DNA from: an uncultured Gammaproteobacteria bacterium
GTDB taxonomy: Bacteria > Pseudomonadota > Gammaproteobacteria > Pseudomonadales > Halieaceae
DNA: 47,472 nucleotides
Assembly (NCBI GenBank): GCA_902519405.1
Contig: CABYJX010000011.1
Coordinates: forward strand, 1-47,472
Direction of reading: 5' to 3'
Shown here: positions 1 to 47,472 of the stretch, one piece after another
Numbering within the stretch: position 1 is the first letter of the stretch
How the letters are laid out: each line of letters begins with the position of its first letter
Notes under the pieces: generated by a model
Database searches by the model: none
What the model was told of the DNA's origin: nothing
Seen by the model: the letters and a program-made list of their open reading frames with translations, nothing else
Position numbers and translations under genes: made by a program

Positions 1-720
1 CCAAATTGGGAGTATGGCGTATTAATTCAGTCTCGAGATCTTGCTCGTGCTTTCCGTGAATCGTTTAGTCGCTCACAGTCTCAGTCCACGGAAGATAGAG
101 ATCTTGCTCTAGCAGAGCCACGATTTAACTTTCAGTCAAAAAGCTGGTTATTGCCAGCCTCTGAATCTGAATATTCTGAGGGTGTGGCTTATGCGCTTAG
201 ATATTTTTGTAGGTTATCACAAACCGATTCAGACGGTGCGCAATTTTATTCTCGAGCTGACAATTTGCGCGATTGGCTTGCAAATGTTGAAACTAGATTA
301 GGAAGCTTGTCACAGAGATTATCGGCAAGTGTTGGCCAAAAACGTCTCAATACAGATCTAGCGGGAGACCCTCAGGCAAAGCAGTCCACCGCTGGGCCTA
401 GGGAAGTTTCTGTCCGGACTCCTTGGAGTGAAATAGACGATGTTTTCTATGAGTCTCGTGGCGCCGCATGGGCTTTGATTCATTTTCTGCGTGCTGCAGA
501 AATTGATTTTGCAGAAGTACTGGAGAAAAAGAATGCCACAGTGAGTCTTAAACAAATCATCAGAGAATTAGAGGCAACCCAAGCTACAATATGGAGTCCG
601 ATGATTTTTAATGGCACAGGGTTTGGCATGATGGCAAATCATTCTCTGGTAATGGCGTCTTATATTAGCCGCGCGAATGCTGGGATAATTGATTTGAGAG
701 ATTTGCTATCGCAAGGCTAG
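1..720 (+). CDS. DUF2333 family protein, C-terminal part (cut by window edge)
   Basis: The frame is open from the first base with no start codon inside the window, so this is the last 239 codons of a longer gene. A TTG at 151 is internal and should not be taken as the start. The segment containing NWEYGVL, SRSQSQSTED and AEPRFNF reads like the conserved core of DUF2333, a family of inner-membrane or periplasm-facing proteins of unknown function found in Pseudomonas and relatives. No membrane segment falls within the visible part; the anchor would be upstream. The gene converges with the kinase gene, with only 5 bases between the stop codons. The family assignment comes from recognising these motifs; function is unknown. 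Confidence 0.75.
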   Translation, partial: PNWEYGVLIQSRDLARAFRESFSRSQSQSTEDRDLALAEPRFNFQSKSWLLPASESEYSEGVAYALRYFCRLSQTDSDGAQFYSRADNLRDWLANVETRLGSLSQRLSASVGQKRLNTDLAGDPQAKQSTAGPREVSVRTPWSEIDDVFYESRGAAWALIHFLRAAEIDFAEVLEKKNATVSLKQIIRELEATQATIWSPMIFNGTGFGMMANHSLVMASYISRANAGIIDLRDLLSQG

Positions 721-725
721 ATCGT

Positions 726-1739
726 TCAGGATCGGACTTTTTCGTAAAATTCTTTCTTTATGGAGGCGTATTCTGATTGAGGGAGCCTGGGCCCGAAGTG
801 TTGCACTATTTTCGAGGCAGCAAAGTTTGCAAACTTTCCAGCCTCAATATGACTATCTCCTGCTGTTATGGCATATAAAAATGCTCCAGCGAACATGTCA
901 CCAGCTCCATTTGTATCAATCGCCTCTATCTGCTCAGAATTTATTTGGCTCTCTATTTCTCCATCAAATATGATTGCGCCTTTAGCACCGAGGGTCACAA
1001 CAAAAGTTTCTGTAATTTTTTTAAGCGAGGTAAGTGCATCCTCCATTCTTTCCGTATTTGCCCAGCTAAGTGCTTCATCTTCGTTGCAAAAAATTAAATC
1101 AACCTTTTCCCCTATAATTTCGAGCATTCCCTCGCGAAAAAAATTCACTATCCCTGGATCCGAAAAACTTAACGCAATTTTTATGTCATTTTCTTGCGCA
1201 AAGCTTCTAAGTACAACCGCCGCCTCTCTGCAAGAGGGCGATGTAACTAGGTAGCCCTCTAGATACACATATTCCGAGTCCAATATACTTTCATAGTGTA
1301 AATTCAAGGGAGATAGCCTCTCTGAAATACCTAAAAAGGTGCTCATGCTGCGATCCGCATCTGGGGTGATCAGTACCAGGCACTTACCAGTAGCTTCGGC
1401 TGAAGAACGATTATTTTCTAGATTATGAGCTACCCCGCATCCTTCGAGATCGGAGATATATATCTCTCCATCCTGATCATCCGACACCTTACAGCACATG
1501 AAAGCTTTTCCTCCAAATCTGGAAATAGCAATCATCGAGTTACCCGCACTACCCCCACTTTCATGTTTTGCCTCCAGTAAGTCGCCAGAAAGCTCCTCAA
1601 GAAGTTGTCCTTGTCTTGCTTCGTCAACAAGAGTCATGACTCCTTTCTCCACACCCATATCTTTTAGTTTCTTCTCATTTATTCTTATTTGGGTATCGAC
1701 TAGCGCTGCACCCATGCCAAAAACGTTATATTTTTTCAT
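726..1739 (-). CDS. PfkB-family carbohydrate/adenosine kinase
   Basis: This is a ribokinase-fold (PfkB) kinase of 337 residues, a normal length. The substrate-side signature GGSAGN is at residues 62-67. The C-terminal PfkB signature DTNGAGD is at 275-281, where the final aspartate (D281) is the expected catalytic base and the GAG forms the anion hole. The N-terminal run MGVEKGVMTLVDEARQ is characteristic of gammaproteobacterial proteins annotated as adenosine kinase, so phosphorylation of adenosine or a sugar/nucleoside is the best guess; substrate cannot be read from sequence. The ATG start is preceded by GGGAG four bases upstream. It is a single gene, divergent from mrcB and convergent with the DUF2333 gene. 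Confidence 0.88.
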   Translation of the reverse strand: MKKYNVFGMGAALVDTQIRINEKKLKDMGVEKGVMTLVDEARQGQLLEELSGDLLEAKHESGGSAGNSMIAISRFGGKAFMCCKVSDDQDGEIYISDLEGCGVAHNLENNRSSAEATGKCLVLITPDADRSMSTFLGISERLSPLNLHYESILDSEYVYLEGYLVTSPSCREAAVVLRSFAQENDIKIALSFSDPGIVNFFREGMLEIIGEKVDLIFCNEDEALSWANTERMEDALTSLKKITETFVVTLGAKGAIIFDGEIESQINSEQIEAIDTNGAGDMFAGAFLYAITAGDSHIEAGKFANFAASKIVQHFGPRLPQSEYASIKKEFYEKVRS

Positions 1740-1844
1740 AAACTCCCATCTAAGATTTCACTCTCAAAAATTAGGTCTATTATGGCAATCTAATTTCGAA
1801 ATAAAAGAGGGTAATTACTGATGTATGAGTTAAAATTTCGGTAA

Positions 1845-4094
1845 ATGGTCTTTAAAAAAAAATCGCTAATTAAAATAATAACTACGGCATTAGTCGTATT
1901 GATATTTTACTTGATTTATCTAGATGTGCGTATTACCGATAGCTTTTCTGAAAATCTTTGGGAGGTGCCTGCCAGAGTATATGCAAGACCTCTGGAGCTT
2001 TATTCAGGATTGTCTATAAGTTCATCTGATTTATCTCTCGAATTAAAATGGCTCGGATACAAAAAAGTCAAAACTCTCGATAATCCAGGGCAAGTTATAA
2101 GGAGAGGTAATCTTTTTCTAATTTATACACGTGGTTTTGGTTTTGCTGATGAAAATGAGATCGCGCGAAAAGTCAAGATACGAATTCGGGATAACTTTAT
2201 AACCGAGCTATCAAGTAAGAATAATAATATTGAGTTAATGCGACTGGAACCACTCGAGATTGGTGCAATTTATCCAGCCCATGGCGAGGATAGATTATTG
2301 GTAAGATTAAGAGATGTACCACCAACTCTAATTGACGGTTTATTAGCGATTGAAGATCAAGCGTTCCAAAAACACCTAGGCTTTTCCTTTAAGGGTATAT
2401 TTAGAGCATTAATACAAAATCTTACATCAGGCAAGGTCGTATCTGGCGGAAGTACGATCACTCAGCAGCTTGTTAAGAACTACTATCTCACTCCAGAACG
2501 AACTCTTTTGCGGAAGATAAATGAGCTGTTTATGGCGATACTACTAGAGTTTCATTACACCAAATCGCAGATTCTAGAGAACTATCTAAACGAAATTTAT
2601 CTGGGCCAGGACGGTCGGAGAGCTATCCATGGCTTTGGTCTGGCGGCAAAGCATTATTTTAACAAGCCGCTGGCACAGTTAGGCTTACATGAACAAGCAC
2701 TCCTAATCGGTATAATAAAAGGCCCGTCTTTCTATAATCCCAAAAAGCATAAAGATCGAGCCATCGAACGGCGTAACTTAGTCTTAGACAAGATGCAGGA
2801 GCTTGGTGTTATTTCCTCAGAGGAGTTGTTAGTTACTAAATCGATGCCACTTCAAGTTAATTTCTTATCTATACGTAGTGGAAATTTCCCAGCATATTTA
2901 GATCTGGTCCATCGACAGTTGAGTTTGGAGTATCAGGAAAGAGATTTGACAACGTTAGGATTGAATATTTTTACAAATTTCGATCCTATTCTTCAGGATA
3001 AACTTGAAAACAGTAGTCAAACAGTTTTACAAAATTTACCTGGCTCTGCCGAACTTGAAACGAGTTCAATTGTTACAAGGGTGGATACTGGTGAGGTGGT
3101 TGCACTAGTGGGTGGAAAGGCTAATCGATACGCTGGTTTTAATAGGGCTTTGGATGCTAGACGCCCTGCTGGCTCGCTATTGAAACCAGCTATCTATCTA
3201 GCTGCGCTGGAGGATCCATCCACCTATACTTTGGCGACACTCATAGAGGATATACCTCTTACTGTTAAGGGCCCCGGAGGTAAATTATGGCAGCCTCAAA
3301 ATTTCGATAGAAAAACTCGAGGAAAAGTACCCTTACGAGAGGGATTATCTCAATCATTGAATCTGGCTACTGCCAGATTGGGTATGACTGTAGGGCTAGA
3401 TAAACTATTAGACGTACTTCGTCGGTTGGGCCTAGAGCAACCGGTTCCTTTAGTTCCCTCTCTAACACTTGGTGCTGGTGAATATTCACCTTATACAATG
3501 GCGACGCTATATCAGTCGATCGCTAGTGGAGGATTTCAGTTACCCTTGAGAACGATACGCCAAATTTTAGATTCGAGAGGAAAGCCCCTTAGGAGATTTC
3601 CTTTGACTTATGATAGAACTTTTAACTTGAGTACCATGCATTTACTCCAATATATTCTTCGTGAATCGGTGAGAACAGGTACAGGGAAGTCTGTTTATTA
3701 TACGCTTGATAAAAATTTTGATGTTGCTGGAAAAACAGGCACAACAAATGACGGACGCGACTCTTGGTTTGCTGGTTTCTCCGGTGATCTTTTGGCTGTT
3801 ACTTGGATTGGCCGCGATGATAACGGTGCTACCACCCTTACCGGTGCTACCGGTGCACTCAAGATTTGGGCGAAGTTTATGAATAGCGCAGCAGAAAGAT
3901 CATTAATTTATCGGATGCCAGAAGGTGTAGAGGTGCATTGGGTTGACGAATATAGTTCGACTATTAGAGATGGATTTTGCGAAAATAGTATTTTGCTTCC
4001 CTTTATAAGTGGTACACAGCCAGCAGAATATCGTAAATGTGTAGCAAGAGACTCTGCTAAAAAGAGTTGGTTCCAGTCTCTATTTAGGAGGTAA
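1845..4094 (+). CDS. mrcB: Penicillin-binding protein 1B, bifunctional glycosyltransferase/transpeptidase
   Basis: Class A penicillin-binding protein that polymerises lipid II into glycan strands and cross-links peptides at the inner-membrane outer face. In order: short basic N-terminus, one membrane segment (about 9-27), a UB2H-like region (about 60-150), glycosyltransferase-51 domain with the EDQAFQKH motif (catalytic E170) and GGSTITQQ at 201-208, then the transpeptidase domain with SLLK (nucleophile S444, K447), SLN at 504-506 and KTGT at 630-633. The UB2H region separates PBP1B from PBP1A; in E. coli it contacts the lipoprotein LpoB. At 749 residues it is slightly shorter than the E. coli protein, with a short N-terminal cytoplasmic tail. 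The next gene starts 2 bases after the stop, so they are probably co-transcribed. Confidence 0.95.
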   Translation: MVFKKKSLIKIITTALVVLIFYLIYLDVRITDSFSENLWEVPARVYARPLELYSGLSISSSDLSLELKWLGYKKVKTLDNPGQVIRRGNLFLIYTRGFGFADENEIARKVKIRIRDNFITELSSKNNNIELMRLEPLEIGAIYPAHGEDRLLVRLRDVPPTLIDGLLAIEDQAFQKHLGFSFKGIFRALIQNLTSGKVVSGGSTITQQLVKNYYLTPERTLLRKINELFMAILLEFHYTKSQILENYLNEIYLGQDGRRAIHGFGLAAKHYFNKPLAQLGLHEQALLIGIIKGPSFYNPKKHKDRAIERRNLVLDKMQELGVISSEELLVTKSMPLQVNFLSIRSGNFPAYLDLVHRQLSLEYQERDLTTLGLNIFTNFDPILQDKLENSSQTVLQNLPGSAELETSSIVTRVDTGEVVALVGGKANRYAGFNRALDARRPAGSLLKPAIYLAALEDPSTYTLATLIEDIPLTVKGPGGKLWQPQNFDRKTRGKVPLREGLSQSLNLATARLGMTVGLDKLLDVLRRLGLEQPVPLVPSLTLGAGEYSPYTMATLYQSIASGGFQLPLRTIRQILDSRGKPLRRFPLTYDRTFNLSTMHLLQYILRESVRTGTGKSVYYTLDKNFDVAGKTGTTNDGRDSWFAGFSGDLLAVTWIGRDDNGATTLTGATGALKIWAKFMNSAAERSLIYRMPEGVEVHWVDEYSSTIRDGFCENSILLPFISGTQPAEYRKCVARDSAKKSWFQSLFRR

Positions 4095-4096
4095 AA

Positions 4097-4540
4097 ATGG
4101 CATACAATTTTTTTCACCTTAAAACCTACAAATATATCTCTTACTTAAGCCTACTTGTTTTCTTTACAGGGTGTGCCACTCAGTCAAATAACGATTCTTC
4201 AAGAACATCTGATGAATCACCCGGCAAGATAAGATTAGAGTCGGGCAGCTTGCAGCAAGCTAATTCTGCTCTAAGACATTTACAGCAGCTTGCGGAAGAG
4301 GCTGTTGCTAAACAAGACTACGATAGAGCAAATGCGTTACTTGAGCGAGCTCTCCGGCTCGCACCTTATCAGGCCGCTACTTATCTTGAATTAGCAAGAG
4401 TCAAATCGGCGAGTGGAGATGTACTCCAAGCGCTTGTATTCGCAGAGAGGGGTTTACTTTACTGCAAACACCCTGTCTGCCAAGCATTGAATCGTTTTAT
4501 TCAGGAAGCGAATAGGGAGCCTAGTTCTCAGTCACACTAA
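4097..4540 (+). CDS. TPR-type lipoprotein following mrcB
   Basis: A 147-residue protein with an N-terminal signal peptide ending in FFTGC, a plausible lipobox, so it is predicted to be lipidated and face the periplasm. The mature part contains at least one tetratricopeptide-like helical pair (about 70-130, with YDRANALLERALRLAP). Its ribosome binding site AGGAGG is formed by the last two Arg codons of mrcB, which indicates translational coupling. Position suggests a peptidoglycan-synthesis accessory role, such as a regulator of PBP1B, but this is inference from adjacency. It does not resemble LpoB (no FtsZ/CsgG-like domain). The 3' end overlaps the end of the convergent ABC gene by 20 bases. 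Confidence 0.75.
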   Translation: MAYNFFHLKTYKYISYLSLLVFFTGCATQSNNDSSRTSDESPGKIRLESGSLQQANSALRHLQQLAEEAVAKQDYDRANALLERALRLAPYQAATYLELARVKSASGDVLQALVFAERGLLYCKHPVCQALNRFIQEANREPSSQSH

Positions 4541-6017
4541 CACTAAAGATTTTATTAGATGATTTGAAGTATAGCTCTTGATTTATACAATTAGGCCTTT
4601 CTCCCTGAGAGTGACTTATAAAAATTATCTGTGTTTGACTATTTTCAGCAATATGATCTATAGCGCTTAATATTAGCTTTTGATTATATAAATCCATTCC
4701 CAGCGTCGGTTCATCTAAAATTAAAACTGCTGGATACTTTACCATTGCCCTTGCTATGAGAATCACCCTCTGGGTTCCAAAAGATAGCTCATCAAATTGC
4801 TTTTTTGCGAGGTCTTCTAGTTGAAATACTTCCAGCCACTTGAGGGAATGCCGTTTTTGATAATCATCATGAGCTGTATATAGACCGATAGTATCAAAAA
4901 AACCAGACAAGATAACTTCTAAGTTAGTCATGCCTCCTATAAAATCAAGGTGCAACTCTGTGCCGACCTGTCCGAACTTCTGTTTGATATCCCAGATGCT
5001 TTCGCCACTACCTCTGAGTTTTCCAAATATATGGATATTTTGTCCATAAGCTTTCTGGTTATCGCCTAAAATCAGACTTAAAAGAGTTGTTTTGCCGCAT
5101 CCATTTGGTCCGTATATATGACAGTGCTGGCCATGCCTGAATTCCCAGTTAACATTTTTAAATATCTGCAAGTCACCATATCTGACAGAAACGTTTTTAA
5201 GAGATAGCAGGGGGCCTTCTATAGATTGCATTGTCTCACTATGTGATATTGGTGGTAACTTACCGAAGTTTATGGACGGAGTTTCCATTAAATTCGAGAC
5301 GCTAGAGTCACTCAAGACTAATTCTTTCTTACCGCTTTGAATAGCAATGCCATTTTCTAAAACCATCACGTGGGTTGATTTTTTGGGCACATCCTCTAAC
5401 TGTCTGCTCAGTACCACCAATAGCCAGTCCTGATTTATCAAATCGTCCAGCAAATTGCGCATGGATTTTTGACTTGAAATATCTAATCCATCTGTTAAGT
5501 TATCTAAAATTATCATTCCAGGTCTTTTTAAGATTGCCTTGGCCAAAAGAACCTTCCTCATTTGTCCTGTACTGATGAAGCGAACTCCGCGATCTAGAAT
5601 GCTGTCGATTCCTATTAAGGTTATCCATCGCGACGCCTCATCACTATCGATATTAGTAAATGCTAATAACTCCCTAACACTGGTTCCTGGATCGAAGGCG
5701 GTCTCATTAAACTCGGACAAATCAAGCTTTCTCTCTCTTGAGCGTAGAGTACGAGTTTCTTCAAAACTTACGATTTCTATACCTCTTTTTTTCAGGTCAG
5801 GAGCTAATTCATATGTGCCTGAAAAGCTAGTCTCTCGTCCACCCAGAATCGCTGCTAGAGAAGACTTCCCTGCACCATTTCTACCTAGAAATACCCAGTG
5901 CTGGCCGGCTTTTATTTTTAAAGAAATATTTTTGAGAACTGGTTTATAGCGATATGAAAAGCTCAGATTATTTAGAGATAAAAGAAAGGTTTGTTCTTTG
6001 GATTTTGTTGAAATCAA
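4521..6017 (-). CDS. modF: ModF-like tandem ABC ATPase
   Basis: Cytoplasmic protein with two ABC nucleotide-binding domains fused head to tail, no membrane segments, 498 residues (E. coli ModF is about 490). Domain 1 has Walker A GRNGAGKSS (45-53) and the ModF-type signature STGQMRK near 149-155. Domain 2 has Walker A GPNGCGKTT (303-311), signature LSFGTQR (411-417) and Walker B LILDEP (432-437). In domain 1 the residue after the Walker B aspartate is asparagine (D172-N173) instead of the catalytic glutamate, so that site may bind but hydrolyse ATP poorly. No modABC transporter genes are nearby. The start is a TTG with no clear ribosome binding site and is uncertain. The role of ModF is poorly defined even in E. 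coli. Confidence 0.82.
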   Translation of the reverse strand: MISTKSKEQTFLLSLNNLSFSYRYKPVLKNISLKIKAGQHWVFLGRNGAGKSSLAAILGGRETSFSGTYELAPDLKKRGIEIVSFEETRTLRSRERKLDLSEFNETAFDPGTSVRELLAFTNIDSDEASRWITLIGIDSILDRGVRFISTGQMRKVLLAKAILKRPGMIILDNLTDGLDISSQKSMRNLLDDLINQDWLLVVLSRQLEDVPKKSTHVMVLENGIAIQSGKKELVLSDSSVSNLMETPSINFGKLPPISHSETMQSIEGPLLSLKNVSVRYGDLQIFKNVNWEFRHGQHCHIYGPNGCGKTTLLSLILGDNQKAYGQNIHIFGKLRGSGESIWDIKQKFGQVGTELHLDFIGGMTNLEVILSGFFDTIGLYTAHDDYQKRHSLKWLEVFQLEDLAKKQFDELSFGTQRVILIARAMVKYPAVLILDEPTLGMDLYNQKLILSAIDHIAENSQTQIIFISHSQGERPNCINQELYFKSSNKIFSVSVTEN

Positions 6018-6135
6018 AATTTTTTAAGTCAATTATTTTTGTGCTCTAAAGACTATATGATTTTAGCAACTCCTCCGATATAGACTAGTGTTCTATGTTA
6101 TCAATTTAATCTAAACTGAATTAATACTTATTATT

Positions 6136-6712
6136 ATGCCGTTAAATTTAGATTTAAAAGTCATCGAGAAATCCATTACTAGTTATCGTCCCAGACGAGA
6201 GCTTTTACGATATTTAGCAAATCGTTCTTCTGTAGCAATTTTATTGAGGCAGCGTGATGGAAATTGCGAGGTTTTGATGATTAAAAGAGCTGACCGAGAA
6301 GGTGACCCTTGGTCTGGTCATATGGCATTTCCAGGAGGGCGAAGAGAAAGTCAAGATAAAGACAGTTATGCAACAGCAGTTAGAGAAACTTTTGAAGAAG
6401 TTGGGATTGTATTGCCGGAGTGTGCTCGCTATATCGGACGACTTTCCGACAAGCGTGCACGGCCAACCAAATATAACTTAGGTATGTATGTAACGCCATA
6501 TATCTTTGTTCTCGCTAAGAAATCGTCTTTCAAGCTCAATCATGAAGTAGCGTCACTAGTTTGGATACCTTTAGAGTTTTTCCTAGATCCAAAAAATCAG
6601 ACAGATATGCCTTGGCAACATAGATCACGCAAGATCACAGTACCATGCTATAAATATGAGCAGTTTACTATTTGGGGTCTATCACTTTCTATGTTGATAG
6701 AGTTGGTAGAAG

Positions 6713-6729
<17 letters not shown>
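6136..6729 (+). CDS. Nudix hydrolase (CoA pyrophosphatase-like)
   Basis: A 197-residue Nudix hydrolase. The Nudix helix runs from FPGG through RETFEEVG at about residues 65-92. Spacing between the glycine and the REXXEE part is one residue longer than the classical box, as in CoA-diphosphatase (YeaB/NudL-like) members. The preceding DPWSGHMAFPGG and the C-terminal IWGLSLSML also fit that branch. Likely reaction: hydrolysis of a nucleoside diphosphate linked to another moiety, possibly CoA; substrate is not determinable here. The gene is divergent from modF. No strong ribosome binding site precedes the ATG. Its 3' end overlaps the end of the convergent secreted-protein gene by 17 bases. Confidence 0.82.
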
Positions 6730-8384
<1,655 letters not shown>

Positions 8385-9665
8385 TTAACAAAGTTTTTCG
8401 AATGCCAGCATAGCTGCGGCTAACGTATTTTCTATGTCATCATCAGTATGTGCTGAAGACATGAATCCAGCTTCGAAAGACGCTGGTGCAAGATAAACAC
8501 CGTTATCTAACATTGAATGAAAAAATGAGTTGAAATGATCAATATTACATGCCGTTACATCTGAGTAAGTTGTTACGGTTTTACTTGTAGTAAAAAAAAT
8601 ACCGAACATACTTCCAACGTGATTAGTTGTTAGAGGGATGCCTACTTGACTTGCTGCCCTTTCAATGCCTTCGCACAGTTTTGTAGTACGATGGAAAATC
8701 GGGGAATAGAAATCTTGGCGGGAGAGAATGTTTAGCGTTGCGATTCCCGCGGCCATCGCGACGGGATTCCCAGACAATGTGCCAGCTTGATAGACAGGAC
8801 CGAGCGGAGCAACTTGCTCCATAATTTCTTTTTTCCCACCAAATGCGCCCACGGGCATTCCACCTCCAATAACCTTTCCAAGGGTAGTTAGGTCTGCCTC
8901 AATACCATAGTGCCCTTGTGCGCCTTGAAGTCCCAGACGGAAACCAGTCATAACTTCATCAAGTATTAAGACCACACCGTATTGATCGCAGAGTAATCGT
9001 AGAGCCTCCAAGAAACTGGCTTCTGGTAAAACACAATTCATATTGCCCGTGACGGGCTCAACAATAACGCAAGCTAGCGAATCACCGAATTGCTCAAAAG
9101 CCTCCTTTAATCCGAAAGAATCATTGTAGGTAAGAGTAATTGTGTGGTCCGCTAGAGATTTTGGAACTCCAGGAGAGCTGGGTACGCCCAGAGTGAGCGC
9201 CCCCGATCCTGCCTTTACTAGGAGGGAGTCCGAATGACCATGATAGCAGCCTTCGAATTTAACGATATTGTCGCGACCGGTAAAACCTCTTGCTAGCCGA
9301 ATTGCACTCATGGTTGCCTCCGTTCCGGAATTAACCATTCGCACGAGATCCATATTTGGCATGATGTCGCATAATAGCTCCGCTAACTCGATCTCCAATT
9401 CGGTTGGTGCGCCATAGCTCAATCCTTTATTACACTGCTCAATGACTGCTTCGCGTACTTCTGGATGGTTATGCCCCATTATCATCGGTCCCCATGAAAG
9501 CACATAGTCTATGTAGCGATTGCCTGCGCAATCATGAAGATATGCACCCTCAGCATTTTTTATAAAAACTGGAGTTCCACCTACAGCTTTAAACGCTCTA
9601 ACCGGGGAATTGACACCTCCGGGGATAAATTTTTTTGCTCGATCAAATAATTCGTTAGATGCCAT
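8385..9665 (-). CDS. hemL: Glutamate-1-semialdehyde 2,1-aminomutase
   Basis: PLP enzyme converting glutamate-1-semialdehyde to 5-aminolevulinate in the C5 pathway, the step before HemB. At 426 residues it is of standard length. The PLP lysine is K264 in [12 protein letters not shown]. Other family landmarks are [16 protein letters not shown] (about 111-126), CYHGHSD and [11 protein letters not shown]. The ATG is preceded by AGGA at good spacing. It is the first gene of the hemL-hemB-secreted protein operon. An 85-base gap separates it from hemJ, which is upstream on the same strand and could belong to the same transcript. Confidence 0.96.
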
Positions 9666-9750
9666 TTATAGTCCTATCCGCGCATATCTAAGCGCGGCAA
9701 GTTACATTTCGCTTAAATTTAAATTCAATACTTACCGATTAATATGTTAA

Positions 9751-10170
9751 TCAAAATGGTTTAAGTACAGCAAGTATTACGATTGTAAATAAAAAAAATA
9801 CGGGAATCTCATTAAAAAACCTAAAGAAAATATGACTATGATTATCAGAATTCGCATTAATAGCTTTAACATATCGCCCACATTGGAGATGATAAGCAAC
9901 TAAAGCTACTACACATGCCAACTTAAGCTTCATCCAAGTCGCATTCAAATAATACTCGGGGTTCTTATAAATCATAGCGAAGCCGATAATTATCACGATT
10001 ATCATAAAAGGTGTGACAAACCTATATAATTTCCTAGCCATCGTGGCTAGCTGTAATTTTGTTTCCATATGCTGACTAGAGGCATAATAAACAAAGATGC
10101 GTGGTAGATAGAAAAGCCCAGCAAACCAGCACACAAAAAAAATAACATGCAGTGCTTTCATCCAAAGCAT
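9751..10170 (-). CDS. hemJ: HemJ protoporphyrinogen IX oxidase
   Basis: Small integral membrane protein (139 residues) with four predicted membrane helices (roughly 5-25, 52-72, 82-100, 118-138). The N-terminal MLWMKALHVIFFVCWFAGL with conserved His8, followed by FYLPRIFVYYA, is the hallmark of the HemJ (UPF0093) family, which oxidises protoporphyrinogen IX to protoporphyrin IX late in heme synthesis and carries a bound heme. It lies beside hemL-hemB on the same strand, consistent with pathway clustering. HemJ usually replaces HemG or HemY, so this organism probably lacks those, which cannot be checked here. Confidence 0.9.
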   Translation of the reverse strand: MLWMKALHVIFFVCWFAGLFYLPRIFVYYASSQHMETKLQLATMARKLYRFVTPFMIIVIIIGFAMIYKNPEYYLNATWMKLKLACVVALVAYHLQCGRYVKAINANSDNHSHIFFRFFNEIPVFFLFTIVILAVLKPF

Positions 10171-10362
10171 TTCGATTTATATCCTACTCTCTGCGTTTTA
10201 AACACGTTTACTAACCACACAAGATTTTAACGCTAAATATTAACAGGTAATCAATCACGCTCATGCCAATATTACCAGTTATATACAGTAAAATTACTTT
10301 TATACTTACTATTATGGTGATGTCTTTTGAAATTAATTTTGACAATTAGTGGGTAAATTAAA

Positions 10363-11394
10363 ATGTTAGCAGTTGGGATTATAGGCGGTGCTGGATATAC
10401 AGGAGCAGAATTATTGCGTTTACTAGCGTTGCATGATCAAGTCGAGGTCAAAGTAGTAACATCGAGAGACTATGCAGGCATTCCTATAAGTCAAGTCTAC
10501 AGCCATCTTGCGGGATACTATGAGCAAAGTTTTGTTAGTCCGGAGGAGAATCTTTTTGACGAGTTGGATCTTGTTTTTTTTGCAACTCCCCATGCTGTCA
10601 GTATGAATTTAGTACCCGCTTTGTTAGAGAAAGATATTAAAGTAATTGATCTTTCTGCTGACTTTCGACTGCAAGATAATGAACTTTGGAAAAAATGGTA
10701 TGGCGATGTACATGCAAGTCCGGAGTTGTTGAGTGAAGCAGTATATGGTTTGCCTGAACTTAATCGAGATGATCTTTTGGGTGCGCGATTAGTAGCCTGT
10801 CCTGGATGTTATCCAACAGCTGTGCTGCTTGGATTTGCACCGCTTTTGGCTGAAGATTTAGTTGATTTTTCTAATCTTATAGTAAGCGCTGCGTCCGGTG
10901 TTAGTGGCGCAGGCAGAAAGGCTAGCCTATCAAATAACTTTAGTGAAATAGGAGAAAACTTTAAGTCTTATGGAGTCGCGGGTCACCGACACTTGCCTGA
11001 GATTGAGCAAGCATTAGGCAAGATCGTTGGACAGGAGACAAAGGTAATATTTGTTCCTCATTTATTACCTATGGTTCGAGGAATTCACGCTACTCTTTTT
11101 GCCACGCTAAAACGCAATACTTCATGTTTACAAAGCATTTTTGAACAATTTTATGAGGTAGAAAAATTTATAGAAATATTACCAAAGGGTACATATCCTC
11201 AAACAAGAAATGTAAGAGGTTCTAATAAGGTTCAAATTTCTATTGAGCGCCCCGACGGAGGAAGTACAGTAGTCATCATGGTGGTTGAAGATAATCTTGT
11301 TAAAGGCGCCTCGGGTCAGGCTATTCAATGTATGAATATAGTATTTGGATTTCCCGAGGACATGGGTCTAGAGATACTCGGGTTGAACCCATAG
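10363..11394 (+). CDS. argC: N-acetyl-gamma-glutamyl-phosphate reductase
   Basis: NADPH-dependent enzyme of arginine biosynthesis that reduces N-acetyl-glutamyl-phosphate to the semialdehyde. 343 residues. The N-terminal Rossmann motif GIIGGAGYTGAEL occupies 5-17, and the catalytic cysteine is C149 in the diagnostic ACPGCYPTA. GVSGAGRK and the His-containing GHRHLPEI segment also match the family. It is the first gene of a plus-strand group: the next gene begins 4 bases after its stop. I saw no convincing ArgR box in the 190-base upstream gap. Confidence 0.96.
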   Translation: MLAVGIIGGAGYTGAELLRLLALHDQVEVKVVTSRDYAGIPISQVYSHLAGYYEQSFVSPEENLFDELDLVFFATPHAVSMNLVPALLEKDIKVIDLSADFRLQDNELWKKWYGDVHASPELLSEAVYGLPELNRDDLLGARLVACPGCYPTAVLLGFAPLLAEDLVDFSNLIVSAASGVSGAGRKASLSNNFSEIGENFKSYGVAGHRHLPEIEQALGKIVGQETKVIFVPHLLPMVRGIHATLFATLKRNTSCLQSIFEQFYEVEKFIEILPKGTYPQTRNVRGSNKVQISIERPDGGSTVVIMVVEDNLVKGASGQAIQCMNIVFGFPEDMGLEILGLNP

Positions 11395-11398
11395 CTTT

Positions 11399-12139
11399 AT
11401 GAAAGGTGTTCAAGCGCATCGAGCTGTTGTGACCAGAAGGCATCCTAGGCATTATCAATTTCTGTTGCTAGGTATGTCATTAGTTGCGCTACTTTTTCTT
11501 GCCATAGGATATTTAACTGGAGTAAGTACAACTCCAGAAAAAATTATATCTTTAATGCAAGATGAATCTGCCGAAGAAACTGTCCCGATTTCGATACATA
11601 ATGCTTTAGAGTCGGAAGCGGCTGTCTTGCGAACTCAATCAGCAGTAAATAGGGCAGCTTTGGATCAGTTACGGAACGATTTGTCTAATCGAGATAGTGA
11701 AATATCGGATTTAGAGACCAATCTTTCTTTCTTTCGTTCCCTGATGGTTTCGGGTAAGTTGGCTGCTGGACTAGGTTTGCAACCTTTAGAGTTAATAGAT
11801 CTTGGGGATGGAAGAAACTTTGAATTTCGTATTATTGTGCAGCAACAAGCTAAAGAACATAATCTAGTAAAAGGGACGCTGACAGTGAGTGTTTTCGGCA
11901 GCAGAGAAGGTCAGTTTGAATCTCATACGTTATCGTCATTGAGCGAAGATTTGAACGAAGACGTTATCCCATTCAGATTTCGTTACTTTCAGAAAATTAG
12001 AGGACGACTTAAAATCCCAGAAGGTTTCGTTCCTCAAGGGATTGACGCAATCGCACGATCTAGCTCTCCTAATAGGGCGACAGTGCAAAAAAAATGGCCT
12101 TGGTTAACGAGGGAAAATTTTTTGCCAATAGTTGAATGA
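11399..12139 (+). CDS. Membrane-anchored coiled-coil protein, DUF6776-like
   Basis: A 246-residue protein with a basic cytoplasmic N-terminus, one membrane helix (about 22-43), a periplasmic coiled-coil stretch (about 65-115) and a beta-rich C-terminal domain. Position between argC and erpA is conserved in Pseudomonas-type genomes, where the equivalent protein is assigned to DUF6776; I base the name on this synteny and the overall layout. No enzymatic motif is seen. It starts 4 bases after argC without an obvious ribosome binding site, so translation is probably coupled to argC. Function is unknown. Confidence 0.7.
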   Translation: MKGVQAHRAVVTRRHPRHYQFLLLGMSLVALLFLAIGYLTGVSTTPEKIISLMQDESAEETVPISIHNALESEAAVLRTQSAVNRAALDQLRNDLSNRDSEISDLETNLSFFRSLMVSGKLAAGLGLQPLELIDLGDGRNFEFRIIVQQQAKEHNLVKGTLTVSVFGSREGQFESHTLSSLSEDLNEDVIPFRFRYFQKIRGRLKIPEGFVPQGIDAIARSSSPNRATVQKKWPWLTRENFLPIVE

Positions 12140-12173
12140 ATGTTTTTCCGGCAAAACTTAGATGATAGTAATT

Positions 12174-12202
12174 TTGTTAGAATTGATAATTTCGATTAAA
12201 CT
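12174..12202 (+). promoter_or_regulatory. Candidate sigma-70 promoter for erpA
   Basis: TTGTTA at 12174-12179 and TAAACT at 12197-12202 are separated by 17 bases, ideal spacing for a housekeeping promoter, in the 110-base gap before erpA. Transcription would start about 40 bases upstream of the ATG. Each hexamer matches consensus at 4 of 6 positions, so this is only a candidate. Confidence 0.35.
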
Positions 12203-12249
12203 ATGTCCCTTGTGTAGATAAACTAAGTTAAAAAGGTAGGAAGAAGTAG

Positions 12250-12603
12250 ATGTCTGAAGCGGAAATGTTTAATCCCTCAACTATTAGCCTTACTTCTAGA
12301 GCAGTCGATAAAATTAAGGTTTTAGTTTCAGAGGAAAATAATTCTGAACTCAAGTTGCGCGTGTTTATTGTAGGAGGAGGTTGCTCTGGATTTCAATATG
12401 GGTTCACCTTTGATGAGTCTCTTCAGGACGATGACACTGCGGTGGAGGAAGATGGTGCTACAGTTGTTATTGATGCCATGAGCTTTCAATATCTTGCGGG
12501 CTCAGAATTAGATTATATGGAAGGTCTTGAAGGGTCTCGATTTGTGGTCAATAATCCAAACGCGACTACCACTTGTGGTTGTGGAGCCTCTTTTTCGATC
12601 TAA
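12250..12603 (+). CDS. erpA: Iron-sulfur cluster insertion protein ErpA
   Basis: A-type carrier that receives Fe-S clusters from the ISC or SUF scaffold and delivers them to apoproteins, including isoprenoid-synthesis enzymes. 117 residues, the usual size. The three ligand cysteines are C45 in GGGCSGFQY and C109/C111 in the C-terminal [11 protein letters not shown]. The ATG is preceded by AGGAAGAAG. The gene is probably transcribed from its own promoter in the 110-base gap after the DUF6776-like gene, and it converges with anmK (14 bases between ends). Confidence 0.95.
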
Positions 12604-12617
12604 TTATTCAGAAAAAC

Positions 12618-13730
12618 TTAAGCTTGAAAAATAGCACCAAGTATTCTCTCCCCATTTGCGCCTGTTGATATCGGACTACTAGATGCTAGCCCGTTGAGCG
12701 TTCTATAGCTTAGCCAAGCAAAAGCGGCAGCTTCAATATGATCTGCTTCAAAACCCAACTTTTTTATATTTTCTACTTTTGTTGGTGATAGATGCATTAT
12801 TAGTCTTTTAACTAAATCAGAATTATGCGCTCCACCCCCACAAATATAAGCCTCATGAGCATTAAACTCAGACACTGCCAAAGAAATGCTTTGTGCAGTC
12901 AACTCTGAAAGAGTAGATTGTATATTTTTTTTGGGAATATTTTCCCCAAGTTTTTGTAAATTTGTATCTAGCCACGTCAAATTAAATAATTCTTTTCCGG
13001 TGCTTTTTGGGCCATTTCTGAGAAAATATTTGTCTGATAATAATTTTTTCAGCAGCTCTCCATTTACGCTACCACTGTTAGCCCAATCTCCATTAGAGTC
13101 AAACGGAAGTCCCAGATGTTGCATTATCCATTTATCTAAGAGTGAGTTTCCTGGACCGGTATCAAAACCTCCTACCAATTTATGCCCATCTAGTAGGGTT
13201 ACATTGGCGAATCCACCAATATTTATAATCACTCGCCGCAACTTCTCTGATGAGAAAACGGCTTGATGAAAAGCAGGTACTAACGGAGCTCCTTGCCCTC
13301 CCGCCGCGATATCTCTTCTTCTGAAATCTGCTACCGTCGTGATACCAGTTTTTTCAACTATTATGTTGGGATCACCAATTTGTAAAGAAAATGGGAATGC
13401 AGTCTCGTCAGTATTTGGCTTGTGTCGAATTGTTTGGCCGTGGCTGCCGATAGCCGCGATATCGGAAGACTCGTAGCTTGTTGATTTTAGAATTCCAAGT
13501 ACTGCTTCACTAAAAAGTCTTCCTAGCTTAATATCTAAAGCAGCAAGAAGTTCTAAATCGATTTCTTTAGAGTGGCTAAAGGTAGTTACCTCGCTCCTAA
13601 TATGTTCAGGCAACGGGTGAGTTTGGAAGTCGATGACGGAGGTGCCACTCTCTGTGCATCGACATAGCGCTACATCTATTGCATCTAAGCTAGTTCCAGA
13701 CATCAAACCAATAAAAAGTGTTTTATTCAT
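12618..13730 (-). CDS. anmK: Anhydro-N-acetylmuramic acid kinase
   Basis: Phosphorylates and opens 1,6-anhydro-MurNAc released by lytic transglycosylases, feeding it back into cell-wall recycling. 370 residues. The ATP-binding N-terminus GLMSGTSLDAIDVAL and the sugar-side segments GSHGQTIRHKP, VADFRRRDIAAGGQGAPL, GGFANVTLL and DTGPGN are all diagnostic. It starts 8 bases after the stop of the upstream M23 endopeptidase gene, so the two form a wall-turnover operon. Confidence 0.96.
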   Translation of the reverse strand: MNKTLFIGLMSGTSLDAIDVALCRCTESGTSVIDFQTHPLPEHIRSEVTTFSHSKEIDLELLAALDIKLGRLFSEAVLGILKSTSYESSDIAAIGSHGQTIRHKPNTDETAFPFSLQIGDPNIIVEKTGITTVADFRRRDIAAGGQGAPLVPAFHQAVFSSEKLRRVIINIGGFANVTLLDGHKLVGGFDTGPGNSLLDKWIMQHLGLPFDSNGDWANSGSVNGELLKKLLSDKYFLRNGPKSTGKELFNLTWLDTNLQKLGENIPKKNIQSTLSELTAQSISLAVSEFNAHEAYICGGGAHNSDLVKRLIMHLSPTKVENIKKLGFEADHIEAAAFAWLSYRTLNGLASSSPISTGANGERILGAIFQA

Positions 13731-13738
13731 ATTATTTG

Positions 13739-15130
13739 TTAGTGTGCGGCTGCTCCAGTCTTGTTTTTAGGAGCGATTAATAGTTCCTCCTTTAAGACAA
13801 GTAACTGTTTCTTAGCGCTGAATATGCCTCGTTGAAAGGCTTGCATCTCCTTTTGAGGTAGAGATTTAGCTTTGGGTAATTTCTTATGTATTGTTCTTGG
13901 GTTTCGATGAACTCCATTCATTAGAAACTCATAATGAAGATGAGGTCCTGTCGCAGCTCCAGTAGATCCAACGGTACCGATCACTTGACTTTGTACTACT
14001 TTTTGTCCTCGACGAACTTTGCGCCGATTTAGATGAAGATATTTCGTGATGTACTTTTGTCCGTGTTGAATAACGATATACTTTCCGTTAGCTTTGGTAT
14101 AGCCAGATTCTATAACCCTCCCGTCGCCAGATGCGTAAACAGGTGTGCCTCGAGGTGCTGCGTAATCAGTTCCTCGGTGTGGTCGAGTAGTCTTGTATAT
14201 GGGATGCAGTCTTCTCGGATTGAAATTAGAACTTATTCGGGTGAAATCTAAAGGTGCCAACAGGAACGCTTTTCGCATACTTACACCTTCGGCATTATAA
14301 TAACCAACATCACCATCAGAGTTTTTATATCTAAAGGCGGTATACTCTTTACCTCTGTTATAAAATGCTGCTGCGACTATATCACCGTCGCCTATCTTTT
14401 TGTCACTTAAAAATAACTGTTCGTAAACAAGATGAATAGTATCTCCCTTTCTTGGATCAAGAAAAAAATCAATCACCCCGCCAAAAATATTAGCCAGCTC
14501 CATAATAGAATTATGAGTTAGACCAGCCGATTGTCCTGCAAGGAAGAGGGAGCTTTCAATTCGCGCGCTAACCCACGTGATTATTTTTTCCGGAGTTAAA
14601 ATAAGTTCTTTACTTTCGAATGAACCTCCAACCCGCCAGTAACTCGTACTCTCTAACAGAGATCTTTGATGTTCGATTCCAATTAGAATTCCGTTATGAT
14701 CCGATTGAAAAGAAATAGTATGACTGGGGTATAATTTACTTAGCTCTTCCCCGTGTGTAGAAGTTTTTACAACTTCGTACAAATCCCTGTCGGAAAAACC
14801 AGCTTTAGCGAAGATAATGGATAGATTGTCGCCATTACGAACTTTAAAGGTTCTCCAAGTGCTGTCTTTTTCAGGGATCGAACTATCTTTTTCGCTCAAG
14901 GTGGGTTTTTCGATTTGCTCTATTTCTTTCCGAAGTTCTGTAATTTCTAGATAGGGATCGACCGTTCCCTCTTCAATGAGTGTCATCCATGCTGCAAAGG
15001 ATAAAAGACCAATTCCGAAAGAAAGCAGGATTACGTGCCATCGGCGTAAGTTTGAGAGAATCGCGGAGACTGATTCGAAGCCGCTGTTGAAGTGACTTAA
15101 GAACAAATCAAAAATAGGACCAGCGCGCAT
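13739..15130 (-). CDS. M23-family murein DD-endopeptidase (MepM/Csd3-like)
   Basis: Membrane-anchored periplasmic peptidase of 463 residues. It has one membrane helix (about 31-50), a LysM/OapA-like segment (about 94-145), an intermediate Csd3-like domain (about 160-295) and a C-terminal lysostaphin-type M23 domain. Zinc ligands are H318 and D322 in HRGTD and H399 in HLHYEF, with H397 as the other catalytic histidine. The predicted activity is cleavage of peptide cross-links so that new glycan can be inserted. It lies upstream of anmK in an operon and is divergent from tyrS, as in Pseudomonas-type genomes. The ATG lies just downstream of AT-rich promoter-like sequence. Confidence 0.9.
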   Translation of the reverse strand: MRAGPIFDLFLSHFNSGFESVSAILSNLRRWHVILLSFGIGLLSFAAWMTLIEEGTVDPYLEITELRKEIEQIEKPTLSEKDSSIPEKDSTWRTFKVRNGDNLSIIFAKAGFSDRDLYEVVKTSTHGEELSKLYPSHTISFQSDHNGILIGIEHQRSLLESTSYWRVGGSFESKELILTPEKIITWVSARIESSLFLAGQSAGLTHNSIMELANIFGGVIDFFLDPRKGDTIHLVYEQLFLSDKKIGDGDIVAAAFYNRGKEYTAFRYKNSDGDVGYYNAEGVSMRKAFLLAPLDFTRISSNFNPRRLHPIYKTTRPHRGTDYAAPRGTPVYASGDGRVIESGYTKANGKYIVIQHGQKYITKYLHLNRRKVRRGQKVVQSQVIGTVGSTGAATGPHLHYEFLMNGVHRNPRTIHKKLPKAKSLPQKEMQAFQRGIFSAKKQLLVLKEELLIAPKNKTGAAAH

Positions 15131-15152
15131 CGGATGATTATAATAAATTTAT

Positions 15153-15170
15153 ATCACACTAGACAGTGAT
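15153..15170. promoter_or_regulatory. Short inverted repeat in the M23/tyrS divergent gap
   Basis: ATCAC at 15153-15157 and GTGAT at 15166-15170 form a 5-base inverted repeat around an 8-base centre. It overlaps TGATATAAA on the minus strand, which looks like an extended -10 element for the M23-anmK operon. It could be an operator or chance; no matching regulator is identified. Confidence 0.2.
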
Positions 15171-15178
15171 TAGTGTAT

Positions 15179-15206
15179 TTGCATTTACATAATCATGTTG
15201 TATCTT
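15179..15206 (+). promoter_or_regulatory. Candidate promoter for tyrS
   Basis: TTGCAT at 15179-15184 and TATCTT at 15201-15206 with a 16-base spacer lie in the divergent gap between the M23 gene and tyrS. Matches to the sigma-70 consensus are partial; the location 43 bases before the tyrS ATG is sensible. Confidence 0.3.
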
Positions 15207-15248
15207 GAGTTCCCTGCGATCTCCTCAATTTAACAAACGGGCCATTCA

Positions 15249-16544
15249 ATGAGGTATTCTTTTTTAAAAGATTTACACGATCGAGGCTTAATCTCCCAAA
15301 TTGCCGGTGAAGAGGAGTTATCCAACTGGCTGAGCACACCCGAACGAACTCTTTATTGTGGTTTTGATCCTACCGCAGATAGCTTGCATATTGGCTCCTT
15401 GGTTCCTTTACTAACCTTACGCCGCTTTCAACTAGCCGGCCATCGCCCCCTAGCTCTTGTTGGAGGAGCTACTGGATTGATAGGAGACCCTAGTTTCAAG
15501 GCTGAGGAGCGGACACTGAATGAGCAAAATATTGTAGAGGCATGGGTTGGAAAAATAGAGGGGCAATTAGGTCGATTTATTGACTTCGATCAGGGTTCTT
15601 TCTCAGCAAAGGTGGTAAATAATTTAGATTGGATAAAGGATTATGATGTGCTTACTTTCTTGCGGGATATTGGTAAGCATTTTTCCGTTAACTCTATGAT
15701 GCATAAGGAATCGGTGAAACAAAGAATTTCCAGAGAAGGTGATGGTATTAGCTTTACCGAATTTTCTTATATGATTCTTCAATCTTTTGATTTTGTTATG
15801 TTGAACAGGCGCTATGGCTGCGGGCTTCAGATAGGCGGTTCGGATCAGTGGGGAAATATCACCTCAGGAATAGATCTTACTAGAAGGATGAACGGAGAAA
15901 CCGTATTCGGTTTAACGCAGCCGTTGGTCACAAAGTCGGATGGCTCAAAGTTTGGAAAGACGGAGGCAGGAACTGTTTGGTTGGATTCCTCTAAAACGTC
16001 ACCTTATACATTCTATCAATTTTGGCTCAGTACCGCTGATATGGATGTGTACAAGTTTCTCAGATATTTTACGTTTCTCTCTCCAGAACGTATTCAGGAT
16101 ATTGAAAAAGAGGACGCAGAAAACGATGGTCGTCCCCGGGCTCAAGCAGTTCTGGCAGACGAATTAACGAGACTGGTTCATGGGCAAGATGGAGTCTTAG
16201 CGGCTAAGCGAATTACAGAGGCGTTATTTTCAGGGACTTCAGATACACTTAGCGAGCAGGATTTTAAACAGCTTCGACAGGACGGCCTATCCAGCTCAAG
16301 TCATACACGTTCGCGACTGCCCACTAGTTTTACGCAGCTCTTGACGGAGTCAGGAATAGCTAACTCAGGTAAGCAAGTTAAGGATGCGCTCCAGCGCAAT
16401 GCAGTTTTTATCAACGGCGAACCAATTGGTTGGGACAATAATACAGAATTAGTTCAATACCTTAGTCGACAAAATGCATACTTTGATCGTTTCTTTCTGG
16501 TGAGATTGGGACGAAAAAAGTACCATCTTTTTGAGATAGAATAG
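15249..16544 (+). CDS. tyrS: Tyrosyl-tRNA synthetase
   Basis: Class I aminoacyl-tRNA synthetase charging tRNA-Tyr. 431 residues, close to the E. coli type. The HIGH-class motif is HIGS at 47-50 and the KMSKS-class motif is KFGKT at 234-238. GGSDQWGN (about 196-203) is the tyrosine/ATP-binding signature. The C-terminal region (about 355-425) is an S4-like RNA-binding domain containing KQVKDALQRNAVFINGE. It is a single gene divergent from the M23 endopeptidase gene. Confidence 0.97.
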   Translation: MRYSFLKDLHDRGLISQIAGEEELSNWLSTPERTLYCGFDPTADSLHIGSLVPLLTLRRFQLAGHRPLALVGGATGLIGDPSFKAEERTLNEQNIVEAWVGKIEGQLGRFIDFDQGSFSAKVVNNLDWIKDYDVLTFLRDIGKHFSVNSMMHKESVKQRISREGDGISFTEFSYMILQSFDFVMLNRRYGCGLQIGGSDQWGNITSGIDLTRRMNGETVFGLTQPLVTKSDGSKFGKTEAGTVWLDSSKTSPYTFYQFWLSTADMDVYKFLRYFTFLSPERIQDIEKEDAENDGRPRAQAVLADELTRLVHGQDGVLAAKRITEALFSGTSDTLSEQDFKQLRQDGLSSSSHTRSRLPTSFTQLLTESGIANSGKQVKDALQRNAVFINGEPIGWDNNTELVQYLSRQNAYFDRFFLVRLGRKKYHLFEIE

Positions 16545-16625
16545 TTGAATATTCGTTTATTTTCTTCGCGCGATTATCATTAGGAATGGTGCACAAGCTT
16601 TTATCTATAAAATAAAGATAGTCAT

Positions 16626-17123
16626 ATGCTAGACCTCTATTTAATGCGTCATGCTAAATCTTCATGGTTAGGAGCAGAATTTTCCGATAGGGAAAGAGGT
16701 TTGCACTCGCGAGGTCAAGAAGATGCTCTTCTCATGGGTAGGTTTCTATCAAAGCATTTCCCAGCTGTTGCTCCTTACGTGAGTCCAGCTTTGAGAGCGC
16801 AGCTAACATGGGCCGGAATTTGTTCTACATGGTCGGCCCTTGCATCCTTGGATCACTCCATTGAGGAACCGCTTTATACGTTTTCCTATCGAGATTTGGT
16901 AAGTTGGCTGAATAGAAGAGAAGGAGATGCTCCGATATTTCTAATTGGACATAATCCCGCCTTAACTGAACTCATAAATTACCTCACTAAAGCTGATTCC
17001 ATTAACAATCTACCCACGGCCGGCTTTGCGGCCTTAACGTTATCTTTGAGTGAATGGTCGGGTATACAATCCGGAATTGGTAAGTTGGAGAACTTAGTGA
17101 CACCGCGCGGTCTATCAAAATGA
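16626..17123 (+). CDS. sixA: SixA-type phosphohistidine phosphatase
   Basis: Small histidine-phosphatase-superfamily protein (165 residues). The RHG-type motif is LMRHAKSSW with the nucleophile at His8, and the second catalytic His is in IGHNPALTEL. SixA proteins dephosphorylate phosphohistidine on partners such as ArcB or the nitrogen PTS; the partner here is unknown. The start is the ATG at 16626. The next gene begins 76 bases after the stop, so co-transcription with the lipoprotein-symporter-hydrolase genes is possible. Confidence 0.87.
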   Translation: MLDLYLMRHAKSSWLGAEFSDRERGLHSRGQEDALLMGRFLSKHFPAVAPYVSPALRAQLTWAGICSTWSALASLDHSIEEPLYTFSYRDLVSWLNRREGDAPIFLIGHNPALTELINYLTKADSINNLPTAGFAALTLSLSEWSGIQSGIGKLENLVTPRGLSK

Positions 17124-17199
17124 TAACAGTATTAGACCACTGCGAATCTCCTACATTGATGGTAGTCTTATACAGCACCCTCAAATAAAGGATCTATTG

Positions 17200-17448
17200 A
17201 TGGAAGCGAGACTTTTTTTATTAGTGGTTGTGATTTTATCGGGTTGTGGCGAGTTTTTACCTGCACCTATAAAGAAACATACATGGTGCGAATCTCCTCG
17301 TGCGAAGGTATGTACAATGGAATACAAGCCCGTGTGCGGCAAACTTTCGACTGGTCAAAAAAAGGACTACTCCTCTCCTTGTAACGCTTGTGCCGATGAC
17401 AAAGTTTCTTCATATTCCCAAGGATCTTGTGAGATACAACTCAAATGA
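17200..17448 (+). CDS. Kazal-type protease-inhibitor-like lipoprotein
   Basis: An 82-residue predicted lipoprotein. The preferred start is the ATG at 17200, which has AAAGGA upstream, over a TTG one codon earlier. The signal peptide ends in ILSGC, lipidated at C16. The mature part has exactly six cysteines (C30, C38, C46, C61, C64, C77) with the Kazal pattern: C-x7-C-x7-C, the PVCG motif, an aromatic Y57, then C-x2-C and a last C. Kazal domains inhibit serine proteases using a loop between the first cysteines, so it could protect the envelope or outer surface from host or predator proteases. This is inferred from fold only. The stop overlaps the start of the symporter gene by 4 bases (ATGA). 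Confidence 0.75.
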   Translation: MEARLFLLVVVILSGCGEFLPAPIKKHTWCESPRAKVCTMEYKPVCGKLSTGQKKDYSSPCNACADDKVSSYSQGSCEIQLK

Positions 17449-18752
17449 GTTTAACGAATAGAATTTTACTTGCTATGACTGCTGGTATATTTGTAGGAGC
17501 CGTTCTGAATATGCTTCTAGCGGTATCTCCGCAAGCAACCACCTTTGTATTAAATAAATATATAGTCGGTGGTTTATTTGAGCTGGTGGGTCAAGTATTT
17601 ATCGCCTCGCTAAAGCTTTTGGTAGTGCCTCTAGTTTTGGTTTCCTTGATTTGCGGTTCTAGCTCCATGGGGGACAGTACTCGTATGGGACCAATAGCGG
17701 TGAAGACTCTATTGCTTTATCTGGGCACAACTGCCGTGGCAATAAGCATGGCCCTATTTATTGGCGTTTTGGTATCGCCCGGAGAGTCTGTTAGTCTTGA
17801 TACAAATGTTACGTTCGAGGCGAAGTCACCTCCCCCTTTAATTCAAGTATTAATTGATATTTTTCCATCTAATCCATTCGCTGCCATGGCTGAGGGTAGA
17901 ATGCTTCAAGTCATCGTATTTGCCTTGTTGGTGGGTTATTCCATATCACATGCAGGCGAAGCGGGCGAGCGGATTGCGAACTTTTTCCGGGACATGGAAA
18001 AAGTCGTAATGCGGATGGTATCTGTAATGATGACGCTGGCTCCATATGGTGTTTTCGCTTTACTGGCTAAGCTTTTCGCGACTATGGGGATTGGTACGAT
18101 CCTAGATCTTGCGGCTTATTTCTTTACCGTGCTCGGAGTATTAATTCTTCATGGTGCTTTAACCTATGGTCTAATGGTGAAGGCTTTTACCGGTCTCTCT
18201 CCTATTCCTATGTTTCAGAAAATGCGGCGGGTGTGGGCCTTTGCGTTTAGTACTGCTTCTTCTGGCGCTACGTTACCAATTACACTTCGAACTGTAGAAA
18301 GAGGTCTTGGCGTTAGAAATTCTGTTGCTGGTTTCACCGTGCCGCTCGGCGCAACTATCAATATGGATGGAACTGCAATTATGCAAGGTGTCGCCACAGT
18401 TTTTATTGCGCAGGCATACGGGATCGATTTAACTACTAGCACTTTTTTAACTGTGATTCTGACGGCAACACTGGCGTCTATAGGTACTGCTGCCGTACCC
18501 GGTGTGGGTTTGATTACCTTGGCACTTGTGCTGGAACAGGCTGGTTTGCCACTTGAAGGAATTGCATTGATTATCGGTGTCGATAGACTGCTGGACATGG
18601 TGCGAACAGCTGTCAATGTAACTGGTGATGCGGCAGTATCATTGGTCGTAGGTCGAAGTGAAAGAGAACAAGAGTTAGACACCTACCTAGACCCAAATAC
18701 TGCTCGCAATGATGAATTGTCGTACACCCAACGTACAGGAGCTAAAGGATGA
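17445..18752 (+). CDS. DAACS-family dicarboxylate/amino acid:cation symporter
   Basis: Inner-membrane secondary transporter of the GltP/DctA/GltPh family, 435 residues with about eight membrane helices and two re-entrant hairpins. Diagnostic motifs are SSGATLPITL (hairpin 1), GATINMDGTAIMQ (helix 7, with the unwound NMDGT cation/substrate site) and the helix 8 segment DRLLDMVRTAVNVTGD. The Arg in MVRTAVNV favours acidic substrates such as glutamate, aspartate or C4-dicarboxylates, by analogy with GltPh and DctA. It overlaps both neighbours by 4 bases, so the Kazal lipoprotein, symporter and hydrolase are translated as one operon. Confidence 0.92.
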   Translation: MSLTNRILLAMTAGIFVGAVLNMLLAVSPQATTFVLNKYIVGGLFELVGQVFIASLKLLVVPLVLVSLICGSSSMGDSTRMGPIAVKTLLLYLGTTAVAISMALFIGVLVSPGESVSLDTNVTFEAKSPPPLIQVLIDIFPSNPFAAMAEGRMLQVIVFALLVGYSISHAGEAGERIANFFRDMEKVVMRMVSVMMTLAPYGVFALLAKLFATMGIGTILDLAAYFFTVLGVLILHGALTYGLMVKAFTGLSPIPMFQKMRRVWAFAFSTASSGATLPITLRTVERGLGVRNSVAGFTVPLGATINMDGTAIMQGVATVFIAQAYGIDLTTSTFLTVILTATLASIGTAAVPGVGLITLALVLEQAGLPLEGIALIIGVDRLLDMVRTAVNVTGDAAVSLVVGRSEREQELDTYLDPNTARNDELSYTQRTGAKG

Positions 18753-19399
18753 GTATTCAAGTTTCTATTGTGCCAGTGACCCAATATCAACAAAATTGCT
18801 CTGTAATGAAGTGTCTGAAAACAGGTAAAGCCGCCATAGTTGATCCCGGTGGCGACATTGAGCGCATTAAGCGAGCGATGGTCGAGATAGAGGCGACCGC
18901 TGAGAAAATTATTCTTACCCATGGACATATGGATCATTGTGCAGCGTCTGACGTGCTTAGAGAAGAGCTCGGTATACCCATTGAGGGTCCGCATAGCGCA
19001 GATGATTTCTGGATATCCCGACTTCCAGAGTGGTGTGAAATGTCTGGATTTCCGATAGCGCAGGCATTTACACCAGATCGTTGGCTTGAGGATGGTGATA
19101 CGGTAAATGTTGGTGAGCAGCAACTGAGAGTCTTTCATTGCCCTGGTCATACCCCTGGGCACGTCGTTTTTTTGTATGAATTACAGAAAATTGCGTGGGT
19201 TGGAGACGTTCTTTTTCAAGGATCTATTGGAAGAACCGACTTTCCTATGGGCAATCATGATGATTTGATAAAAAGTATAAGGGGCAAGTTGTTTCCATTA
19301 GGAGACGACATTACCTTTATTCCTGGTCACGGGCCGACTTCGACGTTCGGTCAGGAACGTCAAACTAATCCCTTTGTTGCCGATAGCCGTTATGGCTAA
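18749..19399 (+). CDS. YcbL-like metallo-beta-lactamase-fold hydrolase (glyoxalase II family)
   Basis: A 216-residue protein with the binuclear-metal motif HGHMDH (about 59-64), a second histidine in CPGHTPGH (about 131-138), the bridging aspartate in VGDVLF and a last histidine in PGHGPTS. The N-terminal VTQYQQNCSV and VDPGGDIERI resemble type II glyoxalases such as YcbL, which hydrolyse S-D-lactoylglutathione or related thioesters. The exact substrate is not determined. It begins at an ATGA overlap with the symporter gene. It converges with the minus-strand envelope cluster, only 5 bases from the end of a possible small ORF. Confidence 0.88.
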   Translation: MSIQVSIVPVTQYQQNCSVMKCLKTGKAAIVDPGGDIERIKRAMVEIEATAEKIILTHGHMDHCAASDVLREELGIPIEGPHSADDFWISRLPEWCEMSGFPIAQAFTPDRWLEDGDTVNVGEQQLRVFHCPGHTPGHVVFLYELQKIAWVGDVLFQGSIGRTDFPMGNHDDLIKSIRGKLFPLGDDITFIPGHGPTSTFGQERQTNPFVADSRYG

Positions 19400-19404
19400 T
19401 TTAC

Positions 19405-19500
19405 TTAATCCTCGATAGAGTAGACTAACTCCTCGAAAATCGTTTCCTTGATCTCGATCGTTTTAAGTTCGGAAGGGTCATCTTCCCCACCTCGATACAT
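19405..19500 (-). CDS. Possible 31-residue acidic protein at the end of the envelope cluster
   Basis: An ATG overlaps the TAA stop of the M48 gene by one base (TAATG) and opens a frame ending at TAA 19405-19407. It encodes an acidic, helix-prone peptide beginning MYRGGEDDPSELK and ending VYSIED. The overlap is typical of translational coupling, and the frame fills the otherwise empty gap before the convergent hydrolase gene. No signal peptide or membrane segment is present and I know no family for it. At this length a chance ORF is a real possibility. Confidence 0.4.
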   Translation of the reverse strand: MYRGGEDDPSELKTIEIKETIFEELVYSIED

Positions 19501-20894
19501 TAGGGCCTGATTACCTTGAACCAATCTCCGGTCCTAGGCTCTCCTCGAGGATATATCCCATTAATTAATCTGTGGGTGGCTTCAGCTTCTGGGATGGGAC
19601 TTTTCGCTGCCAGACTTCCAACAGTCTGACCACGAGGTACTCGAATATACCTAACATATAAAGGAGGACCAGTAATCTGCTCTGCCTCAGTCATCGAGCG
19701 AAAGCTCTTAATTATTTTCAGTAGCGTTGGATCATTTTTCTTGATGTCTGTAGCGGTTCCTTCAAACAAATAGGAATAATTTTGATCGATCACTGCTATA
19801 CGCTTGGTCAGATGTTTGTCGGAGATTAGAGCGGTATAACCTTGCAGACCAAACTGTTGGAGACTTTCCTCACTGGATAATTTTCCAGTTGAAAGTTTCT
19901 TTAATGTCTCCTCGGGTTTGATCAAGACATCACGTTTTCGAAGCATTATTCGAAGCACTGCCCCATCTTTGACAGATTCAGCGATCACAGCACCAGAGGT
20001 TTCACTGATACTCCATCCGTCTGGCAGTTCTATCGTAAAGCCAAGACTATTATGGTAATAACGCTGATCTTTACGCTTGCTACTTGCATGATCACCCCAA
20101 GGAAGTTCCTGCATATATTTTCGAAAATCTGTAGTTACATCATTGATCAAAAGTGCTTCATCGGTCTCGACCCGTTTTACAGACTTAATAATTTCTTTTA
20201 GTCTTCGATCGCTACGCGGATGGCTCGCATAAAGCCCATGGTAACTAGCAGGCTTATTGCCAGATAGGCGCTGATGCATCTCAAGATACTTCATAGTCGA
20301 AAGTGCATCGATTATTGCTTCCACATCGTAGCCATTTTTTGCAATATAATTTGCCCCCAGCCGATCAGCCTCCAGTTCACGATTTCGTCCAAAGCTTGCC
20401 CCAACCTCAGCACCGTACATCTGTGCCGCACTAGCCAGATCTCCACTACCAGTTAATATTAATGTTCCAAAGCTCGCGATCTTTTGTATTAGGTTAGAAG
20501 TAGTGCCCTCAGAATGGTGATTAGCGGTAACATGAGCAATCTCGTGACCCACTATTCCTGCTAGTTCAGCTTCAGAATTCAGATAATTAAGAAGCCCTCG
20601 ATTAACGTATATATAACCACCGGGCATAGCAAAGGCATTTATGGTTCCGTCGTCAACGATCCTAAACGTAAAGGATTCTATCCTTTTATAACCACTACTT
20701 GCGACTAGCTTATTGCCTATTTTATCTAAGTATCTTTGTAGTTCAGGGTCTTCATAAAAAAGCCCATTTTTCTCCATTTCCTCAAATTTTTCCTTACCGA
20801 TTTCTTTTAAACCTGATTCAACATTAATCGAGAAGACAGCTAATGCCATAACCGAAATAATTGATAAGACTGATTTGTTTTCACTAAAAGCCAA
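19500..20894 (-). CDS. M48-family metalloprotease, exported
   Basis: A 464-residue peptidase with an N-terminal hydrophobic segment (about 9-26) acting as signal peptide or anchor. The gluzincin motif HEIAH is at 117-121 and the third zinc ligand is expected at E173 in ELEAD. The layout resembles BepA-like envelope proteases that process outer-membrane proteins, with an extra C-terminal half (about 270-464) of unknown role ending in GDWFKVIRP. The start is a TTG with AGGA about 13 bases upstream, 3 bases after the previous stop. It is the last large gene of the minus-strand envelope cluster, so it may process or quality-control the cluster's lipoproteins or outer-membrane partners. Confidence 0.86.
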   Translation of the reverse strand: MAFSENKSVLSIISVMALAVFSINVESGLKEIGKEKFEEMEKNGLFYEDPELQRYLDKIGNKLVASSGYKRIESFTFRIVDDGTINAFAMPGGYIYVNRGLLNYLNSEAELAGIVGHEIAHVTANHHSEGTTSNLIQKIASFGTLILTGSGDLASAAQMYGAEVGASFGRNRELEADRLGANYIAKNGYDVEAIIDALSTMKYLEMHQRLSGNKPASYHGLYASHPRSDRRLKEIIKSVKRVETDEALLINDVTTDFRKYMQELPWGDHASSKRKDQRYYHNSLGFTIELPDGWSISETSGAVIAESVKDGAVLRIMLRKRDVLIKPEETLKKLSTGKLSSEESLQQFGLQGYTALISDKHLTKRIAVIDQNYSYLFEGTATDIKKNDPTLLKIIKSFRSMTEAEQITGPPLYVRYIRVPRGQTVGSLAAKSPIPEAEATHRLINGIYPRGEPRTGDWFKVIRP

Positions 20895-20897
20895 GAC

Positions 20898-21548
20898 TTA
20901 GAATTTTCCTGATAAAAACTCGAGAAGTTGATCGCCGATCCCATCACATGCGGCACCCTTGACCGGTGCGTGTATCGGGAGTGGTATGAATATTGATGGC
21001 ATATAGGTTTGACCGCTGCTCTCTGTATTGACCTTCCCTACTTCTGCAAGTGCAGTAAAATCCCAGATAGTTGCTTCATAGTTAGCCTCGTTTCCCCAGG
21101 TCGCAAATCCGAAGCAGCCATGCAAACTGCAAGATAGACTCCCATCACTCCCCGTATTCTTAGTACTGCCATCTATCCAAATCATATAAGCAAGGTCAAG
21201 AGATTCAAGTTTCTGCAGCAATACTCGTTCTTGAGCGAAGCGCTGAAGGTTTTCCGGTTCGAGTGGCGCTGTTCTTGGCTCAAACCATGGATATAGATTA
21301 TCTAAAAAATAACTTTCAGGGATTATTGTTATTGTCGGATCTTTCCTCATGATGTGGGAGCCCACGCACTGCACAAAATCCGGTTCGGTAGCATAATCAC
21401 TACCATGTCGGCGGCCTAGAATTACTGCTGTGTCCTCACCAATACCAATTTGTGGCTCGTTAAATACCATTTCATCGACTCTTGACGTGACACAGCCACC
21501 TAAAATATTGATCGATAGGAGTAAGGGCATCAATATTCTAATATTCAT
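20898..21548 (-). CDS. Lipoprotein of unknown function (envelope cluster)
   Basis: A 216-residue predicted lipoprotein; the signal peptide ends in NILGGC (lipidated C19). The mature protein carries further cysteines, including CSLHGC and a late AACDG, which could form disulfides. I recognise no family. The sequence looks like a compact alpha/beta periplasmic domain with a glycine-rich central segment. Its ATG overlaps the stop of the upstream lipoprotein gene (ATGA, 4 bases), and 3 bases separate its stop from the M48 gene, so it is firmly part of the operon. Confidence 0.7.
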   Translation of the reverse strand: MNIRILMPLLLSINILGGCVTSRVDEMVFNEPQIGIGEDTAVILGRRHGSDYATEPDFVQCVGSHIMRKDPTITIIPESYFLDNLYPWFEPRTAPLEPENLQRFAQERVLLQKLESLDLAYMIWIDGSTKNTGSDGSLSCSLHGCFGFATWGNEANYEATIWDFTALAEVGKVNTESSGQTYMPSIFIPLPIHAPVKGAACDGIGDQLLEFLSGKF

Positions 21549-22258
21549 TGGCTTACCTCATTAGACTTCGGTTGTGAAAATGTGTTCTCTTCTGAGTCAC
21601 TTTCTTGAGAAGTTAGCCCCTCTAACCAAAGAGAAACAGGCTCGGTACGTCGAAAAGTTGTGACAAAGTGCGCACCTGCGTCCCTTAGAGCCATGATAGC
21701 GGCTAAATTAATTGCATCTTCTTTTGATTGACCGCCTTCAATACCCATCACAAGGTTCTGTGGGGTTTTTCCATAAGCGGTCATTTCCCAATCACCAAGT
21801 GGCTCGCCTAGGACGTTGACTAACTCGAACCGATAGCGCATCCAGATTTCATAAACCTTTACCTGCGTGTGTGAGGGTATGGCATATTGAAGCTCCTCGA
21901 TATGCGGAATAATGACCATGCTCACCGTTTTTGCCGGGCTCTCCCGGGAAGGTCTTTCCGAAAGGGTAAGTGTCTCTGAAAAAACTCCAGAAAAAATCAT
22001 ATCCCAAAGCTTTATCTGCGCTTCCCCAGTCTTGATGTGCCAGTCAGATTGACCCCTAGACTTTGCCTCATCGAAAATTTCGTGCGACTTGAATTCGGCT
22101 TCATAATAAACACCCACTGTTTGATTAATTTTTTCTGTCAATGGTGTAGGGAATTCTCCTTGGACAACTACTTGCTTACTCCCGCAGCTTGACAAGAACA
22201 AACTTGTCAGGACAACTAGGTAAGGTATCAAATTTCTACAAACCGACAAAAGCGCCAT
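21545..22258 (-). CDS. Lipoprotein of unknown function (envelope cluster)
   Basis: A 237-residue predicted lipoprotein with lipobox LFLSSC (C25). The mature part has segments such as QVKVYEIWMRYRFEL and GDWEMTAYGKTP, suggestive of an alternating beta-strand fold seen in periplasmic lipoproteins that dock on transporters or secretin-type complexes; this is an impression, not a domain match. The last 25 residues are polar and probably disordered. The start lies 23 bases inside the upstream vWA gene, and the stop overlaps the next lipoprotein gene, indicating translational coupling on both sides. Confidence 0.68.
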   Translation of the reverse strand: MALLSVCRNLIPYLVVLTSLFLSSCGSKQVVVQGEFPTPLTEKINQTVGVYYEAEFKSHEIFDEAKSRGQSDWHIKTGEAQIKLWDMIFSGVFSETLTLSERPSRESPAKTVSMVIIPHIEELQYAIPSHTQVKVYEIWMRYRFELVNVLGEPLGDWEMTAYGKTPQNLVMGIEGGQSKEDAINLAAIMALRDAGAHFVTTFRRTEPVSLWLEGLTSQESDSEENTFSQPKSNEVSQ

Positions 22259-23234
22259 CGTTAAGTCCTGTTAGTGGTCGAGCAAGTCTTGCGAAGCACT
22301 CTGACATAAGACGTCCCTCGGGACCGCCATAAGTACGCATACCGATAGCGTTTATTTTGGTTATTTTTATGCCATCTATCCCTTTGCGATTTCTTTTGGT
22401 TATTCCTCTTACTAGTGATGTTGGATTCTGACATTTTGAAATCCCCGCCCGGAAATCATCTCCTATGAGGAAAATGCTACCCGGAAAATCTGTTTTGTCG
22501 ATGAGATCAACAGCTTTAATCAGCCCTTTTGTAGGATTTGACGCATCTGAGGGAAAGCTCTCAAGTCTTTGTTTTATTTTACTTCTATTCACCTGGGAAT
22601 CCTCAATCCAGCCTATCGTCTCAAAAATCAATTGATTCCCATCTGAATCAAAGACCTGCATTCCTCTAGTCTGGGGATGGGCGTCAAGTATCGAAGCAAT
22701 GACTCCAGAGAGCGAGCCATCTTCTTTCCTTGGATTCATTGAACCTGAGAGGTCTACGACAAAAATAATGTAAGGCCTATCAGCATGTATACCTATTACC
22801 AGCTCATTTCTATTATCAGCTATATTTTTAAGTAGATCTTCCTCTAATGTAGTTAGTTCCTCAAGTCGTTGACGCAGCTTTTTATGATTCTCTACAGCTT
22901 GAATATCACTAGTTTTGGGAATTAGTCGACTTGTGCTCTTCAATTTCCCTAAAAGAATATTTTTTGTTTGTTTTAGCTCCAATCTAACCTCAGAGAGAGA
23001 ATCAACTTTCAACTCGGTACGTTGATTGCTAGTCTCTAACTTTAGAAAGGCTTGTTTGAGTTCAATAAGTTCGTTTCGCAAATTCGTAACTAAGGAGTCT
23101 AAGATTTGCGACTCAGCTGTCTTAGTGATCATGAGAAGGAGTATTACTGCGCCAAAACCACAACAAATGACATCTAGAAAAGATACCGAGAATTCTTCTG
23201 GCGTGCGTCTTCTGCTTTTTCGACTTCTAGACAT
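22236..23234 (-). CDS. Membrane-anchored von Willebrand A protein 1 with ExbD/MotB-like N-terminus
   Basis: A 332-residue protein with three parts: a very basic cytoplasmic N-terminus (1-12), one membrane helix (about 15-37) with the motif SFLDVICCGFGAV including Asp21, a coiled-coil stretch (about 40-145), and a von Willebrand A domain (about 153-330). The MIDAS metal motif is DLSGS (D161, S163, S165). By topology the vWA domain lies in the periplasm. A basic tail, one helix with a single Asp, then a periplasmic domain is the architecture of MotB, ExbD and TolR, but with vWA in place of a peptidoglycan- or TonB-interacting domain. A MotA/ExbB-type gene is three genes upstream. The short membrane motif is shared with the second vWA gene. 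Function is unknown. Confidence 0.8.
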   Translation of the reverse strand: MSRSRKSRRRTPEEFSVSFLDVICCGFGAVILLLMITKTAESQILDSLVTNLRNELIELKQAFLKLETSNQRTELKVDSLSEVRLELKQTKNILLGKLKSTSRLIPKTSDIQAVENHKKLRQRLEELTTLEEDLLKNIADNRNELVIGIHADRPYIIFVVDLSGSMNPRKEDGSLSGVIASILDAHPQTRGMQVFDSDGNQLIFETIGWIEDSQVNRSKIKQRLESFPSDASNPTKGLIKAVDLIDKTDFPGSIFLIGDDFRAGISKCQNPTSLVRGITKRNRKGIDGIKITKINAIGMRTYGGPEGRLMSECFARLARPLTGLNDGAFVGL

Positions 23235-23302
23235 CGTTGGGTATCGTCCATGACTGGTTTAATGATTCTTTTTCGGCATCTTCAGCATATGCATAATCCT
23301 CT

Positions 23303-24403
23303 TCAGTATTTTGACCTCCCCCAATTGCGCTCAGGGGCAATGAAACATCCTCCCTTCTCTACCGCTAACTTCCAAAACAGGTAGCTAGCTTTTACGTCTC
23401 CCTCAAAGGGTAGAAGTATTACGTTTAGCGAAGCGAGATCTGGCATGTCTTTTTGTGCTGCTAGGAAATACTTATAGCGATCACTCACAGAAACCTTTTC
23501 ATACCTATCGGAATTTCCTTTCTGATTGGGTAACCCATCCGTGATTATCCAGATAGAATCAGGAACTGGATCCAATTTTTGCAGTGACAGCATGGCATTT
23601 TGTAAATTAGTACCTCCGTGAGGGATGATCGTCTCTATATTTGAGGCTACCACTTCCAATTCAGGCTGATTCTTTGCTTCCAGCCAAGTATCTTCCGTAT
23701 TATCTTTAATTGCTTTGATTTCATCATTAAATATGTATGCTTGATATTTTGTTTGGGTAGAAAAGCTACCTAGGATCCACTGAAGGGATTTAACTGCGGA
23801 GCGCCATTTTGGTGCCTTTAACTGGACACCGTCTATTTCATTCTGAAGTGCATAGACATCAGGAACTGTCGTTTCAAGCATACTGGCGGAGATATCCATT
23901 ACGATAGCGACATGGGAGCCCATCAATTTACATCCACTTAATCGTTGTCTTCCGCCACTGCCCGTAAAATTAAGTGGACTCTCATCTTGCAAGGCTCTAC
24001 TTTTGCTTTCCAGAGTGTTTAAACTTGCTTCTATTTGGATAATTTGTTGGTTAAGACTGGCCAAGTCTTGTTGATTAGGTACTTTTTTAACCGGTTGTGC
24101 ATTCAAAGTGTCCAGAGCAGATAAATCTGATTTAAGTGATTCAATTGATTTCTCTAGGTGCATAATTTCGCTGTTCAATTCGAGGGTTTTTGAATCGAGC
24201 GTTTTGGAACGTTCATTTTCCTTTTCGATGCTAGATTTTAATAGATCCACTTCCAATTGCGACACTTGATTAGAATTAAGAACATCCTCCTTGATGCTAT
24301 GATCAATAATCATGAAAACCAAAACCACCGCCCCAAAACCGCAGGACATAATATCTAGAAAGCTCAGACTGAAAGTAGTAAAGGTGCGATTTTTTCGGGC
24401 CAC
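23303..24403 (-). CDS. Membrane-anchored von Willebrand A protein 2 (probable 3' frameshift)
   Basis: A 366-residue paralogue of the neighbouring vWA protein. It has a basic N-terminus, a membrane helix (about 11-34) with SFLDIMSCGFGAV and Asp17, a long coiled coil (about 45-140) and a vWA domain (about 163-360) with MIDAS DISAS (D170, S172, S174), a downstream GGTN and an ITDG site. Start is a GTG, 3 bases after the preceding stop. The frame ends at 23303, leaving a 68-base gap unlike the rest of this packed operon. Removing one base near the GGGGG run at about 23318-23322 opens a frame that continues with an acidic 20-30-residue tail and stops at 23227, overlapping the next start. So the annotated C-terminus may be wrong or genuinely truncated. 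Confidence 0.8.
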   Translation of the reverse strand: MARKNRTFTTFSLSFLDIMSCGFGAVVLVFMIIDHSIKEDVLNSNQVSQLEVDLLKSSIEKENERSKTLDSKTLELNSEIMHLEKSIESLKSDLSALDTLNAQPVKKVPNQQDLASLNQQIIQIEASLNTLESKSRALQDESPLNFTGSGGRQRLSGCKLMGSHVAIVMDISASMLETTVPDVYALQNEIDGVQLKAPKWRSAVKSLQWILGSFSTQTKYQAYIFNDEIKAIKDNTEDTWLEAKNQPELEVVASNIETIIPHGGTNLQNAMLSLQKLDPVPDSIWIITDGLPNQKGNSDRYEKVSVSDRYKYFLAAQKDMPDLASLNVILLPFEGDVKASYLFWKLAVEKGGCFIAPERNWGRSKY

Positions 24404-24406
24404 AGC

Positions 24407-25633
24407 CTAACTCTCCGACCTAAGGTGTATTAAAACGACCGCTTCGTCATGGAATTGAAGTCGATCGCCTGGTACGAGGGCTCGCCTGGAAATCGGAATA
24501 GAATTACAGGTTAGCTGATCCGCGGGTGAAGCAAACCAATCTTCTTTAATGCAATGCAGTCGAATATTATCGGATATGATTCCGTCTCCCAGAGGATGGG
24601 CAGTGCAATGCTCATCTAGCCAGTGGGTGGGACGTATTTTTCTCGGCAGTTTTTTGCCAATAGTTTTGGAGATTTTTTCTACCGGAGCTGGGGTAGTGGG
24701 TACCGCTTTGATGAGTCTAAGCGAGTTTGGGTCAAGTTTGATTGAGTTTATTAGACATGGTCGTAAATTATCGCTCGAAATGATGTTTGGTATTTGATTG
24801 ATCCCTGGTAGGGTGCCTGCGGGTGTTTCCAGAAGTACGGGCCTTTGATCTAGGTCTTGATGTATCCCTCTCATCCTAATAATTAGTTCATCCGTAATGT
24901 GCTTCACGTCCGCTGAACAAAGCCGTGCTACATGTCCTTGTATTTCACAGCTTGCCTCATCATGTTCAAAGAGTTCCCTAATTATTTTAGGCGTCTGGTC
25001 GTATAACAGTTGGTCGGTGTACGCCTGCTTTCTAGGATCAAAACGAGTTTGACTAATAAAGTTGGCAGCGACTACCGACGCGTAGCGCTCTTTTAAGTGA
25101 AGCAAGCCCATGCCAGGAATCACACTGGAACCAGCAACTGAAAATGAATCGTCACAATAGTTTAATTCAACGATCATCGCCTGATGTAGCTGCAGCTCCA
25201 GATGTAACATAGGGGTGCGAGCGGATACACTTGCTGCCAGAAGAGGACTTCTATGGATTATTCCTAGCGCCATGAATGGACACTGCTCAATGATACCGAG
25301 TAAAAGAGAGAGTTGTTCTTTGCTCATGCTTCCTGAGACGGCAAGCGCGATCTGATTTGATTCAGGTGCACTTTGATAAAGCGATAGCAGGTGCTGATGC
25401 ACCAGATCCGCCGTATGTCTAGCGGGACCAAAAGAAAGTTGAAGCGGCTCTGTACCCAATTGCCACCAAAATTTATTATTAACCTTCCTAGGTTGGGTTC
25501 GGTATTTTTTCTCAGCGGCTTTACCAAATACAAACTCGTTTTCACTATTGAAGACGAAGCCATTACTGTGCATTACCTTTTCTTCATAAAGCAATCTGAT
25601 TGACGTATCCAAAAGATCAAGGACTGTGGCCAC
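24407..25633 (-). CDS. Divergent actin/Hsp70-fold-like protein with possible FHA-like C-terminus
   Basis: A 408-residue soluble protein with no signal peptide or membrane segment. The start is GTG, 5 bases after the channel gene. Residues 1-240 show a pattern like the actin/Hsp70 ATPase fold: an N-terminal strand pair, then QIALAVSGSMSKEQLSLLL followed by a helix and a second strand with LGIIHRSPLLAAS, and a later HLELQLHQAMIVEL strand pair. The usual phosphate-binding glycines are not clear, so it may not hydrolyse ATP. Residues about 340-404 contain ISRRALVPGDRLQF, reminiscent of the end of an FHA domain. Both assignments are tentative pattern readings. As the only large cytoplasmic protein of the cluster, it could be the control or energising component. 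Confidence 0.6.
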   Translation of the reverse strand: MATVLDLLDTSIRLLYEEKVMHSNGFVFNSENEFVFGKAAEKKYRTQPRKVNNKFWWQLGTEPLQLSFGPARHTADLVHQHLLSLYQSAPESNQIALAVSGSMSKEQLSLLLGIIEQCPFMALGIIHRSPLLAASVSARTPMLHLELQLHQAMIVELNYCDDSFSVAGSSVIPGMGLLHLKERYASVVAANFISQTRFDPRKQAYTDQLLYDQTPKIIRELFEHDEASCEIQGHVARLCSADVKHITDELIIRMRGIHQDLDQRPVLLETPAGTLPGINQIPNIISSDNLRPCLINSIKLDPNSLRLIKAVPTTPAPVEKISKTIGKKLPRKIRPTHWLDEHCTAHPLGDGIISDNIRLHCIKEDWFASPADQLTCNSIPISRRALVPGDRLQFHDEAVVLIHLRSES

Positions 25634-25638
25634 AATAG

Positions 25639-26436
25639 TTACTCGTTAGCGAGATGTCTAAGGAGTTGCTGGTCAGCACATCGCTGGCAGTCAAGCACCA
25701 GTCTCTCCTGTGAGAGCTGAAGCTGGTGTAAGCAAAACATTATGATAATACTTAGTATCAGCGCGACAAAGGTACTATTAAATGCCACGCCAAGGCTCGC
25801 GGTTACTCCGGAGATATCTCCTTCTACGGCCTTGTAGGCTTGACCTAAGGCTTCTCCAATTCCCCTCACGGTGCCAATAAATCCAATTGATGGAATTGCC
25901 CATGCAATGTATCGCACCATGGAAAGTTCCGAATCAAGTCTTTCTGCTTCGATATCGCATTGCTCCTTGATGGTATCGGACACGGATTGGACACTTCCTG
26001 TAGTACTAAAGCGTTGTAAAGCCGACAGGAGAGTTCTTACAAGAAGAAATTTCTGTTCTGAATTAGGCAGACCTTCTAACGCTCTGCTATACTCACGTGC
26101 ATCTACAGGAAGTACACTCATCCCCTCGGGTATATCTAACAGTGGCGTATTGGCCATATTTCGTTCAAAAAATGTCTGTCTGCCTTTGAAAGCCATAATT
26201 GCTAGGGCCCAAAGCATTAATATAAGGCATGCCTCTTGTTCAAAATCCCTCACGACAACTGCGAGGCTTCTATTCGGCACTACCTGCTCACCGGCGGCCA
26301 TGAGTGATGCCTGTTGCTGAAGTTCAGCATTGGCGGTGGGGCGTATTATTCCGACATAGGAGCCGTGGACTAAAATGATGATAGTTAAGAGTGCGATTAC
26401 TTGATAGATAAACTCAGAAGATAGCGTCTGCTTCAT
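25639..26436 (-). CDS. MotA/TolQ/ExbB-family proton channel protein
   Basis: A 265-residue inner-membrane protein with four predicted helices (about 9-29, 66-86, 172-194, 212-237) and a large cytoplasmic loop between helices 2 and 3. The final two helices carry the family core: IPSIGFIGTVRGIGEAL, then GVTASLGVAFNSTFVALILSI. In ExbB, TolQ and MotA this forms a pentameric channel around two B-subunit helices that carry an ion-binding aspartate. No ExbD/TolR/MotB gene is in the window, but the two downstream vWA proteins have suitable single helices with one Asp each. Four helices is MotA-like; ExbB and TolQ have three. ATG start with AAGGA nearby. Confidence 0.88.
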   Translation of the reverse strand: MKQTLSSEFIYQVIALLTIIILVHGSYVGIIRPTANAELQQQASLMAAGEQVVPNRSLAVVVRDFEQEACLILMLWALAIMAFKGRQTFFERNMANTPLLDIPEGMSVLPVDAREYSRALEGLPNSEQKFLLVRTLLSALQRFSTTGSVQSVSDTIKEQCDIEAERLDSELSMVRYIAWAIPSIGFIGTVRGIGEALGQAYKAVEGDISGVTASLGVAFNSTFVALILSIIIMFCLHQLQLSQERLVLDCQRCADQQLLRHLANE

Positions 26437-26489
26437 GGTAAATTCCTTTTATAGTTATCCTTTAAGGTAAGGCCTATGATATTCAATGA

Positions 26490-28553
26490 TCATTCGGCAT
26501 AACGCGCTATTCGAAATCCTACGTCATCGCGACCCATTTGCCCATAATCACGAGCGGAGAGGCGCAGGTCAGAAAGTTTGCTGTGTGACCAACTTGCGCC
26601 GCGAATGACTCGATTGTCACCATCCTGTATTCCCAAAGGATCAATTAAGGGGTTTCCGACAAGGCCTGCTATTTGATAAACATCGTGTATCCATTCAGAG
26701 ACATTGCCGTCAAGGTCATAAAGCTTCCGATGGTTTGCAGGAAAAGAACCCACAGGCGCGCTAACGACGAAGTTGTCGGTGTACCCATTGATTACCCTTC
26801 CATTAATATATGCTGACGCATCATCGGCAAAATTCCTTTTCCCGGAGGGTGGAGGAAAAGTATTGCCCCACGAGAAGCGCATGATCTTATCTCCCCAGAC
26901 GCGTGTTGCCCATGCCCATTCAGCTTCCGTCGGCAGGCGGTATCCCCTAGACTCAGGATTGTGTCCAGTAATCAACCCTTCCGTTTCAATATAAAATTGT
27001 GGGAGTTGTTCCTTTCTACTTAGCCAATTGCAGTACTGCGCCGCTTGTTGCCAATTGACTCGCACCACAGGTTGCTGCTCGCGATTCAAAGAGGCGCCTC
27101 GAATCTGCCCAGAATTGTGATCAGGTTCAAATAAGCGAAACTGGGCATTGGTGACTTCTTTGTTCTGCATATAAAACAGACGTTCTAGTCTGACCGTTCG
27201 CATTACTTCGTCTGCTCGGCGGCCTGGTTCTGAGCGGGGTGCACCCATCTTGAATTGACTGTTAGCCTTACTCTGAGGATTAAAAAGTATCAGCGTTTGA
27301 TTGGTTAAGGTGGTTTCAATTGGTTTTAAATGAGCTACCCGTGCTTGTGCAGTCGTCAGCAGGTTGACGTCTATGCTCAAAGGAAAATCTGGGACTGGGG
27401 TCACTATTTGTGTATTACTTGCATAGCCTTGCCGACGTATTTCTATTCGTTGAGGTGTTGCTGGAAGTAACAGGGTAGTATTTCCCGATCCCCTCGATTT
27501 CCCATTAATGATTAATTCGGCAGTTTTGGGTTTGAGATTAAAATGAAGTTCTCCGTAGCGCGGCTGGAGCAATACTCTAAGGGCTTTTCGCTCACCTGGA
27601 CTGAGTTTTATTTCTTTCGATTCTCGTTTATACCCGGGTAGGGAAACAGAAATTCGATGAACGTCATTTGGAGAGATTTCAATTTCTAAGGGTGATGGCC
27701 CTAAAAAATTTCCATCCAGCGACACGTTTGCGGCCACAGGGCTGGTCTTTAGCTCAATGACACCGGAAGCAGGGACTAGATCAAGCATGCCAAGATTCTT
27801 TGGTTCTCCAGCGACAGTCTCCAGATCGATTTGAAGAGGTGCATAGCCAGGTAACTTTAATACGATTTGATGAGATCCTGCTGGTACGAGGACCGTTGTA
27901 GGTGTTATGCCGAGTCTCTCTCCATCTAGTTTCACCTCAGCGCCCTGAGGAGTACTGCCCAACGTTATATCGGCCCAACCAGGTTGCATCTCTAAAATAA
28001 ATTGCTGTTTAACAGATCTCCCCTTGATCTCTATCTTTTCTTTAAAATCGAGATATTTATTATGTGATAGAGTGAGGTCATACTCCCCCGCCTCTAGGAT
28101 AAGTTCCATTTTTGGTGTGGCACCTTTTGAAATCCCATTAAGACTAATCGCGGCGCCCACCGGTTTGGATTCTATAGTTACTATACCTGGGAGTATGGAT
28201 AGAGAGAGTTGAACGAGCTGATTTGATTCTGATCCCACATTTAGCGTTGTTTGCAAAGGTTCATATCCTTCCGCAGAAATCTGCATTGGATAATTCCCTT
28301 CGCGTATTAGAAACCTATTTCCAATCGGAATGGCAAGTCCACTTATTTCGATTTTTGGTTTAGAAATGGTATCGGTCTGAATTTGAATTGATCTGGCAGT
28401 CAGAAGAAAGCTTAAACAAATTAAGAATACGAAAAACCCTATCCAGAGAAGCCACCTAGCTGACATCTTTTGATCTTCGCTGCTCGATTGCTCGCCATCT
28501 AGTGATTTAAAATCAGCAGGCTGAATAATATCTTCAGAATCATTTTCTGACAT
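26490..28553 (-). CDS. Single-pass protein with five PEGA-like repeats and an FGE/SUMF1-fold domain
   Basis: About 687 residues using the ATG at 28553 (MSENDSED), which overlaps the preceding stop as TGATG and has AGAGG upstream; an in-frame ATG 18 bases earlier is less likely. Order: cytoplasmic tail, membrane helix (about 34-53), five tandem PEGA-like beta domains (about 67-122, 124-189, 193-260, 264-330, 334-397), each with a core such as GAEVKLDGERLG, then a formylglycine-generating-enzyme-fold domain (about 424-685) with YRLPTEAEWAWA, LYDLDGNVSEW and RVIRGASW. The catalytic cysteine pair of true FGE is absent (GASWSHSKLSD), so a binding or structural role is more likely than enzymatic activity. 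The domains should be periplasmic. PEGA domains are often found in surface and secretion-associated proteins. Confidence 0.85.
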   Translation of the reverse strand: MSENDSEDIIQPADFKSLDGEQSSSEDQKMSARWLLWIGFFVFLICLSFLLTARSIQIQTDTISKPKIEISGLAIPIGNRFLIREGNYPMQISAEGYEPLQTTLNVGSESNQLVQLSLSILPGIVTIESKPVGAAISLNGISKGATPKMELILEAGEYDLTLSHNKYLDFKEKIEIKGRSVKQQFILEMQPGWADITLGSTPQGAEVKLDGERLGITPTTVLVPAGSHQIVLKLPGYAPLQIDLETVAGEPKNLGMLDLVPASGVIELKTSPVAANVSLDGNFLGPSPLEIEISPNDVHRISVSLPGYKRESKEIKLSPGERKALRVLLQPRYGELHFNLKPKTAELIINGKSRGSGNTTLLLPATPQRIEIRRQGYASNTQIVTPVPDFPLSIDVNLLTTAQARVAHLKPIETTLTNQTLILFNPQSKANSQFKMGAPRSEPGRRADEVMRTVRLERLFYMQNKEVTNAQFRLFEPDHNSGQIRGASLNREQQPVVRVNWQQAAQYCNWLSRKEQLPQFYIETEGLITGHNPESRGYRLPTEAEWAWATRVWGDKIMRFSWGNTFPPPSGKRNFADDASAYINGRVINGYTDNFVVSAPVGSFPANHRKLYDLDGNVSEWIHDVYQIAGLVGNPLIDPLGIQDGDNRVIRGASWSHSKLSDLRLSARDYGQMGRDDVGFRIARYAE

Positions 28554-30076
28554 CAAATGGCCTCTTTGCATTTGATATTAATCTTTAAGGGAATTAGGTC
28601 TTTGGAGACATCGAATGAAATTCGAATGTCTCGGTATCCGTCTCTAAATCCTGCAGCAGTATAACTTCCCGGGCGCAGTAGTAATTCTCGTGAATCGAAC
28701 CTTCCCAGCTCGGCAATCTTATAGAGCGTGATGTTGGTTAGACCATCAGAGACAAATTTTACGGGTAGCTTTGTATTTGCTTCTTCAAGTAGAGTCGCCA
28801 CAGTGCTTATTTGATCTCTAAGGCGTGGCCCCGGTCTAGGGATTTGTTTTGCAGTCGCAAGTGTCTTATCCGCCTCCTGAGCTACTTTGCTAATCTTTAA
28901 CTTTTCAGGATCTTCAATAAAGCCACTGAGTTTTTGATCTAATGCCCTTCTTGGTGAAACCCGAGCCAGTCCTTGGTTAGCAAATAGGAGATTCTTATCT
29001 TTCTTTAATGCTTCCGAGAATCGCTTCTCTGCTCCGATCCAATTTTCTTGACTTTCCAGAACAGCAGATTCTTGGCGAAGTACAAATAGCCTATTTCGCA
29101 TCTCCGATTCTTTTAACTCGGTTATCGCTGAAAGAACTTCTTTGGAGAGTGGGTCGAGTGTTTTTGCCTGCGTAAAGTGTTGGCGAGCCGGAGGTAGATT
29201 ATTTTTTTCAAGTGCTTGATAGCCTAAGCTCATTGCCGTATCGAATAGGCTTTTGGTCAGCTTGATCTGGGAGGTTTCTAGTGCGCCCAGTATAAGAGGG
29301 TGCTCAGGATCCAGTTGCTCGGCTTCCTGCAGTTTTGAAACCGCTTGCTCCAGTCGCCCTTGCCGCTCTAGCAATTGACTAGATTCGAGTGCGGCGAGTA
29401 TTAGCGGCAAGGCCTTCATTCGAAGATCTATTTCTGTTAATCGTGAGTTGGCAGGATCTAAAAGTGATGCTTGGGAATATAGATCTTCACTTTTCTGAAT
29501 GTCACCATCATCGATGGATAGTCTAAGATCTGACAAAATCTTTTCAAATCTCTCGGGCACAGAGGCTTCTAAGGCAAGTAGCATATCCCGAGCCTTCTCG
29601 TACTCGACAGCCGCCAGTCCATACTCCTTCGCTCGATAAGCCTTATCGGCGTTTAATGCGATTAGTCCGGCGCTATCTATTGTATCTGGTGCCCAAGTCG
29701 CTGCACCCACTTTTTTAAGTCTTGATTTAATTTCGGCGGCTTCTGCTGTAAGTTCCAGCGCATTCTGCTTCGACTTTTTAAGTGCTGCGTCAGCCCAAGG
29801 TGAAGCGGTATCTTGAGCTTCTTGCAATGCCACCCTACTGTTAATCCGGATGTTGGTGGCTTTAGTAGTATCCGCCAGTGGTAATACGACATTTTGGTCT
29901 TGAGATATCAGTGACGGCAACCAAAGAATCACGAAAAGAACGATGCAAGCCAGTCCGGAGATCAAGCAGATTAACCGACGTGAGAGTTTTCCCTCTCCTA
30001 CGGTCGGATTTGATTTATCTTCCCCAAGTGAGGCTTTAAATGGTGTGGGTGTCAAAATATCGTTATAGTCAGGCAT
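28553..30076 (-). CDS. Single-pass TPR protein with PEGA-like C-terminus (envelope cluster)
   Basis: A 507-residue protein: cytoplasmic tail (1-33), one membrane helix (about 34-57), a helical region (about 70-400) with several TPR-like units such as AVSKLQEAEQLDPEHPLI and ARQHFTQAKTLDPLSKEV, and a C-terminal beta domain (about 438-505) with ELLLRPGSYTAAGFRDGYR that resembles a PEGA domain. The helical domain should be periplasmic. The cytoplasmic tail motif NDILTPTPFK matches EDIIQPADFK in the next protein, which suggests a shared docking site. The stop overlaps the next gene's start by one base (TGATG). The start is ATG, 22 bases after the upstream gene. Function is unknown; probably a scaffold. 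Confidence 0.78.
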   Translation of the reverse strand: MPDYNDILTPTPFKASLGEDKSNPTVGEGKLSRRLICLISGLACIVLFVILWLPSLISQDQNVVLPLADTTKATNIRINSRVALQEAQDTASPWADAALKKSKQNALELTAEAAEIKSRLKKVGAATWAPDTIDSAGLIALNADKAYRAKEYGLAAVEYEKARDMLLALEASVPERFEKILSDLRLSIDDGDIQKSEDLYSQASLLDPANSRLTEIDLRMKALPLILAALESSQLLERQGRLEQAVSKLQEAEQLDPEHPLILGALETSQIKLTKSLFDTAMSLGYQALEKNNLPPARQHFTQAKTLDPLSKEVLSAITELKESEMRNRLFVLRQESAVLESQENWIGAEKRFSEALKKDKNLLFANQGLARVSPRRALDQKLSGFIEDPEKLKISKVAQEADKTLATAKQIPRPGPRLRDQISTVATLLEEANTKLPVKFVSDGLTNITLYKIAELGRFDSRELLLRPGSYTAAGFRDGYRDIRISFDVSKDLIPLKINIKCKEAI

Positions 30077-30098
30077 TGGGACCTCTCAACAGGTTCGT

Positions 30099-31349
30099 CT
30101 ATTGAGCTTCAGCACCGATCAATTGACCACCTGAAATTTCAGGTGGGGAGGGAGCTAGAGGGCTCTCCCCAACGTTAATATGGGGAATCTCGGTCTCGGC
30201 CCTATAAATTTCAGCTAAAATCTGACGCCACTGGGCATATTGCTCTTCTACGGTTCCTGTGAGCAAAGTAGTTTTATCCTCTAGCTGGATCAGTCGTGGA
30301 GTGATTTTTGCATCAAGCAGTAGCCCCATTTCTTCTAGCCGTCCAATATGGATTTGAGCTTGGTTTCGAAGTTCTAACCCACTTTTCACAAGGTAACCGC
30401 CGCCCATAACGGCCGTCGCTCCCGCAATGCGGGTACTTCGATCGTCACTGGTACTTGCGGCAAGCCCAGCTGCCACCGACAAGCCGCCCGCAATAAGTCT
30501 TGCTCTATATTCCCTCTGCTCTTCCCTGAGTGCCAGCGTCGAATCAAGATTCTCATTTCGCCATTGTTGATAGCCGTCATGCATTTCCTGCGAGAAGTTT
30601 GAGTAGTAGTCCTGAAGCGTATCAACGTAGATAAAATCTCTTTCACGCACCGTACGAACACGCTCCAGCATCGGGTCGTTTTCAGCAGGTAGCCGGATCA
30701 TTTTAATCGAGCCACTAGGAGTTTCTTGCAAATGTCCACCAAAAGCATCGGGAGAAAAGCTTTGTGCAAAGGTCAGCTCCGTGATTTTTCTTAAGTTAGT
30801 ACGATCCTTCTCAGGCAGTGTACTTAGAATGGTAGTGAGATCATTTGCAATATTATTGTATACAGCTTGGAATGGATCGTACTGGCTGCGAGTTGTCGCC
30901 TCATATGCGTAGAGGCTGACTCGTGTTTCGTAATTTTTGTTTAGCCAAATCTGATTCCTAGAATCAGCCACCCGGATCTTTAAATTCAGACGCTCCCCAT
31001 CTGAATGTACTATTTTTCCGTCCACGGTAAGGTCTGTGATTGTATCTGAGTTAGGAACGACCCTCACCGCTGCCCAAGCACCTGTTTCCTGCAGCGCCTC
31101 AGCGAGCCTTAGTGACATGTAGGCCGCTTCAGCTTTTCGAAGCTCCGGATAGATAGGAACGTCATCAGACTCTTCGTCCTCCAGTCCAGGATCGAAGACA
31201 GGAATAGCTACATCCAGTAACTGAGATTCGGGTGCAGGTGTCACGACGACGTTAAGTGCCGGAATCTTAGTAGTTTTGACCGTTTCAGTTACACATCCTG
31301 ATAGGAAAGCGATAAAAATACAGGGCAAAAGGCTATGGCGCATAATCAT
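30099..31349 (-). CDS. Large lipoprotein with glycine-zipper segment (envelope cluster)
   Basis: A 416-residue predicted lipoprotein with lipobox AFLSGC (C19). Residues about 45-175 form an alpha/beta domain in which VDGKIVHSDGERLNLKIRV and ALQETGAWAAVRVVP resemble periplasmic domains that sense or bind. Residues about 285-327 are unusual: a hydrophobic, glycine-rich stretch (AGGLSVAAGLAA, then AGATAVMGGGYLV) like a glycine zipper, which in other lipoproteins inserts into the outer membrane. The C-terminus is polar and proline-rich. The ATG overlaps the stop of the Ser-Ser-Gly lipoprotein gene by 4 bases (ATGA). I recognise no named family. Confidence 0.74.
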   Translation of the reverse strand: MIMRHSLLPCIFIAFLSGCVTETVKTTKIPALNVVVTPAPESQLLDVAIPVFDPGLEDEESDDVPIYPELRKAEAAYMSLRLAEALQETGAWAAVRVVPNSDTITDLTVDGKIVHSDGERLNLKIRVADSRNQIWLNKNYETRVSLYAYEATTRSQYDPFQAVYNNIANDLTTILSTLPEKDRTNLRKITELTFAQSFSPDAFGGHLQETPSGSIKMIRLPAENDPMLERVRTVRERDFIYVDTLQDYYSNFSQEMHDGYQQWRNENLDSTLALREEQREYRARLIAGGLSVAAGLAASTSDDRSTRIAGATAVMGGGYLVKSGLELRNQAQIHIGRLEEMGLLLDAKITPRLIQLEDKTTLLTGTVEEQYAQWRQILAEIYRAETEIPHINVGESPLAPSPPEISGGQLIGAEAQ

Positions 31350-32416
31350 TTTTTGATCCCCATATATTTACGATATCGATCCCAAAGTGCTTCGCGTTTA
31401 ACTGAGTCAGATTCTCTCTCGGCACGCTCACGAAGCTGCCGGGCAGTAACATCTTCATCCTTTGAGTTATCTTGAATATCCTCTGGAACAGGATACTTTT
31501 CAGCCTTATCTCTCTTTGAGGGCGCGACACTCACCACTTTCCGCAATTCTCCAGTCCTTGGATCTATTGAATCCAAACCATCCGTAGGCATCGCATTTTG
31601 GGGGGATTGTTCGATGTTGGTATCGGATTTTTCCAAGGGTGATTTTGTTTTATCTCTCTGCTGTCCTGTACGCGCTTCAGCAATTGCCTGATCAAATTTT
31701 CCTGCCGAAGAATTTAGTTCAGCATCTAAAATCGCAATTTTTTCAGCGGTGGTTAAATCACCTCTATCGGTTATTTCCGAGATATCATCGTCATTAGTTG
31801 TTCTTTCAATTGAGTCGCCTCGTTTTGATGTTTGGTTTGAATCATTGGATGGATAGCGGGAAGACTGGTTTCTCTCGTAGGGGTTGCTAGTCGAACTAGA
31901 GGCTGTTGCAGGTAAATCCCTCATATCAGGCAGTTCGTCTGTTTGAGATAATTCTCCAAAACCAGGACCTGCTGTTTTAATAGATCTTCCCGTATTAGGA
32001 GATTCTTGTGTGATCTTGGGGGACGTTTTTGAGTTCCCTAAATCCCCTGTTGGAGCTGTTGAGACACCCTCGCTTTCAGGTAAATTGTTTCCTGAAGAAC
32101 CTGAAGAACCTGAAGAACCTGAAGAACCTGAAGAACCTGAAGAACCTGAAGAACCTGAAGAACCTGAAGAACCTGAAGAACCTGAAGAAGAGTCTTGGTC
32201 TTTTGTCGAGCTTGTAGAGGGTGTGCTGGTACTCGAACCAGCACCTGTCTTACCCCCGCTGTTTCCTCCGGCAGAGGGATTGGGTAGAGGCATGGGAAGC
32301 GAGACCGACACTCCTGAATTCGATGGCGTAGATGTGGGTAACGACACGCATCCGGTCGTTAAGGATAATACTACAATGGCTATCCACCATTTTTTAGGAT
32401 CTCTTTTCGCTACCAT
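31346..32416 (-). CDS. Low-complexity lipoprotein with (Ser-Ser-Gly)11 tract (envelope cluster)
   Basis: A 356-residue predicted lipoprotein; the signal peptide ends in LTTGC (C23). Nearly the entire mature protein is polar, rich in Ser, Gly, Pro, Thr, Asp and Lys and probably disordered, including an exact (SSG)11 run at about residues 77-109. The C-terminal third is charged and helix-prone (TARQLRERAERES). The design suggests a flexible tether or spacer spanning the periplasm. The reading frame is open through the repeat, and an antisense frame with EEP repeats is a shadow. The start at 32416 has AAGGGTGATG upstream. It lies 84 bases after the first cluster gene, the longest gap between these genes, so an internal promoter is possible. 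Confidence 0.78.
   Translation of the reverse strand: MVAKRDPKKWWIAIVVLSLTTGCVSLPTSTPSNSGVSVSLPMPLPNPSAGGNSGGKTGAGSSTSTPSTSSTKDQDSSSGSSGSSGSSGSSGSSGSSGSSGSSGSSGSSGNNLPESEGVSTAPTGDLGNSKTSPKITQESPNTGRSIKTAGPGFGELSQTDELPDMRDLPATASSSTSNPYERNQSSRYPSNDSNQTSKRGDSIERTTNDDDISEITDRGDLTTAEKIAILDAELNSSAGKFDQAIAEARTGQQRDKTKSPLEKSDTNIEQSPQNAMPTDGLDSIDPRTGELRKVVSVAPSKRDKAEKYPVPEDIQDNSKDEDVTARQLRERAERESDSVKREALWDRYRKYMGIKK
32091..32189 (-). repeat. Perfect tandem repeat, 11 copies of a 9-base unit
   Basis: Eleven identical copies of CCTGAAGAA (plus strand), read on the minus strand as codons TCT-TCA-GGT for Ser-Ser-Gly. The copies are identical at every base including third positions, so the array expanded recently, probably by slippage. 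Because the unit is a multiple of three, copy-number change would alter protein length without breaking the frame. Confidence 0.97.
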
Positions 32417-32500
32417 TTCATCACCCTTGGAGTAATCACGATATAAGTCAGGATAGCAATGTGCGGTGAAGAAAACCGTAAACTATTGTAAAGATAATTC

Positions 32501-33718
32501 TCACCAGGAACTTGTATCGAACCCATAAGTAATTCCTTCAGCAATTACTACTTCACCAAACTCTAGCTGAGGTCTGAAACGCGTCTTACTGATTAGACGG
32601 ATAATTTTTCTCGCAACAGCATCCTCAGTATCAGAATCATCCACGCGTTTTACATTGATGGCGCGTCCGGTTTTGGTTATATCAAAGCTGATAAGAAGAT
32701 CTGCCGATTCTTGAGCCACGGTATCCGGTAGTGGTTTAAATCCATCAAGCTGAGGCAGTGGAAGAGGGACTGGAAAGATTTCAGCTGGAACCTGGGATTC
32801 TTCTGAATCCTCAATCGTTTTAGCCAAACCAGCTCGGGTTGCTTCCATATAGGTTCGTTTCGCATCGCCGCGCTTGCCATTCCAGAGCATCCAGTCTGCA
32901 AGCATTGTCAGACTATTTTGCGTAGTCTGAACAGAATTTTTTGAAGATTTTTTCTCCAAATCATAGATCGCTGAGATGATATATCTTCCCTGTTTGTAAT
33001 TTTGGGAGCGATAGGCTCGGGCGCCGTCATTATCGAATCGAGATAAGCTTCTCTCGTATACCCCCAACGACTTACTTATTAATCCGGTTAACAGGTATTG
33101 GGTTCGTAATATTCCATGTAAAGGTTCAAGGAGTGCCGGAGATTGGTCCCCTAGCTCTTCTGCGAGACGGCTCAATGCGCGGCGATAAAGGTTTAGCATG
33201 TCTATCAGGCGAAAAAGTTTTTCGTCGTCATCTTTGGTAATACCTAGTTGATATGCCTTGTTCTGCCACTCAGCGTGTTTAATCAAACCGCGTGCGATCG
33301 TCTCGTTATCAACCAAGCTTCTAGCTTGAACTTGTCTGAGATAGGTTTGCCGGATATCGACTTCTTCAAATAAGTTAAGATACATCAGACTTTCAATCTC
33401 AGATTCGATAATTGGAATTTGCAGTGAACTATAGAGTCCACTGTTGACTCTAATCATATGAGTCGCTTGTCGGAGAGTGTCTACAGCTTTTTCATGCTCA
33501 TCACTACGTTGTTGCGCGAGCCCGAGATTGTAGAGAGTTTCTGCGAGATTATTTGAATAAGCACCCTGGGGGAGTCTTTTAGACGTCGTGGTAATCGATA
33601 CCTCAGGTGTAGCAAGCTCGTTTGCCGATACCATACTTGTCGCAGGCAAGAAAGCTGCGAGGATTGCCAATAGTACTCCCTTTAATTGAATTCTATGAAT
33701 GATCTGTCTGCGCTGCAT
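32501..33718 (-). CDS. Periplasmic TPR protein with TonB-C-like end, first gene of envelope cluster
   Basis: A 405-residue exported protein with a signal peptide (about 1-32, ending SMVSA). The middle (about 50-310) is helical with TPR-like units such as AETLYNLGLAQQRSDEHEKAVDTL. The C-terminal 70 residues (DLLISFDITKTGRAINVKRVD..., ending in EGITYGFDTSSW) follow the TonB C-terminal domain pattern, in which a V/I-x-F-x-I-x-x-x-G-x strand leads to an ARKIIRLISKTRFRPQ helix-strand. Such domains contact outer-membrane or partner proteins. No membrane anchor is predicted after signal cleavage, unlike TonB. It is the first gene of the minus-strand block, divergent from the thioesterase gene. Confidence 0.75.
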   Translation of the reverse strand: MQRRQIIHRIQLKGVLLAILAAFLPATSMVSANELATPEVSITTTSKRLPQGAYSNNLAETLYNLGLAQQRSDEHEKAVDTLRQATHMIRVNSGLYSSLQIPIIESEIESLMYLNLFEEVDIRQTYLRQVQARSLVDNETIARGLIKHAEWQNKAYQLGITKDDDEKLFRLIDMLNLYRRALSRLAEELGDQSPALLEPLHGILRTQYLLTGLISKSLGVYERSLSRFDNDGARAYRSQNYKQGRYIISAIYDLEKKSSKNSVQTTQNSLTMLADWMLWNGKRGDAKRTYMEATRAGLAKTIEDSEESQVPAEIFPVPLPLPQLDGFKPLPDTVAQESADLLISFDITKTGRAINVKRVDDSDTEDAVARKIIRLISKTRFRPQLEFGEVVIAEGITYGFDTSSW

Positions 33719-33869
33719 CTAATGAGTATAGGAAAGCTGCTTTATTTACGCTACCACTGCGTTACGTTGTTGCCGAGAATTCAGACTTTTATTTGTAATG
33801 GTATAGACAAATTAATCGCATGTAAGACAAGATCTGAAGATCGAGGAATCTTTGATAGGAGAGTCAGGC

Positions 33870-34658
33870 ATGGGTCATTTTGAAGAAGATACCGCTGTAG
33901 AGAAAATCGGAGAGAATCACTGGCGCGGATACCTTCGTAAAGGGTGGCGTATAGGTGAGGTACCCAATGGAGGTTATGTGATGGCTCTTGGAGCACGTGC
34001 CCTTAGTCAAGCACTACCTCATCCTCACCCTCAGGTCGTCAATGCTTTTTATCTATCTCCAACTAGCTTGGGTCCGATTGACTGCCTAGTAACCGTACTT
34101 AGATCAAGTAAACGCACTACCCACGCCTCAGTACAAATGATTCAAAAAGGCGAGCCTAAGGTTCAGCTTACCGCAGCTTTTGTCGATTTAACTGTGCTCA
34201 AGGGCCCTAATTGGTCAAGTTTCGAGGCAGACAAGATACCAGCTTGGCATGACTGCGAAATTGGAGCTAATAGTGGCCTTGAGTTCCGTGAGCGTGTGGA
34301 TATCCGGCTTGCCTCTGGCGGACATGTTTTCCGTAAAGGGAAGCCATCTGGTAAAGGAAAAATTGAAGGCTGGTTGGCTCATCATGATCAGACTGATCCA
34401 GATACGATGGCACTCTTGATGTTTGCCGACGCGCTACCTCCTCCCGCTTTTAATATCTTCGGGCGAGTAGGTTGGGTGCCGACGGTTGAATTGACTGTTC
34501 AGATACGCGCGCTACCCAGTTCGGGTCCCATTCAAGCACGTGTACTAACTAACTCAATTACGCATGGTGTTATGGAGGAGGACGGCACTTTTTGGGATGC
34601 AAAGGGTCAATTGGTTGCGATCTGTCGTCAGACGGCTAGAATCAGATTAAACGTATAA
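33870..34658 (+). CDS. Acyl-CoA thioesterase family protein (double hotdog, TesB-like)
   Basis: About 262 residues from the ATG at 33870, supported by AGGAGAG seven bases upstream; a TTG 18 bases earlier is in frame but less likely. The sequence reads as a duplicated hotdog fold: N-terminal WRIGEVPNGGYVMALGARALSQAL with FYLSPTSLGPI, and a C-terminal copy with ADALPPPAF and WVPTVELTVQIRALP. This matches the TesB-related family that hydrolyses medium- or long-chain acyl-CoA. The specific substrate is unknown. It is a single gene between the divergent envelope cluster and convergent ggt. Confidence 0.8.
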   Translation: MGHFEEDTAVEKIGENHWRGYLRKGWRIGEVPNGGYVMALGARALSQALPHPHPQVVNAFYLSPTSLGPIDCLVTVLRSSKRTTHASVQMIQKGEPKVQLTAAFVDLTVLKGPNWSSFEADKIPAWHDCEIGANSGLEFRERVDIRLASGGHVFRKGKPSGKGKIEGWLAHHDQTDPDTMALLMFADALPPPAFNIFGRVGWVPTVELTVQIRALPSSGPIQARVLTNSITHGVMEEDGTFWDAKGQLVAICRQTARIRLNV

Positions 34659-34659
34659 C

Positions 34660-36411
34660 TCAATAACTGGCAACATGCCCACCAGCGCGGCGAGTGTCCG
34701 TAGCGCCGTAAAGCCACCCATTTTTAAGCGCTATCGATTGAGTTCTGCCCAGTGTTCGTCTACTCGTGGTCACGTTGTGTCCCATTTGCTTAAGGAGATC
34801 GATTGTATCAGGCCCAATACCCGGCTCGACCCTCAATGTATCTGGCAGCCACTGGTGATGGATTCGCGGCTGCGCAGCAGCGGAGGCAATATTCATGTCA
34901 AAAACTAAAGAATTTAGGATAACTTGAAGCACCGTAGTTATTATTATACTTCCACCTGGACTACCTGTTGCTAGAATCGCAGATCCATTTTGCATCACTA
35001 TGGTTGGGCTCATTGATGATAGCGGTCTCTTACCCGGAGAAATTCTATTTGCCTGACTCTCTATCAATCCGTAAGCATTTGCTACGCCCGGCCTCGCGGC
35101 AAAATCGGCCATCTCATTATTTAAAAGTAAGCCTGTGCCGGGTACCGCTATATGCGACCCGAAACTAAAATTCAGCGTATACGTGTTAGTCACGACGTTT
35201 CCTAAACTGTCGGCTACTGTAAAGTGTGTTGTATCTGGACTTTCATGAGATTGAACCACCCCCGGTAGAATTGTTTCTGATGGTGACGCTCGATGAGGAG
35301 AAATCTGCTGACCTACTGTTCTCGCGTATTCCTTCGAGATTAGTTCAGTTACAGGGACTTGGATAAAATCGCTATCCCCAAGATATTTGCTTCTATCAGC
35401 ATAGGCGTGTTTCATGGCTTCAGCTAAATAGTGAATATATTTAGCGCTATTTAGCCTCATTTTTTGAAGATCTAGTTGCTCCAGAATATTTAACATTTGT
35501 ATTATATGTATACCTCCTGAAGATGGAGGAGGCGTTGAGACTATCTCATAGCCTTTAAATGTTTGGCGAAGCGGAGATCGTTCAACCGCCTCATATCTCA
35601 TGAGATCTTCGCTATCAATGATTCCCCCAGCGGTCTGCATTTCTTGAGTGATAAGTTGAGCCGTCAACCCTCGGTAAAATCCAGCAGCTCCGTTCTCCGC
35701 TATTCTTATCAATGTATTTGCTAGATCACTCTGCTTAAAGATTGAACCGATTGGTGGCGCTAATTTTTCCGCTGTCAGGAATAATGACGCAGCTTCTGAA
35801 TTCTCAGCGAGTCTTTTCGCTCGCGCATTAATCTCATAATTTAACGCATAAGATACTGGAAATCCTTCCTCAGCTAGTTTAATGGCTGGTTCGATGACAG
35901 CTTTCAAAGGGAGCGAACCGTAGCGCGCGTGGGCCATAATCAGACCGGCTACGGTGCCCGGTACTCCCGCAGCAAGATGGCTGAAATATGTTCTTGAGCG
36001 ATCAATCTTTCCAGATTCATCTAGGAACATATCAGGTCTAGAATCTAGGGGCGCGGTTTCTCTATAATCTATCAAAGTCTGTCGCTTGTCTTTTTCATGA
36101 TGGATTAGCATAAAGCCACCGCCTGCAAGATTTCCTGCCCTTGGGTAAGTTACTGCTAAGGCAAATCCTGTGGCGACTGCAGCATCAATGGCATTTCCAC
36201 CACCTTTTAAAATGGATAATCCGACCTCTGCCGCCAACTTTTCAGGCCCCACGACCATTCCATTTTTCCCAACTTCCGGAAGGAAACGGGTCTTGTAGTT
36301 GATTATTGGTGCATTATCTTCGTCGCAAGTACTAGTATTCGAAACCAGCAATGCAAAAAAAAGTGTTATCACCATTAATTTTTTAATTAGCACTCTGAGT
36401 GAACACAACAT
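34660..36411 (-). CDS. ggt: Gamma-glutamyltransferase, exported
   Basis: N-terminal nucleophile hydrolase that cleaves glutathione and other gamma-glutamyl compounds in the periplasm. About 583 residues from the ATG at 36411; a TTG 18 bases earlier is also open. An N-terminal hydrophobic signal segment (MVITLFFALLVSN) precedes the mature part. Autoprocessing is expected before the second Thr of DTTHFTVADSLGN, which becomes the new N-terminal nucleophile. GGGFMLIHH, TAPLDSRP, GTGLLLNNEMADF, PLSSMSPTIV and TGSPGGS are also family signatures. One base separates its end from that of the convergent thioesterase gene. Confidence 0.93.
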   Translation of the reverse strand: MLCSLRVLIKKLMVITLFFALLVSNTSTCDEDNAPIINYKTRFLPEVGKNGMVVGPEKLAAEVGLSILKGGGNAIDAAVATGFALAVTYPRAGNLAGGGFMLIHHEKDKRQTLIDYRETAPLDSRPDMFLDESGKIDRSRTYFSHLAAGVPGTVAGLIMAHARYGSLPLKAVIEPAIKLAEEGFPVSYALNYEINARAKRLAENSEAASLFLTAEKLAPPIGSIFKQSDLANTLIRIAENGAAGFYRGLTAQLITQEMQTAGGIIDSEDLMRYEAVERSPLRQTFKGYEIVSTPPPSSGGIHIIQMLNILEQLDLQKMRLNSAKYIHYLAEAMKHAYADRSKYLGDSDFIQVPVTELISKEYARTVGQQISPHRASPSETILPGVVQSHESPDTTHFTVADSLGNVVTNTYTLNFSFGSHIAVPGTGLLLNNEMADFAARPGVANAYGLIESQANRISPGKRPLSSMSPTIVMQNGSAILATGSPGGSIIITTVLQVILNSLVFDMNIASAAAQPRIHHQWLPDTLRVEPGIGPDTIDLLKQMGHNVTTSRRTLGRTQSIALKNGWLYGATDTRRAGGHVASY

Positions 36412-36526
36412 GACAAAAATAACTCTCAATCTAATATTAGGGATAGCACTTTACTAGCTTAGCGTACAAAATCTCAACTAGCATACTAGAACTGCGGAGA
36501 TTAAATTTCGAATTAGGATTTTAATT

Positions 36527-36835
36527 ATGAAGGATGAGCTTAAAGAAGAAATTATTAGTCGCTGGATAGAAATGTTTTCTTCACTTAAGCGAGGCGACGA
36601 TGTTTCTTTGGGGAGGCGTCTTCGAACTGAAGGCCTTATGGAGGCCGCAAGCATTACAGGCAGTTGGGATAAGGAGGATCAGTATCGTGAGCTGCAATTA
36701 ATATATGAGGATATTTTCGGAGTTGGTATAGAAAAGTTATTAGGTGAAGATTGGAGGATCCTGCATCATTTTCCAGAAATTCCAGCGTATACTGAACGAG
36801 CACCAGTTTTTCCCTCTGCGCCTGATGATACGTAG
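36527..36835 (+). CDS. Small conserved-looking protein of unknown function upstream of pdxH
   Basis: A 102-residue soluble, acidic protein that I do not recognise. It is largely helical up to about residue 80 (MKDELKEEIISRWIEMFSSLKRG...), with a C-terminal segment HHFPEIPAYTERAPVFPS that is aromatic- and proline-rich. No signal peptide, membrane helix or metal motif. Codon use resembles neighbours, and the frame fills the gap between divergent ggt and pdxH. It precedes pdxH by 72 bases on the same strand, so may be co-transcribed. Confidence 0.6.
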   Translation: MKDELKEEIISRWIEMFSSLKRGDDVSLGRRLRTEGLMEAASITGSWDKEDQYRELQLIYEDIFGVGIEKLLGEDWRILHHFPEIPAYTERAPVFPSAPDDT

Positions 36836-36907
36836 GCAAAGATTACAGCGCAATAACCATTGGAACCAAAGTTTAGTTAGGAGTCATTAGAGCAGGATTA
36901 TGAGGAT

Positions 36908-37546
36908 ATGAAGTATCAGGATTTTAGACGTCAATATTTAGCTGGAGGGCTTCGTCGCGCTGACTTGATGCGCTCCCCATTTGATCAATTTCAGGCTTGG
37001 CTCGATCAAGCAATATCCTCAGAAATACGTGACCCGACGGCTATGGTTTTATCAACAATTGATAGTACCGGAAAGCCTTCACAGCGTATTGTTTTAATGA
37101 AAGACTTTTCCAAAAAAGGATTCATATTTTTTACTAACTACGGTAGTGCTAAAGGTAATGCAATAACAAGCAATTCAGAAGTCTCGCTACTATTCCCTTG
37201 GACTGAACTTGATCGACAAGTAATCATCAGTGGCCGGGCGGAAAAATTATCTAGGAGCGAATCAGAGAAATATTTCAACTCTAGACCTAGAGAGAGCAGG
37301 TTAGTGGCGCTTTTTTCAGATCAGAGTAGAACAGTTGTGGATCGTGATACCATGGTCAAAGGTGTTGATGCACTTGATCAAAAACATCCCGGTGACGATA
37401 TTCCTTTTCCAGAAAATTGGGGTGGATATCGAGTTAATTCATCACGAATGGAATTCTGGCAAGGTGGTGAAAATCGCCTTCATGATCGATTCCTGTATTC
37501 ATTAGATATCGACCACATCTGGAATATAGAGAGGTTGCAACCATAA
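36908..37546 (+). CDS. pdxH: Pyridoxine/pyridoxamine 5'-phosphate oxidase
   Basis: FMN enzyme that oxidises pyridoxamine- or pyridoxine-5'-phosphate to PLP. 212 residues, standard length. Family landmarks: GGLRRADLMRSPFDQF at the N-terminus, SQRIVLMKDFSKKGFIFFTNYGSAKG for FMN binding, LLFPWTELDRQVIISG, and the C-terminal MEFWQGGENRLHDRFLYS ending in ERLQP. Several local enzymes need PLP (HemL among them), but there is no sign of joint regulation. The ATG is preceded by GAGGAT. Confidence 0.96.
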   Translation: MKYQDFRRQYLAGGLRRADLMRSPFDQFQAWLDQAISSEIRDPTAMVLSTIDSTGKPSQRIVLMKDFSKKGFIFFTNYGSAKGNAITSNSEVSLLFPWTELDRQVIISGRAEKLSRSESEKYFNSRPRESRLVALFSDQSRTVVDRDTMVKGVDALDQKHPGDDIPFPENWGGYRVNSSRMEFWQGGENRLHDRFLYSLDIDHIWNIERLQP

Positions 37547-37571
37547 AGCACCTTAAGCTCGGGCTTTTTTT
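37545..37571 (+). terminator. Possible rho-independent terminator after pdxH
   Basis: AAAGC at 37545-37549 and CC pair with GG and GCTTT at 37561-37567 around a TTAAGCTC loop, with one bulged base, followed by a run of seven T. The stem is short and overlaps the end of the convergent cinA gene, so strength is doubtful. Confidence 0.3.
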
Positions 37572-38821
37572 ATCAAGTAGTGGGGCAAAGGATCATAATT
37601 GCTGATATGCCGTCGAATTAAATCTAAACCTGCAGCAGAGACTAGTGTCTGGAAAAGCGTTCTCTCCAGGGGCCAAAAAAGGCAACAACTTTTGAGTTCT
37701 TGTAAGTTACCCCAGCACAGCCAAACAGTGCCAACAGGTTTTTCTTTAGTTCCTCCCGCTGGTCCTGCGACTCCTGTCACTGCAATGACATAGTCAGCAG
37801 AGCAAAGTGAAAGAGCATTACGTGCCATTTCTATCACCACAGGTTCGCTAACCGCACCTTCTAGCTCTAGTGTATCTTTCGACACATTCAATAACTGAGT
37901 TTTCATTTCGTTTGAGTACACCACCAGTCCGCTTTGATAAGATTTAGAGGCTCCTGATTCTTTTGTTAACATGGATGCTATTAGACCTCCTGTGCATGAT
38001 TCAACTGTGGTTAAAGTGGCTTTCTTTTCTGCTAAAAGCTTTAAGACCTCTTGCGCCAGGCTCGCTTCCCCTTCTCCTATTACATGTGCACCCAAAAGCC
38101 CACAAACCTTTTCTTTGTATTCTAAAAGTGTGGAGAGGTGTTTTTTATCAGAAATAGTTAGTTTTATCTCGAGCTGAGGAAGGCTGGCACGAAAACCAAG
38201 GCATATCTCACTTGGCCAGAATTTTATTTTATCATTGATAAGTTGCTGCGCAGTCGATTCACCGATACCAAATGTTTGGAGACGCAATATTTTTGATTCA
38301 CTAAAAATATTTTTGTCATTAAGTCGCTCAACTATGACGTCGAGCATAGGTATTAATTCTCCTGGTACGCCTGGTGTGCACATCAGAGTGCATTTACCAA
38401 TTTGAACGATAAACCCGACCGCGCTTCCGATGGAATTTGGCAAGATGTCACAATTTTCTGGAAGCATAGCTTGTTTGTAATTAGCAGAATTGACCGCCAG
38501 ATTTCTTTTGGAGCACCAGTCATTGAGATGCTGAATTGCCTGAGGATGTTCGACTAGCTTCAAGTTAGCCACCGACGCTACAACTTCAGCTGTCAGATCG
38601 TCGACTGTTGGACCCAGTCCCCCATTCATAATTACTAGATTAGAGCGAGAGATCATTTCTTCAAGCTCATTCTCAAGTAAATTTGGATCGTCTCCAACGG
38701 TCACTTTTCGTTTAACTATTAAACCTAATCTGGCAAGCTGATGTGCGATTCTTGAGGAATTTGAGTCGATAGTATCGCCGCTCATTATTTCATTGCCTGT
38801 TAGGAGGAGTTCAATATGCAT
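37553..38821 (-). CDS. cinA: CinA family protein: MoCF-like domain plus nicotinamide-nucleotide amidase
   Basis: A 422-residue two-domain protein. The N-terminal MoeA/MogA-like (COG1058) domain shows TGNEIMSGDTIDSNS and NGGLGPTVDDLTAE. The C-terminal domain (about 255-415) is the PncC-type NMN amidohydrolase with the TVESCTGGLIASML motif, whose Ser and Thr lie near the active site, and VTGVAGPAGGTKEKPVG. In bacteria this domain recycles NMN to nicotinate mononucleotide in pyridine-nucleotide salvage. Stand-alone PncC is common in enterobacteria; the full two-domain form here is typical of many other bacteria. It converges with pdxH. Confidence 0.92.
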   Translation of the reverse strand: MHIELLLTGNEIMSGDTIDSNSSRIAHQLARLGLIVKRKVTVGDDPNLLENELEEMISRSNLVIMNGGLGPTVDDLTAEVVASVANLKLVEHPQAIQHLNDWCSKRNLAVNSANYKQAMLPENCDILPNSIGSAVGFIVQIGKCTLMCTPGVPGELIPMLDVIVERLNDKNIFSESKILRLQTFGIGESTAQQLINDKIKFWPSEICLGFRASLPQLEIKLTISDKKHLSTLLEYKEKVCGLLGAHVIGEGEASLAQEVLKLLAEKKATLTTVESCTGGLIASMLTKESGASKSYQSGLVVYSNEMKTQLLNVSKDTLELEGAVSEPVVIEMARNALSLCSADYVIAVTGVAGPAGGTKEKPVGTVWLCWGNLQELKSCCLFWPLERTLFQTLVSAAGLDLIRRHISNYDPLPHYLIKKARA

Positions 38822-38877
38822 AAACTTAATATCCTGTTAGTGTATAAGTATTCGTAAATAGGCTAGAGCATATCAGG

Positions 38878-40044
38878 ATGAAGACCGCAAATATAAATTT
38901 ACCGAGAATTCTCAAGGTTGGGGGTGGTGCTAGCCATGAGCTGCCAGAGGTGCTAGCAGCGCTAGATTTACATAACCCTCTATTAGTCACTGATCCATTC
39001 ATGGCTAATTGCGGTTATCTTGAAAGATTACGAGTGGATTTAGAAGCTAAAGAGATTCTCTATGGCGTCTTCAAGGACTGTATACCCGATCCTACGACCG
39101 ATAGTGTGTCGTCTGCGCTTAGTCAGTTTCGTGATAATGATCACGATGGTGTCATAGCCCTAGGTGGCGGTAGTTCTCTAGATACTGCAAAAGCAGTTGC
39201 GGTCTTGGCATTTCGAGATGGTCCAATGCGGAACTACAAGGTGCCTTATCAAATAGATACTGGGCTTCCGATCATAGCAATTCCAACTACCGCTGGTACC
39301 GGATCCGAGGCCACAAGAGTTGCGGTGATTACCGATACGGAGACGAATGAAAAAATGCTCTGTATGGGTCTTGGCTTAATGCCAGTGGCTGCATTGGTAG
39401 ATTTCGAGCTTACTATGACAATGCCCTATCGTTTGACGGCTGATACGGGGCTGGATAGTCTATGCCACGCACTCGAAGCTTATGTGAGTCGCAAATCAAA
39501 TCCTTTTACCGATAGTATCGCTTTGACTGCAATGCGCACTATTTACAAAAATATACGCACCGCTTGTGAAGAGCCAGATAATCGGTCAGCTAGAGAGGCT
39601 ATGATGTTAGCTGCTACGCAGGGCGGTATAGCGTTCTCTAATGCGTCAGTAACCCTGATTCATGGGATGAGTAGACCATTGGGTGCGATGTTTCATGTTC
39701 CTCATGGATTGAGCAATGCAATGCTACTTCCTGCAGTTACGGCGTGGAGTGTCAATGAAAGTCTAGATCGTTATGCAAATTGCGCTCGAGTTATGGGTAT
39801 CTCTGATAATTCCCAAGATGACAAACAAGCGGTCGATACACTTGTGGCAAAGCTAGAAGGCCTTAATAGAGATTTATCTGTTCCTAATCCTGCTGCATAC
39901 GGAATTAAAGAGAGCAAATGGTTCGATTCATTAGAGATAATGGCTGAGCAAGCACTAGCTTCAGGATCACCAGCAAATAATCCTAAAATCCCGACCTCTG
40001 CTGAAATCATTGGGCTGTATGAGCAAGTCTGGACAGCCCAATAG
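38878..40044 (+). CDS. Iron-containing (group III) alcohol dehydrogenase
   Basis: A 388-residue NAD(P)-dependent alcohol dehydrogenase of the Fe-ADH family. The nucleotide site is GGGSSLDTAKA (about 100-110) with IPTTAGTGSEATRVAVI. Metal-binding residues are expected in DTGLDSLCHALEAYVS and in the two histidine motifs LIHGMSRPLG and HVPHGLSNAML. Substrate is not determined; family members act on 1,3-propanediol, lactaldehyde, ethanol, butanol or 4-hydroxybutyrate. The start ATG has only a weak ribosome binding site. Stand-alone gene divergent from cinA. Confidence 0.92.
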   Translation: MKTANINLPRILKVGGGASHELPEVLAALDLHNPLLVTDPFMANCGYLERLRVDLEAKEILYGVFKDCIPDPTTDSVSSALSQFRDNDHDGVIALGGGSSLDTAKAVAVLAFRDGPMRNYKVPYQIDTGLPIIAIPTTAGTGSEATRVAVITDTETNEKMLCMGLGLMPVAALVDFELTMTMPYRLTADTGLDSLCHALEAYVSRKSNPFTDSIALTAMRTIYKNIRTACEEPDNRSAREAMMLAATQGGIAFSNASVTLIHGMSRPLGAMFHVPHGLSNAMLLPAVTAWSVNESLDRYANCARVMGISDNSQDDKQAVDTLVAKLEGLNRDLSVPNPAAYGIKESKWFDSLEIMAEQALASGSPANNPKIPTSAEIIGLYEQVWTAQ

Positions 40045-40133
40045 CACACATTCCATCAGCCAACTGCTTGCCTTTACAGAATAGAGAAATCTCAAGCATG
40101 CCGAGTTACCAGGCTAGAGGATTCAGGCACTTA

Positions 40134-41258
40134 TTAATTTGGTAATAGCTGTCGTGCTAGATCCACTGAATCAACATATTCATCGAGCAAACGAAATATG
40201 ACTTGACGACATGACTCAATTTGCTCAATTTGACCAATGACTTGTCCACATGGATTGAATGCGATTTTCTGGCACTCGGATATCCCAGCATAGGCCGACG
40301 TCCTGCGCATTCCGTCTGATGTCACCATGCCTTGCAAAGGCATGCCGAGTGGATCAGGAGTATCTGGACGATCCCACGCTTCTGTCCAGTCGTTCTTTAG
40401 CATCCGGCAAGTCTTTCCTGTCCAAGATCGAGATCGAATGGTATCTTCACTCGTTGCATTTAAAAGTGATTCTTTCTGTGCTGGTTGAGCGTGGGCCTCC
40501 TCAACAGTCAGCCACAATGAACCAGTCCAAACTCCGGCAGCACCCATTGCCATTGCCGCCGCGATTTGACGACCGTTACCAATACCCCCTGCCGCAAGCA
40601 TTGGGACATCTCCTAGCGCATCAACCACTTGTGGCCATAGCACTACTGAACCAATTTCTCCAGCGTGACCACCTCCTTCCCCACCTTGTGCAATTACAAA
40701 ATCTAACCCTGCCTCTTTATGTGCGATTGCTTGTTTTACTTTCCCGCATAGCGCTCCAATAAGTTTACCTGAGCTCTTAACCATATCAATCTTATCGGCT
40801 GGTGGTGTGCCAAGAGCATTCGCAATAATTTGGCACTTTGGTCTTCGCAGCGCTTCCTCTAGTAGCGGTGTCGCCGTTGCATCGGTCCAACCCATGAGAC
40901 CCATCGACTGCGTTCCATCTGGCCATTCAGGCACCCCAGCGTCAGAGAGTAGCTTTTGAGCAAAATCAATATGCTCCTGGGGTATCAGCTTCCAAAGTTC
41001 TGCTTCTAACTCTTCTGCCGATTTGTCGCCCATACCCTCGTATTTTTGTGGTATGACTATATCGACACCATAGGGTTTGTCACCAATATGGTCATCAAGC
41101 CAATCAAGTTCTTCTTTGAGTTCTGCGGGACTAAATCCTACCGCTCCAAGTACACCGATACCGCCAGCCTTACTAACGGCAGCAACGACATCACGACAAT
41201 GACTAAAAGCAAAAATAGGGTAGTCGATCCCGATCTTTTCACACAGGGAATGTTTCAT
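40134..41258 (-). CDS. Nitronate monooxygenase / 2-nitropropane dioxygenase-like flavoprotein
   Basis: A 374-residue FMN TIM-barrel protein. Family features: SKAGGIGVLGAVG near the N-terminus, the QGGEGGGHAGE loop with its histidine, and the phosphate-binding GGIGNGRQIAAAMAMGAAGVWTGS. Members oxidise nitronates such as propionate-3-nitronate or act as enoyl reductases (FabK-like); the gene alone does not decide which. The start ATG has AGGA ten bases upstream. It converges with the alcohol dehydrogenase gene and is divergent from asnS. Confidence 0.87.
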   Translation of the reverse strand: MKHSLCEKIGIDYPIFAFSHCRDVVAAVSKAGGIGVLGAVGFSPAELKEELDWLDDHIGDKPYGVDIVIPQKYEGMGDKSAEELEAELWKLIPQEHIDFAQKLLSDAGVPEWPDGTQSMGLMGWTDATATPLLEEALRRPKCQIIANALGTPPADKIDMVKSSGKLIGALCGKVKQAIAHKEAGLDFVIAQGGEGGGHAGEIGSVVLWPQVVDALGDVPMLAAGGIGNGRQIAAAMAMGAAGVWTGSLWLTVEEAHAQPAQKESLLNATSEDTIRSRSWTGKTCRMLKNDWTEAWDRPDTPDPLGMPLQGMVTSDGMRRTSAYAGISECQKIAFNPCGQVIGQIEQIESCRQVIFRLLDEYVDSVDLARQLLPN

Positions 41259-41455
41259 TAATTAAAAATCCTTTAGAACGGCTAGATTTGTTGAGTATTA
41301 TTTAGAAGAGGATAATGAGCAAGTATTCCATGATTAATTTTTACAGTGAATATTAAGGGATCTCCATTTTGGATGATTTATAATCTTCTAGTTATGCTGG
41401 GCCAAAAATAAAACTCCACAGTATATAAGACTAGAAAATCGCTAGGTGAAACCGG

Positions 41456-42850
41456 ATGAATTTTTTAAGTATTAAGAAGTTGCTTGCTCAGGATACGGTT
41501 GAAAATCAATCCGTAGCCGTTAGAGGATGGCTACGTAGCAAGCGAGATTCAAAGGCTGGGATTTCTTTTTTATCGCTTCATGATGGATCTTGCTTTGCGT
41601 CACTGCAAGTCGTTGCGCCTCAATCTCTGAATAACTATGAATCCGAAGTGCTTAAGTTAACTTCAGGATGTGCTCTAGAAGTTTGCGGAGATTTGGTTTG
41701 CTCTAAAGGTGGTGAGCAGAACCTAGAGATTCAGGCATCGCAGATTACTGTAGTTGGCTGGGTCCAGAACCCTGATACATACCCAATAGCGAAAAAACGG
41801 CATAGCTTTGAATTTCTTAGAACCCAAGCCCACCTGAGGCCGCGCACAAATACTTTTACCGCTATTACTCAAATTAGAAATACCCTCGCTAATGCAATAC
41901 ACAATTATTTTTATAAAAATAACTTTTATTGGATTAACACGCCGATAATTACCAGCAGTGACTGCGAAGGGGCTGGAGAGTTATTTCGTGTCAGCACTCT
42001 CGACTTTCTGTCTCGGTCATCTTCTGTCGATTCAAAATCTGATTTCGAAAAAGATTTCTTTGGTGAAGAAACATTTCTTACCGTTTCGGGTCAGTTAGAA
42101 GTAGAGGCCTACTGCCTTGCTATGGGCAAAGTATATACATTTGGCCCAACCTTTCGAGCCGAAAATTCAAATACAAGTAGACATTTAGCAGAATTTTGGA
42201 TGGTGGAGCCCGAGGTGGCTTTTGCAAATCTAAGAGATAACATTGATTTGGCCGAAAATTTTCTAAAGTCAATTCTTAGTGTCGTTATTAATGAATGTCA
42301 GGAGGAACTAAACTTTTTTGAGAAACGGATCAATCCGACGGTTATAAATAGAATAATGGATCTCATTAATACGGATTTTCAGCGCATTGAATATAGTGAG
42401 GCGGTTAAGATTTTAAAATCGAGTAAGGAGTCCTTTGAGTTCCCAGTATCTTGGGGTAAAGATTTAGCCTCAGAGCATGAACGGTATCTAGCCGAAAGAT
42501 ACGTTCAAGGTCCATTGGTGATTTCAAACTATCCCAGAGAAATTAAAGCGTTTTATATGCGGCTTAATGATGATGAAAAAACTGTGGCTGCCATGGATAT
42601 TCTAGTTCCCGGAATAGGGGAGATCATAGGAGGAAGCCAGAGAGAAGAAAGGTTAGAAATTCTGGATGATCGAATGGACCCTCATCTTGTAGATAAATTA
42701 TGGTGGTACAGAGACCTCCGTCGCTATGGTTCGGTACCTCATGCGGGTTTTGGTCTGGGTTTTGAGCGATTATTAAATTACGTGACTGGCATGGAAAATA
42801 TTCGCGATGCGATACCATACCCTCGGTACCCAGGGCACGCAGAATTTTAA
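41456..42850 (+). CDS. asnS: Asparaginyl-tRNA synthetase
   Basis: Class IIb synthetase charging tRNA-Asn. 464 residues, as in E. coli. It has an OB-fold anticodon-binding domain (about 1-115, VRGWLRSKRDSKAG) followed by the class II catalytic core. Diagnostic segments: TSSDCEGAGELFRVSTLD, FLTVSGQLEVEAYCLAMGKVYTFGPTFRAENSNTSRHLAEFWMVEPE (motif 2) and GFGLGFERLLNYVTG (motif 3). The ATG is preceded by AGGTG. Because AsnRS is present, the indirect GatCAB route for Asn-tRNA is not required. Confidence 0.96.
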   Translation: MNFLSIKKLLAQDTVENQSVAVRGWLRSKRDSKAGISFLSLHDGSCFASLQVVAPQSLNNYESEVLKLTSGCALEVCGDLVCSKGGEQNLEIQASQITVVGWVQNPDTYPIAKKRHSFEFLRTQAHLRPRTNTFTAITQIRNTLANAIHNYFYKNNFYWINTPIITSSDCEGAGELFRVSTLDFLSRSSSVDSKSDFEKDFFGEETFLTVSGQLEVEAYCLAMGKVYTFGPTFRAENSNTSRHLAEFWMVEPEVAFANLRDNIDLAENFLKSILSVVINECQEELNFFEKRINPTVINRIMDLINTDFQRIEYSEAVKILKSSKESFEFPVSWGKDLASEHERYLAERYVQGPLVISNYPREIKAFYMRLNDDEKTVAAMDILVPGIGEIIGGSQREERLEILDDRMDPHLVDKLWWYRDLRRYGSVPHAGFGLGFERLLNYVTGMENIRDAIPYPRYPGHAEF

Positions 42851-42886
42851 CAATTGACGTTAACTAAGACTCACCCTCCATGACTT

Positions 42887-44851
42887 TTAATCTGTTAGCT
42901 GAAGACCACAATCTTGGGCTACTTGAAAGTTCGCAGAAAAGCTATTTCTGACATCAATTTCGTCAAAATTAACTCTTACTTGCTGATTCAGTTGAAACTT
43001 TCTAGTCTTACTTTTTAGAGTGGCAGTCCACTTGTCAAAACTAAATTTTTCAGGATCTTTTCTTAGATCAACGACGCCAGCAAGCCCATTCGATTTTAGG
43101 CGAACAGTGAAGCCACTGCTGTTTATATGAGATATTACCCCGTCGAATTCGCGTAATCCTTCCAGCTTTAATCGTTGCAAATAATTTCCTGCAAGCCAAT
43201 TTTCTGCATCGGAGACTGTTTTTCTTGTATTGTTAATTCTATCTTGAATCAGTCTCAAAAGTTTTGAAGTGACGAAATCGGCCTGGCCGCCGCGTAAAAT
43301 AGATTTAATTTGAATGTGCGTTAAAAAATCTATACATTTCCTAAGAGGTGATGTGCAGTTTGCATAAGCATTTATATTCATGCCCATATGAGGGCTAGGC
43401 TTAACTGATAATTCTGCTCGGGCAAGCAGTCTATTGACCATAGATCTGAGCGGTAGCGACTGCGTTTTTGAAGATAAGGTATTTATTATTTCTCGATAGT
43501 CGGAAAGACCGTTTAGATTTTTGGATGTCAATTTATCGCAATGAAGATTTAGGAAGTGCTTAACTTCCTCCTGACGATCTTGACGAAAGCCTGAGTGATT
43601 AACAAAGGGGCCAGTAGCATTATTTAGAGAGAGAAAATCAGCTGCACTTCGATTCGTTGCCACCATACATTCTTCTACAAGTTTCTGAGATAGTAGCTTT
43701 TCATAAGGTTCTATTACCTCAATTTGTTTTTCATCGTTTAAAACCCAACGATATTCCTGCCTAGGTTCCATTACCAATTCATTTTTTTCTCTCCAAGAAC
43801 GTAGTGCTCTATAAAGCTGATAAAGTGGCTCGAGCGGAGTTGCATGGCTCAGTAGCTCATCACTCTGACCATTTAGATATTGATCCACTAAATAGTACGA
43901 CAACTTTGCCTTGGATCTGACTATCGCCTCATAAAATTCATAGTTTATTATCTCACCTTCATCACTGATACTCATTTTGCATACAATCGCGTTTCGCTCT
44001 TGGTTCTCCTCAAGTGCAAATAGCTCTCTTACTAGTATCTCTGGCAGCATTGGAATAAGATCGCCATGCAAATAAATGGAAGTTGCTCGTTCGCAAATTT
44101 CTTTGAATAATGCGCTATCCGGCCTGATCTTTGAGGAGGGATCGGCTATAGCAACATAAAGATTCCATCCATTAGCATCTACTTCGGCGTATAAAGCGTC
44201 GTCAATATCTTGAGTCCTAGCAGCGTCAATAGAGACAAAGTCTTTGTCAACAAGATTTTTTTGATGTGATCGTTCTAATGAGTTTGGTGCCTCGATAAAC
44301 TTTTTGATCTCTTTCATGCTGGATGGAGACCAGTCACTAGAGATATTGTATTTTTTTGTGCAATAGATATTTTCGATATTGGGTGTATCTCTATTTCCTA
44401 AAATCTCAAGGATCTCGGCCTGTGGTCTTCCGTCGACAATGGGATGCTTTAATAATTTACAATGTACGTAATCTCCTTCAATCACTCCTCTTCTTGATCT
44501 AGGGGGAATAAAAATCCATCTTGATACTTGTGTTAGATCTGGCTTAACAAAAAGCGCTTTTCCTTTAGCTACGCACTGACCGGTAAATTCGTAAATTTTA
44601 CTCGATACTAACTTGTGGATTTCAGCAATTATCCGGTTTTCCTTGCCTGGCTTGATGCAGATTCCTACGCGGTCAGAAGGAAAAGCCTTCAACATTTCAT
44701 CAGGAGGTACAAAAATCTCCCTCCCATCGTCCAAAATTGCAAAACCATACCTTGCTTGGGTTCCCTTAATAGTGGCTTCGGCCCACTCTTTCTCAGACTC
44801 CATTTTATTTTTGAGATCTTTAAGCTGAGCAAGAGAATTCTGATTTAACAT
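42887..44851 (-). CDS. rnb: Exoribonuclease II (RNB family)
   Basis: A processive 3'-5' exoribonuclease of 654 residues, the size of RNase II and shorter than RNase R. N-terminal cold-shock-like domains (about 25-165) are followed by the RNB catalytic domain (about 200-530) with the metal-binding acid cluster D209, D215, D217, D218 in SIDAARTQDIDDAL. A C-terminal S1-like domain spans about 570-650. The segment NAYANCTSPLRKCIDF is also typical of RNB proteins. It converges with asnS and is divergent from psd. Lack of the lysine-rich tail of RNase R supports the RNase II call. Confidence 0.88.
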   Translation of the reverse strand: MLNQNSLAQLKDLKNKMESEKEWAEATIKGTQARYGFAILDDGREIFVPPDEMLKAFPSDRVGICIKPGKENRIIAEIHKLVSSKIYEFTGQCVAKGKALFVKPDLTQVSRWIFIPPRSRRGVIEGDYVHCKLLKHPIVDGRPQAEILEILGNRDTPNIENIYCTKKYNISSDWSPSSMKEIKKFIEAPNSLERSHQKNLVDKDFVSIDAARTQDIDDALYAEVDANGWNLYVAIADPSSKIRPDSALFKEICERATSIYLHGDLIPMLPEILVRELFALEENQERNAIVCKMSISDEGEIINYEFYEAIVRSKAKLSYYLVDQYLNGQSDELLSHATPLEPLYQLYRALRSWREKNELVMEPRQEYRWVLNDEKQIEVIEPYEKLLSQKLVEECMVATNRSAADFLSLNNATGPFVNHSGFRQDRQEEVKHFLNLHCDKLTSKNLNGLSDYREIINTLSSKTQSLPLRSMVNRLLARAELSVKPSPHMGMNINAYANCTSPLRKCIDFLTHIQIKSILRGGQADFVTSKLLRLIQDRINNTRKTVSDAENWLAGNYLQRLKLEGLREFDGVISHINSSGFTVRLKSNGLAGVVDLRKDPEKFSFDKWTATLKSKTRKFQLNQQVRVNFDEIDVRNSFSANFQVAQDCGLQLTD

Positions 44852-45017
44852 ATTATTTTTCTTTTAATATTATAATTGTGGCTCTGACAAAATTTATCAT
44901 AGTAATCGATTCGAGCTTTGGCTAGTGGATGACTACAAAAACTCATATTTCCTCCTTCGCAGTTTACCCAAATTTATATTGTCCTTCGAGGAGAATCGAA
45001 AAATGGTCTGAGTACGC

Positions 45018-45023
45018 TATAAT
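45018..45023 (+). promoter_or_regulatory. Candidate -10 element for psd
   Basis: A perfect TATAAT lies 31 bases upstream of the psd ATG, in the 203-base divergent gap between the RNase II gene and psd. No good -35 hexamer is found at 16-18 bases, so this may be an activator-dependent promoter or a chance match. The rest of this gap is AT-rich with no other feature seen. Confidence 0.35.
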
Positions 45024-45054
45024 AGTTGTCAATATATAGTTTCAGTAGACCAGA

Positions 45055-45909
45055 ATGTCGGACTTCCTCTTTCTACTTCTTCAAAAAATTGTTCCCCAAA
45101 GGTCTTTATCTGCTTTGTGCGCTCGAGTTGCCGGTTGTCAAAAGCCAAAATGGTTCAAGAATTCTCTGATCAAAGTCTTTGTGAAAATTTTCGATGTAGA
45201 TATGCGCGAAGCTTTTGAGACCGATATTAGCAGGTATGCTAATTTTAATGATTTTTTTACTCGTCCCTTAAAGTCTGGATCAAGACCAATCGGAAGTTCC
45301 GACATAGTTTCTCCCGCCGATGGCACTATTAGTCAGTTCGGATTGATAAAACGTGAATCTTTAGTTCAGGCAAAGGGTCGGTTTTTCTTGCTATCAGAAT
45401 TGCTAGGGTCGAGTCAAAAGTTGCCTCAAGAAGATTTTCAGGATGGGGCATTTCTTACTATCTACTTGTCACCTAGTGACTATCATCGATTTCATATGCC
45501 AGTTTCAGGTGATCTTTTATCTACACGCTATATTCCAGGTAAATTATTTTCTGTAAATGATATCACAGCAAAAAAACTAGAAAACTTATATGCTCGTAAT
45601 GAGAGATATATCGCAAACTTTTCGAATGAGAATAGTTATTTTTCGATAGTAGCAGTCGGAGCTATGATCGTAGCTGGTATTGAGACTGTTTGGTCTGGAA
45701 CAGTTGCCTCAAGCGCTTTAACGTCCGAAAAATGTGAGCATCAATATCTAGAAAAATTTTTCCATCTCGATAAGGGTGAGGAGATTGGCCGTTTTAAGTT
45801 CGGATCTACCGTAATAATATTATTTCCAAGAGGAACAATTAATTGGGAAAAAAAATTATATCCAGGACAACGAATCAGGATGGGCGAATCAATCGCTAAC
45901 TATAAGTAG
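45055..45909 (+). CDS. psd: Phosphatidylserine decarboxylase proenzyme
   Basis: Inner-membrane-associated enzyme that makes phosphatidylethanolamine from phosphatidylserine. 284 residues. Self-cleavage between G250 and S251 in the FGST motif gives the alpha chain with a pyruvoyl N-terminus. Catalytic residues are expected at D89 in SPADG and in SDYHRFHMP. The FGST in place of the usual LGST is a mild variation. Its end is 23 bases from that of the convergent rsgA gene; in E. coli psd and rsgA lie in the same direction, so orientation differs here. Confidence 0.95.
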   Translation: MSDFLFLLLQKIVPQRSLSALCARVAGCQKPKWFKNSLIKVFVKIFDVDMREAFETDISRYANFNDFFTRPLKSGSRPIGSSDIVSPADGTISQFGLIKRESLVQAKGRFFLLSELLGSSQKLPQEDFQDGAFLTIYLSPSDYHRFHMPVSGDLLSTRYIPGKLFSVNDITAKKLENLYARNERYIANFSNENSYFSIVAVGAMIVAGIETVWSGTVASSALTSEKCEHQYLEKFFHLDKGEEIGRFKFGSTVIILFPRGTINWEKKLYPGQRIRMGESIANYK

Positions 45910-45932
45910 TGTCAAATCTATTGGTCATGCAG

Positions 45933-46928
45933 CTAAGAGTTATCTCTCGATGACTCTGTTATACGATGAAAGCTATTTAACCTCATTCCCGCAATAAGGC
46001 CTTTGCTAACCGCTTCCTTTATGGCGCAGTCTGGTTCAGAACGATGCTTACAATTTCTAAATCGGCATTTACCAATAAAAGGAGAAAATTCCTTAAAGGA
46101 ATTTTCTACCTCTGTCTTTGAAATATGCCATAAATCGAATTCTCTAATACCAGGTGAATCAATAATAGACCCATTCACATTTGTATCTATATTGAATAGC
46201 TGCGCGACGGTAGTAGTATGTGTGCCTTGGTGAATGCCCTTGGAAATTGGACCAACTGCAGAAACCTCTCGATCTAGAAGATCGTTTATCAAAGAAGACT
46301 TTCCGACTCCAGACTGACCTACCAAAATACTTGTCTTACCTTTTAGAATCTTTTTTAAATCACGGGTTCGATGTGTTTTTGCAGACGTGGGCACAATTTC
46401 ATAATCCAGTTGTTCATAGACACTTAGCAAGTCCCACATAGATTTTTTACCTTTAACATCCTCTTCTAAAAGATCAGATTTATTTAGTACCAAAACTGGC
46501 GTTATATCGAGAGTTTCGGAAGCAACGAGATATCGGTCAATAAGTTCGGGTTGAGGAGTTGGCACACATGCCACCACGACCAAGATGAAATCTATATTGG
46601 CTGCAATAGGACAAAGCTTTTTATGAGAGTTTAGTCGAGATAGTTCATTTTTCCTCGGTAATTTCGCAATAATTTCACCCCTTAAACCTCTATCAACCTC
46701 AGATTTATCCGGCTGCATCAGTACTTTGTCTCCAGCCACTAATTGACTGATTGCTGTTCTGGGATGGCATTTATAACGAAAATTATTTTCGTCTTGTACT
46801 ATGATTTTATTTCCGTAATTGGCAACTACAACAGCCGAAGAAGTTTTAATCTCATCTTTAATAGGCTGATTGGAGCCTAGATTATTATCGGGATTATTTA
46901 TTTTTCCAGCCTCTTTTTGCGTAACCAA
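45933..46928 (-). CDS. rsgA: Small-subunit ribosome-dependent GTPase RsgA
   Basis: Circularly permuted GTPase involved in late maturation of the 30S subunit. About 331 residues: OB-fold N-terminal domain (about 30-95, with VAGDKVLMQP), the permuted G domain with NKSD (G4) preceding GQSGVGKSSLIN (G1) and DSPGIREFDL (G3), and a C-terminal zinc finger CRFRNCKHRSEPDC. The annotated start is a TTG with no clear ribosome binding site; no ATG is close in frame, so the N-terminus is uncertain by a few residues. It is divergent from orn, as in E. coli. Confidence 0.95.
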   Translation of the reverse strand: MVTQKEAGKINNPDNNLGSNQPIKDEIKTSSAVVVANYGNKIIVQDENNFRYKCHPRTAISQLVAGDKVLMQPDKSEVDRGLRGEIIAKLPRKNELSRLNSHKKLCPIAANIDFILVVVACVPTPQPELIDRYLVASETLDITPVLVLNKSDLLEEDVKGKKSMWDLLSVYEQLDYEIVPTSAKTHRTRDLKKILKGKTSILVGQSGVGKSSLINDLLDREVSAVGPISKGIHQGTHTTTVAQLFNIDTNVNGSIIDSPGIREFDLWHISKTEVENSFKEFSPFIGKCRFRNCKHRSEPDCAIKEAVSKGLIAGMRLNSFHRITESSRDNS

Positions 46929-47046
46929 TATATGCGAATAAAAACATTTCTAAATTTAAGGTAGAAATTTGATTATTCTGGTCTTAGTTCGTACTGTCGA
47001 GTTATTTTGATACACTTTATCAAATATCTGAGTGATGGACGGCACT

Positions 47047-47472
47047 ATGATTGATGAATGCAATTTAGTCTGGATAGATCTGGAAATGTCTGGACTGAAT
47101 CCCGCTACAGATAGAATTTTAGAAATAGCTACTCTAGTGACTAACCAGAATCTAGACACATTGGCAGAAGGCCCTGTTATTGCAATAAACCAAACTAGTG
47201 AAGTTATTGATTATATGGATGATTGGAATACGTACCATCATACCCGATCAGGCTTAATTGAAAGAGTCCGCCGCAGTCTATGTGATGAAAGATCAGCGTC
47301 AGAACAAATATTAAATTTCCTGGCTAAGTGGGTTCCCCCACAAACATCTCCCATGTGCGGTAATACAATTTGCCAAGACCGAAGATTCATGGCTCGATAC
47401 ATGCCGGAGCTGGAGAAATTTTTCCATTACAGAAATCTTGATGTCAGTACGATCAAAATACTTACAGAACGT
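47047..47472 (+). CDS. orn: Oligoribonuclease, N-terminal part (cut by window edge)
   Basis: The frame is open to the end of the window: the first 142 residues of a protein expected to be about 180 long. The start [19 protein letters not shown] aligns with the E. coli oligoribonuclease N-terminus and carries the first two DEDDh metal residues in DLEMSGL. Further conserved blocks are [29 protein letters not shown] (third acidic residue) and [10 protein letters not shown]. The last catalytic His and Asp fall outside the window. It degrades 2-5-nt RNAs and pGpG to mononucleotides. ATG at 47035 is an alternative start 12 bases upstream. It is divergent from rsgA. Confidence 0.95.

Follow-up and report, generated by a model that had tools for sequence, protein, structure and literature searches.

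A conserved envelope gene module of Halieaceae with a TolQ-type channel and two vWA proteins, read as a putative ion-driven machine

Flagella, gliding, secretion, nutrient import, and the upkeep of the outer membrane are all powered by rotary 5:2 motors. In a stretch of DNA of 47,472 nucleotides, called the window in this study, an earlier note described a run of tightly packed envelope genes around an ExbB-type channel and two membrane-anchored vWA proteins. This locus raises the question of whether the genes form one machine, what would drive it, and which parts of it have already been described.

Twelve genes in a conserved order

The block consisted of 12 genes, named P01 to P12 in transcription order, on the minus strand at 19500-33718 (Table 1). 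The 12 ORFs lay where the earlier note had placed them, but the block ended at 19500 and not at 19405. Adjacent genes overlapped by 4-23 bases or were separated by gaps of 3-84 bases, and the flanking genes (a thioesterase, a gamma-glutamyltranspeptidase, and a metallo-beta-lactamase-fold hydrolase) were all ordinary. The assignments of the channel (MotA/ExbB, E 7e-15), the PEGA-FGE protein (PEGA, 5e-50; FGE, 7e-38), and the M48 protease (1e-32) were supported by Pfam, and the lipoboxes of the four proposed lipoproteins were visible. P01 was an exported TPR protein as proposed, but its TonB-C match was weak and below the cut-off, and it was rejected as a strong TonB-C protein. P02 contained a long Ser/Ser/Gly repeat. 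The antisense frame at 32010-32435, which reads as a Glu-Glu-Pro repeat, is probably a spurious ORF.

Table 1. Genes of the block and the junction downstream of P05, in transcription order
Feature	Position	Strand	Description
P01	32501..33718	-	exported TPR protein, weak TonB-C/AgmX-like C-terminus; accessory; found at order level
P02	31346..32416	-	Ser/Gly-rich lipoprotein, lipobox LTTGC; low-complexity; core gene
P03	30099..31349	-	lipoprotein, LSGC; CsgG/PelC/TolB-N/FlgT-like domain; core gene
P04	28553..30076	-	inner-membrane single-pass TPR protein; cytoplasmic tail; core gene
P05	26490..28571	-	single-pass protein; PEGA repeats and FGE fold; cytoplasmic motif IIQPADF; core gene
Junction, 53 nt	26437..26489	-	encodes, in related genomes, a small exported protein with the ending ...ISEDLSVSFPVDI; missing here and in the window's genus
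P06	25639..26436	-	MotA/TolQ/ExbB channel, invariant T189 and T222; core gene
P07	24407..25633	-	cytoplasmic; predicted Hsp70 nucleotide-binding-domain fold, altered phosphate loops, FHA-like C-terminus
P08 (vWA1)	23303..24403	-	N-terminal helix SFLDIMSCGFGAVVL, invariant D17, then linker and vWA domain; MIDAS residues D170/S172/S174/T265/D289
P09 (vWA2)	22236..23234	-	helix SFLDVICCGFGAVILL, invariant D21, vWA domain; strongly diverged in the window's genus
P10	21545..22258	-	lipoprotein, LSSC; accessory
P11	20898..21548	-	lipoprotein, LGGC; accessory
P12	19500..20894	-	exported M48 metalloprotease; accessory

The close relatives of the window were uncultured Halieaceae. In most of 20 genomes drawn from the family and the order, the 12 genes were arranged identically; a few of these loci had single genes missing or broken, or reached a contig end. 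We then considered 63 further loci with full flanks. These had been retrieved via the channel or vWA1, so that co-occurrence was tested by the remaining genes only. The earlier note had put forward co-occurrence of the channel, the two vWA genes, and the PEGA-FGE gene as a check, and a lack of it in other genomes as a refutation. This refutation fails: together with the TPR gene and two lipoprotein genes, they co-occurred in 61-63 of the 63 loci (P04, P05, and P09 in all 63; P02 and the channel in 62; P03 in 61). P07 was present in 57 loci and P12 in 40, and P01, P10, and P11 were each present in 52. The core P02-P03-P04-P05-channel-(P07)-vWA1-vWA2 extended to other orders of the class and to one family outside it. 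Pairwise distances of the core genes correlated (r 0.70-0.95), which fits genes that are inherited together. Because the same gene order was kept in most of 20 genomes and the core in the 63 full-flank loci, the block is a real and discrete module, far beyond chance, as had been claimed from its ordinary neighbors.

Of 369 genomes sampled across the class, about 30 had a full-length vWA1. vWA2 was found in 126 of 140 genomes of the window's family, and in 76 of the 78 near-complete ones. Two family genomes that were more than 90% complete (G801 and G706) had no vWA2 match, by either loss or an assembly gap. The module was rearranged in one family (L201, L221, and L205) to the order P05, tail gene, P07, vWA1, vWA2, channel, and the channel was last in L201 and L221.

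A small exported protein and the divergent vWA heads

The tail gene is a small ORF that follows P05 and precedes the next core gene (loci L034-L131 and L191-L222). It had about 50-150 codons, with a median of 89 counted from the first Met. Its product combined a low-complexity stretch with either a signal peptide or a membrane helix, and its C-terminus was close to SEEISEDLSVSFPVDI. A script detected it in 113 of 122 junctions, and in six of the nine misses it was visible on inspection. It was truly absent only at L032, L033, and L052, which represent the window's genus and have junctions of 53-56 bases. L033 and L052 are one contig; L052 is also the same contig as G002:C26, and its channel shared 95% identity with the window's channel. 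Where P07 and not the channel came next (L201 and L221), the small gene stayed with P05. The codons for FPVDI varied between genomes, so the constraint acts on the protein. Relocation of the gene is unlikely, as a search for the exact pattern terminated by a stop codon gave no match in G000, G001, and G002, which are only 60-88% complete.

The FPVDI ending occurred once per genome, in the module, with the exception of one extra match in G033, in which a reversed-pattern control likewise gave one match. It was therefore rejected as a general sorting tag. We found no literature on a small exported protein ending in ...SFPVDI, and this small partner protein, lost by the window's genus, appears to be new.

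The same genus differed in its two vWA proteins. Its vWA1 and vWA2 had 36% and 32% identity to the family counterparts, against 71% and 79% among the counterparts themselves, and no comparable excess was found for the other ten block genes. The tree-distance ratios were 3.6 for vWA1 and 7.5 for vWA2 versus 1.4-2.0 for the other ten. The helix residues were kept in the genus (17 of 18 in vWA1 and 15 of 15 in vWA2), as were the MIDAS residues. Changes affected 27 of 75 otherwise invariant vWA-domain residues in vWA1 and 33 of 69 in vWA2, the latter including several of the SNSSPVEG loop. Since dN/dS within the genus was about 0.1, ongoing decay of the vWA genes was rejected, the heads are functional, and most of the excess divergence lies on the stem. 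The vWA1 of the sister genomes (L032:12907-14079) was about 25 residues longer than that of the window.

Loss of the small gene and remodeling of exactly the two vWA heads coincided as a single event in one genus. This coincidence suggests that the vWA heads bind, or once bound, the FPVDI tail as a ligand. An alternative explanation, less favored but plausible, is that both vWA genes were replaced by xenologs from an unsampled lineage, in an event unrelated to the loss of the tail gene. The dS values between the window and its sister genomes (L032/L033) were about 1.0-1.6 for P08-P12 and 0.5-0.8 for P03-P07, and dS between L032 and L033 was lower in P08-P11 (window 19500-24403 against L032/L033); these patterns hint at tracts of recombination within the module. 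The low dN/dS within the genus also fits a replacement. However, P10-P12 were not anomalous, the window's vWA1 and vWA2 were far from every sampled lineage (best identity 39% and 33%), and the divergent vWA2 occurred in just one genus of 28 examined. Even a donor that lacked the tail would still tie the tail to the heads.

The channel and the paired vWA helices

P06 had a strong Pfam match as a channel; its match to TolQ structures was weak (E 0.38). In a profile alignment, T189 and T222 of P06, both invariant, aligned with the threonines of GTVWG and IATA in solved TolQ, which we take to line the TolQ pore. Both vWA proteins start with one helix of the form SFLDxxxCG[FL]GA with an invariant Asp (D17 in vWA1, D21 in vWA2). 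This helix was the most conserved part of either protein, and the two helices were homologous to each other (hhalign probability 99.7). The Pfam vWA matches of the two proteins did not reach the curated cut-off (E 0.007 and 0.018). The MIDAS residues were nevertheless conserved across the family, which upholds the earlier assignment of two vWA proteins. When profiles of vWA1, vWA2, P03, and P07 were searched against the sequences of solved structures, only coiled-coil or marginal matches were obtained. We also compared the vWA helix with ExbD; homology was undetectable (probability <5). From their position and the Asp, the N-terminal helices of vWA1 and vWA2 are likely the equivalents of ExbD/TolR, a point that the earlier note had missed.

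It has been predicted that TolQ-like channels adjoined by vWA pairs are 5:2 motors of unassigned function, in which vWA helices replace TolR/ExbD (PMC12204202, June 2025). Because this paper proposes vWA pairs rotating inside TolQ-like pentamers, the core of channel and paired vWA proteins has already been described computationally and is not new. The locus shares with its TolQ + TPH-vWA class (Mol Biol Evol 2025, Fig. 4c-d) a TolQ-type gene beside a heterologous vWA pair, the absence of a tolR/exbD/motB-like gene from the cluster, the conserved Asp in the vWA helix of both, and the conserved channel Thr. The earlier note had matched the set to no characterised system, and had named as a refutation that the whole set be already described under another name. 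The first statement fails for the core, for which the refutation holds; no description of the remaining genes was found. For the vWA class, the text of PMC12204202 does not contain the wider gene set, the small FPVDI protein, P07, or the docking motif described below, nor does it contain the anomalous vWA divergence of the window's genus. The wider conserved gene set therefore appears new relative to the channel-vWA core.

These comparisons point to a trans-envelope machine that is driven by an ion gradient and has two different vWA proteins as its rotor, a reading that we favor with moderate confidence. P06 would form a pentamer of the TolQ/ExbB type. One helix each of vWA1 and vWA2, whose residues and pairing were observed, would lie in the pore and carry the ion-accepting Asp. 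The heteropair would thus replace the ExbD/TolR dimer as rotor, with a rotation and stoichiometry like those proposed in PMC12204202, and its motion would be passed on to the periplasmic vWA heads. The earlier note had proposed that an ion-driven motor may sit at the center and that the products range from the cytoplasm through the inner membrane and periplasm to, probably, the outer membrane; both points are supported.

The vWA proteins might instead not be rotors. They could bind outside the channel ring in the manner of TolA/TonB, or act as a static scaffold, while an unlinked ExbD/TolR completes the motor. The relatives had 1-8 ExbD/TolR genes, on other contigs or tens of kb from the cluster, and other copies of the channel family were likewise present elsewhere in their genomes; the undetectable homology of the vWA helix to ExbD also agrees with this explanation. 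We nevertheless consider it unlikely. No match to PF02472 (ExbD/TolR) was found among the block proteins, and the SFLD...CGFGA helix with its Asp was kept even where the heads diverged. According to PMC12204202, AF3 models place the vWA helix of the TolQ + TPH-vWA class in the pore, and the SHLS motif seen in transducers that bind at the side is missing from this class.

Other known systems resembled the block in part. Tol-Pal/Ton uses the same channel family, and P03 has a fold of the TolB N-terminal type, but Pfam gave no match to TolA/TonB, TolR/ExbD, the TolB propeller, or Pal in the block. The T9SS (GldKLMN/PorKLMN) likewise combines a PMF-driven motor with a repurposed envelope protein of FGE fold (PMC12421860). 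In contrast to the T9SS, P05 is a single-pass inner-membrane protein with PEGA repeats and not a lipoprotein, and the block holds no known translocon. P05 matched the GldK model (5e-27) with 95 bits against a cut-off of 350, the FGE fold itself being present, and ten block proteins gave no match to GldL/GldM.

The cytoplasmic protein P07 and the proposed machine

P07 had no Pfam match above the cut-off, and it was structure prediction alone that confirmed the earlier proposal of an actin/Hsp70-like protein. Its AlphaFold model (mean pLDDT 93) matched Hsp70 nucleotide-binding domains with Z 25 over 299 residues. Read by eye from alignments, the first phosphate loop was D-x-x-D with an invariant D9, and ELQLHQ replaced DLGGGT in the second phosphate region. 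Since these Gly-rich phosphate loops are altered, ATPase activity is not expected, and the ATPase function of P07 has probably been lost. Profiles of its C-terminus matched FHA domains only, and both matches were weak.

We found a motif, [IVL]x[PA]xx[FY], in the cytoplasmic tails of P05. Among loci with P07, 90 of 90 distinct tails carried it, where shuffling of the tails gave an expectation of about 4; among loci without P07, the count was 0 of 11. The motif was less complete in the P04 tail (52 of 81 with P07, 0 of 11 without). The pattern was written after inspecting the tails, and the P07-less loci fall in few clades. Because the motif co-varies with the presence of P07, binding of the tails by P07 is the simplest reading, suggesting that P07 may dock on the tails of P05 and P04 in a PilM-like manner. 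PilM is reported to bind the short cytoplasmic part of PilN (PMC4471445), and in PilM-PilN/GspL, too, a cytoplasmic protein of actin/Hsp70 fold binds the short tail of a single-pass protein, as predicted here for P07. P07 differs from PilM in its resemblance to the Hsp70 nucleotide-binding domain, its altered phosphate loops, and its FHA-like C-terminus, and the tails here are those of a PEGA-FGE and a TPR protein. This putative cytoplasmic docking part appears to be new.

The predicted fold of P03 (mean pLDDT 84) resembled CsgG/PelC/TolB-N/FlgT at residues ~37-185 (Z about 8-12). This fold, common to CsgG, PelC, TraT, and FlgT, was confined to the first half of P03; a C-terminal half of long helices, which hold a Gly/Ala-rich hairpin, is added. 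The FGE domain of P05 had no conserved Cys near its C-terminal GASW segment and is therefore probably non-catalytic, as is the FGE fold that was repurposed in the T9SS ring (PMC12421860).

In the proposed machine, P07 would dock on the cytoplasmic tails of P04 and P05, two single-pass partners, as PilM does on PilN, and P03, from its predicted fold, would likely be an outer-membrane ring or receptor. The small exported protein with its invariant C-terminal ...FPVDI would be part of the set in nearly all relatives. The task of the machine could be, for example, to pull on the outer membrane or to export a surface product.

The block could also be a sensing or signaling device, in which channel and vWA proteins form a gated sensor, P07 is the cytoplasmic reader, and no force is produced. 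P07 does resemble a binding module rather than an ATPase, and no known motor track or translocon is present in the block. However, the block contains no kinase, phosphatase, or regulator, and some lineages without P07 keep the channel and the vWA pair, so we regard such a device as quite improbable. A Zorya-type antiphage defense system is hardly tenable, since beyond a channel of MotA/ExbB type and marginal PADLOC ZorA matches (E 0.004 and 0.013) the block gave no match to the nuclease, the helicase, or OmpA-type ZorB, and it is near-universal in the family with correlated divergence, whereas defense genes are patchy.

We therefore return to the ion-driven machine with a mixed vWA rotor. In its most specific form, which is tentative, the mixed vWA heads, turned by the channel, would grip the FPVDI tail at their MIDAS face, while a dead Hsp70-fold clamp would organize the inner-membrane partners; in the window's genus the ligand would have been dropped and the heads rebuilt. 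Three parts are directly testable, namely the rotor aspartates, the 16-residue tail as a ligand of the vWA heads, and the short motif as the dock of the Hsp70-fold clamp. If true, the loss of the tail and the rebuilt heads in this genus would be a natural experiment that identifies both ligand and receptor, and the block would be another rotary 5:2 motor, nearly universal in one marine bacterial family.

Follow-up and report, generated by a model that had tools for sequence, protein, structure and literature searches.

The closest described counterparts of the locus analysed here are those of Williams-Jones et al. 2025 (Mol Biol Evol msaf138, PMC12204202), in the available text of which vWA proteins that come in pairs and carry a pore helix are presented as the partner of a TolQ-like pentamer, and AlphaFold 3 models of relatives place the helix inside the pentamer pore. 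The same text describes a separate vWA family of TonB/TolA-like force transducers, which adjoins tolQR-like genes, tolR-like genes included, and carries an SHLS/His helix motif. The subject of the present analysis is a window of 47,472 nucleotides from an uncultured gammaproteobacterium of the Halieaceae (contig CABYJX010000011.1), in which a channel gene and the genes of two vWA membrane proteins, here called vWA1 and vWA2, belong to one cluster. An earlier, sequence-only reading of this DNA had expected a metal-binding vWA domain at the moving or gripping end of such a channel to be new; this does not hold, the same having been proposed in 2025 in PMC12204202.

Literature searches returned no experiment on these vWA/channel proteins; vWA is not mentioned in the available text of PMC12505986, on MotAB evolution, nor, by term search, in that of the review PMC12905483, which cites Williams-Jones 2025. 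The MoxR-vWA conflict systems (PMC7159879) were considered and rejected as a reading of the locus, because MotA, ExbB and TolQ are absent from the available text describing them.

Channel subunit and gene cluster

The channel protein (265 aa, 25639..26436; this and all the other features given below lie on the minus strand) is an A-subunit of the MotA/TolQ/ExbB family, PF01618 matching its residues 134-249 with E 7.3e-15 and 55.3 bits, against a curated cut-off of 22.9. Two pore threonines, T189 (codon 25870-25872) and T222 (codon 25771-25773), are invariant in 45/45 rows of the channel alignment A1 (from which L088 and L089, with the gene split over contigs, and L043 were left out); in a weak profile match (E 0.064) they pair with the TolQ threonines of 'LFGTV' and 'LIAT'. 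The channel also resembles the ZorA subunit of Zorya through a weak match to ZorA2 (PADLOC, E 0.0042), which is far weaker than its match to PF01618, and no ZorB match was found by PADLOC among the ten proteins scanned; because the ZorA-type match is weak, a defence system was dropped as an explanation.

Starting from the channel, the gene order is channel, Hsp70-like, vWA1, vWA2, and therefore the channel lies two genes upstream of vWA1 and three upstream of vWA2, as the sequence-only reading had it. The Hsp70-like protein (408 aa, 24407..25633), composed of a nucleotide-binding domain and a small C-terminal beta domain, has no Pfam match above cut-off; its AlphaFold2 model has a mean pLDDT of 91.7, and its top Foldseek matches are DnaK/Hsc70 (E 1e-14). 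The other genes, counted over the 43 loci with full flanks, encode a membrane-anchored protein with PEGA repeats and an FGE-sulfatase (SUMF1-like) domain (26490..28571; PF08308 E 5e-50, PF03781 E 6.7e-38; 43/43), a membrane-anchored TPR protein (28553..30076; PF07719 E 1.1e-6; 43/43), and the predicted lipoproteins lipB (30099..31349; lipobox LSGC then Val; 43/43), lipA (31346..32416; TTGC then Val, with Ser/Gly-rich repeats; 38/43), lipC (21545..22258; SSC then Gly; 43/43), which overlaps the end of vWA2, and lipD (20898..21548; GGC then Val; 43/43). The gene of a BepA/LoiP-like M48 metalloprotease (19500..20894; NCBIfam BepA E 8.9e-32, below the curated cut-off; 34/43) often closes the cluster. 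This conserved operon of about ten genes, Hsp70-like protein included, is an addition to the published prediction, as is the finding of additional Asp-helix partners at related channel loci; at some distant channel homologues the locus holds another Asp-helix gene.

Architecture of the vWA proteins

Both vWA1 (366 aa, GTG start; 23303..24403) and vWA2 (332 aa; 22236..23234) begin with a basic tail and a single Asp-bearing membrane helix and continue with a coil and a vWA-type domain, which bears out the architecture first read from the letters. The N-terminal tails have net charges of +3 and +4, and each protein contains one strongly hydrophobic stretch, FLDIMSCGFGAVVLVFMII and FLDVICCGFGAVILLLMIT; the helix spans residues 12-36 of vWA1 (24296..24370) and 16-40 of vWA2 (23115..23189), and the single Asp of its shared motif, SFLDxxxCGFGA, is D17 in vWA1 (codon 24353-24355) and D21 in vWA2 (codon 23172-23174). 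The vWA domain of vWA1 covers residues 160-358 (23330..23926), with a metal site made of D170-S172-S174, T265 and D289, and the vWA-type domain of vWA2 residues 150-332 (22239..22787), with D161-S163-S165 and D259; DxSxS and the later Asp are near-invariant in the vWA alignments.

The fold of vWA1 is taken from a predicted AlphaFold2 model (50 rows, mean pLDDT 80), in which residues 15-100 form one unbroken helix with the domain after it, and the Foldseek matches of this domain against the PDB include the vWA domains of ITIH1, BatB and CMG2 (E 1e-8 to 1e-5); that of vWA2 is assigned from the metal-site motif and a weak Pfam match, the Pfam vWA matches of the two proteins (E 0.018 for vWA1, 0.0072 for vWA2) being below cut-off. 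Searching PDB sequences with the profile of vWA1 gave mainly coiled-coil matches, and this result was set aside as evidence.

Conservation of the Asp helix

The helix Asp is present in 46/46 rows of vWA1 and 45/45 of vWA2, and the motif is therefore no chance feature; the Asp is retained throughout the distinct helix sequences of the pair (89/89 and 91/91), so that this residue, the conservation of which among homologues the sequence-only reading had left to be checked, proves invariant. It also occurs in the vWA motifs of L132, L137, L072 and L241. Cut, fused or near-duplicate copies were omitted from alignments A2 (L043, L056, L089) and A3 (L043, L061, L071, L076, L089), while A4, A5 and A6 sampled 54/80, 49/68 and 50/71 of the available relatives.

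The entropy of the helix core is near that of ExbD and far below that of the membrane anchors of the operon's TPR and PEGA proteins. In the lineage of the window, compared over a chosen subset of 17 Halieaceae-type loci plus L120, the helix is 92% identical, against 18-19% for the coil and 32-37% for the vWA domain, and the arms of vWA1 and vWA2 have diverged in step; on evolutionary grounds, this pattern points to the helix as part of the motor core and to the vWA arm as part of the output. That the helices are plain membrane anchors, with an Asp whose role is unrelated to the channel, such as helix pairing, is extremely improbable: pairing would be in keeping with the GxGA motif, and contact between helix and channel is itself a matter of deduction, but the other anchors of the operon vary freely while the vWA helices are nearly frozen, and this freeze outlasts the divergence of the remaining protein.

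Distribution and ordinary B-subunits

Of 293 genomes from the order, 68 contain both the channel and vWA1 and 225 contain neither, with no case of one without the other; the 68 genomes with a channel orthologue (called at a best E of 3.9e-56 or better, the next match lying at 2.0e-20) are exactly the 68 with vWA1, and each has at least two vWA matches. A search for vWA1 on plasmids gave no match.

As had been claimed for the cluster, no ordinary B-subunit gene is found in it, neither ExbD nor TolR nor MotB standing beside the channel of the window; a PF02472 (ExbD) match is likewise missing from the entire assembly of 1.71 Mb, the completeness of which is only 60%. The ExbD/MotB helix motif was found at 0/126 loci by a scan that recovered 22/30 ExbD and 6/8 MotB positive controls and can thus miss some cases. 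In eight complete genomes no ExbD or MotB gene lies within 2.5 kb of this channel on the same strand, and in five of them the channel is the sole partnerless channel gene.

In seven of these eight genomes one ExbD gene has no channel gene next to it, which speaks for a rival reading in which the vWA proteins are TonB/TolA-like transducers outside the channel ring and the axle is an ExbD encoded elsewhere, for instance at an unlinked site; a separate vWA family of this kind is indeed reported beside tolQR-like genes in PMC12204202, and a vWA protein merely binding the motor from outside would fit the strict co-occurrence and operon linkage too. Such an arrangement is nevertheless very unlikely, in that the reported family comes with tolR-like genes and the SHLS/His motif, whereas at the present loci no ExbD-type helix is seen and the helix core carries the invariant Asp instead; moreover, ten further genomes from the family of the window have no ExbD close to the channel, and the complete genome G158, which carries the whole vWA/channel system, has seven ExbD genes, each adjoining a different channel gene. 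Because none is left unpaired in G158, the unpaired ExbD genes were judged unlikely to be the partner, and the search for a separate ExbD tied to this channel, by which the sequence-only reading could have fallen, came back empty.

Comparison with described families

The TPH-vWA family of PMC12204202 is characterized by heterologous vWA pairs, tight linkage to tolQ-like genes, lack of tolR/exbD and a conserved helix Asp, all of which the present locus shares; it differs in that PEGA, Hsp70, M48 and formylglycine are absent, by term search, from the main text of that paper. The heterologous pair adjoins a tolQ-like gene, with no tolR/exbD, at 43/43 full-flank loci, and a vWA domain follows the single N-terminal Asp helix in both proteins, by the model in vWA1 and by the weak Pfam match and motif in vWA2. 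Because these features match, the pair of the window would appear to belong to the TPH-vWA family; none of the 80 loci kept from the locus scan is from Idiomarina, the host of the query protein of PMC12204202.

With ExbD/TolR (PF02472) the vWA proteins have in common a basic N-terminal tail, a single one-Asp helix and an ExbB/TolQ-family partner; they differ in the helix, which reads SFLDxxxCGFGA and not TPLIDVVFLLLIFFM, and in the coil and vWA domain that replace the ExbD domain, and neither vWA1 nor vWA2 has a PF02472 match. As regards MotB (PF13677 plus OmpA-type domain), the helix Asp falls on the MotB Asp in what is the best profile alignment, but Pfam finds neither a MotB plug nor an OmpA-type domain in the vWA proteins, and the similarity of the helix is not significant. 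The profile probabilities are 11% and 8% for MotB and 2.5% and 3.8% for ExbD, against control values of 6% (vWA2 and the TPR anchor) and 12% (ExbD and lipB), and the accepted relatives ExbD and MotB reach only 18% with each other; as the scores are not significant, this comparison was discarded as proof.

A probable vWA axle

The two vWA membrane proteins are very probably the turning axle of a proton-driven inner-membrane motor of this marine bacterium. The data support the published motor prediction and stop short of proof; the proposal that the vWA proteins serve as B-subunits in place of ExbD, TolR or MotB draws its support from the conservation of the Asp, the strict co-occurrence, the lack of an ExbD tied to the channel and the fixity of the helix beside diverging arms, together with the invariant channel threonines, the Asp-helix genes at some distant channel homologues and the independent AlphaFold 3 models of relatives. 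In the inner membrane the channel protein would assemble into a pentamer of the MotA/TolQ/ExbB type. It would enclose the N-terminal helices of the two vWA proteins, in each of which one Asp would carry the ion, as a two-helix axle in the place held elsewhere by ExbD, TolR or MotB, in a 5:2 stoichiometry. The flow of protons (or sodium) would rotate axle and ring relative to each other, coil and vWA domain would pass the rotation into the periplasm, and the vWA heads, with their metal sites, may grip an outer-membrane or cell-wall partner, probably among the cluster's own lipoproteins.

A heterodimer with one copy of each vWA protein per motor is plausible. A single vWA protein might instead form a homodimeric axle with the other as accessory, or the channel might be shared by two motors, each built with a different vWA protein; this is unlikely, in view of the same invariant motif in both helices, the presence of both vWA genes in the 68 genomes and the parallel divergence of the two arms in the window's lineage.

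More tentatively, and with considerable doubt, the vWA axle may belong to a wider class of ion-driven motors that would share the Asp axle helix as a standard module and differ in an exchangeable periplasmic arm. The window would then represent one branch, with paired vWA proteins, an Hsp70-like cytoplasmic protein and lipoproteins, beside others combining a vWA head with PP2C/FHA genes or perhaps consisting of vWA-free axle pairs; in the branch of the window, the vWA metal site might, with the turning of the axle, catch and release a lipoprotein of the outer membrane, and the Hsp70-like protein might control the motor from inside.

If the vWA axle is real, an adhesion-type fold would be powered directly by the ion gradient of the bacterial envelope. 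The carriers of the system include Microbulbifer, Halioglobus and Parahaliea, and the strict operon, the invariant pair of Asp residues and these named carriers make the published prediction testable by Asp-to-Asn mutations.

Gene content and build of the vWA proteins

On the minus strand of the window, an eleven-gene run from 32416 to 19500 encodes, in order, two lipoproteins, a membrane-anchored TPR protein, a membrane-anchored PEGA/FGE-sulfatase protein, the channel (25639-26436; MotA/TolQ/ExbB, Pfam PF01618, E 7.3e-15), an Hsp70-like protein (24407-25633), the proteins vWA1 (23303-24403) and vWA2 (22236-23234), two further lipoproteins and an M48 protease. The assembly it comes from amounts to 1.71 Mb with a completeness of 60%; among named relatives, the nearest is an uncultured Halieaceae bacterium (locus L120), with a channel identity of 95%. 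In the lineage of the window and L120, the two vWA proteins (22236-24403) show strong, parallel divergence outside the helix; the other operon genes have diverged less.

Both vWA proteins possess a net-positive tail, a single hydrophobic helix, a coil and a vWA-type domain, all as described in the sequence-only reading, whose coordinates, gene order and helix aspartates (D17 in vWA1, D21 in vWA2) were found to be correct. In the structure model of vWA1, residues 15 to 100 are helical and the vWA fold follows; the vWA-type domain of vWA2 is assigned from a sub-threshold Pfam match and conserved metal-site residues.

The Hsp70-like protein lacks a substrate domain: it consists of a nucleotide-binding domain and, at the C-terminus, a small beta domain. 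It matched no Pfam family above the cut-off, and its structure model contains no membrane helix. It is taken to be cytoplasmic and may control motor assembly or activity; since no copy was seen around the channel in several relatives (L069, L070, L072-L075, L244-L246), we infer that it lies outside the minimal motor.

Linkage of the channel to the vWA pair

A channel search of 293 genomes of the Pseudomonadales (E 1e-3) matched 108 genomes, 68 of the 293 containing an orthologue at E 3.9e-56 or better, with the next best match at 2.0e-20; a vWA1 profile search of the same genomes (threshold E 1e-12) recovered exactly these 68, with two or more vWA matches per genome. Channel, Hsp70-like protein, vWA1, vWA2, TPR and PEGA proteins and three lipoproteins are all present at the 43 named loci with full flanks (43/43), together with the lipoprotein lipA in 38 and the M48 protease in 34. 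At L071 and L076, two loci of a single genus (genomes G264 and G244), channel and operon are transcribed divergently, and the channel shares only 37-39% identity with that of the window; the vWA pair is nonetheless normal.

No ordinary B-subunit was found beside this channel: neither ExbD nor MotB lies within 2.5 kb of it in eight complete genomes, and no helix of either kind was detected when 126 loci (2.06 Mb) were scanned with motif patterns that recover 22/30 known ExbD and 6/8 known MotB helices. It is the sole partnerless channel gene in five of the eight (G158, G242, G181, G229, G224); G144 and G222 have one more each and G189 two, all low-scoring. All seven ExbD genes of G158 lie beside other channels. 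Each of the remaining seven complete genomes carries one ExbD gene with no channel gene next to it; in three of these genomes, which share a genus, this ExbD is on the opposite strand from the present channel, at a distance of 11-15 kb. No ExbD was found near the channel in ten more genomes from the family of the window. At L206, L219 and L222 (G181, G242, G222), the ExbD without a channel neighbour is near genes which we take to be mutM and coaD.

The helix as a putative axle

In the sets counted, the helix aspartate, whose conservation across homologues had been proposed as a check, is never missing: it occurs in 46/46 vWA1 and 45/45 vWA2 alignment rows, in all distinct helix sequences of 113 and 108 proteins (89/89 and 91/91, respectively), and in 18/18 vWA1 and 17/17 vWA2 sequences from 20 loci in other orders of the Gammaproteobacteria. 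The neighbouring vWA pair is absent at two of these 20 loci; for L249 (G503) it is on a different contig, while at L257 (G326) the channel is of a different type and has an Asp-helix gene of its own; genome G326 gave no vWA1 match.

Direct profile similarity of the two helices is weak, being 11% and 8% to MotB and 2.5% and 3.8% to ExbD, against up to 6% for controls, 12% for ExbD versus a control from the lipoprotein lipB, and 18% for ExbD versus MotB; in the weak vWA1-MotB alignment, Asp falls on Asp. Two indirect tests, helix entropy and lineage divergence, are stronger. Counted from the Asp, positions -3 to +15 mostly have entropies below 1 bit, like those of ExbD, whereas the operon's TPR and PEGA anchors mostly reach 2-3 bits. 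With a turn of 100 degrees per residue, by our own reckoning, the near-invariant positions (-2, -1, 0, +4, +5, +7, +8, +11) point to all sides of the helix, which suits a helix enclosed by protein. When the window's lineage was compared with 17 other Halieaceae-type loci, coil identity was 18% (vWA1) and 19% (vWA2), versus 53-64% among the 17, and vWA domain identity 37% and 32%, versus 69-75%; helix identity was 92%, versus 96% among the 17, and channel identity 72%, versus 75%. Our reading is that the helix is held by the channel and the arm is free to change.

Related loci and earlier work

Distant channel homologues accompanied by an Asp-helix protein whose motif differs (SALDLFASAMGAF or close to it) occur at L077 (11273-12124), L078 (3968-4819), L081 (9967-10743) and L257 (12574-13443). 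The L077 Asp-helix protein matches the Pfam VWA domain (E 1.9e-9), with PP2C and FHA genes as neighbours; that of L081 has no Pfam VWA match. The four loci seem to represent a second kind of vWA motor. A third channel type, followed by two membrane proteins and an FGE-sulfatase gene, is found at L084 (8005-10229), L083 and L087; one of the two membrane proteins has a helix of type ALVDILANGVAVLIIVIV, neither has a Pfam match in L084, and they are perhaps another axle pair.

PMC12204202 (2025) reports vWA proteins that occur in pairs, in tight linkage to tolQ homologues and with neither tolR nor exbD, and an AlphaFold 3 prediction that places the conserved Asp helix among a ring of Thr residues; the idea of the sequence-only reading, vWA end included, already stands there as a prediction. 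Judged by its features, the pair of the window most likely belongs to that family, whose query is an Idiomarina protein. A term search of the paper's main text gave no mention of PEGA, Hsp70, M48 or formylglycine, and literature searches found no experiment on these vWA proteins.

Likely mechanism

In the most likely mechanism, with the helices of vWA1 and vWA2 in the place of ExbD/TolR/MotB, ion flow through the channel pentamer would turn a two-helix axle, and the coils and vWA heads would pass the motion on to the periplasm, where the heads would take hold of a partner via the metal site. Lipoproteins with no Asp after the lipobox Cys are as a rule sorted to the outer membrane; the window's copies of the operon lipoproteins have none at this position, which suggests an outer-membrane location and makes them candidate partners of the vWA heads.
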